Assembly: GCA_030386875.1 (NCBI GenBank)
Contig: CM059576.1
Location: 15,876,058 to 15,940,057 of the forward strand
Origin: Morinoia aosen
Taxonomy: Eukaryota > Arthropoda > Malacostraca > Amphipoda > Talitridae
Length of the DNA stretch: 64,000 nt
Reading direction: 5' to 3'
In this document: positions 1-64,000 of the stretch, piece after piece
Layout of the letters: each line of letters starts with the position of its first letter
How positions within the stretch are numbered: the first letter of the stretch is position 1
Notes under the pieces: model-generated
What the model was told of the DNA's origin: nothing
The model's database searches: none
What the model saw: only the letters and a program-made list of their open reading frames with translations
Position numbers and translations under genes: made by a program

Positions 1-229
1 TCGTATTTGAATTGGTAAGACCGCTCCGAGAAGGTCAACATTTCAGTATCAAAGACAATAACACGTAATGGATATAAATGTGCATTACATAGCGAGACAG
101 GCTCTTTGTAAAAACAAACATTAACTAGAGGTTCTTTACGTTTGTGAGACTGGCGACCTAGTTCTGCTGTTAGGCCCCTAGAATTCTATTTCTAGGCACA
201 TTTGAAGAGTTTGATGTACGAAACACTGA
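1..229. other. Unassigned flank
   Basis: No open frame, repeat or RNA gene could be supported in these bases. They lie immediately upstream of a decayed mariner-type transposase tail and may be further decayed transposon sequence. Confidence 0.3.
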
Positions 230-400
230 TTCATTTGGAAGAATATTCGTTGGGCAGAATTGTTGACTTCTCTACATGGATTCGTGGAACTCCTGGAGTC
301 TCCTGTCGCGTCCGGCAATCATTGCACCGGCGTTTGAACACCTGCATCGCAACAGACTAGTGTCACGTTGAACATCTTCTACAAATACGCAACCTAATTC
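230..400 (+). pseudogene. C-terminal remnant of a mariner/IS630-type transposase
   Basis: The + strand frame starting near 231 reads as the end of a DDE transposase. A stretch containing RIVDFSTWIRGTPGVSCRV is followed by RQSLHRRLNTCIATD, a TAG stop, and CHVEHLL. In invertebrate mariner-like transposases with an N-terminal helix-turn-helix (DUF4817-like), the C-terminus has this form: an 'ETPGVFERVRQS'-like segment, a Cys-Ile-Ala segment and a terminal 'HFEHLL'. The DDE core is absent, so this is a 5'-truncated, non-functional fragment. A related, longer element lies at 42149-43545. The family call is by memory of conserved motifs, not by search. Confidence 0.5.
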
Positions 401-690
401 CAGACCCTCGACAGCGAAGAAGTATGGCAAATTGATCCAAAAAACTACTGAACACCAATGAAAGTTACGCTAGAGCAGTGTTTCGCAAATTTTGTGCGTT
501 ACGTACTAAGTCCGCGTTTTAGTGGACGATGGGGGTATGCGGCATAGCATACTCGTAGATATGACTGGTGAGCTTTCTTCGCAAATAAAGAGTATAGTGT
601 GTGACATTGCATAGAGTGACTGTGAGAGTAGTAGGTAACGTGTTTGTTTGTTTCGTTTGATAACCTGATTTATAGGAGATTTGGTCAGTG
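401..690. other. No gene; possible hAT-type terminal repeat at about 476
   Basis: The sequence beginning near 476 (cagtgtttcgcaaattttg) resembles the outer end of hAT elements, which often start CAGnG(G/T)TT. No partner end or coding sequence was found, so this is only a weak hint of another DNA-transposon scrap. Confidence 0.2.
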
Positions 691-784
691 AAGACTTCTT
701 CTGCCCGTAAAATTTATACTGAGATAGAAGTCTCTGATTGATAATGGCAGAAATAGGACTGGTCGTAGGAAGGGAGGTGCAAGT

Positions 785-2203
785 GGAATGGATGAGGAGA
801 TTGAGTGCATAACTTGTAAAGAGTGGGTAGATATAGATGCATGAAAAGGTTTGAGAGAGATGAGTCGGAAAAAGTTGAGTGATCTTGTGTTTACGAGCTG
901 GAAATGTTTGATTGATGAGAGAAAGAAGTTGAAAGAGGAGGTTGAGAGATTGACAATTCTGATGGTTGCTTTAGAGGCTGACTTGAAGGATGAAAGGAAG
1001 TTGAATGAAGGAAAGAATGAGAATGGTGCAAACGCAGTGAATAATATAATAATAATAATAATAATGAAGGCATCTACGGATGCTTTATTTCCAATCAAGC
1101 CTGATACATATCACCTTGTACATTGGATTTTCAAATGCCTTAGAACTAACGCCAGGACGCCATGACGCTTTCCTCCGGTCAAGACCGGTACCCATTTCAG
1201 ACACCTGGGTAGAGTGGGGTATTGTGCTTGGAATTTTTCTCCTATACCCAACAGAGAAAATCGCCACTGCCAGCGCCGAGTTTCGAACCCGGGTCCCGGC
1301 CGCACGGCGGCGGAACCTATAGCACACGGCTATCGCGAGCACGTGAAGAGGTAAACGGTGGTGGTGCAAGGAGTGCCTATTGAAGTGGATGATAAGGCAA
1401 ATGATGGTGCAAGGAGTGTAAATTCAGTAAATGATGGAGCAAATGCTGGTGCAAATGTGACAGATGAGAGTAGAAGGATGAATGAGCATGATGAAAGAAG
1501 TACGAATGGAAAGAGTGTGAAGGAGCAGCCTGTTGAGGTGCCACATGAGGTGCAGGCGCCTGTAGTGGAAGTGAATGAAAGGAAGATGGATGGAAAGAGT
1601 GATGTGAGTGGAAGAATTGAACGAAAGAGTAGTTTGAAACGGAGAATGAGACCTACGATTAGAATATGTGGAGACAGCATGGTGAAGAATGTGGATAGGT
1701 TTGTGAAGATGAGTGATAGTAGTGGGTGTACGAGCATGAGAAGAAGGGAAGTGGTAGAGATCTGCATGCGTGCTGAGAGAGTGATAGATGGAATGGATGA
1801 AGGAATGGTTGTACTGCAAGGAGGCGGCAATCGGTTGCTTGAATGTGGGAGAAAACGTACGGTGAATGCAATTGTGAAAGTTGTTGAAAGGGCACGGAAG
1901 AAGAATGTTAGAGTGGCGGTGACAAGCCTCCTGAGAAGGCCTGCCTGTAATGAGGAGTATGATGAAAGGGTACATAAGGAGGTGAACAAGGAGGTGCATG
2001 AAAGGATTATGAATATGAAAGCTGAGAGTATGAGAAAGCGTGAGTTGGGTTTCAGCTTCCTAGACATGGATGTCGTGATCCAGGGTGGGTGTTTTCTTGA
2101 AGATGGAGTCCATCTTACAAAAGAAGGTGAGATGAAACTCTCCAAGAACTTTATCCAGTGGATCAGGGCCACTCATGTCATAATAGAAGGTGGAACTGGA
2201 TGA
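785..2203 (+). pseudogene. LINE ORF1 protein with PHD-like finger, coiled coil and SGNH esterase domain (SINE-interrupted)
   Basis: The N-terminal part (about 790-1039) reads CITCKEW...IDA, then a TGA where a PHD-type finger would have its next Cys, followed by a Lys/Glu-rich segment (KKLKEEVERL) that looks coiled-coil. A SINE splits the frame at 1040-1345. The part from 1346 to 2203 contains RICGDSMV (GDS nucleophile block), a GGGN block, and DGVHLTKEG (the Asp-x-x-His block of SGNH hydrolases), ending with TGA at 2201-2203. In CR1-group elements such ORF1 proteins bind RNA or membranes and help form the retrotransposition particle. The middle is rich in Asn/Asp/Val repeats of low complexity. 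The TGA near 842 and the SINE insertion make the copy defective. A start upstream of 785 is likely but was not found. Confidence 0.7.
1040..1345 (-). mobile_element. tRNA-derived SINE
   Basis: Read on the minus strand, the head (from 1345 downward) contains a pol III A-box-like stretch (TAGCCGTGTGCT) and, about 35 nt later, a B-box-like GGGTTCGAAACTC, as in a tRNA gene. A non-tRNA body follows. The 3' end is an (ATT)n run, seen as (aat)n at 1040-1063 on the + strand. The element sits inside LINE ORF1: coding sequence on both sides is in the same frame, so the insertion post-dates the LINE. No clean target-site duplication could be picked out because the flanking ORF1 is internally repetitive. 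Confidence 0.65.
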
Positions 2204-3380
2204 ATGAAAATTTGTCTGAGCAAAAGTGAGGAATGTCTTGAATCGTCCAATTGTGTTGTAAGGTTTGGAAGTATAAATGTGCGTGGATGGAATGCAGGAA
2301 AGTTAGAAGACCTTGTAGTAGAATTTGAGAACGGAAAATTAGAATTTGTTGGTGTAGTTGAGACCCAAATGCGCGATAGAGTCAGTTTAACATGTAAGGA
2401 GAATAAGTTTAATATGATAGGAAATGGGCGCGTAAATTGGCAAAAAAAGAGGTGGTGGAGTTGGTCTGATTGTAAAGAGTGCTTTAGACTGGAAATTAGA
2501 GGAACTTTCTGTTGGAAATGAACCTGAAAGTGAAGATTTGTAACCAATTAAGTGTAAAAGAATGCATGCCAGAGAATGCATTGTTGTGATTGTATGTTAT
2601 ATGACAACTGATGGGATTTTAGCTCATGAAGAGAATGTAAAAAAGTATAGAACATTAACGAGGATTGTACGAGAACACTGCAGGTGCCCTCTGATTGTGA
2701 TGGGTGACATGAATGGCCATGTTGGTATACTTGGTGAGCCGGTAAATGGAAATGGACAAAAATTGATAGATTTTTGTGATGAGAATGAACTTGAAAACCT
2801 GAATGTCACAATAGGAAATGGCTTGCATACATGGCAAAGCAGGGAATGTGTTGCATACATGGCAGCAGGGTAGAGCAAGAGAGTGTGTCAAAGAAATGTA
2901 TGTAGATGAAGATGATTTTGAAATTGATAGTGACCATAAAATGCTTGTGCTTGAATATAATTGGAGTGGAGAGGAGTCAATGCAGAAGTTCAGTAGTGTG
3001 AAAGAAAGTTGGCGGATAAAGGCGGAACAAGTGTGGAAATGTAAATGACCTAAATGGTGAGATTGCAAGAACCTTGTATGATGTAGCAGAGCAAAAGGCA
3101 GAATGAAATACAGGAAAGGGACAGGGAAAGCCAGGGGGTTTACAAGTGAGATAAAGGAAGAACGAATGAGAAGAGACTTTAAATAAGAAACAAAACAGTT
3201 TGAGGAAAATGTATTAAAGAAACAGAATTACTGAGGATGAATGGCAGAGTGCATGGAATGAGTATAAGGATCAGCAGAAGAAAGTAAGGAGAATGATTAA
3301 TGAGGCTAGAGTTGAAGAAGAGAGACAACAAATTGAAAATCTAAGAAAGAAAGGTCCGGATGGAATAAAAGATTGGTATA
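2204..3380 (+). pseudogene. LINE ORF2, endonuclease domain (decayed)
   Basis: Several broken frames encode an AP-type endonuclease. Visible blocks, in order: a start like RFGSINVRGWN (about 2262), VGVVETQM (catalytic Glu block, about 2350), IVMGDMNGHVG (Asp-x-Asn block, about 2695) and SDHKMLVLEY (Ser-Asp-His block, about 2930). These nick target DNA for target-primed reverse transcription. At least three frame changes or stops separate the blocks (for example the stop at 2519-2521). The linker after the domain runs to 3380, where the Penelope element begins. ORF2 resumes at 7637. Confidence 0.7.
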
Positions 3381-4806
3381 ATTGTTAAAATAAAGGACGT
3401 CTTGGTAGTGAAGTTTCCATTTTTCAAATTTTTGGGATCAGCAAAGACAAAATTAATTTTTAATTTTTTGACCCAAGCTTTCGGCTAGATTAGCTCTAGC
3501 CGTCATCAGGGGAACGATGTATTTTTAAACAAAACCTCTTATGGTATCCGCGGGTATCTAGTGTACAAAACATTTTTTTTAAATTTTTACATGCAAGCCG
3601 AAAATCATTGATCAAGGGCGACTGATGAGCATAGGAAGAAACTGCGGGGGGACATCAAGATGACGATTAATTTTCTTAGGTTCCTAAACACTGTACATTG
3701 CTTCGACAATTTTTCGAGCGTATTAATTTTTAACATTTTATAATATACATACATTTTCAAAATCAAAAGAATGGTTATCTTCTTCCGAATGCTAATAGAC
3801 AAGGGATAACCTATTCTTCCTCTGCACATTCTTCGCATGCTCATCAATTCGTTGTTAAAGATTTCTACCCGTTTCCCCAATGTAACATGCTTCACAATTT
3901 TTACATTATAATTTATATATAAGATTACTTTTTTCACAATTCTATCGTTTATCTTTAAGTCTGATTAGGCTGTTTTTTGTTGTATTTGAAGATTTGAAAG
4001 CCAATTTAACATTGAATGGTTTTAAGATTCGCTGGACTCTTTCAGAACAACCTTTAATATACGGGACGCTAACATATTTCAGGGGGCGTTAGGAATTTTC
4101 GTTGCTTTATCGAAGTATGGGGAGGTTTTGATTATTTCCACCAATCATTACTCGGTTGCTATTACATAGTTACGGAGGAAAATTATTCTATTTCAATAAT
4201 TAATCCACTGTTGAAAGTTCTTACTTCAAATTTTGCTCACTACAAATATTAACTGCTCTCTGATAAAGGGATTTCGCTACACTCCTCCTCTGTGATAAGG
4301 GATGATAACTGAAATAGTCTAAGTACCTGCCTGTGTTTGTTGGTTTCCGGTAGACCTGGAATTATAATCTATTATTGGTTAATCGATTAATTAATATATC
4401 TAAGTACGGGATGCATCCATTACTTTCTAATTCCATAGTAAATTATATGTTGGTGTTGAACCCATTGATATGCTGGAGGAATGTATCAGGCATATCTTCT
4501 GGTAGTGCAGTCAATATATCGTCAACGTAACGTTTCCAAAACAGTGGCTGGCACGGGGGTGTTGATAGGAATTAATCCTCCATTGCTTGCATTGTTATCT
4601 CGGCCAACGCGACAGAGATAGGGGAACCCATCGGTGTTCCTTCTACTTGTTGATAAATTTTGTGATTCCATTAAAAATGATTAGATTCCAGGCATAGGTT
4701 GAGGAGCCGCAGAATAGCTTCAGTTGAAATCGGAGTTACTTGAAGAGGTGAGTTGAAGTTCTGCAATTTTTCGGCGACACATTAATGAGCAAAAGTTTGA
4801 GGTATG
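3381..4806 (-). repeat. Inverted partial copy of the PLE
   Basis: This is the reverse complement of about 6247-7630 plus the first bases of the PLE ORF. It encodes the C-terminal third of the RT and the GIY-YIG domain on the minus strand. The 110-residue open stretches at 3605-3937 (minus) and 7117-7449 (plus) are identical in translation. The same in-frame TAA/TAG codons are present here as in the direct copy. It abuts the pseudo-LTR at 4806/4807. Homology reaches almost base identity, so the duplication is much younger than the element's divergence from other families. Confidence 0.9.
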
Positions 4807-5037
4807 TCCCCCCGCAGTTTCTTCCTATGCTCATCAGTCGCCCTTGATCAATGATTTTCGGCTTGCATGTAAAAATTAAAAAAAATGTTTTGTACACTAG
4901 ATACCCGCGGATACCATAAGAGGTTTTGTTTAAAAATACATCGTTCCCCTGATGACGGCTAGAGCTAATCTAGCCGAAATCTTGGGTCAAAAAATTAAAA
5001 ATTAATTTTGTCTTTGCTGATCCCAAAAATTTGAAAA
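4807..5037 (+). repeat. Pseudo-LTR (5' copy of PLE tail)
   Basis: This matches 7389-7636 on the same strand. It contains the hammerhead-like core (ctgatga at 4949-4955, hairpin, gaaa at 4976-4979). It runs directly into the ATG at 5038, so the tail of one unit is fused to the head of the next, as in PLE tandems. Confidence 0.85.
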
Positions 5038-7442
5038 ATGGAAACTTCACTACCAAGACGTCCTTTATTTTAACAATTGAGACAAGAAGGATAAGATGTG
5101 TACAAAGCCTCCTGTGAATTTTGCGAGTGTCACGAACGCCTAGGAATTGCAAGGGAATAGCTCCGCTTCAACTTACGATGCAAGAAAAATGACATCATTC
5201 CCAAGTCGCTAAGGATTCGACCCCCAATTCGATCTGCTGAAGCCGTAGAATATTTTCGATAGACCGTCGCTAGAAAATGCTTAACGTTCATGATCAACGA
5301 TGACCACAGAAGAATAAATTACAATCGGAAAAGAATTGAATACATTGAGTTAGAGCTACAAGGAAAAATTACTATTGAATTAGTAAACAGTCTCTAGTAA
5401 GCAGCAACGCTAAAACTGCAAAGAAAGTAACAATTTGAAAAATAACGTCTTAAAGAAAAGTATGATCAACTATCTCAATAGAAAAACCCTACCTTTTAAA
5501 TGAATTGCGTAAAAAACTTGTCAAGCAAACATCTAACCGAAGATTAGCAAAAAATTTTGATGAAAGGAAAAACTTTGCGCTCCCTCATTCTAAGAAAGAT
5601 GAAATTGAATTCCTTGGCAACACGGAAACTGTAATTAGATAACTAACCGTTCCAGAGGAAGAAAAAGCCGTTCTTCGCTCCCGAGTAATAACTGCATTAC
5701 AAAGTAGCTAGCGGGTCACGAATATATCTAGAAAAGAAAAAGTTGCCATTAAAGAATTAAGAGAGGATGACTCAATCGTCATCGCACCTGCAGATAAAGG
5801 GAACTCGCTGGTAGTTTTTGACCGACGAGATTATGAATAAAAAATAGCTGATCACTTAGCGAATAGTAGTACCTATAGGATAATGAACGAAAAAAAAACC
5901 TATTTAGCAGTAAAGAAAGTGAATAAGCTAATAAAATAGTTGAAAGATGAAAATAAACTCACCGACTAATAGCGTAAAGCCTTGTACGTAAACAAGTGCG
6001 TGACCCCCCTCTTCTATGCGCTAATCAAAACACACAAGGAAAACTACCCGATTCGTCCTATCGTATCTTTTATTGATTCACCAACTTATTAAGTTGCAAA
6101 ATTTTTATCGGGAATCCTAACCCCAATTACAAACGAGGCATCGCAAAAACTAAAAAATAGCTTTCAAGTCAAGTAATTTTTGCAAGAAATCAACGTTCCG
6201 GACAATTATATCCTAGTTTCTTATGATGTGAAGAGTTTGTTCACTTGTATACCTCAAAATTTTGCTCATTAATGTGTCGCCGAAAAATTGCAGAACTTCA
6301 ACTCACCTCTTCAAGTAACTCCGATTTCAACTGAAGCTATTCTGCGGCTCCTCAACCTATGCCTAGAATCTAATCATTTTTAATGGAATCACAAAATTTA
6401 TCAACAAGTAGAAGGAACACCGATGGGTTCCCCTATCTCTGTCGCGTTGGCCGAGATAACAATGCAAGCAATGGAGGATTAATTCCTATCAACACCCCCG
6501 TGCCAGCCACTGTTTTGGAAACGTTACGTTGACGATATATTGACTGCACTACCAGAAGATATGCCTGATACATTCCTTCAGCATATCAATGGGTTCAACA
6601 CCAACATATAATTTACTATGGAATTAGAAAGTAATGGATGCATCCCGTACTTAGATATATTAATTAATCGATTAACCAATAATAGATTATAATTCCAGGT
6701 CTACCGGAAACCAACAAACACAGGCAGGTACTTAGACTATTTCAGTTATCATCCCTTATCACAGAGGAGGAGTGTAGCGAAATCCCTTTATCAGAGAGCA
6801 GTTAATAATTGTAGTGAGCAAAATTTGAAGTAAGAACTTTCAACAGTGGATTAATTATTGAAATAGAATAATTTTCCTCCGTAACTATGTAATAGCAACC
6901 GAGCAATGATTGGTGGAAATAATCAAAACCTCCCCATACTTCGATAAAGCAACGAAAATTCCTAACGCCCCCTGAAATATGTTAGCGTCCCGTATATTAA
7001 AGGTTGTTCTGAAAGAGTCCAGCGAATCTTAAAACCATTCAATGTTAAATTGGCTTTCAAATCTTCAAATACAATAAAAAACAGCCTAATCAGACTTAAA
7101 GATAAACGATAGAATTGTGAAAAAAGTAATCTTATATATAAATTATAATGTAAAAATTGTGAAGCATGTTACATTGGGGAAACGGGTAGAAATCTTTAAC
7201 AACGAATTGATGAGCATGCGAAGAATGTGCAGAGGAAGAATAGGTTATCCCTTGTCTATTAGCATTCGGAAGAAGATAACCATTCTTTTGATTTTGAAAA
7301 TGTATGTATATTATAAAATGTTAAAAATTAATACGCTCGAAAAATTGTCGAAGCAATGTACAGTGTTTAGGAACCTAAGAAAATTAATCGTCATCTTGAT
7401 GTCCCCCCGCAGTTTCTTCCTATGCTCATCAGTCGCCCTTGA
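5038..7442 (+). CDS. PLE reverse transcriptase / GIY-YIG endonuclease with 35 in-frame TAA/TAG codons
   Basis: The frame opens at ATG 5038 and ends at TGA 7440-7442, about 800 codons. There is one apparent single-base loss in an A-run near 5482-5486. Domains in order: N-terminal region (about 5038-5480), RT core with DKGNSLVVFD (about 5793), LIKTHKENYPIRPIVS (about 6022), VSYDVKSLFT (about 6215), GTPMGSP (about 6415) and the catalytic RYVDDIL (6522-6542), thumb with YLDILINR and VYRKPTNTGRYLDYFSYHP (about 6650-6755), then GIY-YIG (CYIGETGR, about 7167). 24 TAA and 11 TAG codons interrupt it; there is no in-frame TGA. Many TAR codons fall at positions where Gln is usual, for example NI-TAA-FTMELE and HF-TAA-WNHKIYQQ. 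About 29 CAA/CAG codons are also used. The simplest reading is a gene using UAA/UAG for Gln. Under the host code it is a pseudogene. Confidence 0.8.
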
Positions 7443-7543
7443 TCAATGATTTTCGGCTTGCATGTAAAAATTTAAAAAAATGTTTTTTACACTAGATACC
7501 CGCGGATACCATAAGAGGTTTTGTTTAAAAATACATCGTTCCC

Positions 7544-7575
7544 CTGATGACGGCTAGAGCTAATCTAGCCGAAAG
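7544..7575 (+). ncRNA. Hammerhead-ribozyme-like core in PLE tail
   Basis: The segment reads CTGATGA, one unpaired base, a 6-bp hairpin (GGCTAG/CTAGCC with a 7-nt loop), then GAAAG. Hammerhead motifs are known in Penelope-like elements from animals. The copy in the pseudo-LTR (4949-4979) and the inverted copy carry the same bases. The extra base after CTGATGA departs from the textbook core, and stems I and III were not modelled, so self-cleavage is not shown. Confidence 0.5.
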
Positions 7576-7636
7576 CTTGGGTCAAAAAATTAAAAATTAA
7601 TTTTGTCTTTGCTGATCCCAAAAATTTGAAAAATGG

Positions 7637-9840
7637 AAAGATTGGTATAAGTTTATACAAGGTAATGATAGAGGTAGTGAAGTTCAAGTTGATGAATTGG
7701 AGTCAATAGTTGCAGTGTGCGAGATAGGATGCAAATGATGAAAGCAGTTGAAGAATACTAGGTGGACATTGGTGGAATGAATGAGCAGGTTACAGATGAT
7801 GAACCCATAAATTTTCTGATTAATGAACAGGAACTGCAAATGGATAACGAAATCACTTGTGAGGAGATTGTAAGTTTTTTGAAGAAAGTGAAAAATAGAA
7901 AAGCATGTGGCCCTGATAAGATCCCATTTGAATTCTATAAATGTGGAGGAGAGAGTGTGGTCGGTATGTTGAAAAGTGAATTTGATGAGATATAGAAGAG
8001 TGAAAGAGTACCGGATGACTGGAACAAGTGTAATGTAGTCTTGTTGCATACTCGTAAGGGTGGGCATAAGAGTATGAAAGAACTTAAAAATTGCAGATCA
8101 ATTGCACTGGCTGACAATGTATGTAAGATATTTTGTGGTATTTTGAATGAGAGAATGAAACATTTAGTAGAAGAACTAGGAGTCCTAGGTAAAGAACAGA
8201 ATGGGTTTAGGCAAGATAGACGTGGTGAGGATAATCTGTTTGTGGTGAGTGAGATAATTGAACGAATGAAGAAGGATGATAAGAAGCTATAAATAGCATT
8301 CCTGGATATTGAGAAAGCGTATGACAGAGTGGATCGTGTTAGGCTGTTTGAAATTTTGAGAAAAGTTGGTTTTAGCAGAAAAATAGCGAAGATTGTACAG
8401 AGTCTGTATGTGAACACAAGTGCTATCTACAGGTTAGGAAATTTGGAAACAGGGCAAGTGAGGAGTGCTAGAGGAGTGAGACAGGGCTGTACTCTGTCTC
8501 CCCTGTTGTTTGGATTGTACACCGAAGAATTAGCAGTTTGAATGAGAATGAATGGCTTAGGACTGAAAGTTGGTAATGAGAGATTGAGCTATTTGTTGTA
8601 TGCTGATGATGTGGTTGTGGTTAGTGAATGTGGACATGAACTGCCAAGGATGCTTGACATTGTGAATGGATTTAGTACAGATTTCAAGATGAATTTTGTT
8701 GGCGATAAAAGTAAGGTCATGGTTATAAATAGTGATGAAACTGATAGAGACAGACTGTGGAATTTTGGAGAAATCAGAATAGGGAGAACAAAAGAATACA
8801 AATATCTAGGTTGTATGATAAGTGAAGATGGATGTACTAGAACTGAAGGTAAGAAAGTGGTAAAAGCAATGCAGTGGAGTGGACGGTTAGGTAGTGTGGC
8901 CAGATACAGAGCAAACAAGTATGAATGTGTGAGAGGAATGTGGAAGTATGCTGCTGTACCTAGTTTCATGTATGGTATGAGTGCTCTTGCCTGGTATGGA
9001 AGTGATCTTGAGAAGCTGGATGTGATACAAAATAAGGTAGGACGTTCAGCATTGGGTGCTCCAAAATGGACAGCTACTGAAGCCATTAGAGGTGACCTAG
9101 GGTGGAGCCTATTTTCATAAAGAACGATGAAAGCGGTGCTGAATTATAAGGTGAGAATTAAAAGGATGCAGAATAGCAGGTGGGTAGAGTGAATTTTTGA
9201 ATGGAATCCGAGTGTAAGCTATTGGGAGAAAGTGTGTTGGGGGCATTCAAGGAAACTTAGTATGCAAACGATTATTCATGTTAGAATCGGAAGACCTGTG
9301 GATGACTGGAGTTTAATATACGTTGGAGGTGTAGGGCCTGAGTGGGACTGCAAAAGGTGGAAAAAAGAGATGGAGAGGCAAACAAAAGAGTATGGATTGA
9401 ATGAGTGGAAACTTAGCATGATGCGGAAGCCTACACTTAACTGGTGTATGAAAAAGGAAGCACCTAAGTTTGAGATGTTCTATGATGGTAGTTTTGGAAG
9501 TCAACTCTTGTTTGCTGTGAGATGTAAGTCATTGAGTGTGAACAGACGTACATGGAGATGGAATGAGAATAATAACAGATTATGTCGGAAGTGTAATAGT
9601 TGAATGGAGGAAACAATTGAGCATTTTGTGCTGGAATGTAGTTAGTATGAGCAAGAGAGAGTTTCTTGAATGTGGTGTCTGAGCAGTATGGAGAGAATGA
9701 GTGGTATGCCAGATGGGCTGAAGATGATTACGGTATGAGCTGTCTTGCTGGATTGGATCAGGAGAGTAATTTGATTATCATTGAAGCTATGAAAATGTTT
9801 CTTGTGCGAGCCTGGAAGAAGAGACAGTGACTGGAATGAG
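7637..9840 (+). pseudogene. LINE ORF2, reverse transcriptase and C-terminal domain
   Basis: The frame resumes after the PLE. It contains KKVKNRKACGPDKIPFEFYK (about 7880-7940), then SIALADNVCKIF, NGFRQDRRGEDNL, AFLDIEKAYDRVDR (RT motif A, about 8299), GVRQGCTLSPLLFGLY (motif B, about 8476) and YLLYADDVVVV (catalytic YADD, about 8590). A conserved thumb follows, then a C-terminal stretch with CRKCNS, EETIEHFVLEC (Cys/His tail, about 9580-9650). Stops at 7993, 8290, 8539 and others, plus frame changes, break it. It polymerises cDNA at the endonuclease nick in active relatives. The breaks are of all three stop types, unlike the PLE. The motif set fits the CR1/Daphne group. Confidence 0.85.
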
Positions 9841-10080
9841 CCAGTCAGGTGGAGTGGGCAGTAATGACCCAATGTGCCTGGAGATGGTGTTTTGACAAAC
9901 TGGTTATCCCAGTGATGCCGTCCAATGGCAGCTTGTGAGAAGGATTGGTAGATCCTGAGTAGTTTAGTGGACAAGTCTGGTACCAGGCGCTGAGCTCTCT
10001 GTGTGAAAATTGTGGAGGGAATTGTAGGCCGATACAAGGGCCCCGACGCTGTCGGCCCTCAATTTCAAGTTCAAGTTATG
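9841..10080 (+). repeat. LINE 3' UTR with TTCAAG-repeat tail
   Basis: The 3' untranslated part ends in a hairpin-forming GGCCGATACAAGGGCCC region and a short tandem tail ttcaagttcaag. A related 3' end occurs on the minus strand at 52905-53000, which marks both as the same LINE group. Confidence 0.7.
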
Positions 10081-10252
10081 ACAGTTTGCCATGGACTTCG
10101 TTTGGTGTCTAAAATCGGCAGCTGTTCACAGTAATAATTTTCTACGGCAAATTTTAGGCTGTACTAATGTAGAATAGGAAATGTTTTGCGCTGGATGGAA
10201 GTAGATGAAATATTCAAGCGTGAGATATAATTTAATTATGGATAGTCTAAGC

Positions 10253-11063
10253 CAGCGATATCTAATTCGTGGCTCGCGATGACTCAAAAAGTATATATTA
10301 AATAATTAATGTATAATTTATATATGATAGGCTAACTTGCAGTAGCTGCGGCTCTCTCAATCAATGCGTTTAACCGAAGCAGCTCGCTTGCAAAAATTAG
10401 TGAATAACACTGGTTTAAGCCACTCTAGATACTTAGAACAATGTTTAGTTTTCACAGATGAAGCCTAATTACGTAAACACAACCGCAAACATGGCGCCGA
10501 TTCTTTTAAACTTTGAGAGTTGAGAAAAATACACTAGTTTACGGAGCACAATGATAGGCTGTCGTCATGGAAAATGCTTTAAACTGCACCTCTACTGTTT
10601 ATTTTTGTTTCTAGCAACAAAATAACGCCGTTTATGCACGAAACTTATCAAAATTGCAAGGCAGATGCCTACACCTGTTTGAGACAGTAGCAACAGAAAG
10701 GTGCAATATCTCTAACGTAAACTGAAGTTGGGTTAAAATATTAGTAACTTAGAAGCTACTGCATTATTTTCCTATTTTGTATAGGGCATTAAATCAAAGT
10801 ATTTCATACCGAGGAACGTATAATTCATCATACCATTCTGAACATGAATTATCACAACCTCAATTCAACTGTAGTAATAGTGTCAACATTTTCTCTAAAA
10901 CATTTGCTATACCTTATTTTGCTGAAGTCTCATTTGAGATGAATTTTTCAAAAAATTTTTTATCGGCACGATACATAGAAAATAAACAGGGGTGCACGAC
11001 ATACTTCCTTGTACCGAGCTGAGGGGTGTAGGGGTACGCGACACCGCAGTTTGAGAACCACTG
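10253..11063. mobile_element. Possible non-autonomous hAT-type element
   Basis: The right end (tttgagaaccactg at 11050-11063) is a typical hAT terminus. The left candidate (cagcgatatctaattcg from 10253) is more diverged. The 8-bp flanks share only part of their bases (gtctaagc, cgctaggg). No transposase frame is visible inside. The boundaries are tentative. Confidence 0.3.
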
Positions 11064-13375
11064 CGCTAGGGGCTGTTGGGTGATATCATTCTACGACACA
11101 TGGTAGTTACAAAACTAATATCAGCTTCAATTCCAAACTTTCACAAGTTTGCAGTCGATGAGACACGCGTTGTTGTTTCAAACTGCATGGGAAATGCAGA
11201 GTTGTGGTCGACATGTTCACTACAAGCATTGTCTTTTCATCATGACTTTTGTTTTAGGAACGCAAGTTGCACTCTGATCTCAAATTTGATATCAGAATAT
11301 AATAAATATTTAGAAGCGTACATTCGTGCTCATTTTTATTGATCAGCGCAACTAGTGGATCTGTCACATTTTGTCAATCTGTGTCACTATCAGGTGTCAT
11401 CAAAATCAGTTTATGTGCCAATAATCAGGGCCGTACGTTATTCTGTCTCTTGTGTTTGTAACGGAAATGCTTTCCTACCTAACACATTTCAATTGGCCAT
11501 CCGGTTGTCGAGCAAAACGGTCCTAACCTCATGTTAAAGTTCGTTCAACCACGTGCTAGTCAGCAGGTGTATATTTTACCTGAATTTATATGCATTATCA
11601 AACCCACAATAAATCAACAAAGGGAACATGATATATCTTTCCCTTAACCGTTTGTTTGATATTTAACATGACTGCGGAGGTGCACAAATATGTTTCTGTG
11701 TTGAGAGCATTGAAATATCATCGATACCGTGGTTTTTTATTGAAAATAAAACGATTCACTTTCTTTTCATACTTCCTTTCAACAATACTGAAGAATGTCT
11801 TTTTGTATCGCGGTAACATGATTTAATTATCGAGAAAGAATCACCCCACATACATCAAAAACTAAGCAATGAATTTAGAGGAAAGTTTGACGGAATGTAA
11901 GCATTTTTGATGCGCGCAAGCTAGGGAAAGCTTTGCATTCTCATGGTAAGCTGCAATGAATAATGGCATTCGTTCTGGACAACTGGAGGTTGTGCGTGTC
12001 GAGCTATTAGCGAAGGTTAATGAAACGCGTCAAACACGTGAAATAATTACTTCCATTCTTTGTATCTGTAATGATATGGAACTGTGAGCATCGAAATTAT
12101 CACGAAAACCATTAAATGATCCCCTATTGTAATTTAAATGAACATACATACGGCATTAGCATGATAAATGCATTCTTTCTGGGGGATGACAAGAATAAAT
12201 TGTAGATGCATAGAATTTGGTGAATGTAATATCTTATTGCAGTATTTTATGTCCACAGGAGCTTCTCGCAACTCATATTTGTTCATGAACTGACGTCTCA
12301 GTAGAATAAACAAGGTCACCTTCAAACCACTCTTTTTTCCGTCGACCGCGTGGCCTTGCTGACGTCATGGCAACCAACCAAAAGATGCGTTCATACTGCA
12401 TCTGGGAACAGTGCGTGCCCCAAATCTAGCACCACTATTGGCCAACGACATATCGTCTTGGTGACGTCATAAAGTGTGTTTGAAATGAAGCCGGTCTATT
12501 GGCTAGCCGAACAAGAGGTGTATTTTATACCTCCCATAGAAATGACCCTGCCGTGTTTCCTCCATCGTGACTTACGTCCACCCGCGGGAAGTTTTTCTCT
12601 CAGAATCCTCCTCAGGATTTATTGTGTTTTAAGCTGCAAAATACGCAGTGCAATTGATATTCTGAAGCGTATTTTTTTTTGAAGCCACTAAGGCGTTTAT
12701 TTTCAAGCGAGAGGCGTTATCTTGCATGGAAATATTAATTTTCATTAATGAAAAGCAGTTAAAAACAGATCAAAGCTCTCTAAAGTTACATTTGGCCTTA
12801 CATTCTAGCTTGAGCGACCTAATCCGCTCATTTGTCCCCGTATTTATTCGCGCATATTTGATCGAGAGAAACCAAATTGATCTGAAGACCAAGACCGGTC
12901 AGTATTACGGGTATGAAAATTTACATTCTCGATGAAAAATACAGAAACAGTTGAAGATGCTGACATTACCTTTCGAAATATAAAAAGAAACCTCCCTGGT
13001 ACCACACCCCTAATTTTTGAATACGAAACATAAACGGTACAATTCCTGAAAGTTGATACAATAAATTCAACACAAGGATTTTCAGAAAAATCTTAATACA
13101 AAGAGCGTTATATCTAATTTGAGGAGACACCGTAGCGCCTATTCTAATATCTAGAACAGTAGCTAAATTAACAGAGGACATAGCAGCAAATGTGCATCCT
13201 TAGCTACAAATTAGAACACATGCAGAAATGTAAAATATTCTACTAGTAAAACGGCACGGAAACGTTAATGCGTTGATACAGCAAGAGTTCGAAGGTTAAT
13301 TTCCAAAGAAGTTTTTAAACGAAATTCATCACAATGAATTTCAATTTTGAAAAATGATTAACTTTAGATTAAGAT
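11064..13375. other. AT-rich stretch without a recognisable gene
   Basis: Open frames here are short and show no family motif. No tandem repeat, terminal repeat or splice-supported exon was found. This is probably decayed intergenic or transposon sequence. Confidence 0.4.
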
Positions 13376-13755
13376 TAAGTTTATGATTAAGATTAGATTA
13401 GTCGTTAGTTTTAGCCTCCCTACCCGCTGCAACAAATGCGATCCAAAGAGAGGAAGGAGGAAGGCACCATTTAGTATGGAGTTAAGGAAACGCGGAATCT
13501 ACGCAGAAAGGACATAGAAACAGTAAGTTGAGAAAGAATATTATGAAACAAGACAAAAGTTGAAAAAGCAAGTAGTAGGTGGTGAAAAACAGGACAGCAG
13601 TGAACCGAAAATAGGTGGTCCTCAACATAACATAAGCATTTTATTTCAACAAAAAGGCCTACCTAACATACAGCTCGGGCCCTCACATTGTCCCCCTGTG
13701 AGCGATAATTCCCATGGATACAATAATTGTATGCCCCTGAGAGGCTTAACGTAAA
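13376..13755 (-). mobile_element. SINE-like family copy 1
   Basis: A member of a dispersed family of about 350 bp (other copies: 16981-17305, 19599-19957, 20325-20665, 34641-35001, 39507-39861, 45187-45262, 45270-45635). Shared blocks on the + strand, in order: tttagcctcc, gaaggcaccatttagtatgg, cagcagtgaaccgaaaa, ccctcacat, cccatggatacaat and a C-rich end. The left side is a simple (attag)-type run, so the retroposon reads on the minus strand with this run as its 3' tail. Confidence 0.75.
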
Positions 13756-14419
13756 GAGGTTAAAGTAAAAGACACCCTGTCCGAAGCAGACATCAGCTGT
13801 GTTAGGGGTTTAGTACTTGATTGACATACATGAAATTAAAATCTATTCCCTCGGATATCTTCCTTTACACACCACGACTGGAAGCTCATCAATACGGTCA
13901 ATACTAAATAATGTCAGGCCGGACAGTCTCCTCTTACATCCGCACAAGAGCTCAGGCTGCCGCAGCAGGATTAAATTTTGTAGAAGGTATAATGGAGGGA
14001 AATAAATTATTTTGCCTCGATAACCAAAAGTCGAAGTCTTAGAAATTTTGGGACTAATTTTTCCTGTGTACATGTCAATAAAACGCGCCTGCCAACTCGG
14101 CAAACATGATTTATAAAACAAAAACATTTTGTGTTAAAATTTCTACCAAAATAAGGCAGGCACAAAAGATTCCCAGTAGTCAGACACGAGGAAGAGCAGC
14201 CGTCGCACGAGACTAATATGAACATTTCACCATCAAAAAGAACGCTAAACAAAAATGAAAGTTTGTTGAAACATAAAAGGTTATGTTTTCGCTTATGGGG
14301 AACTCCTCATAATAAAATTATTGATATCAAGATGTGAAATAAAAATGTTGGCTTTAAGCTTGGAAAAACGGAAATACGTGAAGCACTTGACCGAACAAAC
14401 CAAAACACCGCCCTTAGTG
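13756..14419. other. No gene seen
   Basis: Short overlapping open frames occur on both strands, but none has family motifs or splice signals that I trust. Nothing repetitive was noticed. Confidence 0.35.
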
Positions 14420-16790
14420 ATATTCATACATACATATACCAGGCTTCTCCTCCCTATGGGAGGGTAGCCGACAGCAGGCCACAATCATCCCTCTTAGCAC
14501 TAGGAGGCGAGAGAGGCAGCACCGGTCGCACCTGACTGCCAGGATCAGCAGCAGCCCAGCACAACCACCTTCCACAGTCAGGCCCGACAGCCATAGCTGG
14601 TTTACCCTGACCGCTTCATTGAGTGCAGCCTCTCCCTCCGCACAGGACAGGTCAACCCCATCACACGCGGGCAACTTCCAGTACCGCGTAAAAAATGAAA
14701 TTCCCTTCTTAATACACTGCCCCCACTCACTTCTGTCCGCAGTCATCCCTCTCGCCTCGTCCACAGTCAGACCCCTTTCATACAAAGCACGTTTCACCCC
14801 ATCCATCCAACTCATCCGTGGTCTACCTCGCGCTCTAAAACCACTTACTTCCGACGTATAAATCTTTTTCACCAACCGCTCAACATTCATTCTTTCAACA
14901 TGCCCAAACCATCCAAGCACTCTTTCATCCAATCGCCTGCTCAACTTTTTGATAACATCCGTCTGCCCCCTAACCAACTCATTCCTGATCCTATCTCTTC
15001 ATGTTACTCCATACATACTCCACAAACACTTCATCTCAAACACATCCAACTTCCTTCTCTCAGCTGCTCTCAATCCCCAGGACTCAGCTCCATACAACAA
15101 AACTGGCACGATCAAGCTTTCATACAGTCTCCTCTTAGCAATCATACTCAAACTCTCGCATTCAAACACTTTCCTCATTGCACCCAATGTCTTACAGCCT
15201 TCACTCACTCGATGCCTCACTTCTACTTCCATACTATCCTTAACAGCCACATCCGACCCGAGGTACCTAAAATGCCCCACCTCCTCTAACACCTCACCAT
15301 TCATCCTCACATCCAAAGATCCAAACACTCCACCTCTTGAAAATCTCATCACCTTACTTTTATTCACATTTACCCTCAATTTACGCCTTTCGCACACTCT
15401 ACCAAACTCTGCAACCAGTCTACTCAGTTTTTCATCTGAATCAGCCACAAGCGCTGTATCATCTGCAAACAACAGCTGACACACTTCCCAATACATACCA
15501 TTTTGTCCCACCAACTGCGCACCTTTTCCCAACACTCTGGCATTCACTTCTCTCACCACACCATCCATAAACAAATTAAACAACCACGGCGACATCACAC
15601 AACCCTGTTTCACACCTGTCACAACTGGGAACCACTCACTCACCTCATTCCCTACTCTCACACATACTCTGCTCTCAACATAGAAACTCTTGATCGCATT
15701 CAACAGTCTCCCACCCACTCCATACAAGCTTACAACTTGCCATAGAACCTCACGGTCCACTCTGTCATACGCCTTCTCTAGATCCATAAATGCCCAACAT
15801 ACATCTTTACCTTTTGCTAAGTATTTCTCATTTACCTGCCTCACAGCAAACATTTGATCCACACAACCTCTTCCAATTCTAAAACCACATTGTTCTTCAG
15901 CAAGCACACGATACGTCATCACTCTCACTCTTCCAATTAAAACTCTTCCATAGAGCTTCCCAACGACACTCAGTAGACTTATACCCTTAGAATTACTGTA
16001 ATCATACTTATTACCTTTTACCTTGTACAACGGAACTACATACGCGCTACTTCAATCCACCGGCACTTTAATAGCCTCGAAACACACATTAAATAAACGT
16101 ACTATCCATTCTACCACCACATTTCCTCCTTTCTAAAGACATTCAACTGTGCAACCATCCATACCTGGAGCTTTCACATTTTTCATCACATCAAACGCAC
16201 CTTTCACTTCCACACTTCTTATTCGACTACTATTTACTTCACCAAACACAGGCATTCTAACATCACTTCCAACAGCTACCACACTCGCAACCCTATCATC
16301 CTTTACATTCAGCAGTTCCTCAAAATACTCCGCCCATCTCCTCCTTACATCACCACCCTCCACTAGCAGCCTACCATTTGCATCCTTCACTCTTGCCTCA
16401 TTCTCCACCTGTCCTTTCCTAATTCTCTTCTCTCCATGAAGTCCCCTCCCCCCACTCCTCATCCGCCTCCCTCTTTGCTCTCCTTACCATTCTATGTACC
16501 TCCTTCTTTCTCTCCTTATACTCTTCGAAATTTTTCTGGCTGCCCCTTTGCAGCCACCTTTCGAACGCCCCCCGCTTCTTTTCACAGCCGCTCTTACTTC
16601 TCCGTTCCACCATTCACTCCCCTTTCTAATCCCCCCTCCAACCTTCCTTACCCAACACACTTCCCTCGCACATTTCTCCACCGCATCTTTAAACAACTTC
16701 CATTCCCCTTCCACTCCACCAACCTCACTCACCTTCATCCTCTCATGCTCTACTTTCATCTTCTCCTGATACTCAAGAAGTGCGAAATAG
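14420..16790 (-). mobile_element. RTE-like LINE, 5'-truncated
   Basis: The minus strand encodes the region between endonuclease and RT, the RT, and the C-terminal domain of a non-LTR element. The endonuclease itself is missing, so the copy is 5'-truncated near 16790. The 3' end near 14420 has a short tatgtatg-type tail. The WFGHVERM and RARGRPRMSWMDGV signatures are typical of RTE/BovB-like LINEs abundant in arthropods. Related but much older fragments lie at 45980-46260 and 47480-47860. Confidence 0.8.
14440..16760 (-). pseudogene. RTE-like LINE RT polyprotein (broken)
   Basis: The pieces read, in order on the minus strand: linker with SEWWNGEVRAAVKR (about 16560-16760), KAPGMDGCTVE (about 16140), RT proper at 14999-16030 with EEQCGFRIGRGCVDQ, AFMDLEKAYDRVDR (motif A), GVKQGCVMSPWLFNLFMDG (motif B) and LLFADDTALVAD (catalytic FADD, about 15450), thumb with VPVLLYGAESW, then 14440-14977 with a helix-rich tail ending RGRPRMSW. 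The 343-residue RT piece is intact. Frameshifts near 14990, 16050-16130 and 16450-16490 break the protein. Motif retention suggests moderate age. Confidence 0.85.
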
Positions 16791-16980
16791 TTGGCAAAAA
16801 ATTATAAAAAACATAGCACAACGCGCACGTCTAACAGAAGGTACACACAGAAATGCTATCAAATTGGCATTCTCTTGAAGAATACGTGATAAAATTCATA
16901 CATATGCCATCTTTGTACCAAAACATTTTCAAGAGAAATTCCAAGTTTTAATTCAAAATTTTTTAATTTGAGATAAGTTT

Positions 16981-17305
16981 GTTAAGCCTCCCTGCTTATC
17001 CGCAACACAGGCGTTCAATAAGAATAAAAATGAAGGTACCATTCAGGATGGAGTTGAGGGGACACCGATTTTATGCACAAGGAATGTTTGTAACCAGGAA
17101 CCCCAGAACATAGAAACAGTAAGTTAAGAAATTAAGTTGATATGAGATTAAAATGGAAAAAGGAAGTCGGAGGTGAGGAAAATCAAAACACCAATAAACC
17201 GAAAATTGGTCCTCACAAACAATATTTCAATTCGACCTAAAGAAAACTCACCTAAATCAAACTCAGACACCTCACATTTTCTGCCCACTAATTTTTATAG
17301 TCGGA
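16981..17305 (-). mobile_element. SINE-like family copy 2 (diverged)
   Basis: It shares the blocks aagcctccctgc, gaaggtaccattcaggatgg, aaaccgaaaattgg and acctcacatttt with the other copies, in the same orientation. Its C-rich 5' end is degraded. Confidence 0.6.
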
Positions 17306-17349
17306 TTCGGGATAGAAATCCATTAGAAAACCGTTTCTATGACATAAAA

Positions 17350-19582
17350 CAGAGGTTCCCAAACTTTACCATGCCAAGACCCTCAGATATTTAAGCCGCA
17401 TTGGAGGACCTCCAGCCAACCAAAAATTTTACCACACCAAGATACCCACAACATGATTTTTTTGAAGTAAATTTACTTTTTGCATATTTCTACACAGAGA
17501 AAGTATATAAAAAATTTTTAAAATATTTTCATAATTGTTTATTGTTTTAAATCCAATTCAAAATAAATTTGGTAGAAATATCCACAGTAGATAGATGATT
17601 ACACTCATTACAGTGTGTAATGTCAACACAGATAACCAAAAAAATGAAATACCTTCACAAAAAAAGTGCAGAATCAAACACAAAAGCTATAAACATTTCT
17701 TTTTTAGTGGGATGGATGAGCTTGATGACTCCTACATAGTTAATCATTGCGAAGCTTGATGTTAGTGAGTGCCAAACGCATGTCGTTGTTCACCTGTAGG
17801 CGTGCTCTGGGCTTGGTTTTCAGTATTGTCAATGTGGAAAATCCCATTTCACCAAAGTAGGTTGTGGCGAATGGCAAAATGTGTTTCATAGTTTTCTCAG
17901 CCACAGCATGATATTCAGTTCTTGAGTAGATCCAGGACTACGTCAATAGAAGGGCAGAGAACTTTATTTTCATACGCCCATCATTTGATAGTTCAAGGAG
18001 TTTCTCATTCGACTTAATACCAAAATGTGCACCAACCCCGGCTGCGAAAGGAATTCTAATCCAGCTCATGTGGAAATTTTCCAGTTCAGGGCAATACTCC
18101 CTGAAGTAGCTAAAAATGCAAAATGCATTTTTAAATGCATAATTAAAAATGCATAATTCAAAACCTTGCACGCTCGTGTTTAGTACATTTAGATGTCGGA
18201 ATATGTCTGACAGGTATGCTAGCTTTAACATCCATGACTTATCCACAAAATAGATGCAAAGATCTGATTCAGGTGATGAGAGAAAAACAGCTAATTCTCT
18301 CCACAGTGACAATACACGATTCAAAACTGCTCAACGCGATAACCATCGCACTTCAGAGTGGAGCAGCAAGCCATGAAAATCAGCATCTATTTCGTGAAAA
18401 AGGGCTTCAAAAAGTCTATTTTTTCACTGTTGGATTTTAGCCATGAATAATATAAAAAGAATCTTAGAAGGATGCTTTCGATTATGTGTGTGGAAGAGTG
18501 ATTTTCTGTTTGAATGTATTTGCTTGACTAGCTACTGATGACTCTTGTTGTTTGAAGAAATCAATGAATTTTGTTGCCTTCGTTGGAAGTTTTTGTTGTA
18601 AATGTCCTCGTAGTTTCGATGGTTTCATACCTTCATTGGAGAGTATCTCTTGACAGATAACACACTTCGGGTACTTCACTCCAACGTTTTTTTACCACAG
18701 AGGTAAGCCCATATGCAATACAAGAGGAATTTTACGCTCTAGTTTTGATTTTCTTTCCTTTGTACCCAAATTACTTCCTTCATTTTGTTTTGATAAAGTA
18801 GCAGTGGAAAGCTCATCAGTCGACTTTAGTTTAAAAATTTGTCCATCATCAGTTCACATTTTCCATCAGCGTAAAATGAAGCATGAATGGATATAAACAG
18901 TAATTTAAAGAAACAGAGCAGCCTACAGTGACAGGATATTTAGGCAAACTTGCCAAATACAGTTTTGCTAATTATCAATAACCCACTACCAACACACTGT
19001 CATTTTTTATACAATAGCAACATAAAGCAAAGCCATCTGCGTACAATGCGAATATGTAGCAGCCAGACCGATCAGACAGCCAGAGCCTAAATGGACTTGG
19101 GGCCAGAATGCAGGTCACAAGACTCATGATAAGTGACAGTTGGACTGGCGGAGGATCGAAGTTGCTACGTCATAATAAATTCAAATTAAGCTAATGATAT
19201 TGATTTGAAAAAAAAAGATGCTGAAAACCCTACCAATACATAGGCTTTCTTCAACATTTTCACACATACCAAAAACCCACCATACACATTCTGGAAAACA
19301 TAACACACACACACACCACAAAAGTAAACACAGTGCTTCAATAAAGCCGGAAGCAAAGGGCGAGCCAACAAACCTAAATGAAATACTAGTATTATTACAG
19401 ATTTAAAAATGTAATAGAAAAGTGCTGGCTGTTTCCACACCAAAATATTGATACCACCTATTATAATGACAGAGAATCAGAGTTTTTTATTGTTATATAT
19501 ATTTTTGTGCGGAGGTAATTTTTTCCATTGTGTCGCGGACTCCCTCCGGACCTGGTCTGGGGACCCCAGCTTGAGAACCACT
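17350..19582 (-). mobile_element. Decayed hAT transposon (ZBED/SCAND3-like)
   Basis: Terminal repeats: cagaggttcccaaacttt at 17350 and, inverted, agtggttctcaagctgggg ending at 19582, the usual hAT form. Between them the minus strand carries pieces of a BED-finger hAT transposase. The centre (18680-19580) has no readable frame, only a (CA)-rich stretch near 19300. The 8-bp flanks do not match well, so the target duplication is not confirmed. Confidence 0.7.
17700..18679 (-). pseudogene. hAT transposase pieces (BED finger, core, dimerisation tail)
   Basis: From 18679 downward the minus strand reads a BED-type finger (CVICQEILSNEGMKPSKLRGHL). 17938-18324 reads ELAVFLSSPESDLC, DKSWMLKLAYLSDIFRHLN and LNTSVQG, the core segment found in ZBED/FAM200-type hAT proteins. 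From 17935 to 17705 comes AVAEKTMKHILPFATTYFGE and MGFSTLTILKTKPRARL, the hATC dimerisation region. The final part ends at about 17720 after RLALTNI. In active relatives the protein binds the terminal repeats and catalyses cut-and-paste. Here long missing and shifted stretches make it non-functional. The order and the three separate matches make the assignment firm. Confidence 0.75.
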
Positions 19583-19598
19583 TATATAAAATATTGGA

Positions 19599-19957
19599 TT
19601 AGATTAGATTAGTCGTAAGTTTTAGCCTCCATACCTAGCAACAAATGCGATCCAAAGAGAGAAAGGAAGAAGGCACCATTTAGTATGAGGTTAAGGAAAC
19701 TCGGAATCTACGCAGAAAGGCATGGGAACAGTAAGTTGTGAAAGAAGATCATGAAACAAGACCAAAGTTGAAGAAGATAGTAGTAGGTGCTGAAAAACGG
19801 GACAGCAGTGAACCGAAAAAAGGTGGTCCGTAACAAAACAAAAACCTATTTTATTACAACAAAAAGGAAGCCTACCTAACCTTTAGCTCGGGCCCTCACA
19901 TGGTTCCCCTGGGAACGCTAATTCCCATAAATACAATAGTTGTATCCCTTTGAGGGG
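19599..19957 (-). mobile_element. SINE-like family copy 3, with 13-bp TSD
   Basis: It is flanked by ataaaatattgga (19586-19598) and ataaaacattgga (19958-19970), one mismatch in 13, which fits target-primed retroposition. The left side holds an (attag)n run as 3' tail in minus orientation. The body matches copies 1 and 5 closely. It landed at the edge of the hAT element. Confidence 0.8.
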
Positions 19958-19965
19958 ATAAAACA

Positions 19966-20324
19966 TTGGAGTAGGTTACCAGAAATATACATTTTCTAAC
20001 AAACACAAAAAAAGAACACGAAACAATTCAAGATTGCGACCGTTTATCCTGGAATATAAACGAAGAAAAAGAATTCGCAGTGAAAGTCTGACAAATGTCA
20101 CAAGGATGCGACAAGAAACAACACAAAATAGAATGTGAACAGCTGATTTTCATGCGTCATCCTAAAAAGCCATTCAGTACCTGAAAGAAAGATCTCATTT
20201 CAGTCGAAAAAGACTTCTTATAAATTACTAAAAAATTAAGCAGAAATTACGTATGCAAAATGAAGATTGCAGTGTTAGGAAGGAAATAAAATTTAACCGA
20301 CAACAACGCTCCCGAGGTGTTAGA
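19966..20324. other. No gene seen
   Basis: AT-rich sequence between two SINE-like copies. No open frame, terminal repeat or clear polyadenylation signal for the zinc-finger gene was found. Confidence 0.35.
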
Positions 20325-20665
20325 TTACATTAGATAAGACAGTTTAGGTCTGTTTAATAATAAAAGTGGTTTTAAGAGAGGAAAGAGAAAGCAATCATTC
20401 TGTGATCAATTATGGGAACGCAGGGTTTACGCCATAAGGTTCAAAAACATCAAAATGCAAAGAAATTTATGAAACAAAGCAAAGTTGAAGGCGTAACAAA
20501 TAATGAAATACAGGACTGCAGTAAACCAAAAATGATGGTTCTTAACAAAACTAAAAACATTTCTTTTCCATAAAAACATGATCTCCTTAACTCTTAGTTC
20601 AGGACCTCACATATTTTCCTCGTGAGCACCAATTCCAATGGACAAAAATTTTACATTCTGCAGAG
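20325..20665 (-). mobile_element. SINE-like family copy 4 (old)
   Basis: Diverged but colinear with the family: gaaagagaaagcaatcattc, gggaacgcaggg, gactgcagtaaaccaaaaat, aggacctcacata and the cagaggga end. It lies just 3' of the zinc-finger stop codon and could contribute to the gene's 3' UTR. Confidence 0.6.
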
Positions 20666-20779
20666 GGAGAAGCCCGTAAGATCTTCGACCACACGGAAGA
20701 GCAACAATATTGAAAAATGTGATGTGTGATGTAGTGATTAGGCATTTGAAAAGCCCATTTTTGTATGTGCATTTCACAT

Positions 20780-22714
20780 TTAGAAAGGAAACGCATTAGT
20801 GGAATGTTTGCTAGCTAGGTGTTTTTTAACTATATCCTTTCGAGCAGAAGAATATTCACAATATTCACACTTGAACAGCTGACCTTCACCATGTTTGCTG
20901 GCTAGGTGATGTTTAACACTACCCTTATAAGCAGAGGAATATTCACAATATTCACACTTGACTCGTTGACCTTCACCATGTTTGCTGGTTAGGTGATTTT
21001 TCATTTCATCCTTACGAGCAGAGGAATATTCACAATATTCACCCTTGAATCGTGGACCTTCACCATGTTTGCTGGCTAGGTGATATTTAAGACTACCCTT
21101 ATGAGCCGAGGAAAATTCACATAATTCGCACTTGAACATATAACCTTTACCATGTTTGCTGGCTAAGTGAAGTTTAACTTTATCCTTATAAACAGAGGAA
21201 TATTCACAATATTCACACTTGAACCGTTGACCTTCAAAGTGTTTGCTGGCTAGATGATTTTTTATATTATCCTTATGATAAGAAGAATATTCACATAATT
21301 CGCACTTGAACAGCTGACCTTCACCATGTTTGCTGGCTAGGTGATGTTTAAAATTGCCCTTATGAGCAGAGGAATATTCACAATATTCACACTTGATTCG
21401 TTGACCTTCACCATGTTTGCTGGCTAGGTGATTTTTCATATTATCCTTACGAGCAGAGGAATATTCACAATATTCACACTCGAATCGTTCACCTTCACCA
21501 TGTGTGCTGGCTAGGTGATTTTTCATCTTATCCTTACGAGCAGAGGAATATTCACATAATTCGCACTTGAACAGCTGATCTTCACCATGTTTGCTGGCTA
21601 GGTGATTTTTCATGTCATCTTTTTGAGCAGAAGAATATTCACAATATTCACACCTGAACCGTTGACTTTTACTATGTTTGCTGGCTAGGTGATTTTCAAG
21701 ACTATCCTTTCGAGCAGAGGAAAATTCACACAATTCGCATTTGAACAGCTTACCTTTACCATGTTTGCTGGCTAAGTGCCGTTCAACATCATACTTTCGC
21801 GCCGAGGAGTACTCACATGATTCACACTTGAACAGCTGACGTTCACCATGTTTTCTCCCTCGCTGTTGTTCATGATACTTCTTACGAGCAGAGGAATAGT
21901 CACATAACTCAAACTTGAAAAGTTGTCCTTTCCTATCTTGGCAAGCTTGGTATGCTTCATGTTTGTTTCTACGAGCAGAGTCATTCACATTACGCCTGTA
22001 AAGTTCACTTTGAACATGTCTGCTTATTTGAGATCCTATTTTGCGTTTACCAGACAAACACTGCTGCAAGTTTCCTTCATTGGCCGAAGAATATTCGCAC
22101 ACTTCACACTCGTGCACCATTCTATTGTCTATTGCATCTTTTTTATGTGAATCAGAACTGGACTCGACGACAAAATCAGAGCCACAGAAATAACATTTAA
22201 GCTCTTCCTGATCATGTTTCTTACGTCGCTGATCTCCCGTCTTTTTCACACCTGGATAATGGTAACTCCCAGATAGACCTTTGTACCGGCTCTCATTATC
22301 ATGCTGCTCCACTACGTGCCGCTTCAAAATACTTAAGTACATAGTGGAGTTATCACACAACCCACAATCGTAGTGACATCCCAATTTGTGCCTGACACGG
22401 AGGTGCAGCTCCATAAGACCCCTCCTACCAGTGGAGTAATCACAATGTTCACACAGTAAGGGCCGTGACGTGAGTCTGTCAGGAGGTGCAGCCTCAACAC
22501 CACTGCCGCTACCCGACACATCTGATGGTAGCGAGTCAGCGCTCCCTAGAGATGCTTCAGCAGGTCCTTGATAAACAGCATTTGCGTTGCACGCACCAGA
22601 GCTGCCTTCCCTCAACTCGTCCTCTGCTTCTGCGCGCCCTGAACGTGCCTCAGTGCAGTTATCGTCTACTTCTCTCTTGAAGGTAGCTGCACAAGAGCCT
22701 GAACTTGAACTGGC
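20780..22714 (-). CDS. C2H2 zinc-finger protein, terminal exon
   Basis: The open frame runs from a splice acceptor at 22715-22716 (pyrimidine-rich ttcttcctcacag) to TAA at 20780-20782, about 644 residues. It follows exon 38757-38878 in phase 0. The N-terminal part is acidic and Ser-rich. Two diverged C2H2 fingers (CEHCDYSTGRRG and CGLCDNSTMYLS starts) and two degenerate ones come next. Then twelve tandem fingers follow in 28-residue units of the form FKCEYCEYSSARKD-x-hinge-HLASKHGEGQ. One unit has lost its first Cys (FKGEYC, near 21050). The near-identical linkers and the 84-bp unit point to recent tandem duplication. Such proteins are nuclear DNA binders. Target sites cannot be told from sequence. 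No ATG begins the exon frame, so the start lies in exon 41142-41270. Confidence 0.9.
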   Translation of the reverse strand, partial: ASSSSGSCAATFKREVDDNCTEARSGRAEAEDELREGSSGACNANAVYQGPAEASLGSADSLPSDVSGSGSGVEAAPPDRLTSRPLLCEHCDYSTGRRGLMELHLRVRHKLGCHYDCGLCDNSTMYLSILKRHVVEQHDNESRYKGLSGSYHYPGVKKTGDQRRKKHDQEELKCYFCGSDFVVESSSDSHKKDAIDNRMVHECEVCEYSSANEGNLQQCLSGKRKIGSQISRHVQSELYRRNVNDSARRNKHEAYQACQDRKGQLFKFELCDYSSARKKYHEQQRGRKHGERQLFKCESCEYSSARKYDVERHLASKHGKGKLFKCELCEFSSARKDSLENHLASKHSKSQRFRCEYCEYSSAQKDDMKNHLASKHGEDQLFKCELCEYSSARKDKMKNHLASTHGEGERFECEYCEYSSARKDNMKNHLASKHGEGQRIKCEYCEYSSAHKGNFKHHLASKHGEGQLFKCELCEYSSYHKDNIKNHLASKHFEGQRFKCEYCEYSSVYKDKVKLHLASKHGKGYMFKCELCEFSSAHKGSLKYHLASKHGEGPRFKGEYCEYSSARKDEMKNHLTSKHGEGQRVKCEYCEYSSAYKGSVKHHLASKHGEGQLFKCEYCEYSSARKDIVKKHLASKHSTNAFPF

Positions 22715-22716
22715 CT

Positions 22717-24083
22717 GTGAGGAAGAACTTTTCCCGATTATTACTGGCCAGTATTCTCAGGAAAAAACTACATTACATAAAAAATTGCTATTAAAAGTAA
22801 CCGTTCACTTGGTAACCATGAATTTTAGAGACAAAGTTGTGCACTTGAGTACACATTATTATTCTAATCTGAAGCAAATGCGCTCAACTGTTCGAAACAA
22901 AATAGAAAAATAAATGAAAAATACCACAGGAAGCACAAATTAAAAATTGCACAATATAAATTTGAAAAGCACTTTCTGTCTTCATAGCCGGTTAATACCT
23001 AAATAAAGAGCAAAAATTTAATAAAGTATTCATGCAATATCTCCTACATGCAACAGTGCCTGTCATGACCACAATGTTTTGGATAAAGATTCCTACACAA
23101 ATTTTACTGTCAACATTTTTTTTTGGAACACAAAATTAACTTGATTATTTTTCTCAAGTTTATAAGCAACTTCAATTGTATTAAACATATTTTCTCTGAA
23201 TAACAGAGTGGCTGAAGTGATTTCTCACACTAGCAAAACAACCAAAAAATTTTCATTCATTGGTCTCACACACAGTGCAAGAAAGACGTATAGAAATCAG
23301 AAATCTGACTCTTCAAGTAATTAATACGGTTTCACGTGTCGTAAGAGTTCCACCCAGACATCTTTTTATCAAAAATTTGGTAGCATATGTTTGAAGAAGT
23401 TGAGATGGCAAAAGAAAATTCAAAGCATCTTGAAACGATCACTGGTGTAAACCAGTTAAAATGCGTCATATTAGTCAACTCACCGAGGCACAATGCAATT
23501 AAGAAAGGGCTCCATGACACGGGATACAAGAAGCATGCTGAAAATAGCTTCAGTATAGTAATCAAGGGACCATAGCTTACTCACCACTAGCTGTGGTTGG
23601 TGAACGGGAATTAAGTGGGGTCACATCGAGAATTACAAAACAAGACTTCAATACAATACCAGCAGTCAAAGATACAATCACTCTACGTCAGGTACAATTT
23701 AATAAAATAAGATGTATAACACTAACCACCAATAAGCAATCAAATACACAATAAATCTCAACTTCATAGAATTGAAACTCGAGAATAATGGAGTGTGCAG
23801 AGAAACTACTTTCTGGAACCAGAGTAAAACATCGCTCAACAGCAGATGAAATGGTTTAGCAATGAATTGAGCGTATCTAAAGTGAGACGCTCTAAATCAC
23901 TCATAAAGCAATTGGAATATAAATCCACTGAATGACAATTTTTGTAAATTAGGTCAGAAATGCTCAAAAAAAATAAGAGGTGAAAGCAGTAATAATGATA
24001 TAAATTTCACAAAATAGTGTTCTAGAACAGGTAAAAACAGACAACATAAGAAGTTAATTCAAATTTTCTTTGGAATCACAAAT
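22717..24083. other. Intron sequence of the zinc-finger gene (minus)
   Basis: AT-rich with no supported exon, RNA gene or transposon remnant. The short open frames on both strands lack motifs. Confidence 0.5.
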
Positions 24084-24084
24084 A

Positions 24085-24385
24085 CTCCACTGAAATCGAA
24101 GAGAAGCATTCAAGAAGAAAGTGAGTAATCTATTGGAAGCATTCAAGAGGGGAAGTAACCAATCGGAAGCATTGAAGAGAAGAGTAAGCAATCCACAGGA
24201 TGCACTCAAGAAGAGAGGCAAGAACCAATCAGGAGCACCAAAGAAAGTAAAGAAGTGATCGGATGCACTGAAGAGAGTAAGAAACCAATTGGAAGCACTC
24301 AAGAGAAGAGTAAGCAACCAATTAGAAACACTGAAAAGGATAGTTAGCAACCAATTAGAAGCACTCAAGAGGAGAGCAAACTATA
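24085..24385. repeat. Minisatellite, about 33-bp unit, diverged
   Basis: Around nine units of the general form gaagcactcaagagaagagtaagcaaccaatt are arrayed head to tail. Units vary in sequence and length. The same unit recurs at 38615-38755, next to the donor site of the middle zinc-finger exon. The array creates a spurious hydrophobic open frame on the minus strand. Confidence 0.8.
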
Positions 24386-24789
24386 AGAAATACAGTGCAC
24401 TCACCTCCATAATAAAAATCATCTAGACCTCGTTTCACCTCACACTTGAGGTTTGGAGCACAGAGGGAGGTGAGATCGTGAACTTTTTCCTAGATTCAAG
24501 CATTATTATTATTATTATTGTTGTTACTATTATCATCCATGCCTTTGCTTCTGAAAGTCACCCAGTGTTACCTATGCCAGCGGAAAATACTTTTGGTGCA
24601 ACGGACGGGTGTTGTGAAGTTCTGTTGGGGCTGCCATCAAGGCCCACTGTTTAGCATGAGGATGAACGTTTTTGTTGCTATTGTGCTGTCTTCACTTTTC
24701 TCCTTTACTTGCATTTCTATCTTTGTGACACTTTGTTTTCCTTTGGGTGTTTTTAATTATTAAAGTTTCCCCTAGTAATTATTAACCTA
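24386..24789. other. Intron sequence with an (att)n microsatellite
   Basis: An (att)n run lies near 24503-24522. On the minus strand a stretch ending TATGGAG before gtgagt (about 24396-24480) looks exon-like but does not fit the phase of the gene. No other signal was seen. Confidence 0.4.
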
Positions 24790-24826
24790 CCTTAGCTGTC
24801 CTCCTCGAGAGGCGATTATTAACTTA
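24790..24826. repeat. Left flank of a 37-bp tandem array, ending in TTA
   Basis: One unit (gctgtcctcctcgagaggcg plus attattaactta) lies here. The array continues on the far side of the large transposon at 37663-37775. The TTA at 24824-24826 is one half of the target-site duplication. Confidence 0.75.
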
Positions 24827-25009
24827 AGGGGCTTTCACACGATCAGTTTTCCAGTCACTCACACTCACGGACTCTGGTCAAAACACTTGCTTTCACACGT
24901 CGTACGTTCTCTTGACTGAAATGGTGCGTCGCTGGCAAGCTCGGCAGTGCTTCACTATGCTTTGTCGGGAGAGGTTCGTCGTAGTCAAAGTAGGCTTACT
25001 CATTAGCTT

Positions 25010-25130
25010 TGCAGTCAAAAAGAAGAAACACTGTAAATAGTGGGTAAAAAATTGGCTGGCTGAAACATCCAGAAAATGGAAGTTATAACCGGATTTGCAG
25101 AGTTAGGGCTAAATATCCAAATTTTGTTCA
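25010..25130 (+). pseudogene. Possible Harbinger transposase N-terminus
   Basis: Two overlapping frames read KKKKHCK-stop-WVKNWL and then ENGSYNRIC ... YPNFVH. These resemble the start of Harbinger transposases (a basic run, 'WVrpwL', then 'GsYntL' and 'F.nyfRMs'). The match is short and frameshifted, and rests partly on the location inside Harbinger-type ends. Confidence 0.35.
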
Positions 25131-25449
25131 CTAATTAATTTGCGCATCCCTCCTTCCGTTTTTAGCATTTGTGAGTAGTAGTAGTAGTAAGAACATCAAT
25201 TTGCTAGCGCTTCAGTGCCTGCACTATGTCGCGCCGAAGGTCTCACAATTCAGGTTGTCTCCGCGTCTCAAATTTCGAGGTCTCACTACCACAAACATTG
25301 CAACGCAAGTCACAGCAACTATTAAACAAAGACGCGACAGCCACGAGCGTGATCTGAACAACACTTGATTTCATTGGTGGCAGCAGTAGCAGCAGCAGCA
25401 GCAGCATCAACAGTAATGAAAGAGCTGCTAGTTCAACACCATACTCCTC
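25131..25449. other. Harbinger interior with (agt)n and (cag)n microsatellites
   Basis: Short trinucleotide runs lie near 25172-25190 and 25380-25408. No gene was recognised. Confidence 0.4.
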
Positions 25450-25732
25450 ATGCGTAGGGTTTAATCAGTTCATATAATCATCCTAAGGTACATGCACAGT
25501 TTGCACTTTGAGCAGCAGCCTAACCCCCTAATGGGGGTCTCAGCTGCCCATTCAATTATGGCCGGGCGCCTTACCCGCGCTGAAACCCCCAGGGGCATTG
25601 CGCAGCGCGCCCGGCCATTTTACGGTTCAGTGTTTACATCGCATTACCATGCGTAGAATCTTCAGGCTAGATTTTTGAAGACAGATTACATGCTCAAAGA
25701 AACGACTGCAGCGCTGTCACATTGTAAGTTGA

Positions 25733-26512
25733 TCACTCAGCTTCCCCAAGTATTCCGGTCAAAACATCCTGTGCACGACCGCGAAGGTGCGGAAAATGCA
25801 GATTCCTGGCAACAGCATACAGGGGACACTCCGCGAGGAAGTGCTTTACAGTCAAAGGCACACGACACCGTTCGCACTGCGGCTGTGGTAGCCGCTCCAT
25901 CAGGTGGCCGTGTGTTAGCCGCGTATGGCCAATACGAAGGCGACAAAGCATCACCTCTAACCGGCGACTACGACAACTGGACGATATCCACTCACGTATA
26001 GTGGGTTTAATGCTTCTTAATTTATTACTATCGTTAGCAGCGTTGTCCCATTCCTGCTGCCATCGTTCTCTCACTGCCGCTTTGATCCGAGGGTAATAAT
26101 CCCGGAAAGGAACCATCAGATTTAGAGTCTCTTCGTTTGCCTCTGCGGCCCGTTTAGCCTCCTGGTCAGCTCTCTCATTGCCAGACACTCCTACGTGGCC
26201 GGACACCCAGCACAACGTCACAGATTTACGCTCACGTGTTAAATCTATTAAGTTCATGACGATCTCACCAACGAGCAGATGGGTACTATTATGCTCTCGA
26301 GTGGCCTCCACCACACTTTTTGAATCCACAAAAATGGCAAAAGTTTCATGCTCACAATGTTTAATTAGTTGAAGGGCCTCCAGCACACCGTAAAGTTCCG
26401 CAGTGAAAATGGACGACTCTGGGAGCAATCTCTTAGCGCTCACCATCTCCCCCGACACAGCGGCACACCCTACAGCGTCTCCCACCTTTGAGCCGTCGGT
26501 ATAGAACTTCAT
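25733..26512 (-). CDS. LINE ORF2 C-terminus: RNase H domain and Cys/His tail
   Basis: The reading frame shows the RNase H residues in order: YTDGSKVGD (first Asp), FTAELYGVLEAL (Glu), VDSKSVVEA (second Asp), and WVSGHVGVSGNERADQEAK (His and final Asp). A tail CERCRVPLTVKHFLAECP follows. The domain removes the RNA strand during retrotransposition. It is in a different frame from the upstream RT part (26509-27666), with the junction at about 26510, so one frameshift separates them. The four catalytic residues are all retained. Confidence 0.85.
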   Translation of the reverse strand: MKFYTDGSKVGDAVGCAAVSGEMVSAKRLLPESSIFTAELYGVLEALQLIKHCEHETFAIFVDSKSVVEATREHNSTHLLVGEIVMNLIDLTRERKSVTLCWVSGHVGVSGNERADQEAKRAAEANEETLNLMVPFRDYYPRIKAAVRERWQQEWDNAANDSNKLRSIKPTIREWISSSCRSRRLEVMLCRLRIGHTRLTHGHLMERLPQPQCERCRVPLTVKHFLAECPLYAVARNLHFPHLRGRAQDVLTGILGEAE

Positions 26513-27666
26513 CGCAAGGGCATGTTTTCGGCAATATGGTCCAAAAAGATCCCCTTTAGTAGGTGGGTAGGCATAGAATCCTTCTTAGGCATTTGACATC
26601 CCGGACAAAAACTCCCGATTGGGACACGCCACGTGGGAAAACTTTCCAAGAACACTGGTTGTATTTTCATTGGCCTCAGCTGCATTGCAACCACGACTGC
26701 CGAATAATCTTCCGATGAGGGCAGAAAGTAAGGGAAAGGCAGATGTCGGCCTAGTGGCGCATGCACGCTGGTCCATGCGGGAGACAAGGGGACTTGTTCC
26801 AATCGTGCCAAGTACTGAAGGGTCAGCTGCACACGGCGGTGCCGTAAAGGAGGTTCACCGCTCTCCACACATAAGCTGCTGGAAGGGGACGACCTAAACG
26901 CGCTAGTGCAGATTCTGATAGCAGCATGATGCACAGGGTCCAGCTTCGAAAGTGAAGTCGCTTTAGCATATTGATACACTATGCAGCCGTAGTCGATCTT
27001 GCTTCTAATAAGAGTACGATATAGTCTCAGTAGGGTCATCCTGTCAGCCCCCCACGTCAGGCCGGCCAGGCTTTTTAGCAAGTTCAGCCTTCTGACGCAG
27101 TCAGCCTTGAGGGTAGCTAGGTAGGGCTTCCAAGAGAGCCTGTCATCAAGCGTCACCCCCAGAAACTTGGCGCTGTGTGAAAATCTCATTTGTCTTCCCT
27201 GCAGTGTGAGCTGTGGGGGATCACTACGGCCACGGCCCTGGAAGTAAAGTCCAACTGTTTTTTCCGGTGAAAAGTTGAAGCCATGTTCCTGAGCCCACTT
27301 ATTAGCGTTATTGATGGCTAATTGCATTCTTCGCGTCAGAGCTGGAAGGTGTGTTGATGAAGAGTATACCATAAAGTCGTCCACATATAAGGAGGCCATC
27401 GTTCCGGGAGGCAAGGTGGAGGTGATACCATTTAAGGCGACACTAAACAGGGTGCAGCTCATAACACTGCCCTGAGGTAAACCTTCACACTGCAACTGCG
27501 AGGAAGAGAGGGTGTCGCCGACCTTAATGCGGAAAGTTCTTTCATTAAGAAATTCTTGAATATACAGGGCCATGTTACCACGGAGTCCATACTCATGTAG
27601 TGTCTTAAGTATTCCATATCTCCACACGGTGTCAAAGGCTTTATGCATATCAAAGAAAAGACACAT
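26509..27666 (-). CDS. LINE ORF2 reverse transcriptase
   Basis: 385 open residues begin within RT motif A (FFDMHKAFDTVW). They continue with GLPQGSVMSCTLFSVALN (motif B), SLYVDDFMVY (catalytic YVDD, about 27380), SPEKTVGLYF, and SHSAKFLGVTLDDRLSW (motif D/E region), then a thumb with LLRLYRTLIRSKIDYGCIVY. The upstream part of the RT lies in another frame (27667-27960). The protein synthesises cDNA at the target nick in active copies. Strong motif conservation suggests a recently active family. Confidence 0.9.
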   Translation of the reverse strand: MCLFFDMHKAFDTVWRYGILKTLHEYGLRGNMALYIQEFLNERTFRIKVGDTLSSSQLQCEGLPQGSVMSCTLFSVALNGITSTLPPGTMASLYVDDFMVYSSSTHLPALTRRMQLAINNANKWAQEHGFNFSPEKTVGLYFQGRGRSDPPQLTLQGRQMRFSHSAKFLGVTLDDRLSWKPYLATLKADCVRRLNLLKSLAGLTWGADRMTLLRLYRTLIRSKIDYGCIVYQYAKATSLSKLDPVHHAAIRICTSAFRSSPSSSLCVESGEPPLRHRRVQLTLQYLARLEQVPLSPAWTSVHAPLGRHLPFPYFLPSSEDYSAVVVAMQLRPMKIQPVFLESFPTWRVPIGSFCPGCQMPKKDSMPTHLLKGIFLDHIAENMPLR

Positions 27667-28757
27667 GGTTCGGCGACGCTCGGCAAGGTTGGCTACCAGG
27701 TGGTTATGTAAGCGGAGCAGAGCGTCTGTGGTCCCTCGAAGCTGCCGACTGCCAAATTGGACGGGGTTCAGTAGCTACTCCGCATCCAACCATCTGATGA
27801 GTCGCGCATTGACCATTTTCTCCATCAATTTTCCAAGGCAGCTAGTTAGGGCAATGGGTCGGTAGTTGTCAGGGTTGGATAAAGGTTTGTTTGGTTTTCG
27901 AAAGCCATGATTAATGATGTACGCCGTTGTTGAAGATATGTATGCGTGATCCAGATTTTATTGAAAATATATAGCAAGAATTTAATGGCTGTAGTATGCA
28001 TCTTCTTCAACATCCGGTAGTGGATACCATCTGGTCCGGGAGCGGTATTTTTACATTTCTTCAGGGCGTTGTAAAATTCAACCATTGTAAGGGGGTCATT
28101 ATAAGAGTAGATGGAGTTTGTTGAGAAGTCCAGCTGCTGCTGCTCCTGTTGCTGTTTCAACACTGTAAAGGCAGGAGAGTAAAGTCGTCCGCCACTGACA
28201 CTATAAAAGCTTCGGGCCAGTGCCTCCGCCACGCACTCCGGGTCTGAGGTGAGGACACCATTAACATCTAGGCACGGCTGTCTATAACTGCATTTTCCCC
28301 TCATTTTATTTACTCGCTGCCATACCTTGGCCATAGGAGTATCGCTGTTGAGAGTGGAGACGTATTTCTGCCACGATACTTTACGGGCGACGTCTTTTGT
28401 AAACTGAGCTCGCGCTCTAGCCCGATTGTATGCGATCTTGTCGGCTAGTTCCTTTGTTCTTTGGTATCGCCGCAATGCACGTTTCCTCTCGATATTAGCG
28501 GCCTGGCAGTCATTGTTCCACCACGGGACGCGGTGCACTGGGCAACCGCCTTTAGACCTTGGAATGGTACTGTGGGCAGCTTCGTGCATTGCACTCACAA
28601 AGCTGTCAACCAATTCATCTACGCCATGAGCTTCATTTGGGTCCTCCATCGTCGTTAGCGCTCCAAAGTTTCTCCAGTTGGCTTTTTTGAAGTTAAACCT
28701 TGGTTCTATCAGCATCTGCTGGTTTTGGACCGAGTGCATTAAGACGGGGTAATGATC
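27667..28757 (-). pseudogene. LINE ORF2: end of endonuclease, linker and start of RT
   Basis: The frame from 28757 down begins with DHYPVLM, the end of the endonuclease Ser-Asp-His block. It then has the linker WWNNDCQAANIERKRALRRY, KVWQRVNKMRGK, and the RT start NTAPGPDGIHYRMLKKM (about 28010). A frameshift near 27900-27960 and a TAG near 27777 follow. The other side of the Ser-Asp-His block lies at 31056, beyond the LTR insertion. Confidence 0.8.
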
Positions 28758-28758
28758 A

Positions 28759-29193
28759 TGTAGTATATCAATATAGGCCTTTCAGGCATGATGTCCTTAT
28801 CACACTTGGTGTGGGATATCGCGGCACCGGCGGAAGCGTCTTAACCGCAAGACGGAGCCGACGGAAGCGCTTGTTGCGGATTGCCCTATGTCTATATCGT
28901 ACTTGGGTTCAGATGGGTCGGAAGCGCCCTGACCGCACGCGCCGGAAACCGTGCCTTGGGAGCGCATCGCATTGGTATGCACCGGAAGAGCATTGTTTAA
29001 CTTCCGAGCGCTATAGCTTATAAGCAGTGTCGGTGTATGGATGATTCAGTACAAGAATAGGAACCTAGCTAAGAGTTTCCTTTTCATACCCCTGAAGTTA
29101 AGGCTTCAGATTCGGTAGTTACAGCTACCGATACTGTAGTTTGCAGCTACAGTTAATAAACATCGCATCGTGATGAAAAACCAAGATACAACA
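28759..29193 (+). repeat. 5' LTR of the short LTR element
   Basis: It pairs with 30618-31050. It contains a possible polyadenylation signal (aataaac near 29155) and starts TG and ends CA. Confidence 0.9.
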
Positions 29194-29194
29194 A

Positions 29195-30050
29195 ATGGCG
29201 ACGAAGATTTCGAATCTCCTAAGTAAATTTGATCGTTACAAGTGCTCTGAAATTAAGATGGCGCATTCTACAGTTTGCTGTCCTGCATTCGACGTTGGAG
29301 TGGAAACAGTGAGTAATATCTACAACGATTCAAGTACAGTGTGCAGACGTTCTTCAGAATGCGGGAAACAATGGTGGTAACAAAGCTAGTATTATAGTTG
29401 AAGCTTCGCCTGTAAACGTCATTACTGATCTACAACGAAGAATTTAACCTACGTTACTCACTGATGCTTCATATGAGGAACTTGAAGGAAAGTTAATACA
29501 ACAATTTAAAATCAAGAAATCCACTGTTGGCGCATCTGTTACATTTCTAAACAGAGAGCAAAGTGTTAATGAATCCATACAAAGTTATGCTAAAACATTA
29601 AATGACTTAGATCTTCGTGCAACTACGGAAATTGCGGTCGCGATCGTCTCTTGAGAGATGCTCTTGTGGCTGGTCTACATCCAGCGCAAATTCTCAGCGT
29701 GGTTCTACAGAAGTGTGACAGCAAGTCCTTCAACGAAAGCGTTGAACATGCAAAACTCATTGAACAGTAAAGCTTCGACGCTCCAGATATTATTCGTGAG
29801 GATTCACCTTCATCGTTTTTCACTACAGAAAAACTACAGCCGAATTACATATGCATTCGCTGCGGAACTAGGCAGAAGCACCTTACAAAGAATTGCTATG
29901 CCCTAAAATTAAATTAATAAAATGCAAAAAATGTGGAAAATAGGCCACATTTCTAAAGTTGCAATTTACGACTGCAGCACGACCTCTTCCTGTTAAGCCT
30001 ACACGAAGGGGACCTACACAAGAAGAATTTGACGCAGCTCGCACTTACAT
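29195..30050 (+). pseudogene. Decayed gag of the short LTR element
   Basis: It opens at ATG 29195 (MATKISNLLSKFDRYK) just after the LTR. Later pieces read YEELEGKLIQQFKIKKSTVG, NESIQSYAKTLNDL and LLRDALVAGLHPAQILSVVL, which match a retrotransposon gag core. Two zinc-knuckle-like parts follow (CIRCGTRQKHLTKNC and KCKKCGK). At least five stops or frameshifts interrupt it. No protease, RT or integrase frame follows, so the element would need helper proteins. Confidence 0.65.
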
Positions 30051-30617
30051 AGTGCAGCTGGAAAGGAGCGGTTCTCAGTGCAACGTCGGAAGAGAAGATG
30101 TGTCAATGAAGAGTTCAAGTACGCCTCTAGAGCGGAAGAATGAAGTTATTCTACAAAAGCCTAGAACGATACTTGTGACGGTAACTATGTTCATAATTTC
30201 TCTGATGTACAAACAAATTACGCGTTATTTCAGTCACATTGTATTCCTCAAAGTGTCACAAAACTTACTCCCTCTGTTGCGCTCAACAATTGTTACTTCC
30301 AGAGATAGAGTCAATCCTAAATATTCTGTGTCCAGGGCTAAAACCTATGTATGTGACTCAATTCTCTGATGATCTGTTTAATCATTCTTACTTGACATCT
30401 GATTCACAGTCTAACCGTGTTGACTGATGCAGTTCCTGTATTTTGTAAAGCACGCCGTGTTATAGTAAGACTAAAAGACTCCTGCTTTGACACCGGTCAG
30501 CAGTTCACATGTACAAAATGAACCTAGTAGATCAAGTAGAGTAACTAAACCTGTAATGCGAATAGGTTGCTGAGTCTTCCTTCCTTGTGTTAAATATTCA
30601 TCTAAAGGGAGGGAAAT
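30051..30617 (+). other. LTR element interior beyond gag
   Basis: No pol motif could be recognised. It ends in the polypurine tract just before the 3' LTR. Confidence 0.5.
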
Positions 30618-31050
30618 TGTAGTATCTCAATATAGGCCTTTCAGGCATGATGTCCTTATCACACTTGGTTTGGGATATCGCGGCACCGGCGGAAGCGTCT
30701 TAACCGCAAGACGGAGCCGACGGAAGCGCTTGTTGCGGATTGCCCTATGTCTATATCGTACTTGGGTTCAGATGGGTCGGAAGCGCCTTGACCGCACGCG
30801 CCGGAAACCGTGCCTTGGGAGCGCATCGCATTGGTATGCACCGGAAGAGCATTGTTTAACTTCCGAGCGCTATAGCTTATGAGCAGTGTCGGTGTATGGA
30901 TGATTCAGTACAAGAATAGGAACCTAGCTAAGAGTTTCCTTTTCATACTCCTGAAGTTAAGGCTTCAGATACGGTAGTTACAGCTACCGATACTGTAGTT
31001 TGCAGCTAGTTAATAAACATCGCATCGTGATGAAAAACCACGATACAACA
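30618..31050 (+). repeat. 3' LTR of the short LTR element
   Basis: Nearly identical to 28759-29193, with a 2-base length difference near its end and a handful of substitutions. Confidence 0.9.
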
Positions 31051-31070
31051 AATCACTACCATGTGCATCG

Positions 31071-31673
31071 CTACTCACGGACCACTGGAATTCGGAAAGG
31101 ATGTCGGAAGTGCAAAGACTCAGGTCGATGGCGGAGGAAGTCCCAGTCTGCACGTGAAAATGCGTGGGGGGCTCCGGTGTTCAGAAGACAAAAATCAGAA
31201 GCAACGATGAAGTCCTCCACGATTTCACCGCGACGATCGCTCCGGACGTTTCCCCAAAGTATGTGCTTGGCATTGACGTCTTCCAGGATCAAGGCCGACC
31301 TCGTGAGTTGATTGCTCAAGAGGCTGAGATCTTGCAAGGCTAAGGGTTCGCCTGGTGGTATGTAGATGTTACATACTGCTATCATATGTTTCCCAATGTG
31401 GACACGGAAGGCGATAGCCTGCAGCCTGGTGTTGACTGCAATTCTGCTGTAGCCAACGTCTCTCCGCACAAGCACCGCCAGTCCCGTTCCAGGTACCGGG
31501 TTGGGCACTGGGGAGAACTCTATATTATAGTTGCTTGGAGGCCTTGGGGTAACGTTCCCCAGCAGTGTTTCCTGCAGACAAACACAACTGGGCTGGTGCT
31601 CTTCCAGAAGTGCTCTCAAGTCTCCGTAATTCCGTCTGTAGCCACGTATATTCCATTGTAAGAAGGTGTTCAT
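31071..31673 (-). CDS. LINE ORF2 N-terminus: AP-type endonuclease
   Basis: It starts at ATG 31673, overlapping the ORF1 stop. Blocks: MNTFLQWNIRGYRRN (Asn of the first motif), CVCLQETLL (catalytic Glu), GTGLAVLVRRDVG, VCNIYIPPGEPL, and LILEDVNAKHILWGN. In the last block the usual Gly-Asp-Phe-Asn reads Glu-Asp-Val-Asn. The final Ser-Asp-His is cut by the LTR element. The domain nicks the target for reverse transcription. A frame change near 31090 ends the open frame early. Confidence 0.85.
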   Translation of the reverse strand: MNTFLQWNIRGYRRNYGDLRALLEEHQPSCVCLQETLLGNVTPRPPSNYNIEFSPVPNPVPGTGLAVLVRRDVGYSRIAVNTRLQAIAFRVHIGKHMIAVCNIYIPPGEPLALQDLSLLSNQLTRSALILEDVNAKHILWGNVRSDRRGEIVEDFIVASDFCLLNTGAPHAFSRADWDFLRHRPESLHFRHPFRIPVVRE

Positions 31674-33267
31674 TTTTTGCCAGTTTTAGATGTTATATAC
31701 GTAGGATTCTTTTCAATTCCCTCACCTGCGGCACACGTCAGTCCGGGTGACGTAGAGACAGGAGGTCGGTCAATCCACGGGTGGACAGGTACCGCCGGAG
31801 GAGGCCCGGTGGGGAGGTTTTTTGGGGGTGGGAAGATTTTTAACAGGTGTGATGCTACTTCTTTTGGGACGGTCGTGACCCGCTCTAAGGAGCGAATGCG
31901 TTGAGTAACAATATTACGCTGCTTTTCACTGTCAATATGGGAGCTATTCTTTTCTTTGCTCGGTAGCGACAAGTCGCGCCCGGATCCCCTTTCCTGCTTG
32001 GGCCCTCGCACGGCAGACCGAGACTCCCTCATAGTGCTGCGTTCATGCTCTGCCCTTCCACCGGTTGTAGCCACTGAATCCCAGACAGGATCCCTCTCTT
32101 GACTCGGGATAGCTTGGCTTTGGTTGTCTACTGTGGTGTCTTCCATAAATATCAGTGTTTTTGGAGTTTTTGTTTGTTTTACATCTTGTGGGGGCGATAT
32201 GTCACTTTTAGTTCTTTTGCGGGAGGTAATAATTGAGGGGATTGTTTGAAAGTCAGATGAATCTTTCTGATGAGTGGTGGAAGCTGGGTCTTTTGAAATT
32301 TCCTCATTAGAGGGTCCTGATTGAGCCAAAGGTTGGGTCACGCGCACTGCAGGCCTCTGGGCCAGACTCTGGCTCCTCAGAGCAGAGGTATCCACAAGGC
32401 TCAAAGGCTCTGGCTCCTGCTCATCTCGCCGTGCTGCCACACTCCGCGAGTGCTGATGCTCAGGTTGCTGATATATTGGCTGAGAATTCAGTCTACGGTG
32501 TTAGCGGCGTTAGCATAAAAAGTGCGGGGAGAAACATACCTGGATGTCACCGTCCTCCTGGCTTCTCCATAGCTAATGCTCTCTTTCACCTGAGTTGCGA
32601 GGATTTCTGCTTCAATCTCATAGTGGGAACATGATGTGGAGCTGGCTGGATGCGCACCCTCACAGTTGGCGCATCTCGCAGGTCGGACACAAGGCGGCTC
32701 ATGTTGCTCCATTGAGCAATTTGCGCACGTGCTTCGCTGGGCGCGGCAGGTTTTGGCGCCGTGTCCGAAGGCCTGGCATTTAAAACAGAGCCTCGGCCTT
32801 GGCACGTACTGGCGCACCAGACATCGCGTCCTCCCGATTGACACAGTATCGGGCAGCCTACAACGATCAAATGTTATGAGGTATGCTGAGTTTGGAGTCA
32901 GCACACCTTTCTCTCTCCTTTTGAAGCTATATATCTCTTTGGCGCCGAATCGCTCCAGCTCCTCCAAGATACGTGCGTCTGTGTACCTTGGGCTGTTCTT
33001 ATACCATATTGTTCTTTTCGTTTGATTGAGGCGTTCATTCGGAGATACTGTTACCTCCACTCCGGCAAGAGACTTTATGGTGGTGATGCAACGGCTCTGG
33101 TGAAGATTCTTGACTTCCACCAATAAACTGCCGTTACGGACTTCATTAATTTTAGCGGGTTCACCCCCGAGTCGGTGACATATTTCTCTGTAGGCTTTCG
33201 CGACATCTACTTCAGCCATTGGGGAGTTATCGTTGGCTTTTATTACAAAGAACTTTTTGTATTCCAC
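31670..33267 (-). pseudogene. LINE ORF1 (gag-like, CCHC) with one frameshift
   Basis: The 5' part (32488-33267, 259 codons) has an RRM-like fold region (FVIKANDNSPMAEVD to ITFDRCRLPDTV), then three zinc knuckles: CFKCQAFGHGAKTC, CANCSMEQHEPPC and CANCEGAHPASSTSC. The 3' part (31670-32440) is in another frame and is Ser/Pro/Gln-rich and low in complexity. The frame change lies near 32440-32490. Such proteins coat the LINE RNA in the cytoplasm. The end of ORF1 overlaps the ORF2 start. Confidence 0.85.
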
Positions 33268-33990
33268 GGCAGGTAATTCATCTTCTACCGCCGAGGGCAG
33301 GCGTTGCCAACGACGGTTTTTCCTTCTGCCTGCTCCCGGTACTCGGCCATCAGATGAGGGGCCTCAGCAGGTCTCAAAGGTCTGTGTGGTTCATATGGCT
33401 GTATTGTCCACTCTACACTTCCGTCACGCCGGCCTGTCCCCTCGCCACCTGCAGGAAATTGAGATGGCGGTACGACTCGTTTACCGGGTTCAGGAGAGGG
33501 AATCCAGTGAGTGTATCCATTTGTGAGGGCCGTGTCGTCAACGTAGAAGTAGATAAAGTATTAGAAGAAGAAGCAAGCTCAAGTGCTTAGGAGACTCTTG
33601 TCAGTGGGGGTTCCCCCCCCACCTATCCAGGCCGGCTCGAGCCGGAAGAGAACCCCCCGGGCGGTCAGTAGCCTACTGACGCGTCTCCGCGTTTAAGGTG
33701 GGCACACACTGACCAATAGGAATGAAAATCCCTCCCACCGTCGACCCCGGCCCGTGGCAGCCCCTATGTACGCCCGGGATAACAGGGGCTTTATCACCCG
33801 TAACTGCCGGGGTCCGGTTTTATTTACATGGGGAGCCTTCCCATGGCCCCCATTTTGTCTGGCTGCTCCGAGTGAGCCTGTCTGCCGCGGTTGTACCCAC
33901 CAGGGCCGAGGTCCCGACAGCATAGCCTCACTCCTCCTCACAACACACAAACCCTCCCACCACAATAAGGTAAGGGGGCGTTGGGAGGGT
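33268..33990 (-). promoter_or_regulatory. 5' UTR / internal promoter region of I-group LINE
   Basis: GC-rich lead region upstream of ORF1. Non-LTR elements of this group carry an internal pol II promoter here. No specific motif is claimed. The 5' boundary is approximate. Confidence 0.45.
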
Positions 33991-34626
33991 TAGCATTTGT
34001 GAAATTTAGTAACAACAAATCTTACAACTACTACCAATCTAATAATCTAATTCATAATAACTTCAGGTGTAGTAATATTTTTTGTTCGTTCTATACAGTT
34101 ACGCATGTACCAGCATGGGTGCAGCTCTTAAATTGCATTTTTTTTGTTGGACTATATTGGCTCATTTCCTGGCATTACCATGATTAGGATGTAAAAATGG
34201 CAATTGGACTCTTGCGCGCACTTTTTTTAGAATTGTATGATAGAATGCCCGCGTAAAAATGGCATCTGTACGCAAATATTCTAGAATATAATAAACCTCT
34301 CAAACTACTGCGTGATAAGATTTATTTTTGTATGTGAAAATGACAGCAATACGAGTGAACTAAGAAACGTTTAGACTTATTTCATTAAACACTTTTATGC
34401 TGAAATTAAATATTAAGAAGAATTCACTTACGATGTTTTGAAATTATTATGAAAAAAACACGAATGAATAATAGAAATTGTACTTATGGCTGAATATTGA
34501 TCTGTTTGCATTTTATTAAAGAAAAATATTGCATATTTGCAGTAATTCTAGAGTGATTATTGAATAAGAATGAAAATCTTTTGTAAATGGCTCAGACAGA
34601 ACAATTAGACGAATGCATTACGATAT
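33991..34626. other. AT-rich Harbinger interior without a gene
   Basis: No open frame with motifs and no terminal repeats were found between the LINE 5' end and the next SINE-like copy. Confidence 0.4.
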
Positions 34627-34640
34627 GTTTATAACCGAAT

Positions 34641-35001
34641 TATTATTATTATTATATAAGAAAGTTTTAGCCTCCCTTAACCACGACAAAGATGTTCCAA
34701 GAGAGGAAAGAGGAAGGCACCATTTAGTATGGAGTTGAGGGAACGCGGAATCTATGCACAAAGTGCACAGAAACAGTAAGCTAGGAAAGAAGTTCATGAA
34801 ACAAGAAAAAAGTTGAAGAAGAAAGTAGTAGGTGCTGAAAAACAGGACAGCAGTGAACCGAAAAAAGATGGTCCGTAACAAAACAAAACATATTTTATCA
34901 CAACAAAAAGGAAGCCTACCTAACCTTTAGCTCAGGCCCTCACATAGTCCCCCTGGGAGCGCTAATTCCCATAGATACAATAGTTGTATCCCCCTGAGGG
35001 G
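34641..35001 (-). mobile_element. SINE-like family copy 5, with perfect 14-bp TSD
   Basis: It is flanked by gtttataaccgaat on both sides (34627-34640 and 35002-35015). The (tat)n run just inside the left TSD is the 3' tail, so the element reads on the minus strand. The far end is the hairpin-like ccccctgaggggg. This copy best defines the family's ends: about 361 bp, no coding sequence. Confidence 0.85.
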
Positions 35002-35062
35002 GTTTATAACCGAATAAATAATTTTTTTCCCTATCATCATGATTACTAAAAAATAAGCTCCT

Positions 35063-36362
35063 TTAAGGAGATCATCCGGGGCCCTTGCCAGATCCTGTCG
35101 ATGTCATGGTCATTTTGCATGTTTTTGTTGTAGAAGGACCCTTAGTTGGTGGACTATTCGTTCCTAAAGTTTTATGGCGCAACGACAATAATTACCCCCC
35201 TCCCGAGGGGGGTGAGGGGACCAAAATTTTCAACTTTTTCCCGATTTTGACTCCATATAATAAGGGAACAAATGGGAAATGAAAAAAAAACGAATTTGAG
35301 TGTGTTAGAAATGTTCCAAGGATTCTAAAACTGTTTTTGCTTTTGTTCTAGCATCAAAACTGAAGGAGGAATTCCATTTTGAAATATCAATATCAATGAA
35401 AAGCACCCAAAATGTTTAACTTCTTCCTGATTTCGACCCCATATATAAAGAGAACAAATGGCAAATGGAAAAATTTCGAATTTGAGTGTGTTAGGAATGT
35501 TCCAAGGATTCTAAAACTGTCTTTGCTTTTGTTCTGGCATCAAAACTGAAGGATGAGTCCCATTTTGAAATATCAATATTAGTGAAATATCAATACCTAA
35601 AAACCAATTTGTCAAATTTTTGCAAAATCTAAGGCCTGAATCAAAAAAATGAATGAATTCAATTGTATTTCTTTTCAAAGGTTACATATCATAATCAAAT
35701 TTCATAAGAATCAGACTGAAAATAAAAAAAATCATTTTTTTTATAAAAAAAGAAAAATTTTATAATTTTTTTTTTAAATCACAATTCACAGTTTGAATAT
35801 GAAGTTATGTATGGAAAGTATCGAAATAAAAATTAAAACTGCATTCAATTACATCAATTGTTCATTATATTACACTTCAACAAAAAATTTTGTTTTTTGC
35901 TTATACCCAACACTTTGAATTTTCAACATTCATCCTGGAACTAGTTCTCGAGTTTTGATGCTAGAACAAATCCAAAGACAGTTTTAGAATCCTTGGAACA
36001 TTTCTAACAAACTAAAATTCGGCTTTGTTTCAAATTCGAATTATTTGAAGAAATATATAGCTCTAAACCCAAAAAATTGTTGCTGATTTTTGAAATTTCA
36101 AAAATTATTGAAAAAATAGAAAAAATTTGAATTTGAAACAATGCCGAATTTGAGTTTGTTAGAAATGTTTCAAGGGTTCTAAAACTGTCTTTGTTTTTGT
36201 TCTAGCATCAAAACTGAAGGAGGAGTTCCAATCTGAAATGTCAATAAAAATATACCAAAAACACATTTTTCGTAAAAAAAAACTAAGGCCTAAATCGAAA
36301 AAAATGACATGAGTAAAATAGGTTTACTTTCACAAAAGACATGTACTGGCCAATTTTCAAAC
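35063..36362. repeat. Unknown 1.3-kb repeat, copy A, with internal direct and inverted motifs
   Basis: It is colinear with 47863-48975. It starts ttaaggaga and shares gtttttgttg, aaggacccttag and tggtggactattcg. A 60-70 bp motif (atgttccaaggattctaaaa to gttctagcatcaaaac) occurs near 35310, 35490 and 36165 on the + strand and inverted near 35945-36010. It ends with tactggccaattttcaaac. No coding capacity was recognised. Copy A is followed at once by a Penelope fragment. Confidence 0.7.
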
Positions 36363-36943
36363 CAATCAGACGAAAAACTTTGATAAAACGTTTTTTAAAT
36401 TCCAAATATAGCTTACCGGCCAATCCCGTCGATAGTACAAGAAAGAGATTATACTTACCTTTTTTATACTTTGGGCCTAAATCTGAACAAATGAGAACAG
36501 AGCTTGTCAAAATTCTTCACTCATATTTACCTGATGTTGATTTTAAAATTATTCTTACAAACAAATTCACTATAGGTTCATTTTTCAACTACAAAGATAA
36601 ATTACCTTCCAGCATGCGCCGCTCTCTAATATATGAATTTCGTTGTGCACTATGTGCATCTAGTTATGTAGGCTCGACCTGCAGAACTTTGGGCGTTAGA
36701 GTAGCGGAGCATGCTGGACGTAGTAGCCGCACTGGAGGGATTCTTGCCCATCCCCCCCACTCCTCGGTGCGCCTCCATAGTGAACAGTGTGGCTCCAGTG
36801 TACAGTGCAGTAATTTTAGCATTTTAGCTTCAGCCAGCCATCAGAATGATTTAAGGATTTTAGAGTCCTTGTACATTTTTAAACGTAAGCCGCCTCTTAA
36901 TGAAACTAATAGTGCCCATCCTTTGTACATAGTTTCTTCTTGA
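36341..36943 (+). CDS. PLE C-terminal GIY-YIG endonuclease fragment
   Basis: About 200 residues. The segment YLPFLYFGPKSEQMRTEL through FFNYKDKLPSSMRRS is the typical region before the nuclease in Penelope proteins. Then FRCALCASSYVGSTCRTLGV matches the GIY-YIG core (Tyr-Val-Gly form) and RVAEHAG the Arg/His-containing motif, with RILESLYIFKRKPPLNE near the end. The domain makes the DNA cut that primes reverse transcription. The frame is open and ends in TGA. The first residues may belong to the preceding unknown repeat. Confidence 0.8.
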   Translation: MYWPIFKPIRRKTLIKRFLNSKYSLPANPVDSTRKRLYLPFLYFGPKSEQMRTELVKILHSYLPDVDFKIILTNKFTIGSFFNYKDKLPSSMRRSLIYEFRCALCASSYVGSTCRTLGVRVAEHAGRSSRTGGILAHPPHSSVRLHSEQCGSSVQCSNFSILASASHQNDLRILESLYIFKRKPPLNETNSAHPLYIVSS

Positions 36944-37110
36944 TTTTAGAAGTAGTATTTTTTAATTCTGTGTTTAATTTTCGTATATTTTTGTCCATCT
37001 CGCTGTTCTTCTTTTCAGAACGCTTGTACTGATGATGAGCCTGGTGCTCGAAACGTTTACCTTTTAAAGCAATAAATAATTTTTACAATGTTGACTTTGA
37101 GAGTAGCAAC
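36370..37110 (+). mobile_element. Penelope-like element, 3' fragment (second family)
   Basis: It is 5'-truncated and lacks the RT core. It carries the end of the thumb region, a GIY-YIG domain, the 3' UTR with a hammerhead-like motif and an A/T-rich tail. It differs from the PLE at 3381-7636 in sequence and uses only CAA/CAG for its few Gln codons. Confidence 0.8.
37029..37054 (+). ncRNA. Hammerhead-like core in second PLE tail
   Basis: CTGATGA, one unpaired base, a 4-bp hairpin (GAGC/GCTC), then GAAAC. It is the same layout as in the first PLE but with a different stem, so the pairing rather than the sequence is conserved. The extra base after CTGATGA is present in both. Outer stems were not modelled. 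Confidence 0.45.
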
Positions 37111-37309
37111 CTTGGTGTTTTTATTTACGAGACGAAAAACTGTCTCAAACCCGGATGATCCCCTTAAATCAGGTGCTATCCCATCATGGGTGCTATCTGT
37201 ATAAACCAGGTGGTATCTCATGCAAAATAATAGATGTATTGGAAGAAGCATTCCAATTAAACTGACGTCGAAAGGGATTAATTTTTTCTTCAAACCATTC
37301 GCACATAAA

Positions 37310-37549
37310 TTAATATTGTGTTGCTTCAATAACATATTTGAGCGACTTGCTTCTTTTATCTCTGTTCTTGTTTTCGTCGCTGTGCACTTTCCACAACACA
37401 GGCTGCTCCAAAAAATAACTAATAAAAGAAGGCGTTGCTTCTCGAAGCCAGGCAGAGACAATTTGATTCCCAGGAGCTGCAACAGACATGCTTAATAGAC
37501 GCCGGGAGGGCAGACACTGACACGCAAATAAGAGGAAAGCAACAGTCAA
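37310..37549 (-). pseudogene. MADF/Myb-like DNA-binding protein remnant of the Harbinger element
   Basis: The minus frame reads MSVAAPGNQIVSAWLRE, then SFISYFLEQPVLWKVHS and NKNRDKRSKSLKYVIEA. The pattern 'FI..y...PvLW....d.ykNRdkR..a...I' is the start of a MADF domain. PIF/Harbinger elements encode such a second protein that helps carry the transposase to the nucleus and to DNA. It lies just inside the right terminal repeat. A stop follows at once, and the rest of the domain was not found. An intron could explain this, or decay. Confidence 0.55.
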
Positions 37550-37662
37550 GCCAAGTCCGTCAAGGGTGCTGAAAGAGAGCGAAAGGGAGCATGCATGCCC
37601 AAATATGGTGTTGCTGAGCCGTGAGTGTGACTGACGAAAAAACTGATCGTTTGAAAGTCCCT

Positions 37663-37775
37663 TTACCTTTGCTGTCCTCCTCGAGAGCCGATTATTAACT
37701 AGCCTTTGCAGTCCTCCTTGAGAGGCGATTATTAACTTACCTTTGCTGTCCTCCTCGAGAGGCGATTATTACGAT
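37663..37775. repeat. 37-bp tandem array, right of the Harbinger element
   Basis: Three units containing ctcctcgagaggcgattatt, starting with the TTA target duplicate. Together with 24790-24826 this was one array before insertion. Confidence 0.8.
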
Positions 37776-38614
37776 ACAGTCGTCACATAAGCTATCTGTA
37801 ATTTAGCTCGGATTAATTTATTCAAGTTAATATTAAGACCAACAGGATTTTCTCTTCCGTGTTTTGTCGCTTCATTTGAGTCTTTCACCTTACTTGCCAC
37901 TAAAAGAGGAGAAACCTCACTGAGAATAAATGCCTCAGGTGAGTTTCGAAGAACCAATGAAATACAACAGTTTCTGAATCATTTTGACTTCAATACTTCA
38001 ACTCAATTCTTGTTAAAATAGTTTTGCGAATAAACTTTCTTTCACAGTATAACTTCACCACAGAGGCCCCTTTGATCCTGCAAGTTCCTTCTTCTTGTCT
38101 TGTAGTGCAAAGCATTTCGCACCGAATGCGCAGCCTTTGACAGGGTAAGAGTGCTAATCTTAGACCTTTTGTGTATTTCTTTTCATTAACGTGTTATTAG
38201 CCTTTATCCAATTAATTTGACAAATTAATTATCTCAACTTTTCTTTCTCCTCTTGCAGTAAACCGTAGTACATCTTCCACTTTTGCTCGAGAACAGAGTC
38301 AAGACGTCTGGAAAACTTATTTCCAATTCTTGCTGGCTGAAGGAGACGAGGGCGCAAGAGCACTTAGAAGAGAAGTGCTCTCGCGCTTGGAGTACCACAA
38401 GGTTCCCAACGCTGAGAAATTACCAGCGTCTCGAGCTACAGGTTGAAGCTATAGTCAAAGATTCGCTTTGAAGGGCAAAATTAAACATCTCGCATTGGAG
38501 ACTTGTATCATACCTTTTCACGATTTTCCTTTCGACTCCATTCCAGTTCATCTGTCTGCCCAGTGTATTAAAATTAAAAACTTAAGCCTGCAGTGCTTGT
38601 TGTTACCACGCACT
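37776..38614. other. Intron sequence with an unresolved exon-like stretch
   Basis: On the + strand a strong acceptor (tttctttctcctcttgcag, ending 38259) is followed by about 60 open codons in two frames (38260-38470). A second acceptor/donor pair frames 38107-38141. The phases do not join into one reading frame, and the direction is opposite to the zinc-finger gene. It was left unassigned. Confidence 0.3.
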
Positions 38615-38755
38615 AATTAGAAGCATTCAAGAAATGAGTAAGCAGTCAATTGGCAGCACTCAAAAGACAGCAAGCAACCAATAGGAAGCCCTCAAGAGGA
38701 GAGTACGCAACTAATTAGAAGCACTCAATAGAGGAGTAAGCATCTAATTACAGCA
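38615..38755. repeat. Minisatellite, same 33-bp family as 24085-24385
   Basis: About four units (gaagcactcaa, gagtaagca, aattag). The last unit overlaps the 5' splice site of the exon at 38757-38878, so the intron starts inside the repeat. Confidence 0.7.
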
Positions 38756-38756
38756 C

Positions 38757-38878
38757 CTGAGGTTCCTCATGCCAGTCAATGGGCTCGTCCTTTACAGTAA
38801 TGGCCTCCAGCTCAGCATCAGGCACTTCACTTTTGAAGTAAATATCTTTCAGATGGCTCCCAGAGCTCGGCCCATCAC
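38757..38878 (-). CDS. C2H2 zinc-finger protein, middle exon
   Basis: 122 bases bounded by an acceptor (tcacttgcag) and a donor (CAG/gtgctg). It completes the split Gly codon from exon 41142-41270 (phase 1) and ends in phase 0, which fits the exon at 20780-22714. It encodes an acidic stretch with HLKDIYFKSEVPD and AITVKDEPIDWHEE. The VKDEP motif matches the sumoylation consensus (hydrophobic-Lys-x-Glu) common in insect zinc-finger proteins. No domain was recognised. The matching phases on both sides are the main support. Confidence 0.8.
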
Positions 38879-39497
38879 CTGCAAGTGACACAAGCTCATT
38901 GAGAAAAATTGCATTCGAGATAACAAATCTAGTAACAGCTCTTTATGTATTAAAATGCAAAGATAGTTTAATGATTTTGACAATGTTAACAATTTTGTTA
39001 GTATTTTATTACATGAAAACTGGAACGATCCAGTAGGTAAGGAAAAGAAATCTAGTAACACATATAGCAGGGAACACAATACAATTCTTTCTACTAAATG
39101 GTGATTACTTCATAAGCTTTGGAGATTAAATGAGCTTAATCACTTTTTACCTTGCACCAGGAAATTTAAATGACAATAAGAAGCAAAAAAAAGTCTTCAG
39201 AATAAATAGTACCTACAACTCATTATAAACTAGCAAATCCAATAAAAATATGCATTACAAAATGTGTGCCCCTTCACTATATTTCTAAAGGACATCGTGC
39301 AAGTTTGAATTAAAAATTAGTGTAAACCAATTTTTAAATCATTCATGAGACAATTAGAATAGAATGATCAATTATGACAGCATTTCTCAACCTTATGGGA
39401 GGAAGTTTTCCACTGAAGACAAAGACAAAACTCAACACAACTCCTTATACCAAGGAAGTCCTCATCTTTACCAGAACTATACCACAGTTTTTTTAAA
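38879..39497. other. Intron sequence
   Basis: AT-rich, no supported feature. Confidence 0.5.
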
Positions 39498-39506
39498 GGT
39501 TTTAAA

Positions 39507-39861
39507 GTGGATTAGATGCAAGTTTAGCCTACTTACCCACAACTAAGGCGTTCTAAAGATAGGAAGGAGGAAGGCACCATTTAGTATGGTGTTGAGGAAA
39601 TGGGTCATCTATCCACAAGCTGCATAGGAACCATAGGTCAAGAAAGCAGTTCTTGAAACAAGATTTAACTTGGCCCAAAAAGTAGTGAATACTGAAAAAC
39701 CAGACAGCAGCAAACCCTAAAAAATGGTCCATGAAAAAACTAAAAATGTATTCTTTTTTCAGAAGAAGGCCTACCTACTTGAGCACAGCACTTCACATAT
39801 TTCCCCTGGGAGAGTGCTTATTCCCATAGAAACAATAGTTGTCTCTTCATGAGGGGGTGAC
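39507..39861 (-). mobile_element. SINE-like family copy 6, with 9-bp TSD
   Basis: Flanked by ggttttaaa (39498-39506 and 39862-39870). It contains ggaaggcaccatttagtatgg and the cttcacata and cccatagaaacaatagttgt blocks, in the same orientation as all other copies. Confidence 0.75.
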
Positions 39862-39870
39862 GGTTTTAAA

Positions 39871-41141
39871 TACACATAACATCCATAGCCTGGTTCAGCA
39901 GACTTAAAGAATATCAGTGAGATAAGGTTTAATCTGAGTGATTCTTCTAAAAATTCACAGTGTGAATACTCAGGTGGCAGACACTAAAAATTGTGTCATG
40001 TAAAGGAACAATAAATATGGTACTCCAATGATCTACTCCAAACAGAGATTTGCACGCAGTATTGCACTCCCAAATATTCAAACATCATCTACACACATGG
40101 CTGTGTATACCAAAACAAACGCAAAATGACAGCATAAATCCAAAAACAATAAGTTGCAGATACTGTTGAGAACACTAAGACTATTAGTGTCAAGTGTTGC
40201 CACATCTCTGCTCACAGCATGGGACTTTTCAATTTGTCTATGCTCTAGATATTCACAAAATTTAAGTACCAATTGCATTATGTTCAAACTTTGTTTCATC
40301 TTCTGTATGACTCAAGAAATTCTAATCAAACCAGAATTAGCCAAACAGACCATGTCAAAATAATGACTAGAGAGACATAGTTAATGTGCAATTTGGTTTT
40401 ATTTTTGAACAAAATTTTTGCAACATTATATCCTATTAGTGTGTATGACCCATCGAAAACGAAGGGATATGCTATTTTTCCTAAATAAGTCTTCCAGATG
40501 TAAATGACAAACAACTATATCTATCCTAATAGTACCAGTGATTAAAATATTCTTTGTCTCCAAAAACGGTCATCAAGTATCCTCTTAACACTCTGACTGC
40601 AATTGGTAACACTGAAGTTCAATATTCAGCTCAAATTTAAAGTCAATAGTATTAGGCAATTTTGAAACTAGCAATAATTAACTGAATCATACCCTCATCT
40701 AGCTTAAACTAAGTAATCATGAAAATTGAGTTGGCAACTACTGATAAGTCAACAGCATTATGAAAATCTTAGCCGTGGCCACCAGTAGCACACGTTGCAG
40801 TCAGAGTGTTAAGAGTGTGACAGAGGGATGGACCAACCAAAAAAGCAACACCTATGCATCCATGTAGAAATTCTGCCAGTTGTAATAACTTAGGGAAAAT
40901 TAAAAAAAAACAAATTTATTTACCAGGAATCCATAAAACCTGGAGTTATATTATATAAAGTTAATTTATTTTTCATTTACAACATTTCATGATATCATTA
41001 ACAGCAGGTCTTGTCCTCAAGCCAGTGGGGTGAGCTTCTATCTTAATACCATTTGGGTTTATTTCTACACTAGAAAGGCTAAGTTTTCTGCTTTAATGTC
41101 AACTGTCTTTGTCTAACACCCAGACCAGAGCTATGTCTCAC
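39871..41141. other. Intron sequence
   Basis: AT-rich. Nothing recognised beyond short random open frames. Confidence 0.5.
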
Positions 41142-41270
41142 CTTCAGTCATTTTCTCCACTGCAGCTTCTTGCTTGATGAAATCCTGCCTGCAGCACAGC
41201 CTCTCCACTTCAGCATCCGTCAGCTTGTGCACCATAACTACTGCACGCTCCATGCTGGGTGCTTAGGTAC
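41142..41270 (-). CDS. C2H2 zinc-finger protein, start exon
   Basis: The acceptor is at 41271-41272 (attgctcag) and the donor after 41142 (GAAG/gtgagac). The start ATG is at 41251-41253 in a good context (cagcATGG). 37 codons plus one base are coding: MERAVVMVHKLTDAEVERLC, then CRQDFIKQEAAVEKMTE. The short leader before the ATG (41254-41270) is 5' UTR, so at least one more upstream exon exists. A candidate is 46777-46868. The phase-1 end joins exactly to the next exon. There is no recognised domain in this exon. Confidence 0.8.
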
Positions 41271-42148
41271 CTGAGCAATGGGATGCTTGTTTGCTCTAAT
41301 ATTTGAGAAAACTGAAATTATAACCTGAAAAATTAAAAACATAACACTGTTCTTCCATCATTACAGAAAATAATAAGTGGCCACACATTTCAATAATGCA
41401 ACATAACCATATATCAAGTGGCTCGGACAATTTAAAATCATTTGATAAAAGAATAGAGTGATTTAATTTTTGTCTTTGTGTTATGGGATGAACCACTCAG
41501 CGCTTCTTTACTGAAAAAAGTATGCAGTCAAAATAATTATTTCATTGAAGTGAAACCTGTTTATTAAATCCTTTGGTTTTTCAAATGAAACACGCACAAT
41601 TGAATTACTTTGAAAGTTAATTCTTTAGTTTTTGTGGTCTTGTTGCTCTACAACAATCAGCTAGCACAAGATGAGTGTATTTATTTTTGGGCCTCATATG
41701 AGCAATCAATGATGAATAGTTAACAGAAATCAAAGGATCACATCTCAACTTGAACATCAAGTTGTAGAAGTTATTGTCTTCATTAGGGCCTTCCATTGCT
41801 GGGACATCATCAAGGCAGAAATAGTTGTCTAGATTTAGTTCCAGAATGTTATCTGTCTGTTACAAATTAGGGTTCACAAAATGGTAGCAATTACCGTTAG
41901 TTCCTATGCCATGAGAATTAGTAAGTTAAGATGGATATAATCATTCTGTAATAATTTAAACTAGACCGTGAGAAATGGCATAGTAAATTCAAACATAGCA
42001 ACAATCAAGGAACAATGCTACACAAAAAACGTCTATTCATATATATTCTCATGAACATTTTAAGTTCAACTAAGATTATTTTTGAAATGAAAACGAAAAT
42101 CTAACAGTTGACATTTCTTTTTTTCTTACAATATACAATCCATATACA
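41271..42148. other. Intron sequence
   Basis: AT-rich, no supported feature. Confidence 0.45.
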
Positions 42149-43545
42149 CAGTGTGTTTGCAAACTCATGGTACAAACTTTGGCAGTGGGTAGAGAAATTG
42201 AAAATAACTTTTTGATGAATAGATAAAGTCTGGAAAGCTATCATTTACGAGAAATTGAATGAGAAGTTTCACAACCTCTGCATCTGGCAACCTTTGTTTA
42301 CGTGTGTGGTTGATGGATATCAGTACATGGTGTCAAGTAGTTTGACACTATGGATTGCTACCCAAATTCCAAAAACCAGATATGAACATGGCATACGATT
42401 TGGCAAACGGCAATGCAATATTGACAGCTAGACTGTATACAGAGCTGTTTCCCAACTGTCATGTACCTGATTATCAATTTTCACAAGGTTGCATCAACAT
42501 CTCCAAGACGCCTGCAGTTTTGAGGGGTGAACAGAAGAGAAGCGGATGGTTGAAGACTAGGTCATATATCCATTGAGGATGATGAGCAGATACTAGAGCA
42601 TTTTGAAAGAAACCCATATACTAGCACTCAAGCCGCTGCACATGATCTTGGAATACGTTGCTACTCTTGAGTATGGAATGTACTCCATGCTGATGGCCTG
42701 TACCTTTATCATGTTATGCGAAGAACAGCTGCCAACCGACTTTCAGGCCTATGAACGATTTGCACGCTGGTTCATAAATAGGAATGTTGCAGATAATAAA
42801 TTTTCAAAGCATGTACTTTCCGCTGATGAAGCAACTTTGAGGCGTGTTAGTACGTTTGACATGCATAACTTACACTTGTGGCAACATGTCAACTCGCATG
42901 CTTAGCATCATTGCAGCCACCAAGTGCGATTACTGTAAATGTACGGGCAGGAATTATTACCGACCATTTGGTTGGGCCATATGTGCTTCCAGCATAATTA
43001 ATGGGAAAAAACTCTGAAGTATTTCTCAGGGAGTTATTACCTGACCTAGAAAATGTACTTTCGGACATACAACGCAACAAGTGTTTTCAACAAAACGGAG
43101 CTCCTCCACTTGTCACTAGGGATGTGCATCAATATCTTCACTGTACCTTTCTGAACAGATGGAGAGGACGATTTGGACCTGTACCATAGCCAGCTCAGTC
43201 ACCAGATTCAATACATTTGGACTTCTACTTTTGGGGTCACCTGGACAGTTTAGTTTCTGAATAGCCAGTGGAGACGGATGGATCTGATTGGAAGGATAGT
43301 AGAGACTGCAGGACGCTTACAGACTATCCACAAGTGTTTAATTGTTTCCAGGAATCACGACTGCATCAGTACAGAACCTGCATTGCAGCAGAAGATGGTC
43401 AAGTTTTAGGGTGGCTTTTGGCTGTGGATAAAAATGATTTGAGATCTTGTAAATAATAGATTTCTAGACTTTTTGTTATTTGTAAAAAGTTATCAGCTTT
43501 TCTACCCACTGCCTAAGTTTGTACCATGAGTTTACAAACACCCTG
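42149..43545 (+). mobile_element. Mariner/IS630-type DNA transposon with about 48-bp TIRs
   Basis: The left end (CAGTGTGTTTGCAAACTCAT from 42149) and the inverted right end (CAGGGTGTTTGTAAACTCAT, ending 43545) match over about 48 bp to GCAGTGGGTAGA. Both are bordered by TA-rich bases, in line with a TA target. The element is 1.4 kb and encodes one decayed transposase on the + strand. It lies in the first intron of the zinc-finger gene. Confidence 0.85.
42355..43456 (+). pseudogene. Mariner-type transposase, HTH + DDE, decayed
   Basis: The N-terminus (42380-42560) reads MAYDLANGNAILTARLYTEL and FPNCHVPDYQFSQG, the helix-turn-helix of this mariner-like group ('ear.fP.r..P.hktF'). Catalytic blocks: LSADEATL (first Asp, about 42825), FQQNGAPP (second Asp replaced by Asn, about 43090) and PDSIHLDFYFWGHL (third Asp, about 43205). 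The C-terminal part has RLHQYRTCIAAEDG. Many frameshifts and stops lie between the blocks. With the second catalytic Asp changed and the frame broken it cannot act. The fragment at 230-400 is a relative. Confidence 0.8.
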
Positions 43546-44539
43546 TATAATGTTATGCAAATAATTCATACCAAAAATTGAAGACACTCTGCAATTTCAT
43601 GTAATTTTCCTGCAAAAAAATTCATAGATGAAATTTCAAAACAAATTTAAATATTATAGAGGTTGCTACCATAAACTGAACATTCTTTAAACTGTTGATC
43701 TTCAGTATTTGACAGTGTTAGAAGCTCCAATTCCTTACTTCACCCCTCTTTCTGGCTGCAACACAACTGTGAAAGGGATTGAAACCCAAAAAATAGGTGA
43801 AAATTGATGAGAGCAATTATCAAATAGCATTTAAAAACCAGCCATAATCAATAGCATGTGCAAAAAATGATCCAATACTGCAAAAAAAATCACAGATGCT
43901 GAATACTTGAGTACTAGTTTGTTTAAGGGTTCATTACCACTGCATAAATGTTTTCACAGAGGAAAGACAAAAGATCATATAGTATAAACTAAAGAAAATG
44001 TGTAGTCAAGGAATTTAGTGTGTTCTTATACAAGCTACCTTATGCAACAATAAAGAAAGTTTTCTGGGATGAAAACCAAAAAGTAAAAAAGATGTATAAA
44101 AACCCATAGAACATACGTTGGTACTGCACAAAACATAGAAAACACACAGGCCCATTCAAAGGTGAGACAACTCAACAGCTGGAGGAAATTTCTCATTTAG
44201 CTCAGGCTAACTAGATGAACAGTAGCCTCATGACCACTAGGGACTTCTCAAGCTAAACCTTGTATTCTCCATGTGTCTTTCTAATTCATGATTCAGCTCT
44301 GGTACGGATGCAAAATGATGCTGAATTAATATATCAAAAAGATAATTCATTCAGAAAAATTAAGGCTGTGATGGCAAGTGTTTGTGAAGCTGTGGTGATA
44401 AATGACTGATGTACATTTTATACAAGGGAATAAAATCTTTGAAAGTTTCTGTTTCATGTTCAACTTTTGAAATAGCCAACACAATATTCAAAATATACAA
44501 CAAAAATAAAAAATTTGCAAGAATTTCTCATGCTAAGTA
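43546..44539. other. Intron or intergenic sequence
   Basis: AT-rich. No gene, repeat or RNA recognised. Confidence 0.4.
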
Positions 44540-45000
44540 GAGAAATGGATGGCCATAATGACTACTCAAATGTACAATTAAATTGTGAAGAGAATTTTGC
44601 CATAAACACATAACCTGATGAATTGTTTCAACAAAATGGAACTGCAGCCCACATTGTATATGAAACCGTGGATTACTTGAAGGGTCGATTTCCTCAATGA
44701 CTAATTTCACATCCATCAAATTTTCCTGATTCAACAAGATTAATCAATTCGTGTCCTTTTTAAGATTTCATTTTTTAACCTGGTAACATGAAGAGTATAT
44801 TGTATGGCATAATGCTCCACTGAAAAACAATATCAGAGAAGTCATTTAATTTATTCATGGCAATACTTTGAGGGATTTTGTAGCACAAATTGATATTAAT
44901 ATTGGTGAATGTCTGAAACTGGTGGTGGTGGTTATATTGAAAGCCAAAAAGAACAAAATGATATGTCAGATTTTAGTCCTCTCCATGAAACTATGATAAT
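44540..45000 (+). pseudogene. Second mariner-type transposase remnant
   Basis: The + strand around 44620-44700 reads LFQQNGTAAHIVYETVDYL then KGRFPQ, the second-Asp block of mariner-like transposases (usual form 'FQQDGA.aH'). Decayed matches to the following segments (GNMKSILYG near 44790 and a final hydrophobic tail near 44920) follow through several stops. No terminal repeats were found. It is a different subfamily from 42149-43545. Confidence 0.5.
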
Positions 45001-45186
45001 TTCATTCAAACTATTCATAACAACAATTTAAAAATTGGAAGCATTTACAAATTAGCTACACCATTAACTGACACCTTGTGTTCACCAAGGTCAATCCCCT
45101 CCACAAAGGAAAGCTAACCAACCAGCAAGAATCAGATTCATCCCTATAGTCAAACAACCTACTGAATGAATTGATGAATTAGCTGA

Positions 45187-45262
45187 AGCCTCCCTATCCC
45201 CAACAAAGGAGAGCCAAAAGGAGAAATAAAGAAGGCACTGTTTAGTATAGTGTTGAAGTATT
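45187..45262 (-). mobile_element. SINE-like family copy 7 (fragment)
   Basis: It carries only the tail-proximal part: aagcctccctatccc and gaaggcactgtttagtat. It lies in tandem just before copy 8. Confidence 0.55.
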
Positions 45263-45269
45263 ATTCATA

Positions 45270-45635
45270 CTAGATATTTTAGTTTAAGCCTTCCTTTGCC
45301 AAACAGAGGTGTTCTAATAGGAAGAAAGTTGGAGGCAGCGTTCATTTTCGAGTTGAGGCAACAAGGAGCTTACACACAAGGTCTGCAGTCACACAGGGTC
45401 CCCTGCATACAAAAACAGCAAGTACGGAAAGGAGTTTAAGAAGCAAAATTAAAGTTAAAGAAGAAAATTATGGACATTGAGAAAAAAAGCAGTAACTGAA
45501 AAGATACCCTGTAACAAAATGAAATTATTCTATTTTAATAAAATGAATACCTTCCTAACTTCAAAACTGGGATCTGAAAATTTCTCCAGGGAGTAGTAAT
45601 TACCATAGACACAGAAGTTGTATCTTCCTGAAAGG
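45270..45635 (-). mobile_element. SINE-like family copy 8 (old)
   Basis: Colinear with the family: tttaagccttcctttgcc, ggaggcagcgttcatttt, gcagtaactgaaaagat, tctccagggag, ccatagacacagaagttgt. Diverged, no clear target duplication. Confidence 0.6.
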
Positions 45636-45979
45636 ACAGTACCTTTCAATTGTTTACTTTATTACACATACATCTTTCAGGAGTCTTTTCCACAGCAAGG
45701 TCCAACAGAACTATGTGGATTTACTCTTGCAGCCTCAAAAGACTTTAAAGATTCCAAAACTAAAGAATTGACACAATTACACTTCCTATTTACCAAACCT
45801 GAGTTACTCCAGCAGGCAAAGAACCTCCAGCCACATTCACCATCACAATCACAGTCAGGCACTCACAATCACTATCAACTCATCTCCAACTGTTGGTCAT
45901 TTTCTGAAATACTGGTGCAACGCACTTTCAATTCCATTCGTTTATCTTGTTTTTACTAACCTCTAACATTCCTTCCCCT
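45636..45979. other. No supported gene
   Basis: A 113-codon open frame on the + strand (45618-45959) overlaps the SINE-like copy and has no motif. It was not called. Confidence 0.35.
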
Positions 45980-46260
45980 TGCTTCTGATTTCATTGCTTC
46001 CTTCCCCAACAATTCCTTTTTGATTTCTCCATATGGCCAAACCACTTCAATGCACAGCACTTCACACTTTTTGCCATCCTTCTCACATTCATTATACTCC
46101 TCACCTCATTGATTTACCTATTCCACAATGTCACCCAAGCCATACTTCTCAGACACTCCATCTGGAGTACATTCCACTGACTGCTATCAGCCACTTCTGA
46201 GCCTCTAGTTTCAGATCTATCAAGCACATCAGCGTGATGCACTCATACTGTTAGGAGAAC
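45980..46260 (-). pseudogene. Old RTE-like LINE C-terminal fragment
   Basis: The minus strand contains VKCCALKWFGHMEK (about 46040-46080), the 'WFGHvERM' signature of the RTE-like C-terminus seen well preserved at 14440-14977. Flanking bases are too decayed to read. Confidence 0.45.
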
Positions 46261-46776
46261 ACGTAAATGTCTGCCTCCTCAATACAGAAATGCCAAAGGT
46301 TCCAGAAGACCAGTATAGCACCAACTACACAGTCTATAATTTAGGAAAATTGACAGCAAACCTCATAACAAGCACTATAGCAAAAGATCAAAGAAAACTA
46401 CAAAATGGTGATATGGGTAACTTGTCTGCAATCCCAAAGGCTACACATGAGAAGATTCATGAATCTCTATCAAAACTGGAAATTCTACAACAAAATGAAA
46501 TCAATAATAGTAACTTGAACTATTGACTGTTGCAAAAATTTCAAGCTAGCTAAACAAAAAAAATGGGATTCTATAAATAAAATTAGAGAACTAAGAATAG
46601 TTTACAGATCTTAGATGATGTTACACACACAAATCTTGAACATGGTTATCTAGAAACTGAAGACAATTAAAAAATCAACACAACTTAAACTACAGGAACA
46701 AATAACTAAAAAAAACAAGGAGCCACAGGATTTGAGGAGGGGTATCAAAGAAGTAGAGCAGGCCATGAAGGCTCAC
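46261..46776. other. No gene seen
   Basis: A 78-codon open frame (46290-46526, plus) has no motif, start context or splice support. Confidence 0.35.
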
Positions 46777-46868
46777 CTGTCAGACTCCAGAAGTCAATCA
46801 GTGGCCCCAACACTGCCAGGCACTCCAGCCAGCACCAACTCCCTGGTCTCCACCTGACCCTTGTTGCT
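46777..46868 (-). other. Possible 5' UTR exon of the zinc-finger gene
   Basis: On the minus strand a good acceptor (ccttgtttactttcag, before 46868) and a strong donor (GACAG/gtgagcc, after 46777) frame 92 bases that contain stops in the frame read. That is acceptable for an untranslated leader upstream of the start exon at 41142-41270. No transcript evidence is available. Confidence 0.35.
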
Positions 46869-47479
46869 CTGAAAGTAAACAAGGACAAACAATCATAGGC
46901 TTCAAGGTTGCAGTATGGCATCAACTCATCCTACTGTACAACTTCAATAGCAATACAAGAGGTCACTCAGAAATGTTCTTCTAAATTGAAGAGAAACTGT
47001 GACCCATTTGATCTTCAACATTATCACAACAAATAGTTTAGTCCTGCAATACATGAGAACTATAATAAACACTGGCATCATAACCTATCTTTGAATAAAA
47101 GATGAATAACTTACCTAATGAGAGTCCTGATCACACAGGATATTCCTTTTACAGGAAGGCAGGTTTTATGAGGTTATTTAAGTATTATATTTATTAACCT
47201 TATATCATCAAGTTATTTTTTCTTTACTGTAGGATGAAGCTGAAAAGAATTACAAGAGCATTCAATAATGGAACAGAACTGAATACAAAAAAATTAAATT
47301 TTAATACAAAGGAGACTTAAGTACATTCAACAATGAAACAAAAAACTGCTTAATTTCCTTACCATACAATTTTTCTAGCATTTACAGTCAGGCTACTTTT
47401 CCTTACGGCTCTACAAGCTTTTACATGCTTGCTGCCATCTTCTAGTTTTCACTTTAACTAATGCATTATTAGCAGCCCC
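46869..47479. other. No gene seen
   Basis: AT-rich, no supported feature. Confidence 0.4.
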
Positions 47480-47862
47480 AAGCACTCCCAAATGCTACAA
47501 ACAATATCTTGATAAACAATTCTTGCATTATTCCTTATTTACAACCATCTAAAGTGTTCCCATAGAGACCCTTGTAAACACTTTTACCAATCTACAGTTT
47601 CTCCTCATCTTAGCTAATAATGCTAAAATATCAGCACAGAGTAGCTGAAATGTATTGGTGACTGTGCACCCAACATTTCCACACACCTTCCCCCCCTCCC
47701 AAAGTCTTGCTTCACCTGACACAAAACTCCATCTGTATCCATATTTAACAACATGATAACATTACACACAACTGATGCAAACCCACAAGCACTTCACAGC
47801 ATTCACTTCCTATACTTTCAGTTCTCACACATACTCTGCTGTCAATATAATAGCTTATGGCC
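47480..47862 (-). pseudogene. Old RTE-like LINE RT fragment
   Basis: The + bases gttctcacacatactctgct (47821-47840) match the RTE-like LINE at about 15657-15671. The minus strand reads VGLHQLCVMLSC and then a decayed 'fMDG' segment, corresponding to GVKQGCVMSPWLFNLFMDG. Together with 45980-46260 it may derive from one ancient insertion. Confidence 0.5.
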
Positions 47863-48975
47863 TTAAGGAGACCGTCCCGGCTGTTCACTTTTTTTGTCCG
47901 ATTGGCGGTCGTTTTTCATGTTTTTGTTGGAAAAGGACCCTTAGGTGGTGGACTATTCGGTCCTAAAATTTTATGGCGCTACGGACAATAGATCTCCCCC
48001 CAGTTGAAAATTTTGGTCCCCTTATCCTCCCGATAAGGGGACCAAAATTTTCAACTTTGAGCCCATTTTAACCCCATATAAAAAGAGAACAAATGGGAAA
48101 TTAAAAAAGCTCATGTGAGTTTGTTAGAGATGTTCCAAGGATTCTTAAACTGTCTTTGTTTTTGTTCTAGCATCAAAACTCAATGATGAGTCCCATTTTG
48201 CAATATCAATGCCAATGAAATATCAATACCTAAAAACCAATATGTCAATTTTTTCAAAAACTAAGGCCTAAATCAAAAAAATTGATGGAATAAATTGTGT
48301 TTCTTTTCAAAGGTTACATATCATAGTCAAATTTCATATGAATCAGACTGAAAATAAAAATTTCATATTTTTGAATAAGAAAATTTTTTTTTGTTTGGAA
48401 ATCACAATTCACACTGTGAATATGAAGTTATGTATGGAAATTATCAAAATAAAAATAAAACTGCATTCAAATACATAAATTGTTCATTATATGACACTTC
48501 AAAAAAATTTTTTTTTTTTTTCTGATATCCAACATTTTTAACTTTCAACATTCAAAATGGGACTAGTCCTAGAGTTTTAATGCTAGAACACAACCAAAGA
48601 CAGTCTTAGAATCCTTGGAACATTTCTAACAAACTCAAACTAGCTTTTTTTCAAATTCAAATTTTCTGAAAAAATATATAGCTCTAAACCCAAAAAATCA
48701 CCGTTTTCACAAATTTTGAGAGATTAAAAAAAAAATTTGAATTTGAAAAAATGCCAGTGAGAGTTTGTTAGAAATGTTCCAAGGATTCTAAAACTGTCTT
48801 TGGTTTTGTTCTAACATCAAAACTCGAAGACGAGTTCTATTTTGAAATATCCAAATGATATACCAAAAAACTAATTTTTTGAAAAAAGAAAAAAACTAAG
48901 CCCTAAATCGAAAAAGTGACGGTGGTAAAAAAGGTTTACTTTCACAAAATACATATACTGGCCAATTTTCAAACG
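47863..48975. repeat. Unknown 1.1-1.3 kb repeat, copy B
   Basis: Colinear with 35063-36362. The motif ttccaaggattcttaaactg occurs near 48130 and, as ttccaaggattctaaaactg, near 48776 (plus), and inverted near 48600. Copy B has an added perfect hairpin at 48002-48056. No coding capacity was seen. Confidence 0.7.
48002..48056. repeat. Perfect 25-bp stem hairpin
   Basis: Arms 48002-48026 and 48032-48056 are perfect reverse complements with the loop ctccc. The related copy A has only a short C/G-rich stem at the equivalent place (about 35196-35215). Confidence 0.95.
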
Positions 48976-49905
48976 AAGGGAATTGAACTGTTTGGCCCTG
49001 CAAAATATTAGAAATTTTATAAAAAATACTCACGAATGTAATAAGCTCTGAGGTATTCACAACATGTTTATAACATTCGAATTGACATTTATAACCATGA
49101 AGTTTTTGGATTTTACCCATACCTGTCTCTCCCCCCAAAAGAAAATTTCTTTGAATTGCTATTTCTCAGCCAATATATTGTACATATGATTGTTTCTTTT
49201 TGATGTCAGATTCTAAATGAACATATTTAAAAAAGTAAGATTCAATTTTTTACATTGCTTCAGAAAAAATTGTGGTGAATTTTGAAAATTTTAAAACATA
49301 TTTTCCTTGATATGGCATATATGGCATAAAATTGATAAAAAATTCCTCATCAACTCATCAAAAATATACATCTCAATTTCATAGTACTCATCTTAATCTT
49401 CACAAGACAAAGAAGATTTGCTCCTTACCTTCATAACTATAAGCGATATAGCGGTCAAGTCGAAAAAGTCGTTTAAAGAAAATATTATTCAAAGTTATGA
49501 AGCACCAGAGGCACAGATGACATTCTGTTTCACACCATTGTTTTTTATCAAAACCAACAAACTAATATACAACTAATTAGTCTAAAACAGTTTAGTTAAG
49601 TCTTATCATAGTTGTAATAAGTCACTACCCACTAATATGTCACTAATACTTGCTGCAAACTGCCGAGGGATCTGAATGGTTTTTCCTATGAAATATTCAA
49701 GAATTTCAAAAAATACTTCAGGAGTGAAATAAGTTCCGAGGTATTCGGAGCATTTTTATAACATTTGAATAGACATTTATAGCCAATAAGGAAAGTTTTT
49801 GGAATTTAACCATTCAACCCCACTAACCTCAAGGCAAATTTCTTTAAATTTTGATTTTTTGGCATATATTGTATATAGAGATGATTGTTTTTTTTGTTTG
49901 ATTCA
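48976..49905. repeat. Diverged direct repeat pair, about 240 bp each
   Basis: 48985-49215 and 49672-49905 share, in order, aatattagaaatttta or aatattcaagaatttc, gaggtattc, ttataacatt, gacatttata, tttttggattttaccc or tttttggaatttaacc and aaatttcttt. They are about 690 bp apart. No coding motif. Confidence 0.6.
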
Positions 49906-50136
49906 CAAATCGATTTATCTGCTTGAATAAGTTTTCGTCCTTTGTAAGAAACGTACAAAATGTAAGAGCTCAATAATATTTTCATGGTATGATAAAATTT
50001 CTTCAGAAAAGGTTGTAAAATGGTTTGAAATGCCATACATTTACATTGGTATGTGTATGAACAATTTACCTAGTGGTAAACATTTGTACCACTCCATGGT
50101 CAAAGTGTTACATTAAAAAAAAATTATGTTCTAAAA

Positions 50137-50800
50137 ATGTAGGTCAATATTTATTTTAGGTGCTGCACGGAAATTAATAATTTGGGGGTAAATAATCAAT
50201 AAAGGAACACATTTAAATACCATTTACACGAATGACATTCTGCTCGCTGATGCGTCATTTTTGAATAATTGTACTTTGAAGTTGGCGCCGGCACCGTAAT
50301 TTAGTTAATAATAGTTAACCCCCTATTACAAACGTAAAGAGGTTGGGTCCCGAGGGTTAACCACAGTTATTATAGTGAAAATTATAAATAAAGCTTCTAA
50401 CCCCCCCCATTAGGGTGACGACCGCAATCTTGTTTATATCAGCTCAAAGATGGCGACCACCATGGGTGCCGCCATCTTGGACCCGATGTAAGCAAGATTT
50501 CAATCGTCACCCTAATGGGTGGGTTAGAAGCTTTTTTTTTTTTGTAATTTTTACTATAAGAACAGTGGCTAACCCTCACGACCCAACCTTTTTACGTTTG
50601 TAATATGGGGTTAACTACCCTCATTAACTAAATTACGGCGCCAGCGCCAACTTCAAAGTACAATTATTCAAAAATAACGCATCAGCAAGCAGAATGTCAT
50701 TCGTGTAAAAGGTTTTTAAATATGCTCTTTTAGTGATTCTAAGCAACGAAATTTTTAATTTCCGTGCAGCACCTGAAATAAATATTTACCAAAATGTATG
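50137..50800. repeat. Palindromic (foldback) element 1, about 664 bp
   Basis: The outer arms (tttattttaggtgctgcacg near 50150 and its reverse complement near 50770) and inner arms (aacccctat-type, cgtaaagaggttgggtc near 50333 and gacccaacc near 50580) are inverted copies across nearly the whole length. The centre is near 50465, at a gccgccatct motif. No transposase was seen, so this is a non-autonomous foldback or MITE-like element. Confidence 0.85.
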
Positions 50801-51031
50801 CTCGGACGCAAAAAAATGGCCAAAAAATCTGAGAAAACACATCAATTTAGTTTTTGCTTAATTTTATCTATAAATACATGCACGTATGAAAACCTTGCTC
50901 AAGTTAAATAACAAAGGATTAAATGTATTGCATAAACTACGAAGCAATCATTGAGTGGATATCAATAGCAAATTGCACGTGTCAAACTTCTGGAGTGTCA
51001 AAAGACATAGTTGCAGGAATATTATTAATTG

Positions 51032-51717
51032 GGTCAATATTGAATTTAATGTTGTCAACGAATTTCATAATTTCGTAGGTATAGATGGGTAATACCTATA
51101 GTCGATTTTAAGACGTTTTACACGAATGACAATGTGCCCGGAAATGCTTAGTTTTCGAGTTATTTAAGTTTGAAGTTATACGAATGGCGCTCCTGAATGG
51201 CCCTTTTAACGCAAAAACAGTCATTGTTTTAGCAATGAAAATGGAAGCTAACCCCTATTACAAACGTAAAGAGGTTGGGTCGTGAGGGGTGGCAACAGTT
51301 CTTTTAGTGAAAATTATAAATAAAGCTTTCTTGTGACGTTTGTTTACATCAACTCAAAGATGGCTGTCGCCATCTTCAGCCAGTTGGCGCCATGGCGGCA
51401 ACCACCTTGGCGTCGATGTAAACAAACGTCACTCAAAACCTTTATTTATAATTTTCACTAAAAGAACTGTGCCTACCCCTCACGACCCAACCTCTTTACG
51501 TTTGTAATAGGGTGTTAGCTTCCATTATTAATTAAATTACGCTAGCCCCGCGTGCTTCCATGGCGCGCATAAGCCAGCTTCAAAGTTGAATAATTCAAAA
51601 ATAACGCATCGCCGGGCAGAATGCCATTCATGTAAAACGTCTTATAATCGACTATATTGCCCATCTATACCTACGAAATTATGAAATTCGTTGACAACAT
51701 TAAATTCAATATTGACC
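51032..51717. repeat. Palindromic (foldback) element 2, about 686 bp
   Basis: Arms run from gtcaatattgaatttaatgt (about 51032) to its reverse complement (ending about 51717). The inner arms share cgtaaagaggttgggtcgtg and ctttatttataattttcact-type blocks with element 1, so the two are one family. The arms outside the shared core differ. Confidence 0.85.
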
Positions 51718-52904
51718 ATTAATTGCCCTAATTTTGTCATTTACGTAAAATTATTTCCCTACTGGGTGAATTACCCTGAAATTTTGTCAATTTCCCTAAA
51801 CCGGAAGAACTAGTCAGTCTGGGAACTGGAGTTACTGTCTGGAAGCAAAGGGTTAAGCAAAAATTCACTTTATGTATGGTAAACTAAAATAAGGTTCACC
51901 TAATATGTGGAGGAATGATAATCCAAAAACTGCTAACACAAAAATTATACAAAAACTCTGTAAAATATTAAATTTTCCAGCCAAGTTGCTAAGATGCAAG
52001 TACTATTACATTAAACTTGAAATTAAAAAATTATAAAATGAAGAGCTGCATTATTCTATATATAAACATTTGAAATGAGTGGGCTCAATTCTGTTTGGAA
52101 AAAATAATTCACATCTAAATGCCAAAGACTAAACATTTGATAATATACCCAATTGTTTGATAATACAAATAAACATCTGCCAGAAGCTGTTTCTGCTCAG
52201 GTAACTAGCAACAAGAGTTTGATATGGCAAAGAACCAGGGCACCAGTTATGCAAGTTTCCTAGTTAACTAAAGAAATAATCCCCGTTTTACAAGTCTCTT
52301 CCTCAACACAATGATCAAATTTCTACTCCCTACGCATCTCTATCACAAACAGGATGTAATTTGAGGATTGGAGGGCACAAATTAGAAAAAGTTCCAAAAT
52401 TTTTGTGAATGACCTTTGAAATAGTTCACTTTTTCTCCTCATTTTATGATGGAAGGTTCATTTGATCAATAAATTTTTTGTCATTCAATGTTTTAAATTT
52501 TTGCATTGTGATTTGATTAATGCTTCTATTGTCATTTGATGAGTTTTTAGACTAATGATTAGTAAATAATCAAGAATTTTAAACTTTTCAAAAATTGAAT
52601 TTGGTTTAGAGCTTGAGTTTTTAAACAACTTCAAGTGGCTATTTCTCTCTATAATATTCAACATTCTTGTCTTTTAATGATTTTCTTTGGATAAACCAAC
52701 CTGCGTTGGCCTACCTTCGAAGTAAAACTTATCCTTCATCATTTAAAGGGCAATTAAATGTCCTCACCCTGAGTTTAATACTAACACTTATCTCAAATTG
52801 TTGTATCATTTAACTATACCTTACATATAACAATATAAAATATCAGGAATGACAAACCTAGTGAATCACAATGCAAATATTAAAAAACCCTTGCAAGCTT
52901 AATC
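51718..52904. other. AT-rich stretch without a gene
   Basis: No open frame, repeat or RNA recognised. Confidence 0.45.
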
Positions 52905-53000
52905 GCTTGAACTTGAAGCCGAGGGGTGACAGCGTCAGAGCGTTTGTACCGGCCTTCGAATTTCATAACTGTCGAGATCGGACTGACGCATACCATTATC
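52905..53000 (-). mobile_element. 3' end of a CR1/Daphne-type LINE, heavily truncated
   Basis: On the minus strand GGCCGGTACAAACGC, GACGCTGTCAC and the tail TTCAAGTTCAAG match the 3' end of the LINE at 10030-10080. Only about 100 bp remain. Confidence 0.6.
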
Positions 53001-53429
53001 CGCTTTGAATCATCACTCAAGGAATAATCATCCAGAGAAGGTGTCAATTCTTAGCGTTAATATTTATGAGTGTTGAGCAAATTATCAAATGAAACAAGGA
53101 AGTTGAACAACCTGCAGGGATTGATATAAAGGTGCAACACTTTCGTTTTACTTTTTCAATTATTTTTTATCAATACGAAAATCTGTGAAAAAGGCGCGCA
53201 TTTCAGAAGAAAAGTGCGCAAAAAATACAATAAATCCCTCATAGTGTCGCTTCTAACTCAATTTTAAACATGCATGTTATTTGGAGTATTTAGCTATAGT
53301 GTTCGTAGCGTTTTGCATGCACTTTAATATCATGAAAAGAATAGAGACATCTCGTTTCGCTAAGACCGGGTAGCTAAAATATTATTTTCCTCCTGTACCG
53401 GAATAGTATTGAGTGTAGAAAAAAGTTTT
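53001..53429. other. Flank of the Gypsy element
   Basis: AT-rich, no gene. The last five bases (gtttt, 53425-53429) are the left target duplicate. Confidence 0.5.
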
Positions 53430-53750
53430 TGTGGCGTGGAAGTATTTGTTGCCACAAGAGGGCGCTGCAGCGATATGCGCGCCACCGCCAAGCTTTGGGA
53501 TCTTGCTGCCGATGCCGAACGGCTGCGGCTGGCTGGCGGCAGTGTTGTTATGGCAGTGGTGGAGTGCAGACGCGCGTGTTTTTTCGCTCTTCGTTCGCAT
53601 TGTCTTCGGCGCGGTTTCAGTACTTGTGCAAGGCCGGCAGGTGCCTTGCTTTCGTTCCTCTGGGACAACGAGGAAGGTCAAACAGCTGCGGCAGCTGCTT
53701 GGCGGTTGCTGTCGGTGTCGGAACCGGGCAAGTTCAAAGGTAAGCCAATA
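53430..53750 (+). repeat. 5' LTR of Gypsy-type element
   Basis: 321 bp, starts TG. It ends ccaata where the 3' LTR ends ccaaca. Confidence 0.9.
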
Positions 53751-53796
53751 AGCTATCTAGGCTTTTGGCGGTGGTAGCCTTCTTGTTGGTAGCAAG

Positions 53797-54787
53797 ATGG
53801 CGGCGGCTGGAAAGGCTGCGTCAGCTGAGGTAGCTGACGCAGCTGAGAAGGCTGCGGCAGCCGGAGCTGGCGATGCGGGATCGCCGGTGCCGCCGGCGGG
53901 GAGCACGTCGGGAGTGCTTGTGGATGTTAGCCTGTTAGCTAACATCTTGACTCAGGCGCGTGGTCTGATCCTCGACCGGTTGTCTAGGCAGCTGCCTAAG
54001 TTGACTGGCGATGGATCGGTCGACGCGCTGGAGTGGCTGGAGAACCTGGAGAGGCTCTGCCAGCTGGAGCGGGTAGCTCCGACCGACGTCATCGGGTTCA
54101 TGCTCGACGGCAACGCCGCTCGGGTGTTTCGCTCTATGACTGTCGGTGATGCTGCTCAGTGGCAGGTAGTTCGGTCTACGCTGGTCTTGCAATTTGCGTT
54201 GCCTATGCAGGAGGCGTATAGGCGGTTCACCTACCGTCGGCTTGCAGCCGGGGAGTCGGTGGACGTGTACCTGGATGACTTGGCGCGTCTGGGTGGGAGA
54301 GTGGGCTCGACTAAGAAGGAATTTGATTTTTAGGGTCAAGTTCTACGAGGGTCTTCCCACTACTCTGTATACTTGGGCAGTTCCGCGTGAGGACGCGTAT
54401 ACTGCGCCGTTCGATGCTGTGGTGTCGAAAGTGCGGGAGAGAATGGCCGCACAGAGGGCTGCAGCCGGGCGAGGCCAGGAGGCCAGGCTCGGAGCAGACC
54501 TTGCTGCTTCGGGGAAGCAGGGCAGTGGTGGCAAGGGTGCTTGCTACCGCTGTGGCGGTGCACACCGCGTGCGGGTTTGCCCGCTGAAGCAAGGCGCTGC
54601 GGCGCCTGCTGGTATGGGGGCCATGAAGGCTCCCGCTAAAAGGAAGTTCGCATGCTTTGCGTGTGGAGAGGTCGGGCATTTCGCTTGCGACTGTCCGGCG
54701 GTAGGTAGGCCTACGGTTGGTGGGTCGGGTATCTCTGCGGAGGACGCCAGTCGGGGCGACGCGTCCTCCTCAATGGAAACCTTGTAA
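53797..54787 (+). pseudogene. Gypsy-type gag with two zinc knuckles (one frameshift)
   Basis: The start ATG at 53797 opens an Ala-rich N-terminus. The gag core follows (LPKLTGDGSVDALEWLENLE, then AARVFRSMTVGDAAQWQ and SVDVYLDDLARLG). A single-base change in the T-run near 54326-54331 shifts the frame, and the protein continues to 54787 with two CCHC knuckles: CYRCGGAHRVRVC-type (imperfect spacing) and CFACGEVGHFACDC. It would form the particle shell and package RNA. Confidence 0.8.
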
Positions 54788-54852
54788 GCCGAGCTTACCG
54801 GAGGTCTCCTCCCCCCGAGGGAGGTGACGGCGCCCCCTCGGAGAGAGGGACC

Positions 54853-55260
54853 TTGAGTGGCACGAGTGTGTCGCTGGGGCGGGGCGATCTAGAATCGCTC
54901 GGAGCGACTGGCGTTACGACGGGGCGTCGGTTGCCAGTCGTTCGTGCCATCTTGAATGGGCATTGTTCTTGGTGTCTGGTAGACTCCGGGAGCGAGCGGA
55001 CGGTGGTTTGTCCGCGGGTGGTGGTGGGCCAACGCCCCCGGCCGGGGCGGCCGTTGCTAACGGCGGACGGCAGAACTTCCCATGTGGGGAAGCACTGTCG
55101 TGTGGTAGTCGGGTTGTAGGGGCATTGCTTTGGTGTCACTGCGCTCGTCATGCCGGAATTGGGGAATCTTGGCGTGGACTGTCTCCTCGGGAGTGATGTT
55201 ATTGATCACATGGGGGGCGTCACCGTTAGGAGAGGTCCTGACTCGAAGTATGCAGTTGAC
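54853..55260 (+). pseudogene. Gypsy-type aspartic protease region
   Basis: CLVDSGSERTVV (about 54970) holds the catalytic Asp-Ser-Gly. A flap-like part and LGVDCLLGSDVIDHMGG follow in a shifted frame (about 55165-55220), where 'LLGSDvi' is the usual C-terminal Leu-Gly block. A stop at 55117 and a frameshift separate the two halves. Confidence 0.7.
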
Positions 55261-55329
55261 TGGGGGAGATCATGGTCAGCGGTCAGCTGGATGCTGTAGG
55301 GGGTCCAGCAATGGATTCGCCTGTGCCAA

Positions 55330-57895
55330 GCTGGGAGCCGGCCTGGTGACAGGGGCGGGGTCGGTGGGGTCGAGAGGTGCGCCAGCGCCGATCGAGATCG
55401 TCGACCCTAACTTTGTTGCTAGGTTCGCTGACGGTCGGTGGACCGTCAGTTGGCGGTGGTATGAGAAGCCGCCCGAGGGGTTGCAGACTCGGATCGCGGA
55501 GTACGGATGTACTCGGGCGCCTCACGTGCGTGAGCGCTATGATGCGGAGATTCAGAGTGGGATCTCAAAGGGTTGGTTGAGGCGATGGCATGGCCCCATC
55601 CCGGGCGTCATTCCGTTGCTGGCCGTCGTGCAACCAACGAAGGACAAAGTCCGTCCGGTCATGGATTATCGTGAGTTGAACGGCTTTGTCGAGTGTCACA
55701 CTGGTGATGACATGGTCGATGTGTGTGGCGACAAGATTCGGAAATGGCGGCATCTGCGGGGCGAGCTCAAGGTCGTCGACCTTAAGTCCGCGTACCTGAA
55801 GATCCACGTTTTCGAGGATCTGTGGCGGTACCAGATCGTGAAGTTTAAGGGTGTGCCTTACGTTTTGAAGCGATTAGGCTTCGGCCTCTCGTGTGCGCCT
55901 CGAATCATGACGGTGATTCTCGGCAAGGTTCTTTCGTTGAACGATCGCGTTCGTCGAGGGACGGACCACTATATCGATGATGTAGTGGTGTGTGAGTCCA
56001 TTCTCAGCGCGCAGGAGCTCCGGGAGCATCTGGCACGGTACGGACTTGTGGCGAAGGAGCCTGAGTGCCTGGATGGAGGCCGGCTGTTGGGAATTTCTTT
56101 ACGGAAAGATGCCAACGGATATCTTCGGATGTCGCGGGGGACTGCTCTCTGCGAGTTTGGTTCGGTGAATGTCGGCTTAACGAAGAGAGGGCTGTTTTCC
56201 TTGTGCGGTCGGTTAGTCGGCCATTACCCCGTGGCGGGGTGGCTGCGTCCTTGTTGCAGTTTATTGAAACGGCTGGGGTGCAGCGGCTCTTGGGACGACC
56301 CGGTTGACGGTTCTGTCAGCTCGTTGGCTGCGGAGCTGTTGGCGCGGGTTCGTCGGGACGACCCTGTTGGGGGCGTGTGGGGTGTCGACTCGCATGGTAC
56401 GGTTACCGTGTGGGCTGATGCCAGCTCCCTCGGAGTTGGTGTGGCCCTTGAGGTCGATGGCCGCATTGTGGAGGATGCGTCTTGGCTCCGAAAAGAGTCA
56501 GACCACCATCATATCAATGTGGCCGAGTTGGAAGCGGTGGCGCGGGGTATCAATTTGGCAATTGCGTGGGGTCTTAAGACCTTCACGGTCGCCAGTGATT
56601 CCCGGACAGTCGTCACATGGATGGACAACACTGTCGATGGCCGCAATCGTGTTCGCACGAAGGGCGCGGCGGAGATGCTCGTGAAGCGACGTCTTGGGGT
56701 GATCCGTGAGACGATCGCTGAGCATGGTCTGGTCGTGTCTGTTCGCTTCGTCTCGACGATCGAGAACAAGGCCGACCAGCTGATCAGGGTACCTAAGAGG
56801 TGGCTTAGTTACCGCGATGGTGGTGTAGCCGTCGCAGAGGTGTCTGCCGTGCTTGCCACTGGAGAGAGTCTCGAGGATGCCATTTGGGCGGCTCATCTGC
56901 CGCATCATTTCGGCATCGATCGGACGTTCTACTTGGCGCGTCAGATCCGTAGTGATCTGTCGCGCGAACAGGTGAAGCGTGAGCTGGCTGGATGCGAGGC
57001 CTGCCAGCGGATCGATCCTGCGCTGCGGGAGGAAAATCTCGTGGAGGGAGGGGATCTGTCTGTGGAGGAGAGTTGGCGCCGGGTTGCGATTGACGTAACC
57101 CATTATGGCAATAAGCTCTACCTGTCATTGGTTGACTGTGGTCCCTCGCGGTTCGCCATCTGGCGACGGCTGCTGAATGAGTCAGCAGCGAGCATTGTCG
57201 CTCATTTACGTGAGGTCGTAATTGAGCGAGGGCTATGTGACGAGTTGCTACTGGACAATTCTACGGCGTTTCGATCAGCGACTGTGGAACAGTTCACTGA
57301 TGCGTGGGGGATTTCGCTGCGATTCCGTGCCGCCTACGCCCCGAGCGGCAACGTGATCGTTGAGAGAAATCATCGGACGATCAAGAGGATCGCCGCCAGG
57401 GGAGGTATCACTCCTGAAGAGGCTACATTTTGGTACAATGTGACGCCCCGGAAGGACACCGAGGCGGGCTCAGTCCCTTCGAGCGGTATTTTTCGGTATC
57501 GCTGGCGAGTGCCGTTCGACGTCAATCTTCGGGTGATTGATGGCTGCGCGCACAACAGCTTTGCTGTCGGTGATGAGGTGTGGGTGAAACCCCCACTGCC
57601 TTCATGCACGAAGCAGTGGACGTCAGGTGAGGTCACCAGCGTCGTGTCAAAGTACGTAGTCTGCGTAGACGGCATGCCTAGGCATGTGCGCGACGTCAGG
57701 AGACGGCGGATTGGTGGTGACCGGGGCCGTGTTCCCGAGAATCACAGGGGCGTTGATGGCGCTGCGGAGCCCGAAGCAGAGCTTCGGTGGAGGTGGCGGC
57801 GGCGGTGCAGCTCCTCTTGCGTTGCCCGAGAGAGTTGTTGTCGACGCACTAAACCCGGCGCCCGTTGTGCCGGCGGCAGAGCACGCGTCGGCTGA
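55330..57895 (+). CDS. Gypsy-type pol: RT, RNase H, integrase
   Basis: A long open frame (part of 55130-57895). RT: IPLLAVVQPTKDKVRPVMDY, DLKSAYLKIHVFEDLWRYQ (motif A), LGFGLSCAPRIM (motif B), HYIDDVVV (catalytic YIDD, about 55970). RNase H: VWADASSLGVGVALEVDG, INVAELEAVARGIN, VASDSRTVVTWMD. Integrase: a zinc-binding part with HHFGIDRTFYLARQI and CEACQRIDPA, then the DDE core VAIDVTHYGNKLYLSLVDCG, LLLDNSTAFRSATVEQF and PSGNVIVERNHRTIKRIA. The real protein starts upstream in another frame, and its C-terminus continues in frame 0 to 58034 (RRSRRERRRPTYLDKYEC). This lineage is a divergent Gypsy group seen in many invertebrates. The catalytic residues are intact. Confidence 0.85.
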
Positions 57896-58034
57896 GGACT
57901 CCCCTGAAGAAGAGGGCGAGGAGCGCAATGCTGTCGACAGTGATACGGCGCCGCAGCAGGGGGAGCCTGAGTCATTGAGGCGGTCACGCCGCGAGCGACG
58001 GCGTCCCACGTACTTGGATAAGTACGAGTGCTAG
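57684..58034 (+). pseudogene. C-terminal extension of pol (shifted frame)
   Basis: A Pro/Glu-rich tail ending in an Arg-rich segment and TAG at 58032-58034, just before the 3' LTR. The frame change relative to the main ORF lies between about 57680 and 57800. Members of this lineage have such a low-complexity, Arg-rich C-terminus. Confidence 0.55.
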
Positions 58035-58073
58035 GCACCAAGCACTGCGAGTTTCGTGAGAAACTGGGGGAGA

Positions 58074-58394
58074 TGTGGCGTGGAAGTATTTGTCGCCGCA
58101 AGAGGGCGCTGCAGCGATGTGCGCGCCACCGCCAAGCTTTGGGATCTTTCTGCCGCTGCCGAACGGCTGCGGCTGGCTGGCGGCAGTGTTGTTATGGCAG
58201 TGGTGGAGTGCAGACGCGCGTGTTTTTTCGCTCTTCTTTCGCATTGTCTTCGGCGCGGTTTCGGTACTTGTGCAAGGCCGGCAGGTGCCTTGCTTTCGTT
58301 CCTCTGGGACAACGAGGAAGGTCAAACAGCTGCGGCAGCTGCTTTTCGGTTGCTGTCGGTGTCGGAACCGGGCAAGTTCAAAGGTAAGCCAACA
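58074..58394 (+). repeat. 3' LTR of Gypsy-type element
   Basis: 321 bp, same length as the 5' LTR, with about a dozen differences. Confidence 0.9.
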
Positions 58395-58399
58395 GTTTT

Positions 58400-58790
58400 A
58401 TAACCTCACTGTTTGAAATATAATGAAAGTGAAGGTACCATTTTAATAGAAATATTAATTTTTTGCGAGCACACAAAAAAACTAGAAGGGTAAATTGATA
58501 AGTTGGTGCATCCTGTATTGCAGGTAATTATTACATACTCATAACCGAAACATGATTTTTCAGAAAGATATGCCATTTGATTACATTTTCCATAAATTAA
58601 AATTTCTACGTGATCTGTCAAACTATTTGAGTATCCATTGGCATTACTTTTGATGGACTCTGAACACAAATCTTCAATTATTTCTGTTTATCACAAAAGT
58701 CTTCGAACCTGATTTAGTTGGACGAACGTGTAACGTATGCTAAAAAAAATAATAGCGAGGAATAAGGCTTTGAAACTTAGCATTTTATAT
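58400..58790. other. AT-rich spacer
   Basis: No gene or repeat seen between the Gypsy and BEL/Pao elements. Confidence 0.45.
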
Positions 58791-60122
58791 TGTCGGGATT
58801 CCAGTCATTGTTCGTACGCTAAGATCCTTTGCGGAGTCTATAAGGCACACAAGGCCTTCCGCAATAAGGGGCACAGACTGTGCTCCTTATAATAAGCCTA
58901 GAAATTAACAACGCTGATAATTTTACGGCTAAGCAGAGCAATGGCGGGGGTTCTCACGTCTACGGCAAAAAATGTAAACGTTAACACTAAAACGTTCGTC
59001 TGCTCTTCTTGTACGAGTCCTAAGCCATAGCGAAGGATTCGGGCAAGCTGATGTGCGTGACAGCCGGAGCCTGCCACGTCAGATTGAACACGGCCGTGAT
59101 CGCGGGCGCGCGTTCCTTTTGTGTGCTGCGCGTAACTCGGCTTTCAGCTCTCGCTACAGTTGGCCCTTGGGTACTCGACAGCCGGCTACATTGAAAACGT
59201 GTTCACCAGAACATTGTTTTCGAAGATCTTCAGGTGAGACTCCTGCTATTTGACGCTCCGCTTAAATGTTTAATTATCTTAAAACTTGTAGCGTTACCAG
59301 GCCCCAGATGGGTGCTCGGTAAGTGTGTGTGCTGTTGGGCCCGTTAATACGGGTAGTTGAGTCCTCTTGTTAAATCGGCTGCGCACACACTTTCATTCGA
59401 AAACAATGATGCCATTTAAAAATCTCAACATTCATTATCGTAATTTCTATACGAAGAGATAATGTCTCTTTAATTTCTCATAAAGAGATACCTCTTGAAA
59501 GAACTTAAAAGTTCTCAGCTGTGCTGCTTTTACGCAGTTGCTTAAACGGCAATTGAGCCGGCTTGATCTTAGCGCCATCTAGTTAATGGTCGAACTTGGC
59601 TGGAACTCGTCAGGCTAAAATCCTGGTATCTATCCTTTTTTCTTCTTGACTTATTATTTTCCTTTTCAAAAATAAGAGGAACTTTATCGTGTCTATTTAT
59701 GCGTCATTATCGCCGCTGTCTGGTGTAGCGGGGGCCGAAATTTCAATCTCATTAGATGTAAGTTGAGTGAAATCTGTCGTATTTTAGACGAGGTTCCGTT
59801 TTGATTGTGTTGCTTTGAACCTTTCCTCTTTTAAAGGTTCTGGCCTTTTTGAGCCTCGTCTAACTTTTCTTAGGTTCTCTCATTAATGTGTGTAACTGTT
59901 CTTTAACTCTATTTGAATGTGTAAACTTTAAAAATGAAAATGTTGTAAAAGTAAAAGTAACTGGTGGGGTAAGTGTAATTTTTTGTGTATTTTCTGTGTC
60001 ATTGATATGGTTTTCTATGCTTTTTAAATGGATATAACTTGTCCACTTTAAGTGTAGACTTCTCTCTGTTTAGCTGAACTTTTTTCTAAGAAGCCTTGAA
60101 ATAGAAACTTGATTATTAAATT
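58791..60122 (+). other. BEL/Pao 5' LTR and leader
   Basis: It contains a TATA-like tctataagg (58838) and a splice-donor-like cttcag/gtgagac (59233). The LTR end and primer-binding site could not be fixed without the second LTR. Confidence 0.4.
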
Positions 60123-61400
60123 ATGGAATCTGAAAAGTGTACTGCCTTAGCCTTAAGCATTAAATTGCGAGGCATTAAGTGTAGCGTTACATCTATTAGA
60201 AAAAAAGCTTTTACTCCCAATTGTGATCCGTCCTTTCTTGTTGAAGCTGTTCCTCAGTTAAATGGGCTGTTACAGTCCTTTCGAATTCTTTCCTCTACTA
60301 TTCCTTCAGATGTTAGTGAGGTTTCTGAGGAGGAGCTGGTTAAGAGGTCGGAGTATGAGGTTCAGATCATAGAACTTATGGCAGAACTCAAAAAACTCAT
60401 TTCCACTTCTCCGGGGCTAAACTCTAGTACTACCGGTGAGCCTTCTGTGTCTAAGGTTTCAACTTCTGATGTTCCTTTGAATATCTTTAGAGCACCTCAG
60501 TTGACACTGAAAAAATTCAGTGACAATGATGGATGCCCTTTTAACTTTCTTCACTTTCAAGAGTCCTTTTCTAATGCCCTTCAGGCTTATTCTAACATGA
60601 GTGAGAAACAAAAATTCATCTTCCTCAAAAATCAGCTTCAAGGAAGAGCTCTCAGTCTTATAGAGGGAGTTCCTTACGAAGAAACTAGTTTTCTATCTGC
60701 TTGGGCCTTGCTTAAGCAAAATTTCCTTAACGCAGACAAATTAATCTCATTAGCTCTTGATGAGATCCTGAGCTATCCCAGTGTTCAAAACTTACCCGAA
60801 ATAAATTCCTTTATTTCTAAGGTTAAATTTCGCCTTCTTGAGCTTTCTAAATTGGGATTGGATTTCTCTAATGAGAAATCGGGTAACCTACTGTTTTCCT
60901 CAGTAATTAAATCTAAACTTCCTGAATTTTTCCTGTTGGAACTTCTTCGCTATTTTAAAGCGAGTTTCTTTTCTTTGGAGATGTTTGAGAATGCTCATAA
61001 AGTGCTTTCTTTGCTCGAAACAAAAAGTAAATCCAAACCGTCTCATGCATTCCGTAACAGGGAAACAGAACTGGTGACCCGTACAGAGGTAAGGGACAAA
61101 ACGCAATATTTTCCTAAACCAAATAAGTTGCCCGATATTAAGGTGTGTAAATTTTGTAACACGGCTAACCATGCTTCCTTTGCATGCAGCCGATTTAATT
61201 CGCACGAAAAGCGTGTGAAACGGGCTGGTGAATTGAATTTATGTCCTACCTGTCTCAGTAGTAAACATGTGTCAAGTGCGTGTCCCTCCAAAGTTAGGGG
61301 TCTCCCATTTCTGTGCTCCTTGTGTAAAGCTAATAATCATGTTAGCCCTTTGTGTCTTAAATTTGTTGAATCCAGTGCATTCGTTGCAACTAACTCATGA
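60123..61400 (+). CDS. BEL/Pao gag
   Basis: 425 residues from ATG 60123 to TGA 61398-61400. The N-terminus is helical, and the core contains LKKFSDNDGCPFNFLHFQES and KFIFLKNQLQGRALSLIEGV, which match the BEL/Pao gag domain ('L.....G....W..F...F...v.....l....K...L...L.G.A...i.g'). Zinc-binding motifs follow: CKFCNTANHASFAC, CPTCLSSKHVSSAC and CSLCKANNHVSPLC. It would form the particle and package RNA. The frame is intact, while the downstream pol is broken. Confidence 0.85.
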   Translation: MESEKCTALALSIKLRGIKCSVTSIRKKAFTPNCDPSFLVEAVPQLNGLLQSFRILSSTIPSDVSEVSEEELVKRSEYEVQIIELMAELKKLISTSPGLNSSTTGEPSVSKVSTSDVPLNIFRAPQLTLKKFSDNDGCPFNFLHFQESFSNALQAYSNMSEKQKFIFLKNQLQGRALSLIEGVPYEETSFLSAWALLKQNFLNADKLISLALDEILSYPSVQNLPEINSFISKVKFRLLELSKLGLDFSNEKSGNLLFSSVIKSKLPEFFLLELLRYFKASFFSLEMFENAHKVLSLLETKSKSKPSHAFRNRETELVTRTEVRDKTQYFPKPNKLPDIKVCKFCNTANHASFACSRFNSHEKRVKRAGELNLCPTCLSSKHVSSACPSKVRGLPFLCSLCKANNHVSPLCLKFVESSAFVATNS

Positions 61401-64000
61401 CGGTTAAAGGCACGTCTTGGGATGTGCCCTCTTGTTGCTCCTACCACCAAGTATGGTGGTGTAACTAAGCGTGTAAACTTTCTAATTGATAGCGGCAGTC
61501 AGTCGTCGCTGATTGATTTGGCGACCGTAAGTTCAGACTATTCTGATACAGACTTGCAGGAGCTAACTATTGACACTGTAGGTGCTTCTGTTCCTTTAAT
61601 TGGCAAGCAAATTAGCATTGAACTCGTGCTTCCGAACAGTGAGAAGCATGCGCTTAATGTTTTCGCCATGCGAAATTTAAATCTCTAAATGGGTATGAGA
61701 AATTTGAAGGATAAAATCGCAATTTTGAAAACTAAACTCCCTTTGTCGACTTCCTAACTGGAAGTTATAAATGATAGCATCCAAATTAGCAGAATTTTGG
61801 GTGTAGATGCTCTTCAAGCGTTTAGCGTGTTTGAATTGCAAAATGTAAATGGCTATAAGGCCATACGCATTTCTAACGGGTTTCTACCCTTTGGAGAGTT
61901 AAAGTGTTACAACTCCTCTTTATCTTCTCTTGTTGCTTCTCAAACTAAGAAGCAACCTAATGATCTTAAGACTTCCGTTGGAAGCAATAGTAATGTTAAA
62001 TTATATAAAAATTCTCTGTCTTCTGCCAATGTAAATGAAGCTAATGTTGAAATGTGTAAACCTGCTCTGTCTCTTGACAGTTTAACTGCATCCAAATCTA
62101 AAGCTAAAAGGAAAGTTGCCAAATGTAAATTGAATGCCAATCGTTACCGTAATGTTCTCGCTAATTTCTTTGAAACTCTGAAAGTATGCACATCATTGTC
62201 AGACGTTTCAGAGCAATGCGTAGTTTAGACTGGATTAGAGCAGCTTCTTGACCTAGAGCTTATTGGTATACCCTCTAAGGAGGAAGAGAATGATAAGGAA
62301 TTGGAAGATTTTAAAGATAGTGTTAAACTTGATGAAGGTAAATATTTTGTCAAGTTACCGTGGAATCGCAAACTTTTGGCTAGAGTACCTGATAATTTTG
62401 TATTAGCTAGATATCTAGCTCGTAAAGTGGCGACTGATAATGCCCTAAAAGGGATTGAACAGGCCTATAATGACGTATTCCTTGAGCAGCTGGAATTGGG
62501 CATCATTGAACCCATTTCCGTTAAAAAACTAGATGTGCAAGCTCACAAGTGGATCCTGCATAAGCCGGTCATACGTACATATGTTGAAACTTCCAAAATC
62601 CGACCTGTTTTTAATTGTTCTTTAAAGGTCAAGGGTTTGCCCAGTCTGAACGAAGCCTTTTATGTTTGTCCTAATCTGATGAATAATTTGTTAGGACTTT
62701 TGGTCTATTTCCGTGCTAATAGCATAGCAGTACTTGCTGACATATTTGAGGCGTTCTTGCAGGTAAAACTTGCTCGTGATTTTGACCGCAATCAGTTTAG
62801 TTTCGTCCTTTACAAGGATGGCAAATTCTCTTACTTCCGTTATACACGCGCTGTTGTTCGGGTTTGTTGCATCGCCTTATATTCTTAACTATCTTCTCAA
62901 ATTGCACGCTCAAACTATTACTGATTTGACAGTTAGAGACGTTATGACAAATAAGCTGTACGTCGACAATTTAGTGTTCACGACAGAAAGTCCTGAACTA
63001 GCGCTTAGCACTTTTCGAAGCGCCAATAGTGCATTTGAGGAGAGTGGATTTCCGTTACGCAAATGGAAGTCCAATAATTCTGAACTTCTTTCCCAAATTG
63101 ACCCTGCTCTATGTAGTGCCGAAGTGCACTCCAGAGTTCTAGGGTATGACTATAGCTCTTCTACTGATCTTCTTTCTCTGTCTGTAAAAAGGTTGGACTC
63201 TTCGTGTATAACACGAAGAAAAATTCTTTCTGAAGTAGAGTCTATTTATGATCCCTTGGGAATTTTGTTGCCCTTTTCTATGCGAGGTAAGCTCATTTTG
63301 AGTGAATTGACGCGCTTAAGGCTAGGTTGGGATCAGGATGTTCCGGAAGATTTATGTAAGGAATGGCAAAGCCATTGTCGGGAGTTTTCGGAGTTGAGGG
63401 ATTTTGAGTTTCCTAGGATGACTTTGGCTGAGACCAAAACTACGCAACTTGTTGTATTTTGTGATGCTAGTGCTAGAGCCTTTGGTACCTGTATTTATGG
63501 CGTCCAAGAGGATTGCAGCGCATTGCTTTTCTCTAAAGTTAAAGTTTCGCCTTCTCGCCAGCGAACTCTTCCTTCTCTTGAACTTTTAGCAGTTTTTCTT
63601 GCCTACCATTGTCTCATATCTCTTCTGTGTGATGTTAATTTTCCTTACAAAGTGTCTAATGTAACTATTCTCACTGATACTCAAGTTACCCTAGCTTGGC
63701 TCTTGAGCGGTAAACCTCCTCGAAAAAATGTATTTGTAAGCAACAGAATAAAAAAAAATAGAAACCATGCGTAAGAAGTTAGAATGTGAGACTTTGGCTG
63801 CTTTCAGCTATGAGTATGTACCCGCGATGTTTAACGTGGCTGACATGTTGACTCGGGGTATTAAGGTTTCTAAGTTTCTAGAATGTAAATTGTTATGGTT
63901 AGAAGGTCCTTCTTGGATCAGAGAGAGTAGAGATAAGTGGCCTAAGGGGCACTTAGGGTGCATTCCGCAGCAATTTCTTTCCGATACGTGCATCGCAGTT
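61401..64000 (+). pseudogene. BEL/Pao pol: protease, RT, RNase H (broken, partial)
   Basis: Protease: FLIDSGSQSSLID (about 61480). RT: VIRTYVETSKIRPVFNCSLK, LADIFEAFLQVKLARDFDRN (motif A), a break near 62850, then FGFVASPYILNYLLKLHA and KLYVDNLVFTT (YVDN in place of YVDD, about 62960). After it come KWKSNN and VESIYDPLGILLPFSMRGKL, typical of BEL/Pao. RNase H: VVFCDASARAFGTCIYGV, SLELLAVFLAYHC, ILTDTQVTLAWL. The final part (63760-64000) reads VPAMFNVADMLTRG and LWLEGPSWI, the segment before integrase. Stops at 61686 and 62226 and a frame change near 63760 add to the damage. Confidence 0.8.

Follow-up and report, generated by a model that had tools for sequence, protein, structure and literature searches.

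Results

The window, i.e. the 64-kb stretch of DNA analyzed here, contains a Penelope-like retrotransposon (3382-7636) lying between two copies of a 14-bp target-site duplication (AAAGATTGGTATAA), which were recognized by comparing the flanks (left copy 3368-3381, identical to the right copy at 7637-7650). Its gene comprises 800 codons, running from an ATG at 5038 to a TGA at 7440-7442, both present as previously given, and its product combines a reverse transcriptase (RT) with a GIY-YIG domain. The N-terminal part of the gene (5038-5570, forward strand) lies in frame 1, contains 11 in-frame TAR codons (TAA or TAG) and has an N-terminus similar to those of homologues such as P0004. The C-terminal part (5571-7442, forward strand) lies in frame 0 and holds 26 further TAR codons and the terminal TGA. 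It yields Pfam matches to RVT_1 (E 2.7e-07), with a YVDD catalytic motif in the translation, and to GIY-YIG (E 3.1e-05, residues 550-588) in the canonical C-terminal position. Two forward-strand pseudo-LTRs (pLTRs) form a direct repeat of 241 nt with 99% identity, the 5' copy at 4804-5044 and the 3' copy, which overlaps the gene end, at 7399-7639. The left part of the insertion is an inverted truncated copy on the reverse strand (3382-4805) made up of the 3' half of the gene, a pLTR and the first gene bases, as delineated by the inverted repeats I1 (3567-4805 / 6249-7487) and I2 (3380-3587 / 4871-5078), each with 99% identity. When read with code 6, it also gives Pfam matches for RT and GIY-YIG. 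Only 9 of 1239 corresponding bases differ between the arms (~0.7%) and the insertion in the window is thus young.

By reading, a motif resembling a hammerhead core (CTGATGA...GAAA) is present in both pLTRs (7544-7574 and 4949-4979), where Rfam gave no match. An RVT_1 match below cut-off lies beyond the right end of the element (8542-9120); judging from this match and otherwise from reading, the Penelope-like element probably sits inside a LINE-type element. Elsewhere in the window, a retroelement of ~60% G+C was observed at 54000-58000 (RVT_3 match; rve below cut-off), with other 2-kb windows ranging from 0.285 to 0.53; it may perhaps be of foreign origin itself. The best 120 of 1021 homologues show 32-49% identity to the element protein. 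In a tree built without named PLE reference clades, the element and 28 proteins, which are predicted frames and presumably use the standard code, form a supported clade of 29 rows, and a profile search against solved structures returned weak matches to maturase and DRT reverse transcriptases.

Read in the frames that the homologues support, the 800 codons include 25 TAA and 12 TAG codons, that is 37 TAR, and no TGA before the terminal one. The preliminary description had arrived at 35 TAR codons, a count we could reproduce with a frame switch at 5484 (9 + 26). However, frame 1 continues to match P0004, by eye, up to 'VKNLSSKHLTEDQQKILMKG', and the frame change instead takes place in an A-run at about 5566-5573 (forward strand), which raises the count to 37. 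Only the window copy has this A-run change, which is absent in the 29 other aligned copies. The lack of in-frame TGA had been taken to distinguish the gene from randomly decayed sequence, and our counts bear this out: TGA accounts for 69 of 219 stops across the five alternative frames (5571 to about 7430) versus none of 37 in the gene, the probability of which is about 8e-7 at the TGA share of the other frames. The persistence of CAA/CAG and CGA codons likewise held (29 and 14, respectively, in the same 800 codons). CAA and CAG are one C-to-T step away from TAA and TAG, so that a standard-code element altered by ordinary decay or by C-to-T hypermutation might be considered as the source of the TAR codons. 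In that case, the complete lack of TGA beside 14 surviving CGA codons would have a probability of about 1e-5, and the CpG observed/expected ratio of 1.06 as well as the mere 0.7% or so of divergence within the insertion also speak against this explanation, which we regard as very improbable.

To assign a meaning to the TAR codons, the 120 homologues (best of 1021) were aligned without the query, which was then added with X at TAR; 35 of the 37 TAR columns were usable while two were dropped due to low occupancy. Summed log-odds at these 35 columns were 27.3 for Gln, followed by 8.9 for Glu and 8.6 for Lys, and a mixture fit assigned 0.98 to Gln. None of 20,000 random sets of 35 other columns, and none of 20,000 sets of polar columns, was equally Gln-like, and CAR (CAA or CAG) columns behaved like TAR columns in the same test. 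The earlier observation that TAR codons occupy Gln-compatible sites is therefore confirmed, more clearly for TAA than for TAG. Using only the 29 closest homologues, the Gln share at TAR columns was 0.75, and the 11 TAG columns alone gave 0.51 for Lys and 0.46 for Gln, so that the assignment of TAG to Gln leans more on the wider homologue set and the genomic copies. In a cruder column test, Gln scored 16.7 for TAA and 2.9 for TAG. The same test ranked His (3.4) above Gln (2.9) at nine CAG columns, which are true Gln positions, indicating how noisy the method becomes with few columns. A-to-I editing to Trp was rejected as a candidate, with Trp making up 2% of the mixture at TAR columns. The gene-ending UGA lies about where homologue P0004 ends. 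TAR/(TAR+CAR) is 0.56, close to the T:C balance seen in Leu codons (TTR/(TTR+CTR) 0.60) and third positions (T3/(T3+C3) 0.595), as would be expected after long evolution under UAR=Gln.

Further copies had been suggested as a check, and the genome holding the window (1.99 Gb, 29 contigs) turned out to contain many, making the element a multi-copy family. A DNA search, in which 40 of 703 candidates were scored, returned 59 matches, 21 of them over the entire query. Twenty of these (L009-L028) constitute our full-length set while L031, which is split, was left out. L031, L034, L038 and others comprise partial copies on both strands side by side, like the window element. At the protein level, 68 of 18,567 candidates were scored and yielded 71 matches, of which 68 were long and three short, the latter being stretches without stops. 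All 68 long matches scored contain many TAA/TAG codons, and none of them is a standard-code sister copy; this holds for the 68 scored of the 18,567 candidates, lower-ranking ones lying outside this set. By our own count, 25 of the 68 contain one to eight TGA codons, and two such matches that were fetched had one TGA each after allowing for frame breaks.

We aligned 30 copies, from L009 (the window copy) to L038. At the 37 TAR sites, 1065 cells carry letters, of which 1017 are TAR, 23 CAR, one TGA and 24 other codons. Intact all-CAR copies, named in the preliminary description as the observation that would speak against its reading, were thus not seen, neither here nor among the long protein matches. 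CAR is the majority across copies at the same 29 codons, and the identity of TAR sites and CAR-majority sites over 30 copies is difficult to reconcile with decay or hypermutation. Exchange also proceeds in both directions, with TAR found at the majority-CAR codons 5467 and 6144. Drift to codons for other residues at TAR sites includes shared variants (GAA in six copies at 6882, TTA in three at 6852). The terminal TGA is present in 29 of the 30 aligned copies, which together hold a single aligned internal TGA. With code 6, 15 of the 20 full-length copies are open over at least 801 codons, end in TGA and contain 30-38 TAR; some of the open frames in full-length copies begin before the ATG, and small indels occur in L024. 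Mean pairwise divergence of the 20 copies is 1.6%. The flanks beyond the element differ in 15 loci where visible, except for L023 and L024, which have theirs in common and look like one duplicated locus. Judged by their protein matches (76% and 69%), two copies seemed old. This was rejected, their DNA divergence being only 5.1% (L039, compared with the window copy) and 2.5%, and the low protein identities result from frame breaks.

Variants among the copies were scored against the majority codon using code 6, with shared variants defined as those in at least two copies and private variants as those in one. Over 30 copies, shared variants comprise 69 synonymous and 64 nonsynonymous changes (S69/N64, dN/dS 0.30) compared with S111/N284, including one stop, for private variants (dN/dS 0.82; Fisher p 9.7e-07). 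Varying kappa from 1 to 4 yields a dN/dS of 0.26-0.40 for shared and 0.73-1.1 for private variants. Read in the remaining five frames, the shared variants give dN/dS values of 1.23, 1.71, 0.89, 1.76 and 0.54; the last value belongs to a reverse frame (p 0.037) while the remaining four have p values of 0.067 or more. Restricting the analysis to the 20 full copies gives 0.30 for shared versus 0.80 for private variants (p 7e-4). Leaving out variant sets found only at loci that are close or duplicated gives a shared dN/dS of 0.24, and those sets by themselves give 0.53; the sets removed (L023/L024, L025/L028, L011/L012/L016, L011/L012 and L013/L017) were picked from positions and tree. Variants common to exactly two copies have a dN/dS of 0.42, those common to three 0.21. 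On the tree of the 20 copies, internal branches carry S51/N46 and terminal branches S40/N93. Per site, shared variants in these copies amount to 26/800, 18/800 and 50/800 at codon positions 1, 2 and 3 and 9/170 in the non-coding pLTR, while private variants amount to 43, 34 and 48 of 800 and 9/170, respectively. The protein read with UAR=Gln is under purifying selection during the spread of lineages, and inserted copies drift about neutrally. As shared variants are constrained and private ones are not, the spreading lineages were making a functional protein read in this way. We therefore reject a decayed standard-code element, for which neither all three kinds of stop codons nor neutral shared variants were found.

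Host genes look standard, in line with what had been proposed based on a single zinc-finger gene. Among HSP70-like matches in the genome (53 scored of 348 candidates), 48 contain no stop codon and five contain one. Sampled ends of HSP70-like frames are TAA in six of seven cases and TGA in one, and in L043 and L044 the TAA follows an EEVD end. Three other TAA ends (L041, L042 and L046) belong to HSP70/DnaK-like frames on contig C27; they look DnaK-like and are thus weaker witnesses for the code of the animal. Their C-termini have what we take to be a bacterial or organellar look instead of the animal EEVD, and bacterial insertions or organelle-type genes are possible. From other RT families, eight loci were retrieved; their open frames span 731-1229 codons and terminate in TAA (6), TAG (1) or TGA (1). 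Within the window, a zinc-finger frame of 611 codons contains no TAR, ends in TAA and has its best match in an amphipod crustacean. The animal is probably an arthropod, as this match hints; a LINE search returned no close names. The assembled host might nonetheless be thought to be a UAR=Gln organism itself, as 8 of the 12 standard-code window frames of at least 250 codons, not all of which are genes, end in TGA (TAA 3, TAG 1). In view of the largely stop-free HSP70-like matches, their TAA ends, two of them after EEVD, the zinc-finger frame and the RT elements ending mostly in TAA/TAG, we give this possibility hardly any weight. With respect to other UAR-coded genes in the window, nine of 41 code-6 frames of at least 280 codons were given to Pfam, and only the inverted copy of the element matched. 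A 494-codon code-6 frame (12745-14226) looks non-coding by eye, meaning that long TGA-only frames arise here without being genes.

Discussion

Taken together, we are highly confident that a Penelope-like family resides in animal chromosomes in which UAA and UAG encode Gln and UGA is the sole stop, while the sampled host genes look standard, and that it was under selection in that code as its lineages spread and drifted nearly neutrally once inserted. The two central claims of the preliminary description, TAR as Gln and a standard host code, hold up. As to how this came about, it proposed either that the element entered horizontally from a UAR=Gln genome or that stops are suppressed; both are putative, and no donor was found. 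Horizontal transfer of one element in particular does not suffice, because the family is multi-copy and selectively constrained and a single transferred copy would be dead on arrival.

The element protein is probably made by something other than the ordinary protein machinery of the animal. Selection persisted while the copies branched, which a single transfer, dead on arrival, would not allow, and no all-CAR helper is present among the 68 long matches scored; this favors master copies in a UAR=Gln organism. Such masters would belong to an organism close to the animal and would repeatedly seed its germline, a tentative proposal, both in the place of translation and in the route, to which we assign somewhat less than an even chance. 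Source copies of new insertions would have their protein made in a cytoplasm where UAR means Gln, the most likely owner being a protist, such as a ciliate or hexamitid, in close association with the animal. Element RNA and the RT/nuclease of the protist would repeatedly enter germline nuclei, where target-primed reverse transcription into host DNA could generate the tandem and inverted partial copies, pLTRs and target-site duplications. Copies would be dead on arrival inside the animal because each message contains about 37 stops. The code together with translation outside the animal's machinery is, as a whole, the explanation we consider likely. What counts against repeated seeding is the need for many transfers in order to account for dozens of dispersed insertions, which is unprecedented to our knowledge. 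No UAR-coded relative or donor was confirmed in IMG/VR and GTDB contigs, collections that are viral or prokaryotic, so that this result carries little weight.

Amplification within the host would explain the copy number more simply, but the animal must then read UAR as Gln. This could be achieved, for example, by a tRNA-Gln with a UUA or CUA anticodon together with lowered eRF1 in germ cells, with the soma remaining silent. The germline would thereby read UAA/UAG as Gln well enough for this protein, and the element, hidden from somatic translation, would amplify and evolve under selection there. No donor would be needed to account for the copy number, the dispersal of the insertions and the purifying selection within one genome. 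However, 37 UAR codons demand a very high per-codon efficiency (0.5^37 is about 7e-12), the sampled HSP70 genes and other RT elements of the host mostly stop at TAA/TAG, no tRNA was found in the 64-kb window, and we know of no animal with a UAR=Gln nuclear code. We thus consider in-animal recoding unlikely. Slightly more doubtful still is the arrival, once or a few times, of several UAR-coded lineages whose RNAs were then copied in trans by the RT of a standard-code Penelope element belonging to the animal. A second GIY-YIG/PLE-like frame (36341-36943, forward strand, 200 codons) in the window is open in the standard code, as recognized by motif and with no Pfam match, and could represent such an enzyme; the about neutral private variants would also fit. 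Copying in trans should, however, make shared variants neutral too, and given the dN/dS values for variants common to two and three copies, many separate lineages would have to have arrived. In addition, no standard-code sister close enough to recognize the RNA is found among the 68 long matches scored.

A multi-copy animal transposon family has evolved here under selection in a code that its host appears not to use, whereas deviating codes are commonly regarded as an obstacle to the exchange of genes. Either mobile elements pass between codes time and again, leaving an organism with UAR=Gln for the germline of an animal, or there is an animal in which stop-codon recoding is specific to the cell type. 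Our results also suggest that standard-code annotation may wrongly label such families as dead and that similar ones may be overlooked; in the literature searched, we found no UAR-coded transposon in an animal.

Among known systems, Naiad elements are Penelope-like elements in which UGA is read as selenocysteine. The element described here likewise belongs to the Penelope group and has recoded stop codons, differing in that UAR is read as Gln at 37 sites. In NCBI code 6 (ciliate, dasycladacean and Hexamita nuclei), UAA and UAG encode Gln and UGA is a stop, which is what the element uses, with TAR and CAR interchanging. In contrast to code-6 organisms, where the whole nucleus is recoded, this applies here to one mobile element in an animal genome with standard sampled genes. 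According to PMC11167929 and PMC3846280, Penelope/Poseidon-group elements combine an RT with a C-terminal GIY-YIG nuclease and possess pseudo-LTRs. The window element resembles them in its pseudo-LTRs, partial tandem and inverted truncated copy and target-site duplication (variable in PLEs), and in that such elements can sit inside another retrotransposon. Unlike in them, its gene uses UAR=Gln throughout, while copies described in PMC3846280 contain one or two in-frame stops, as damage. Finally, PMC10879173 describes phages with UAG recoded to Gln via suppressor tRNAs. Unlike in these bacterial viruses, no tRNA was found with the element in the window, but like them, it is a genetic parasite with a code unlike that of its host.
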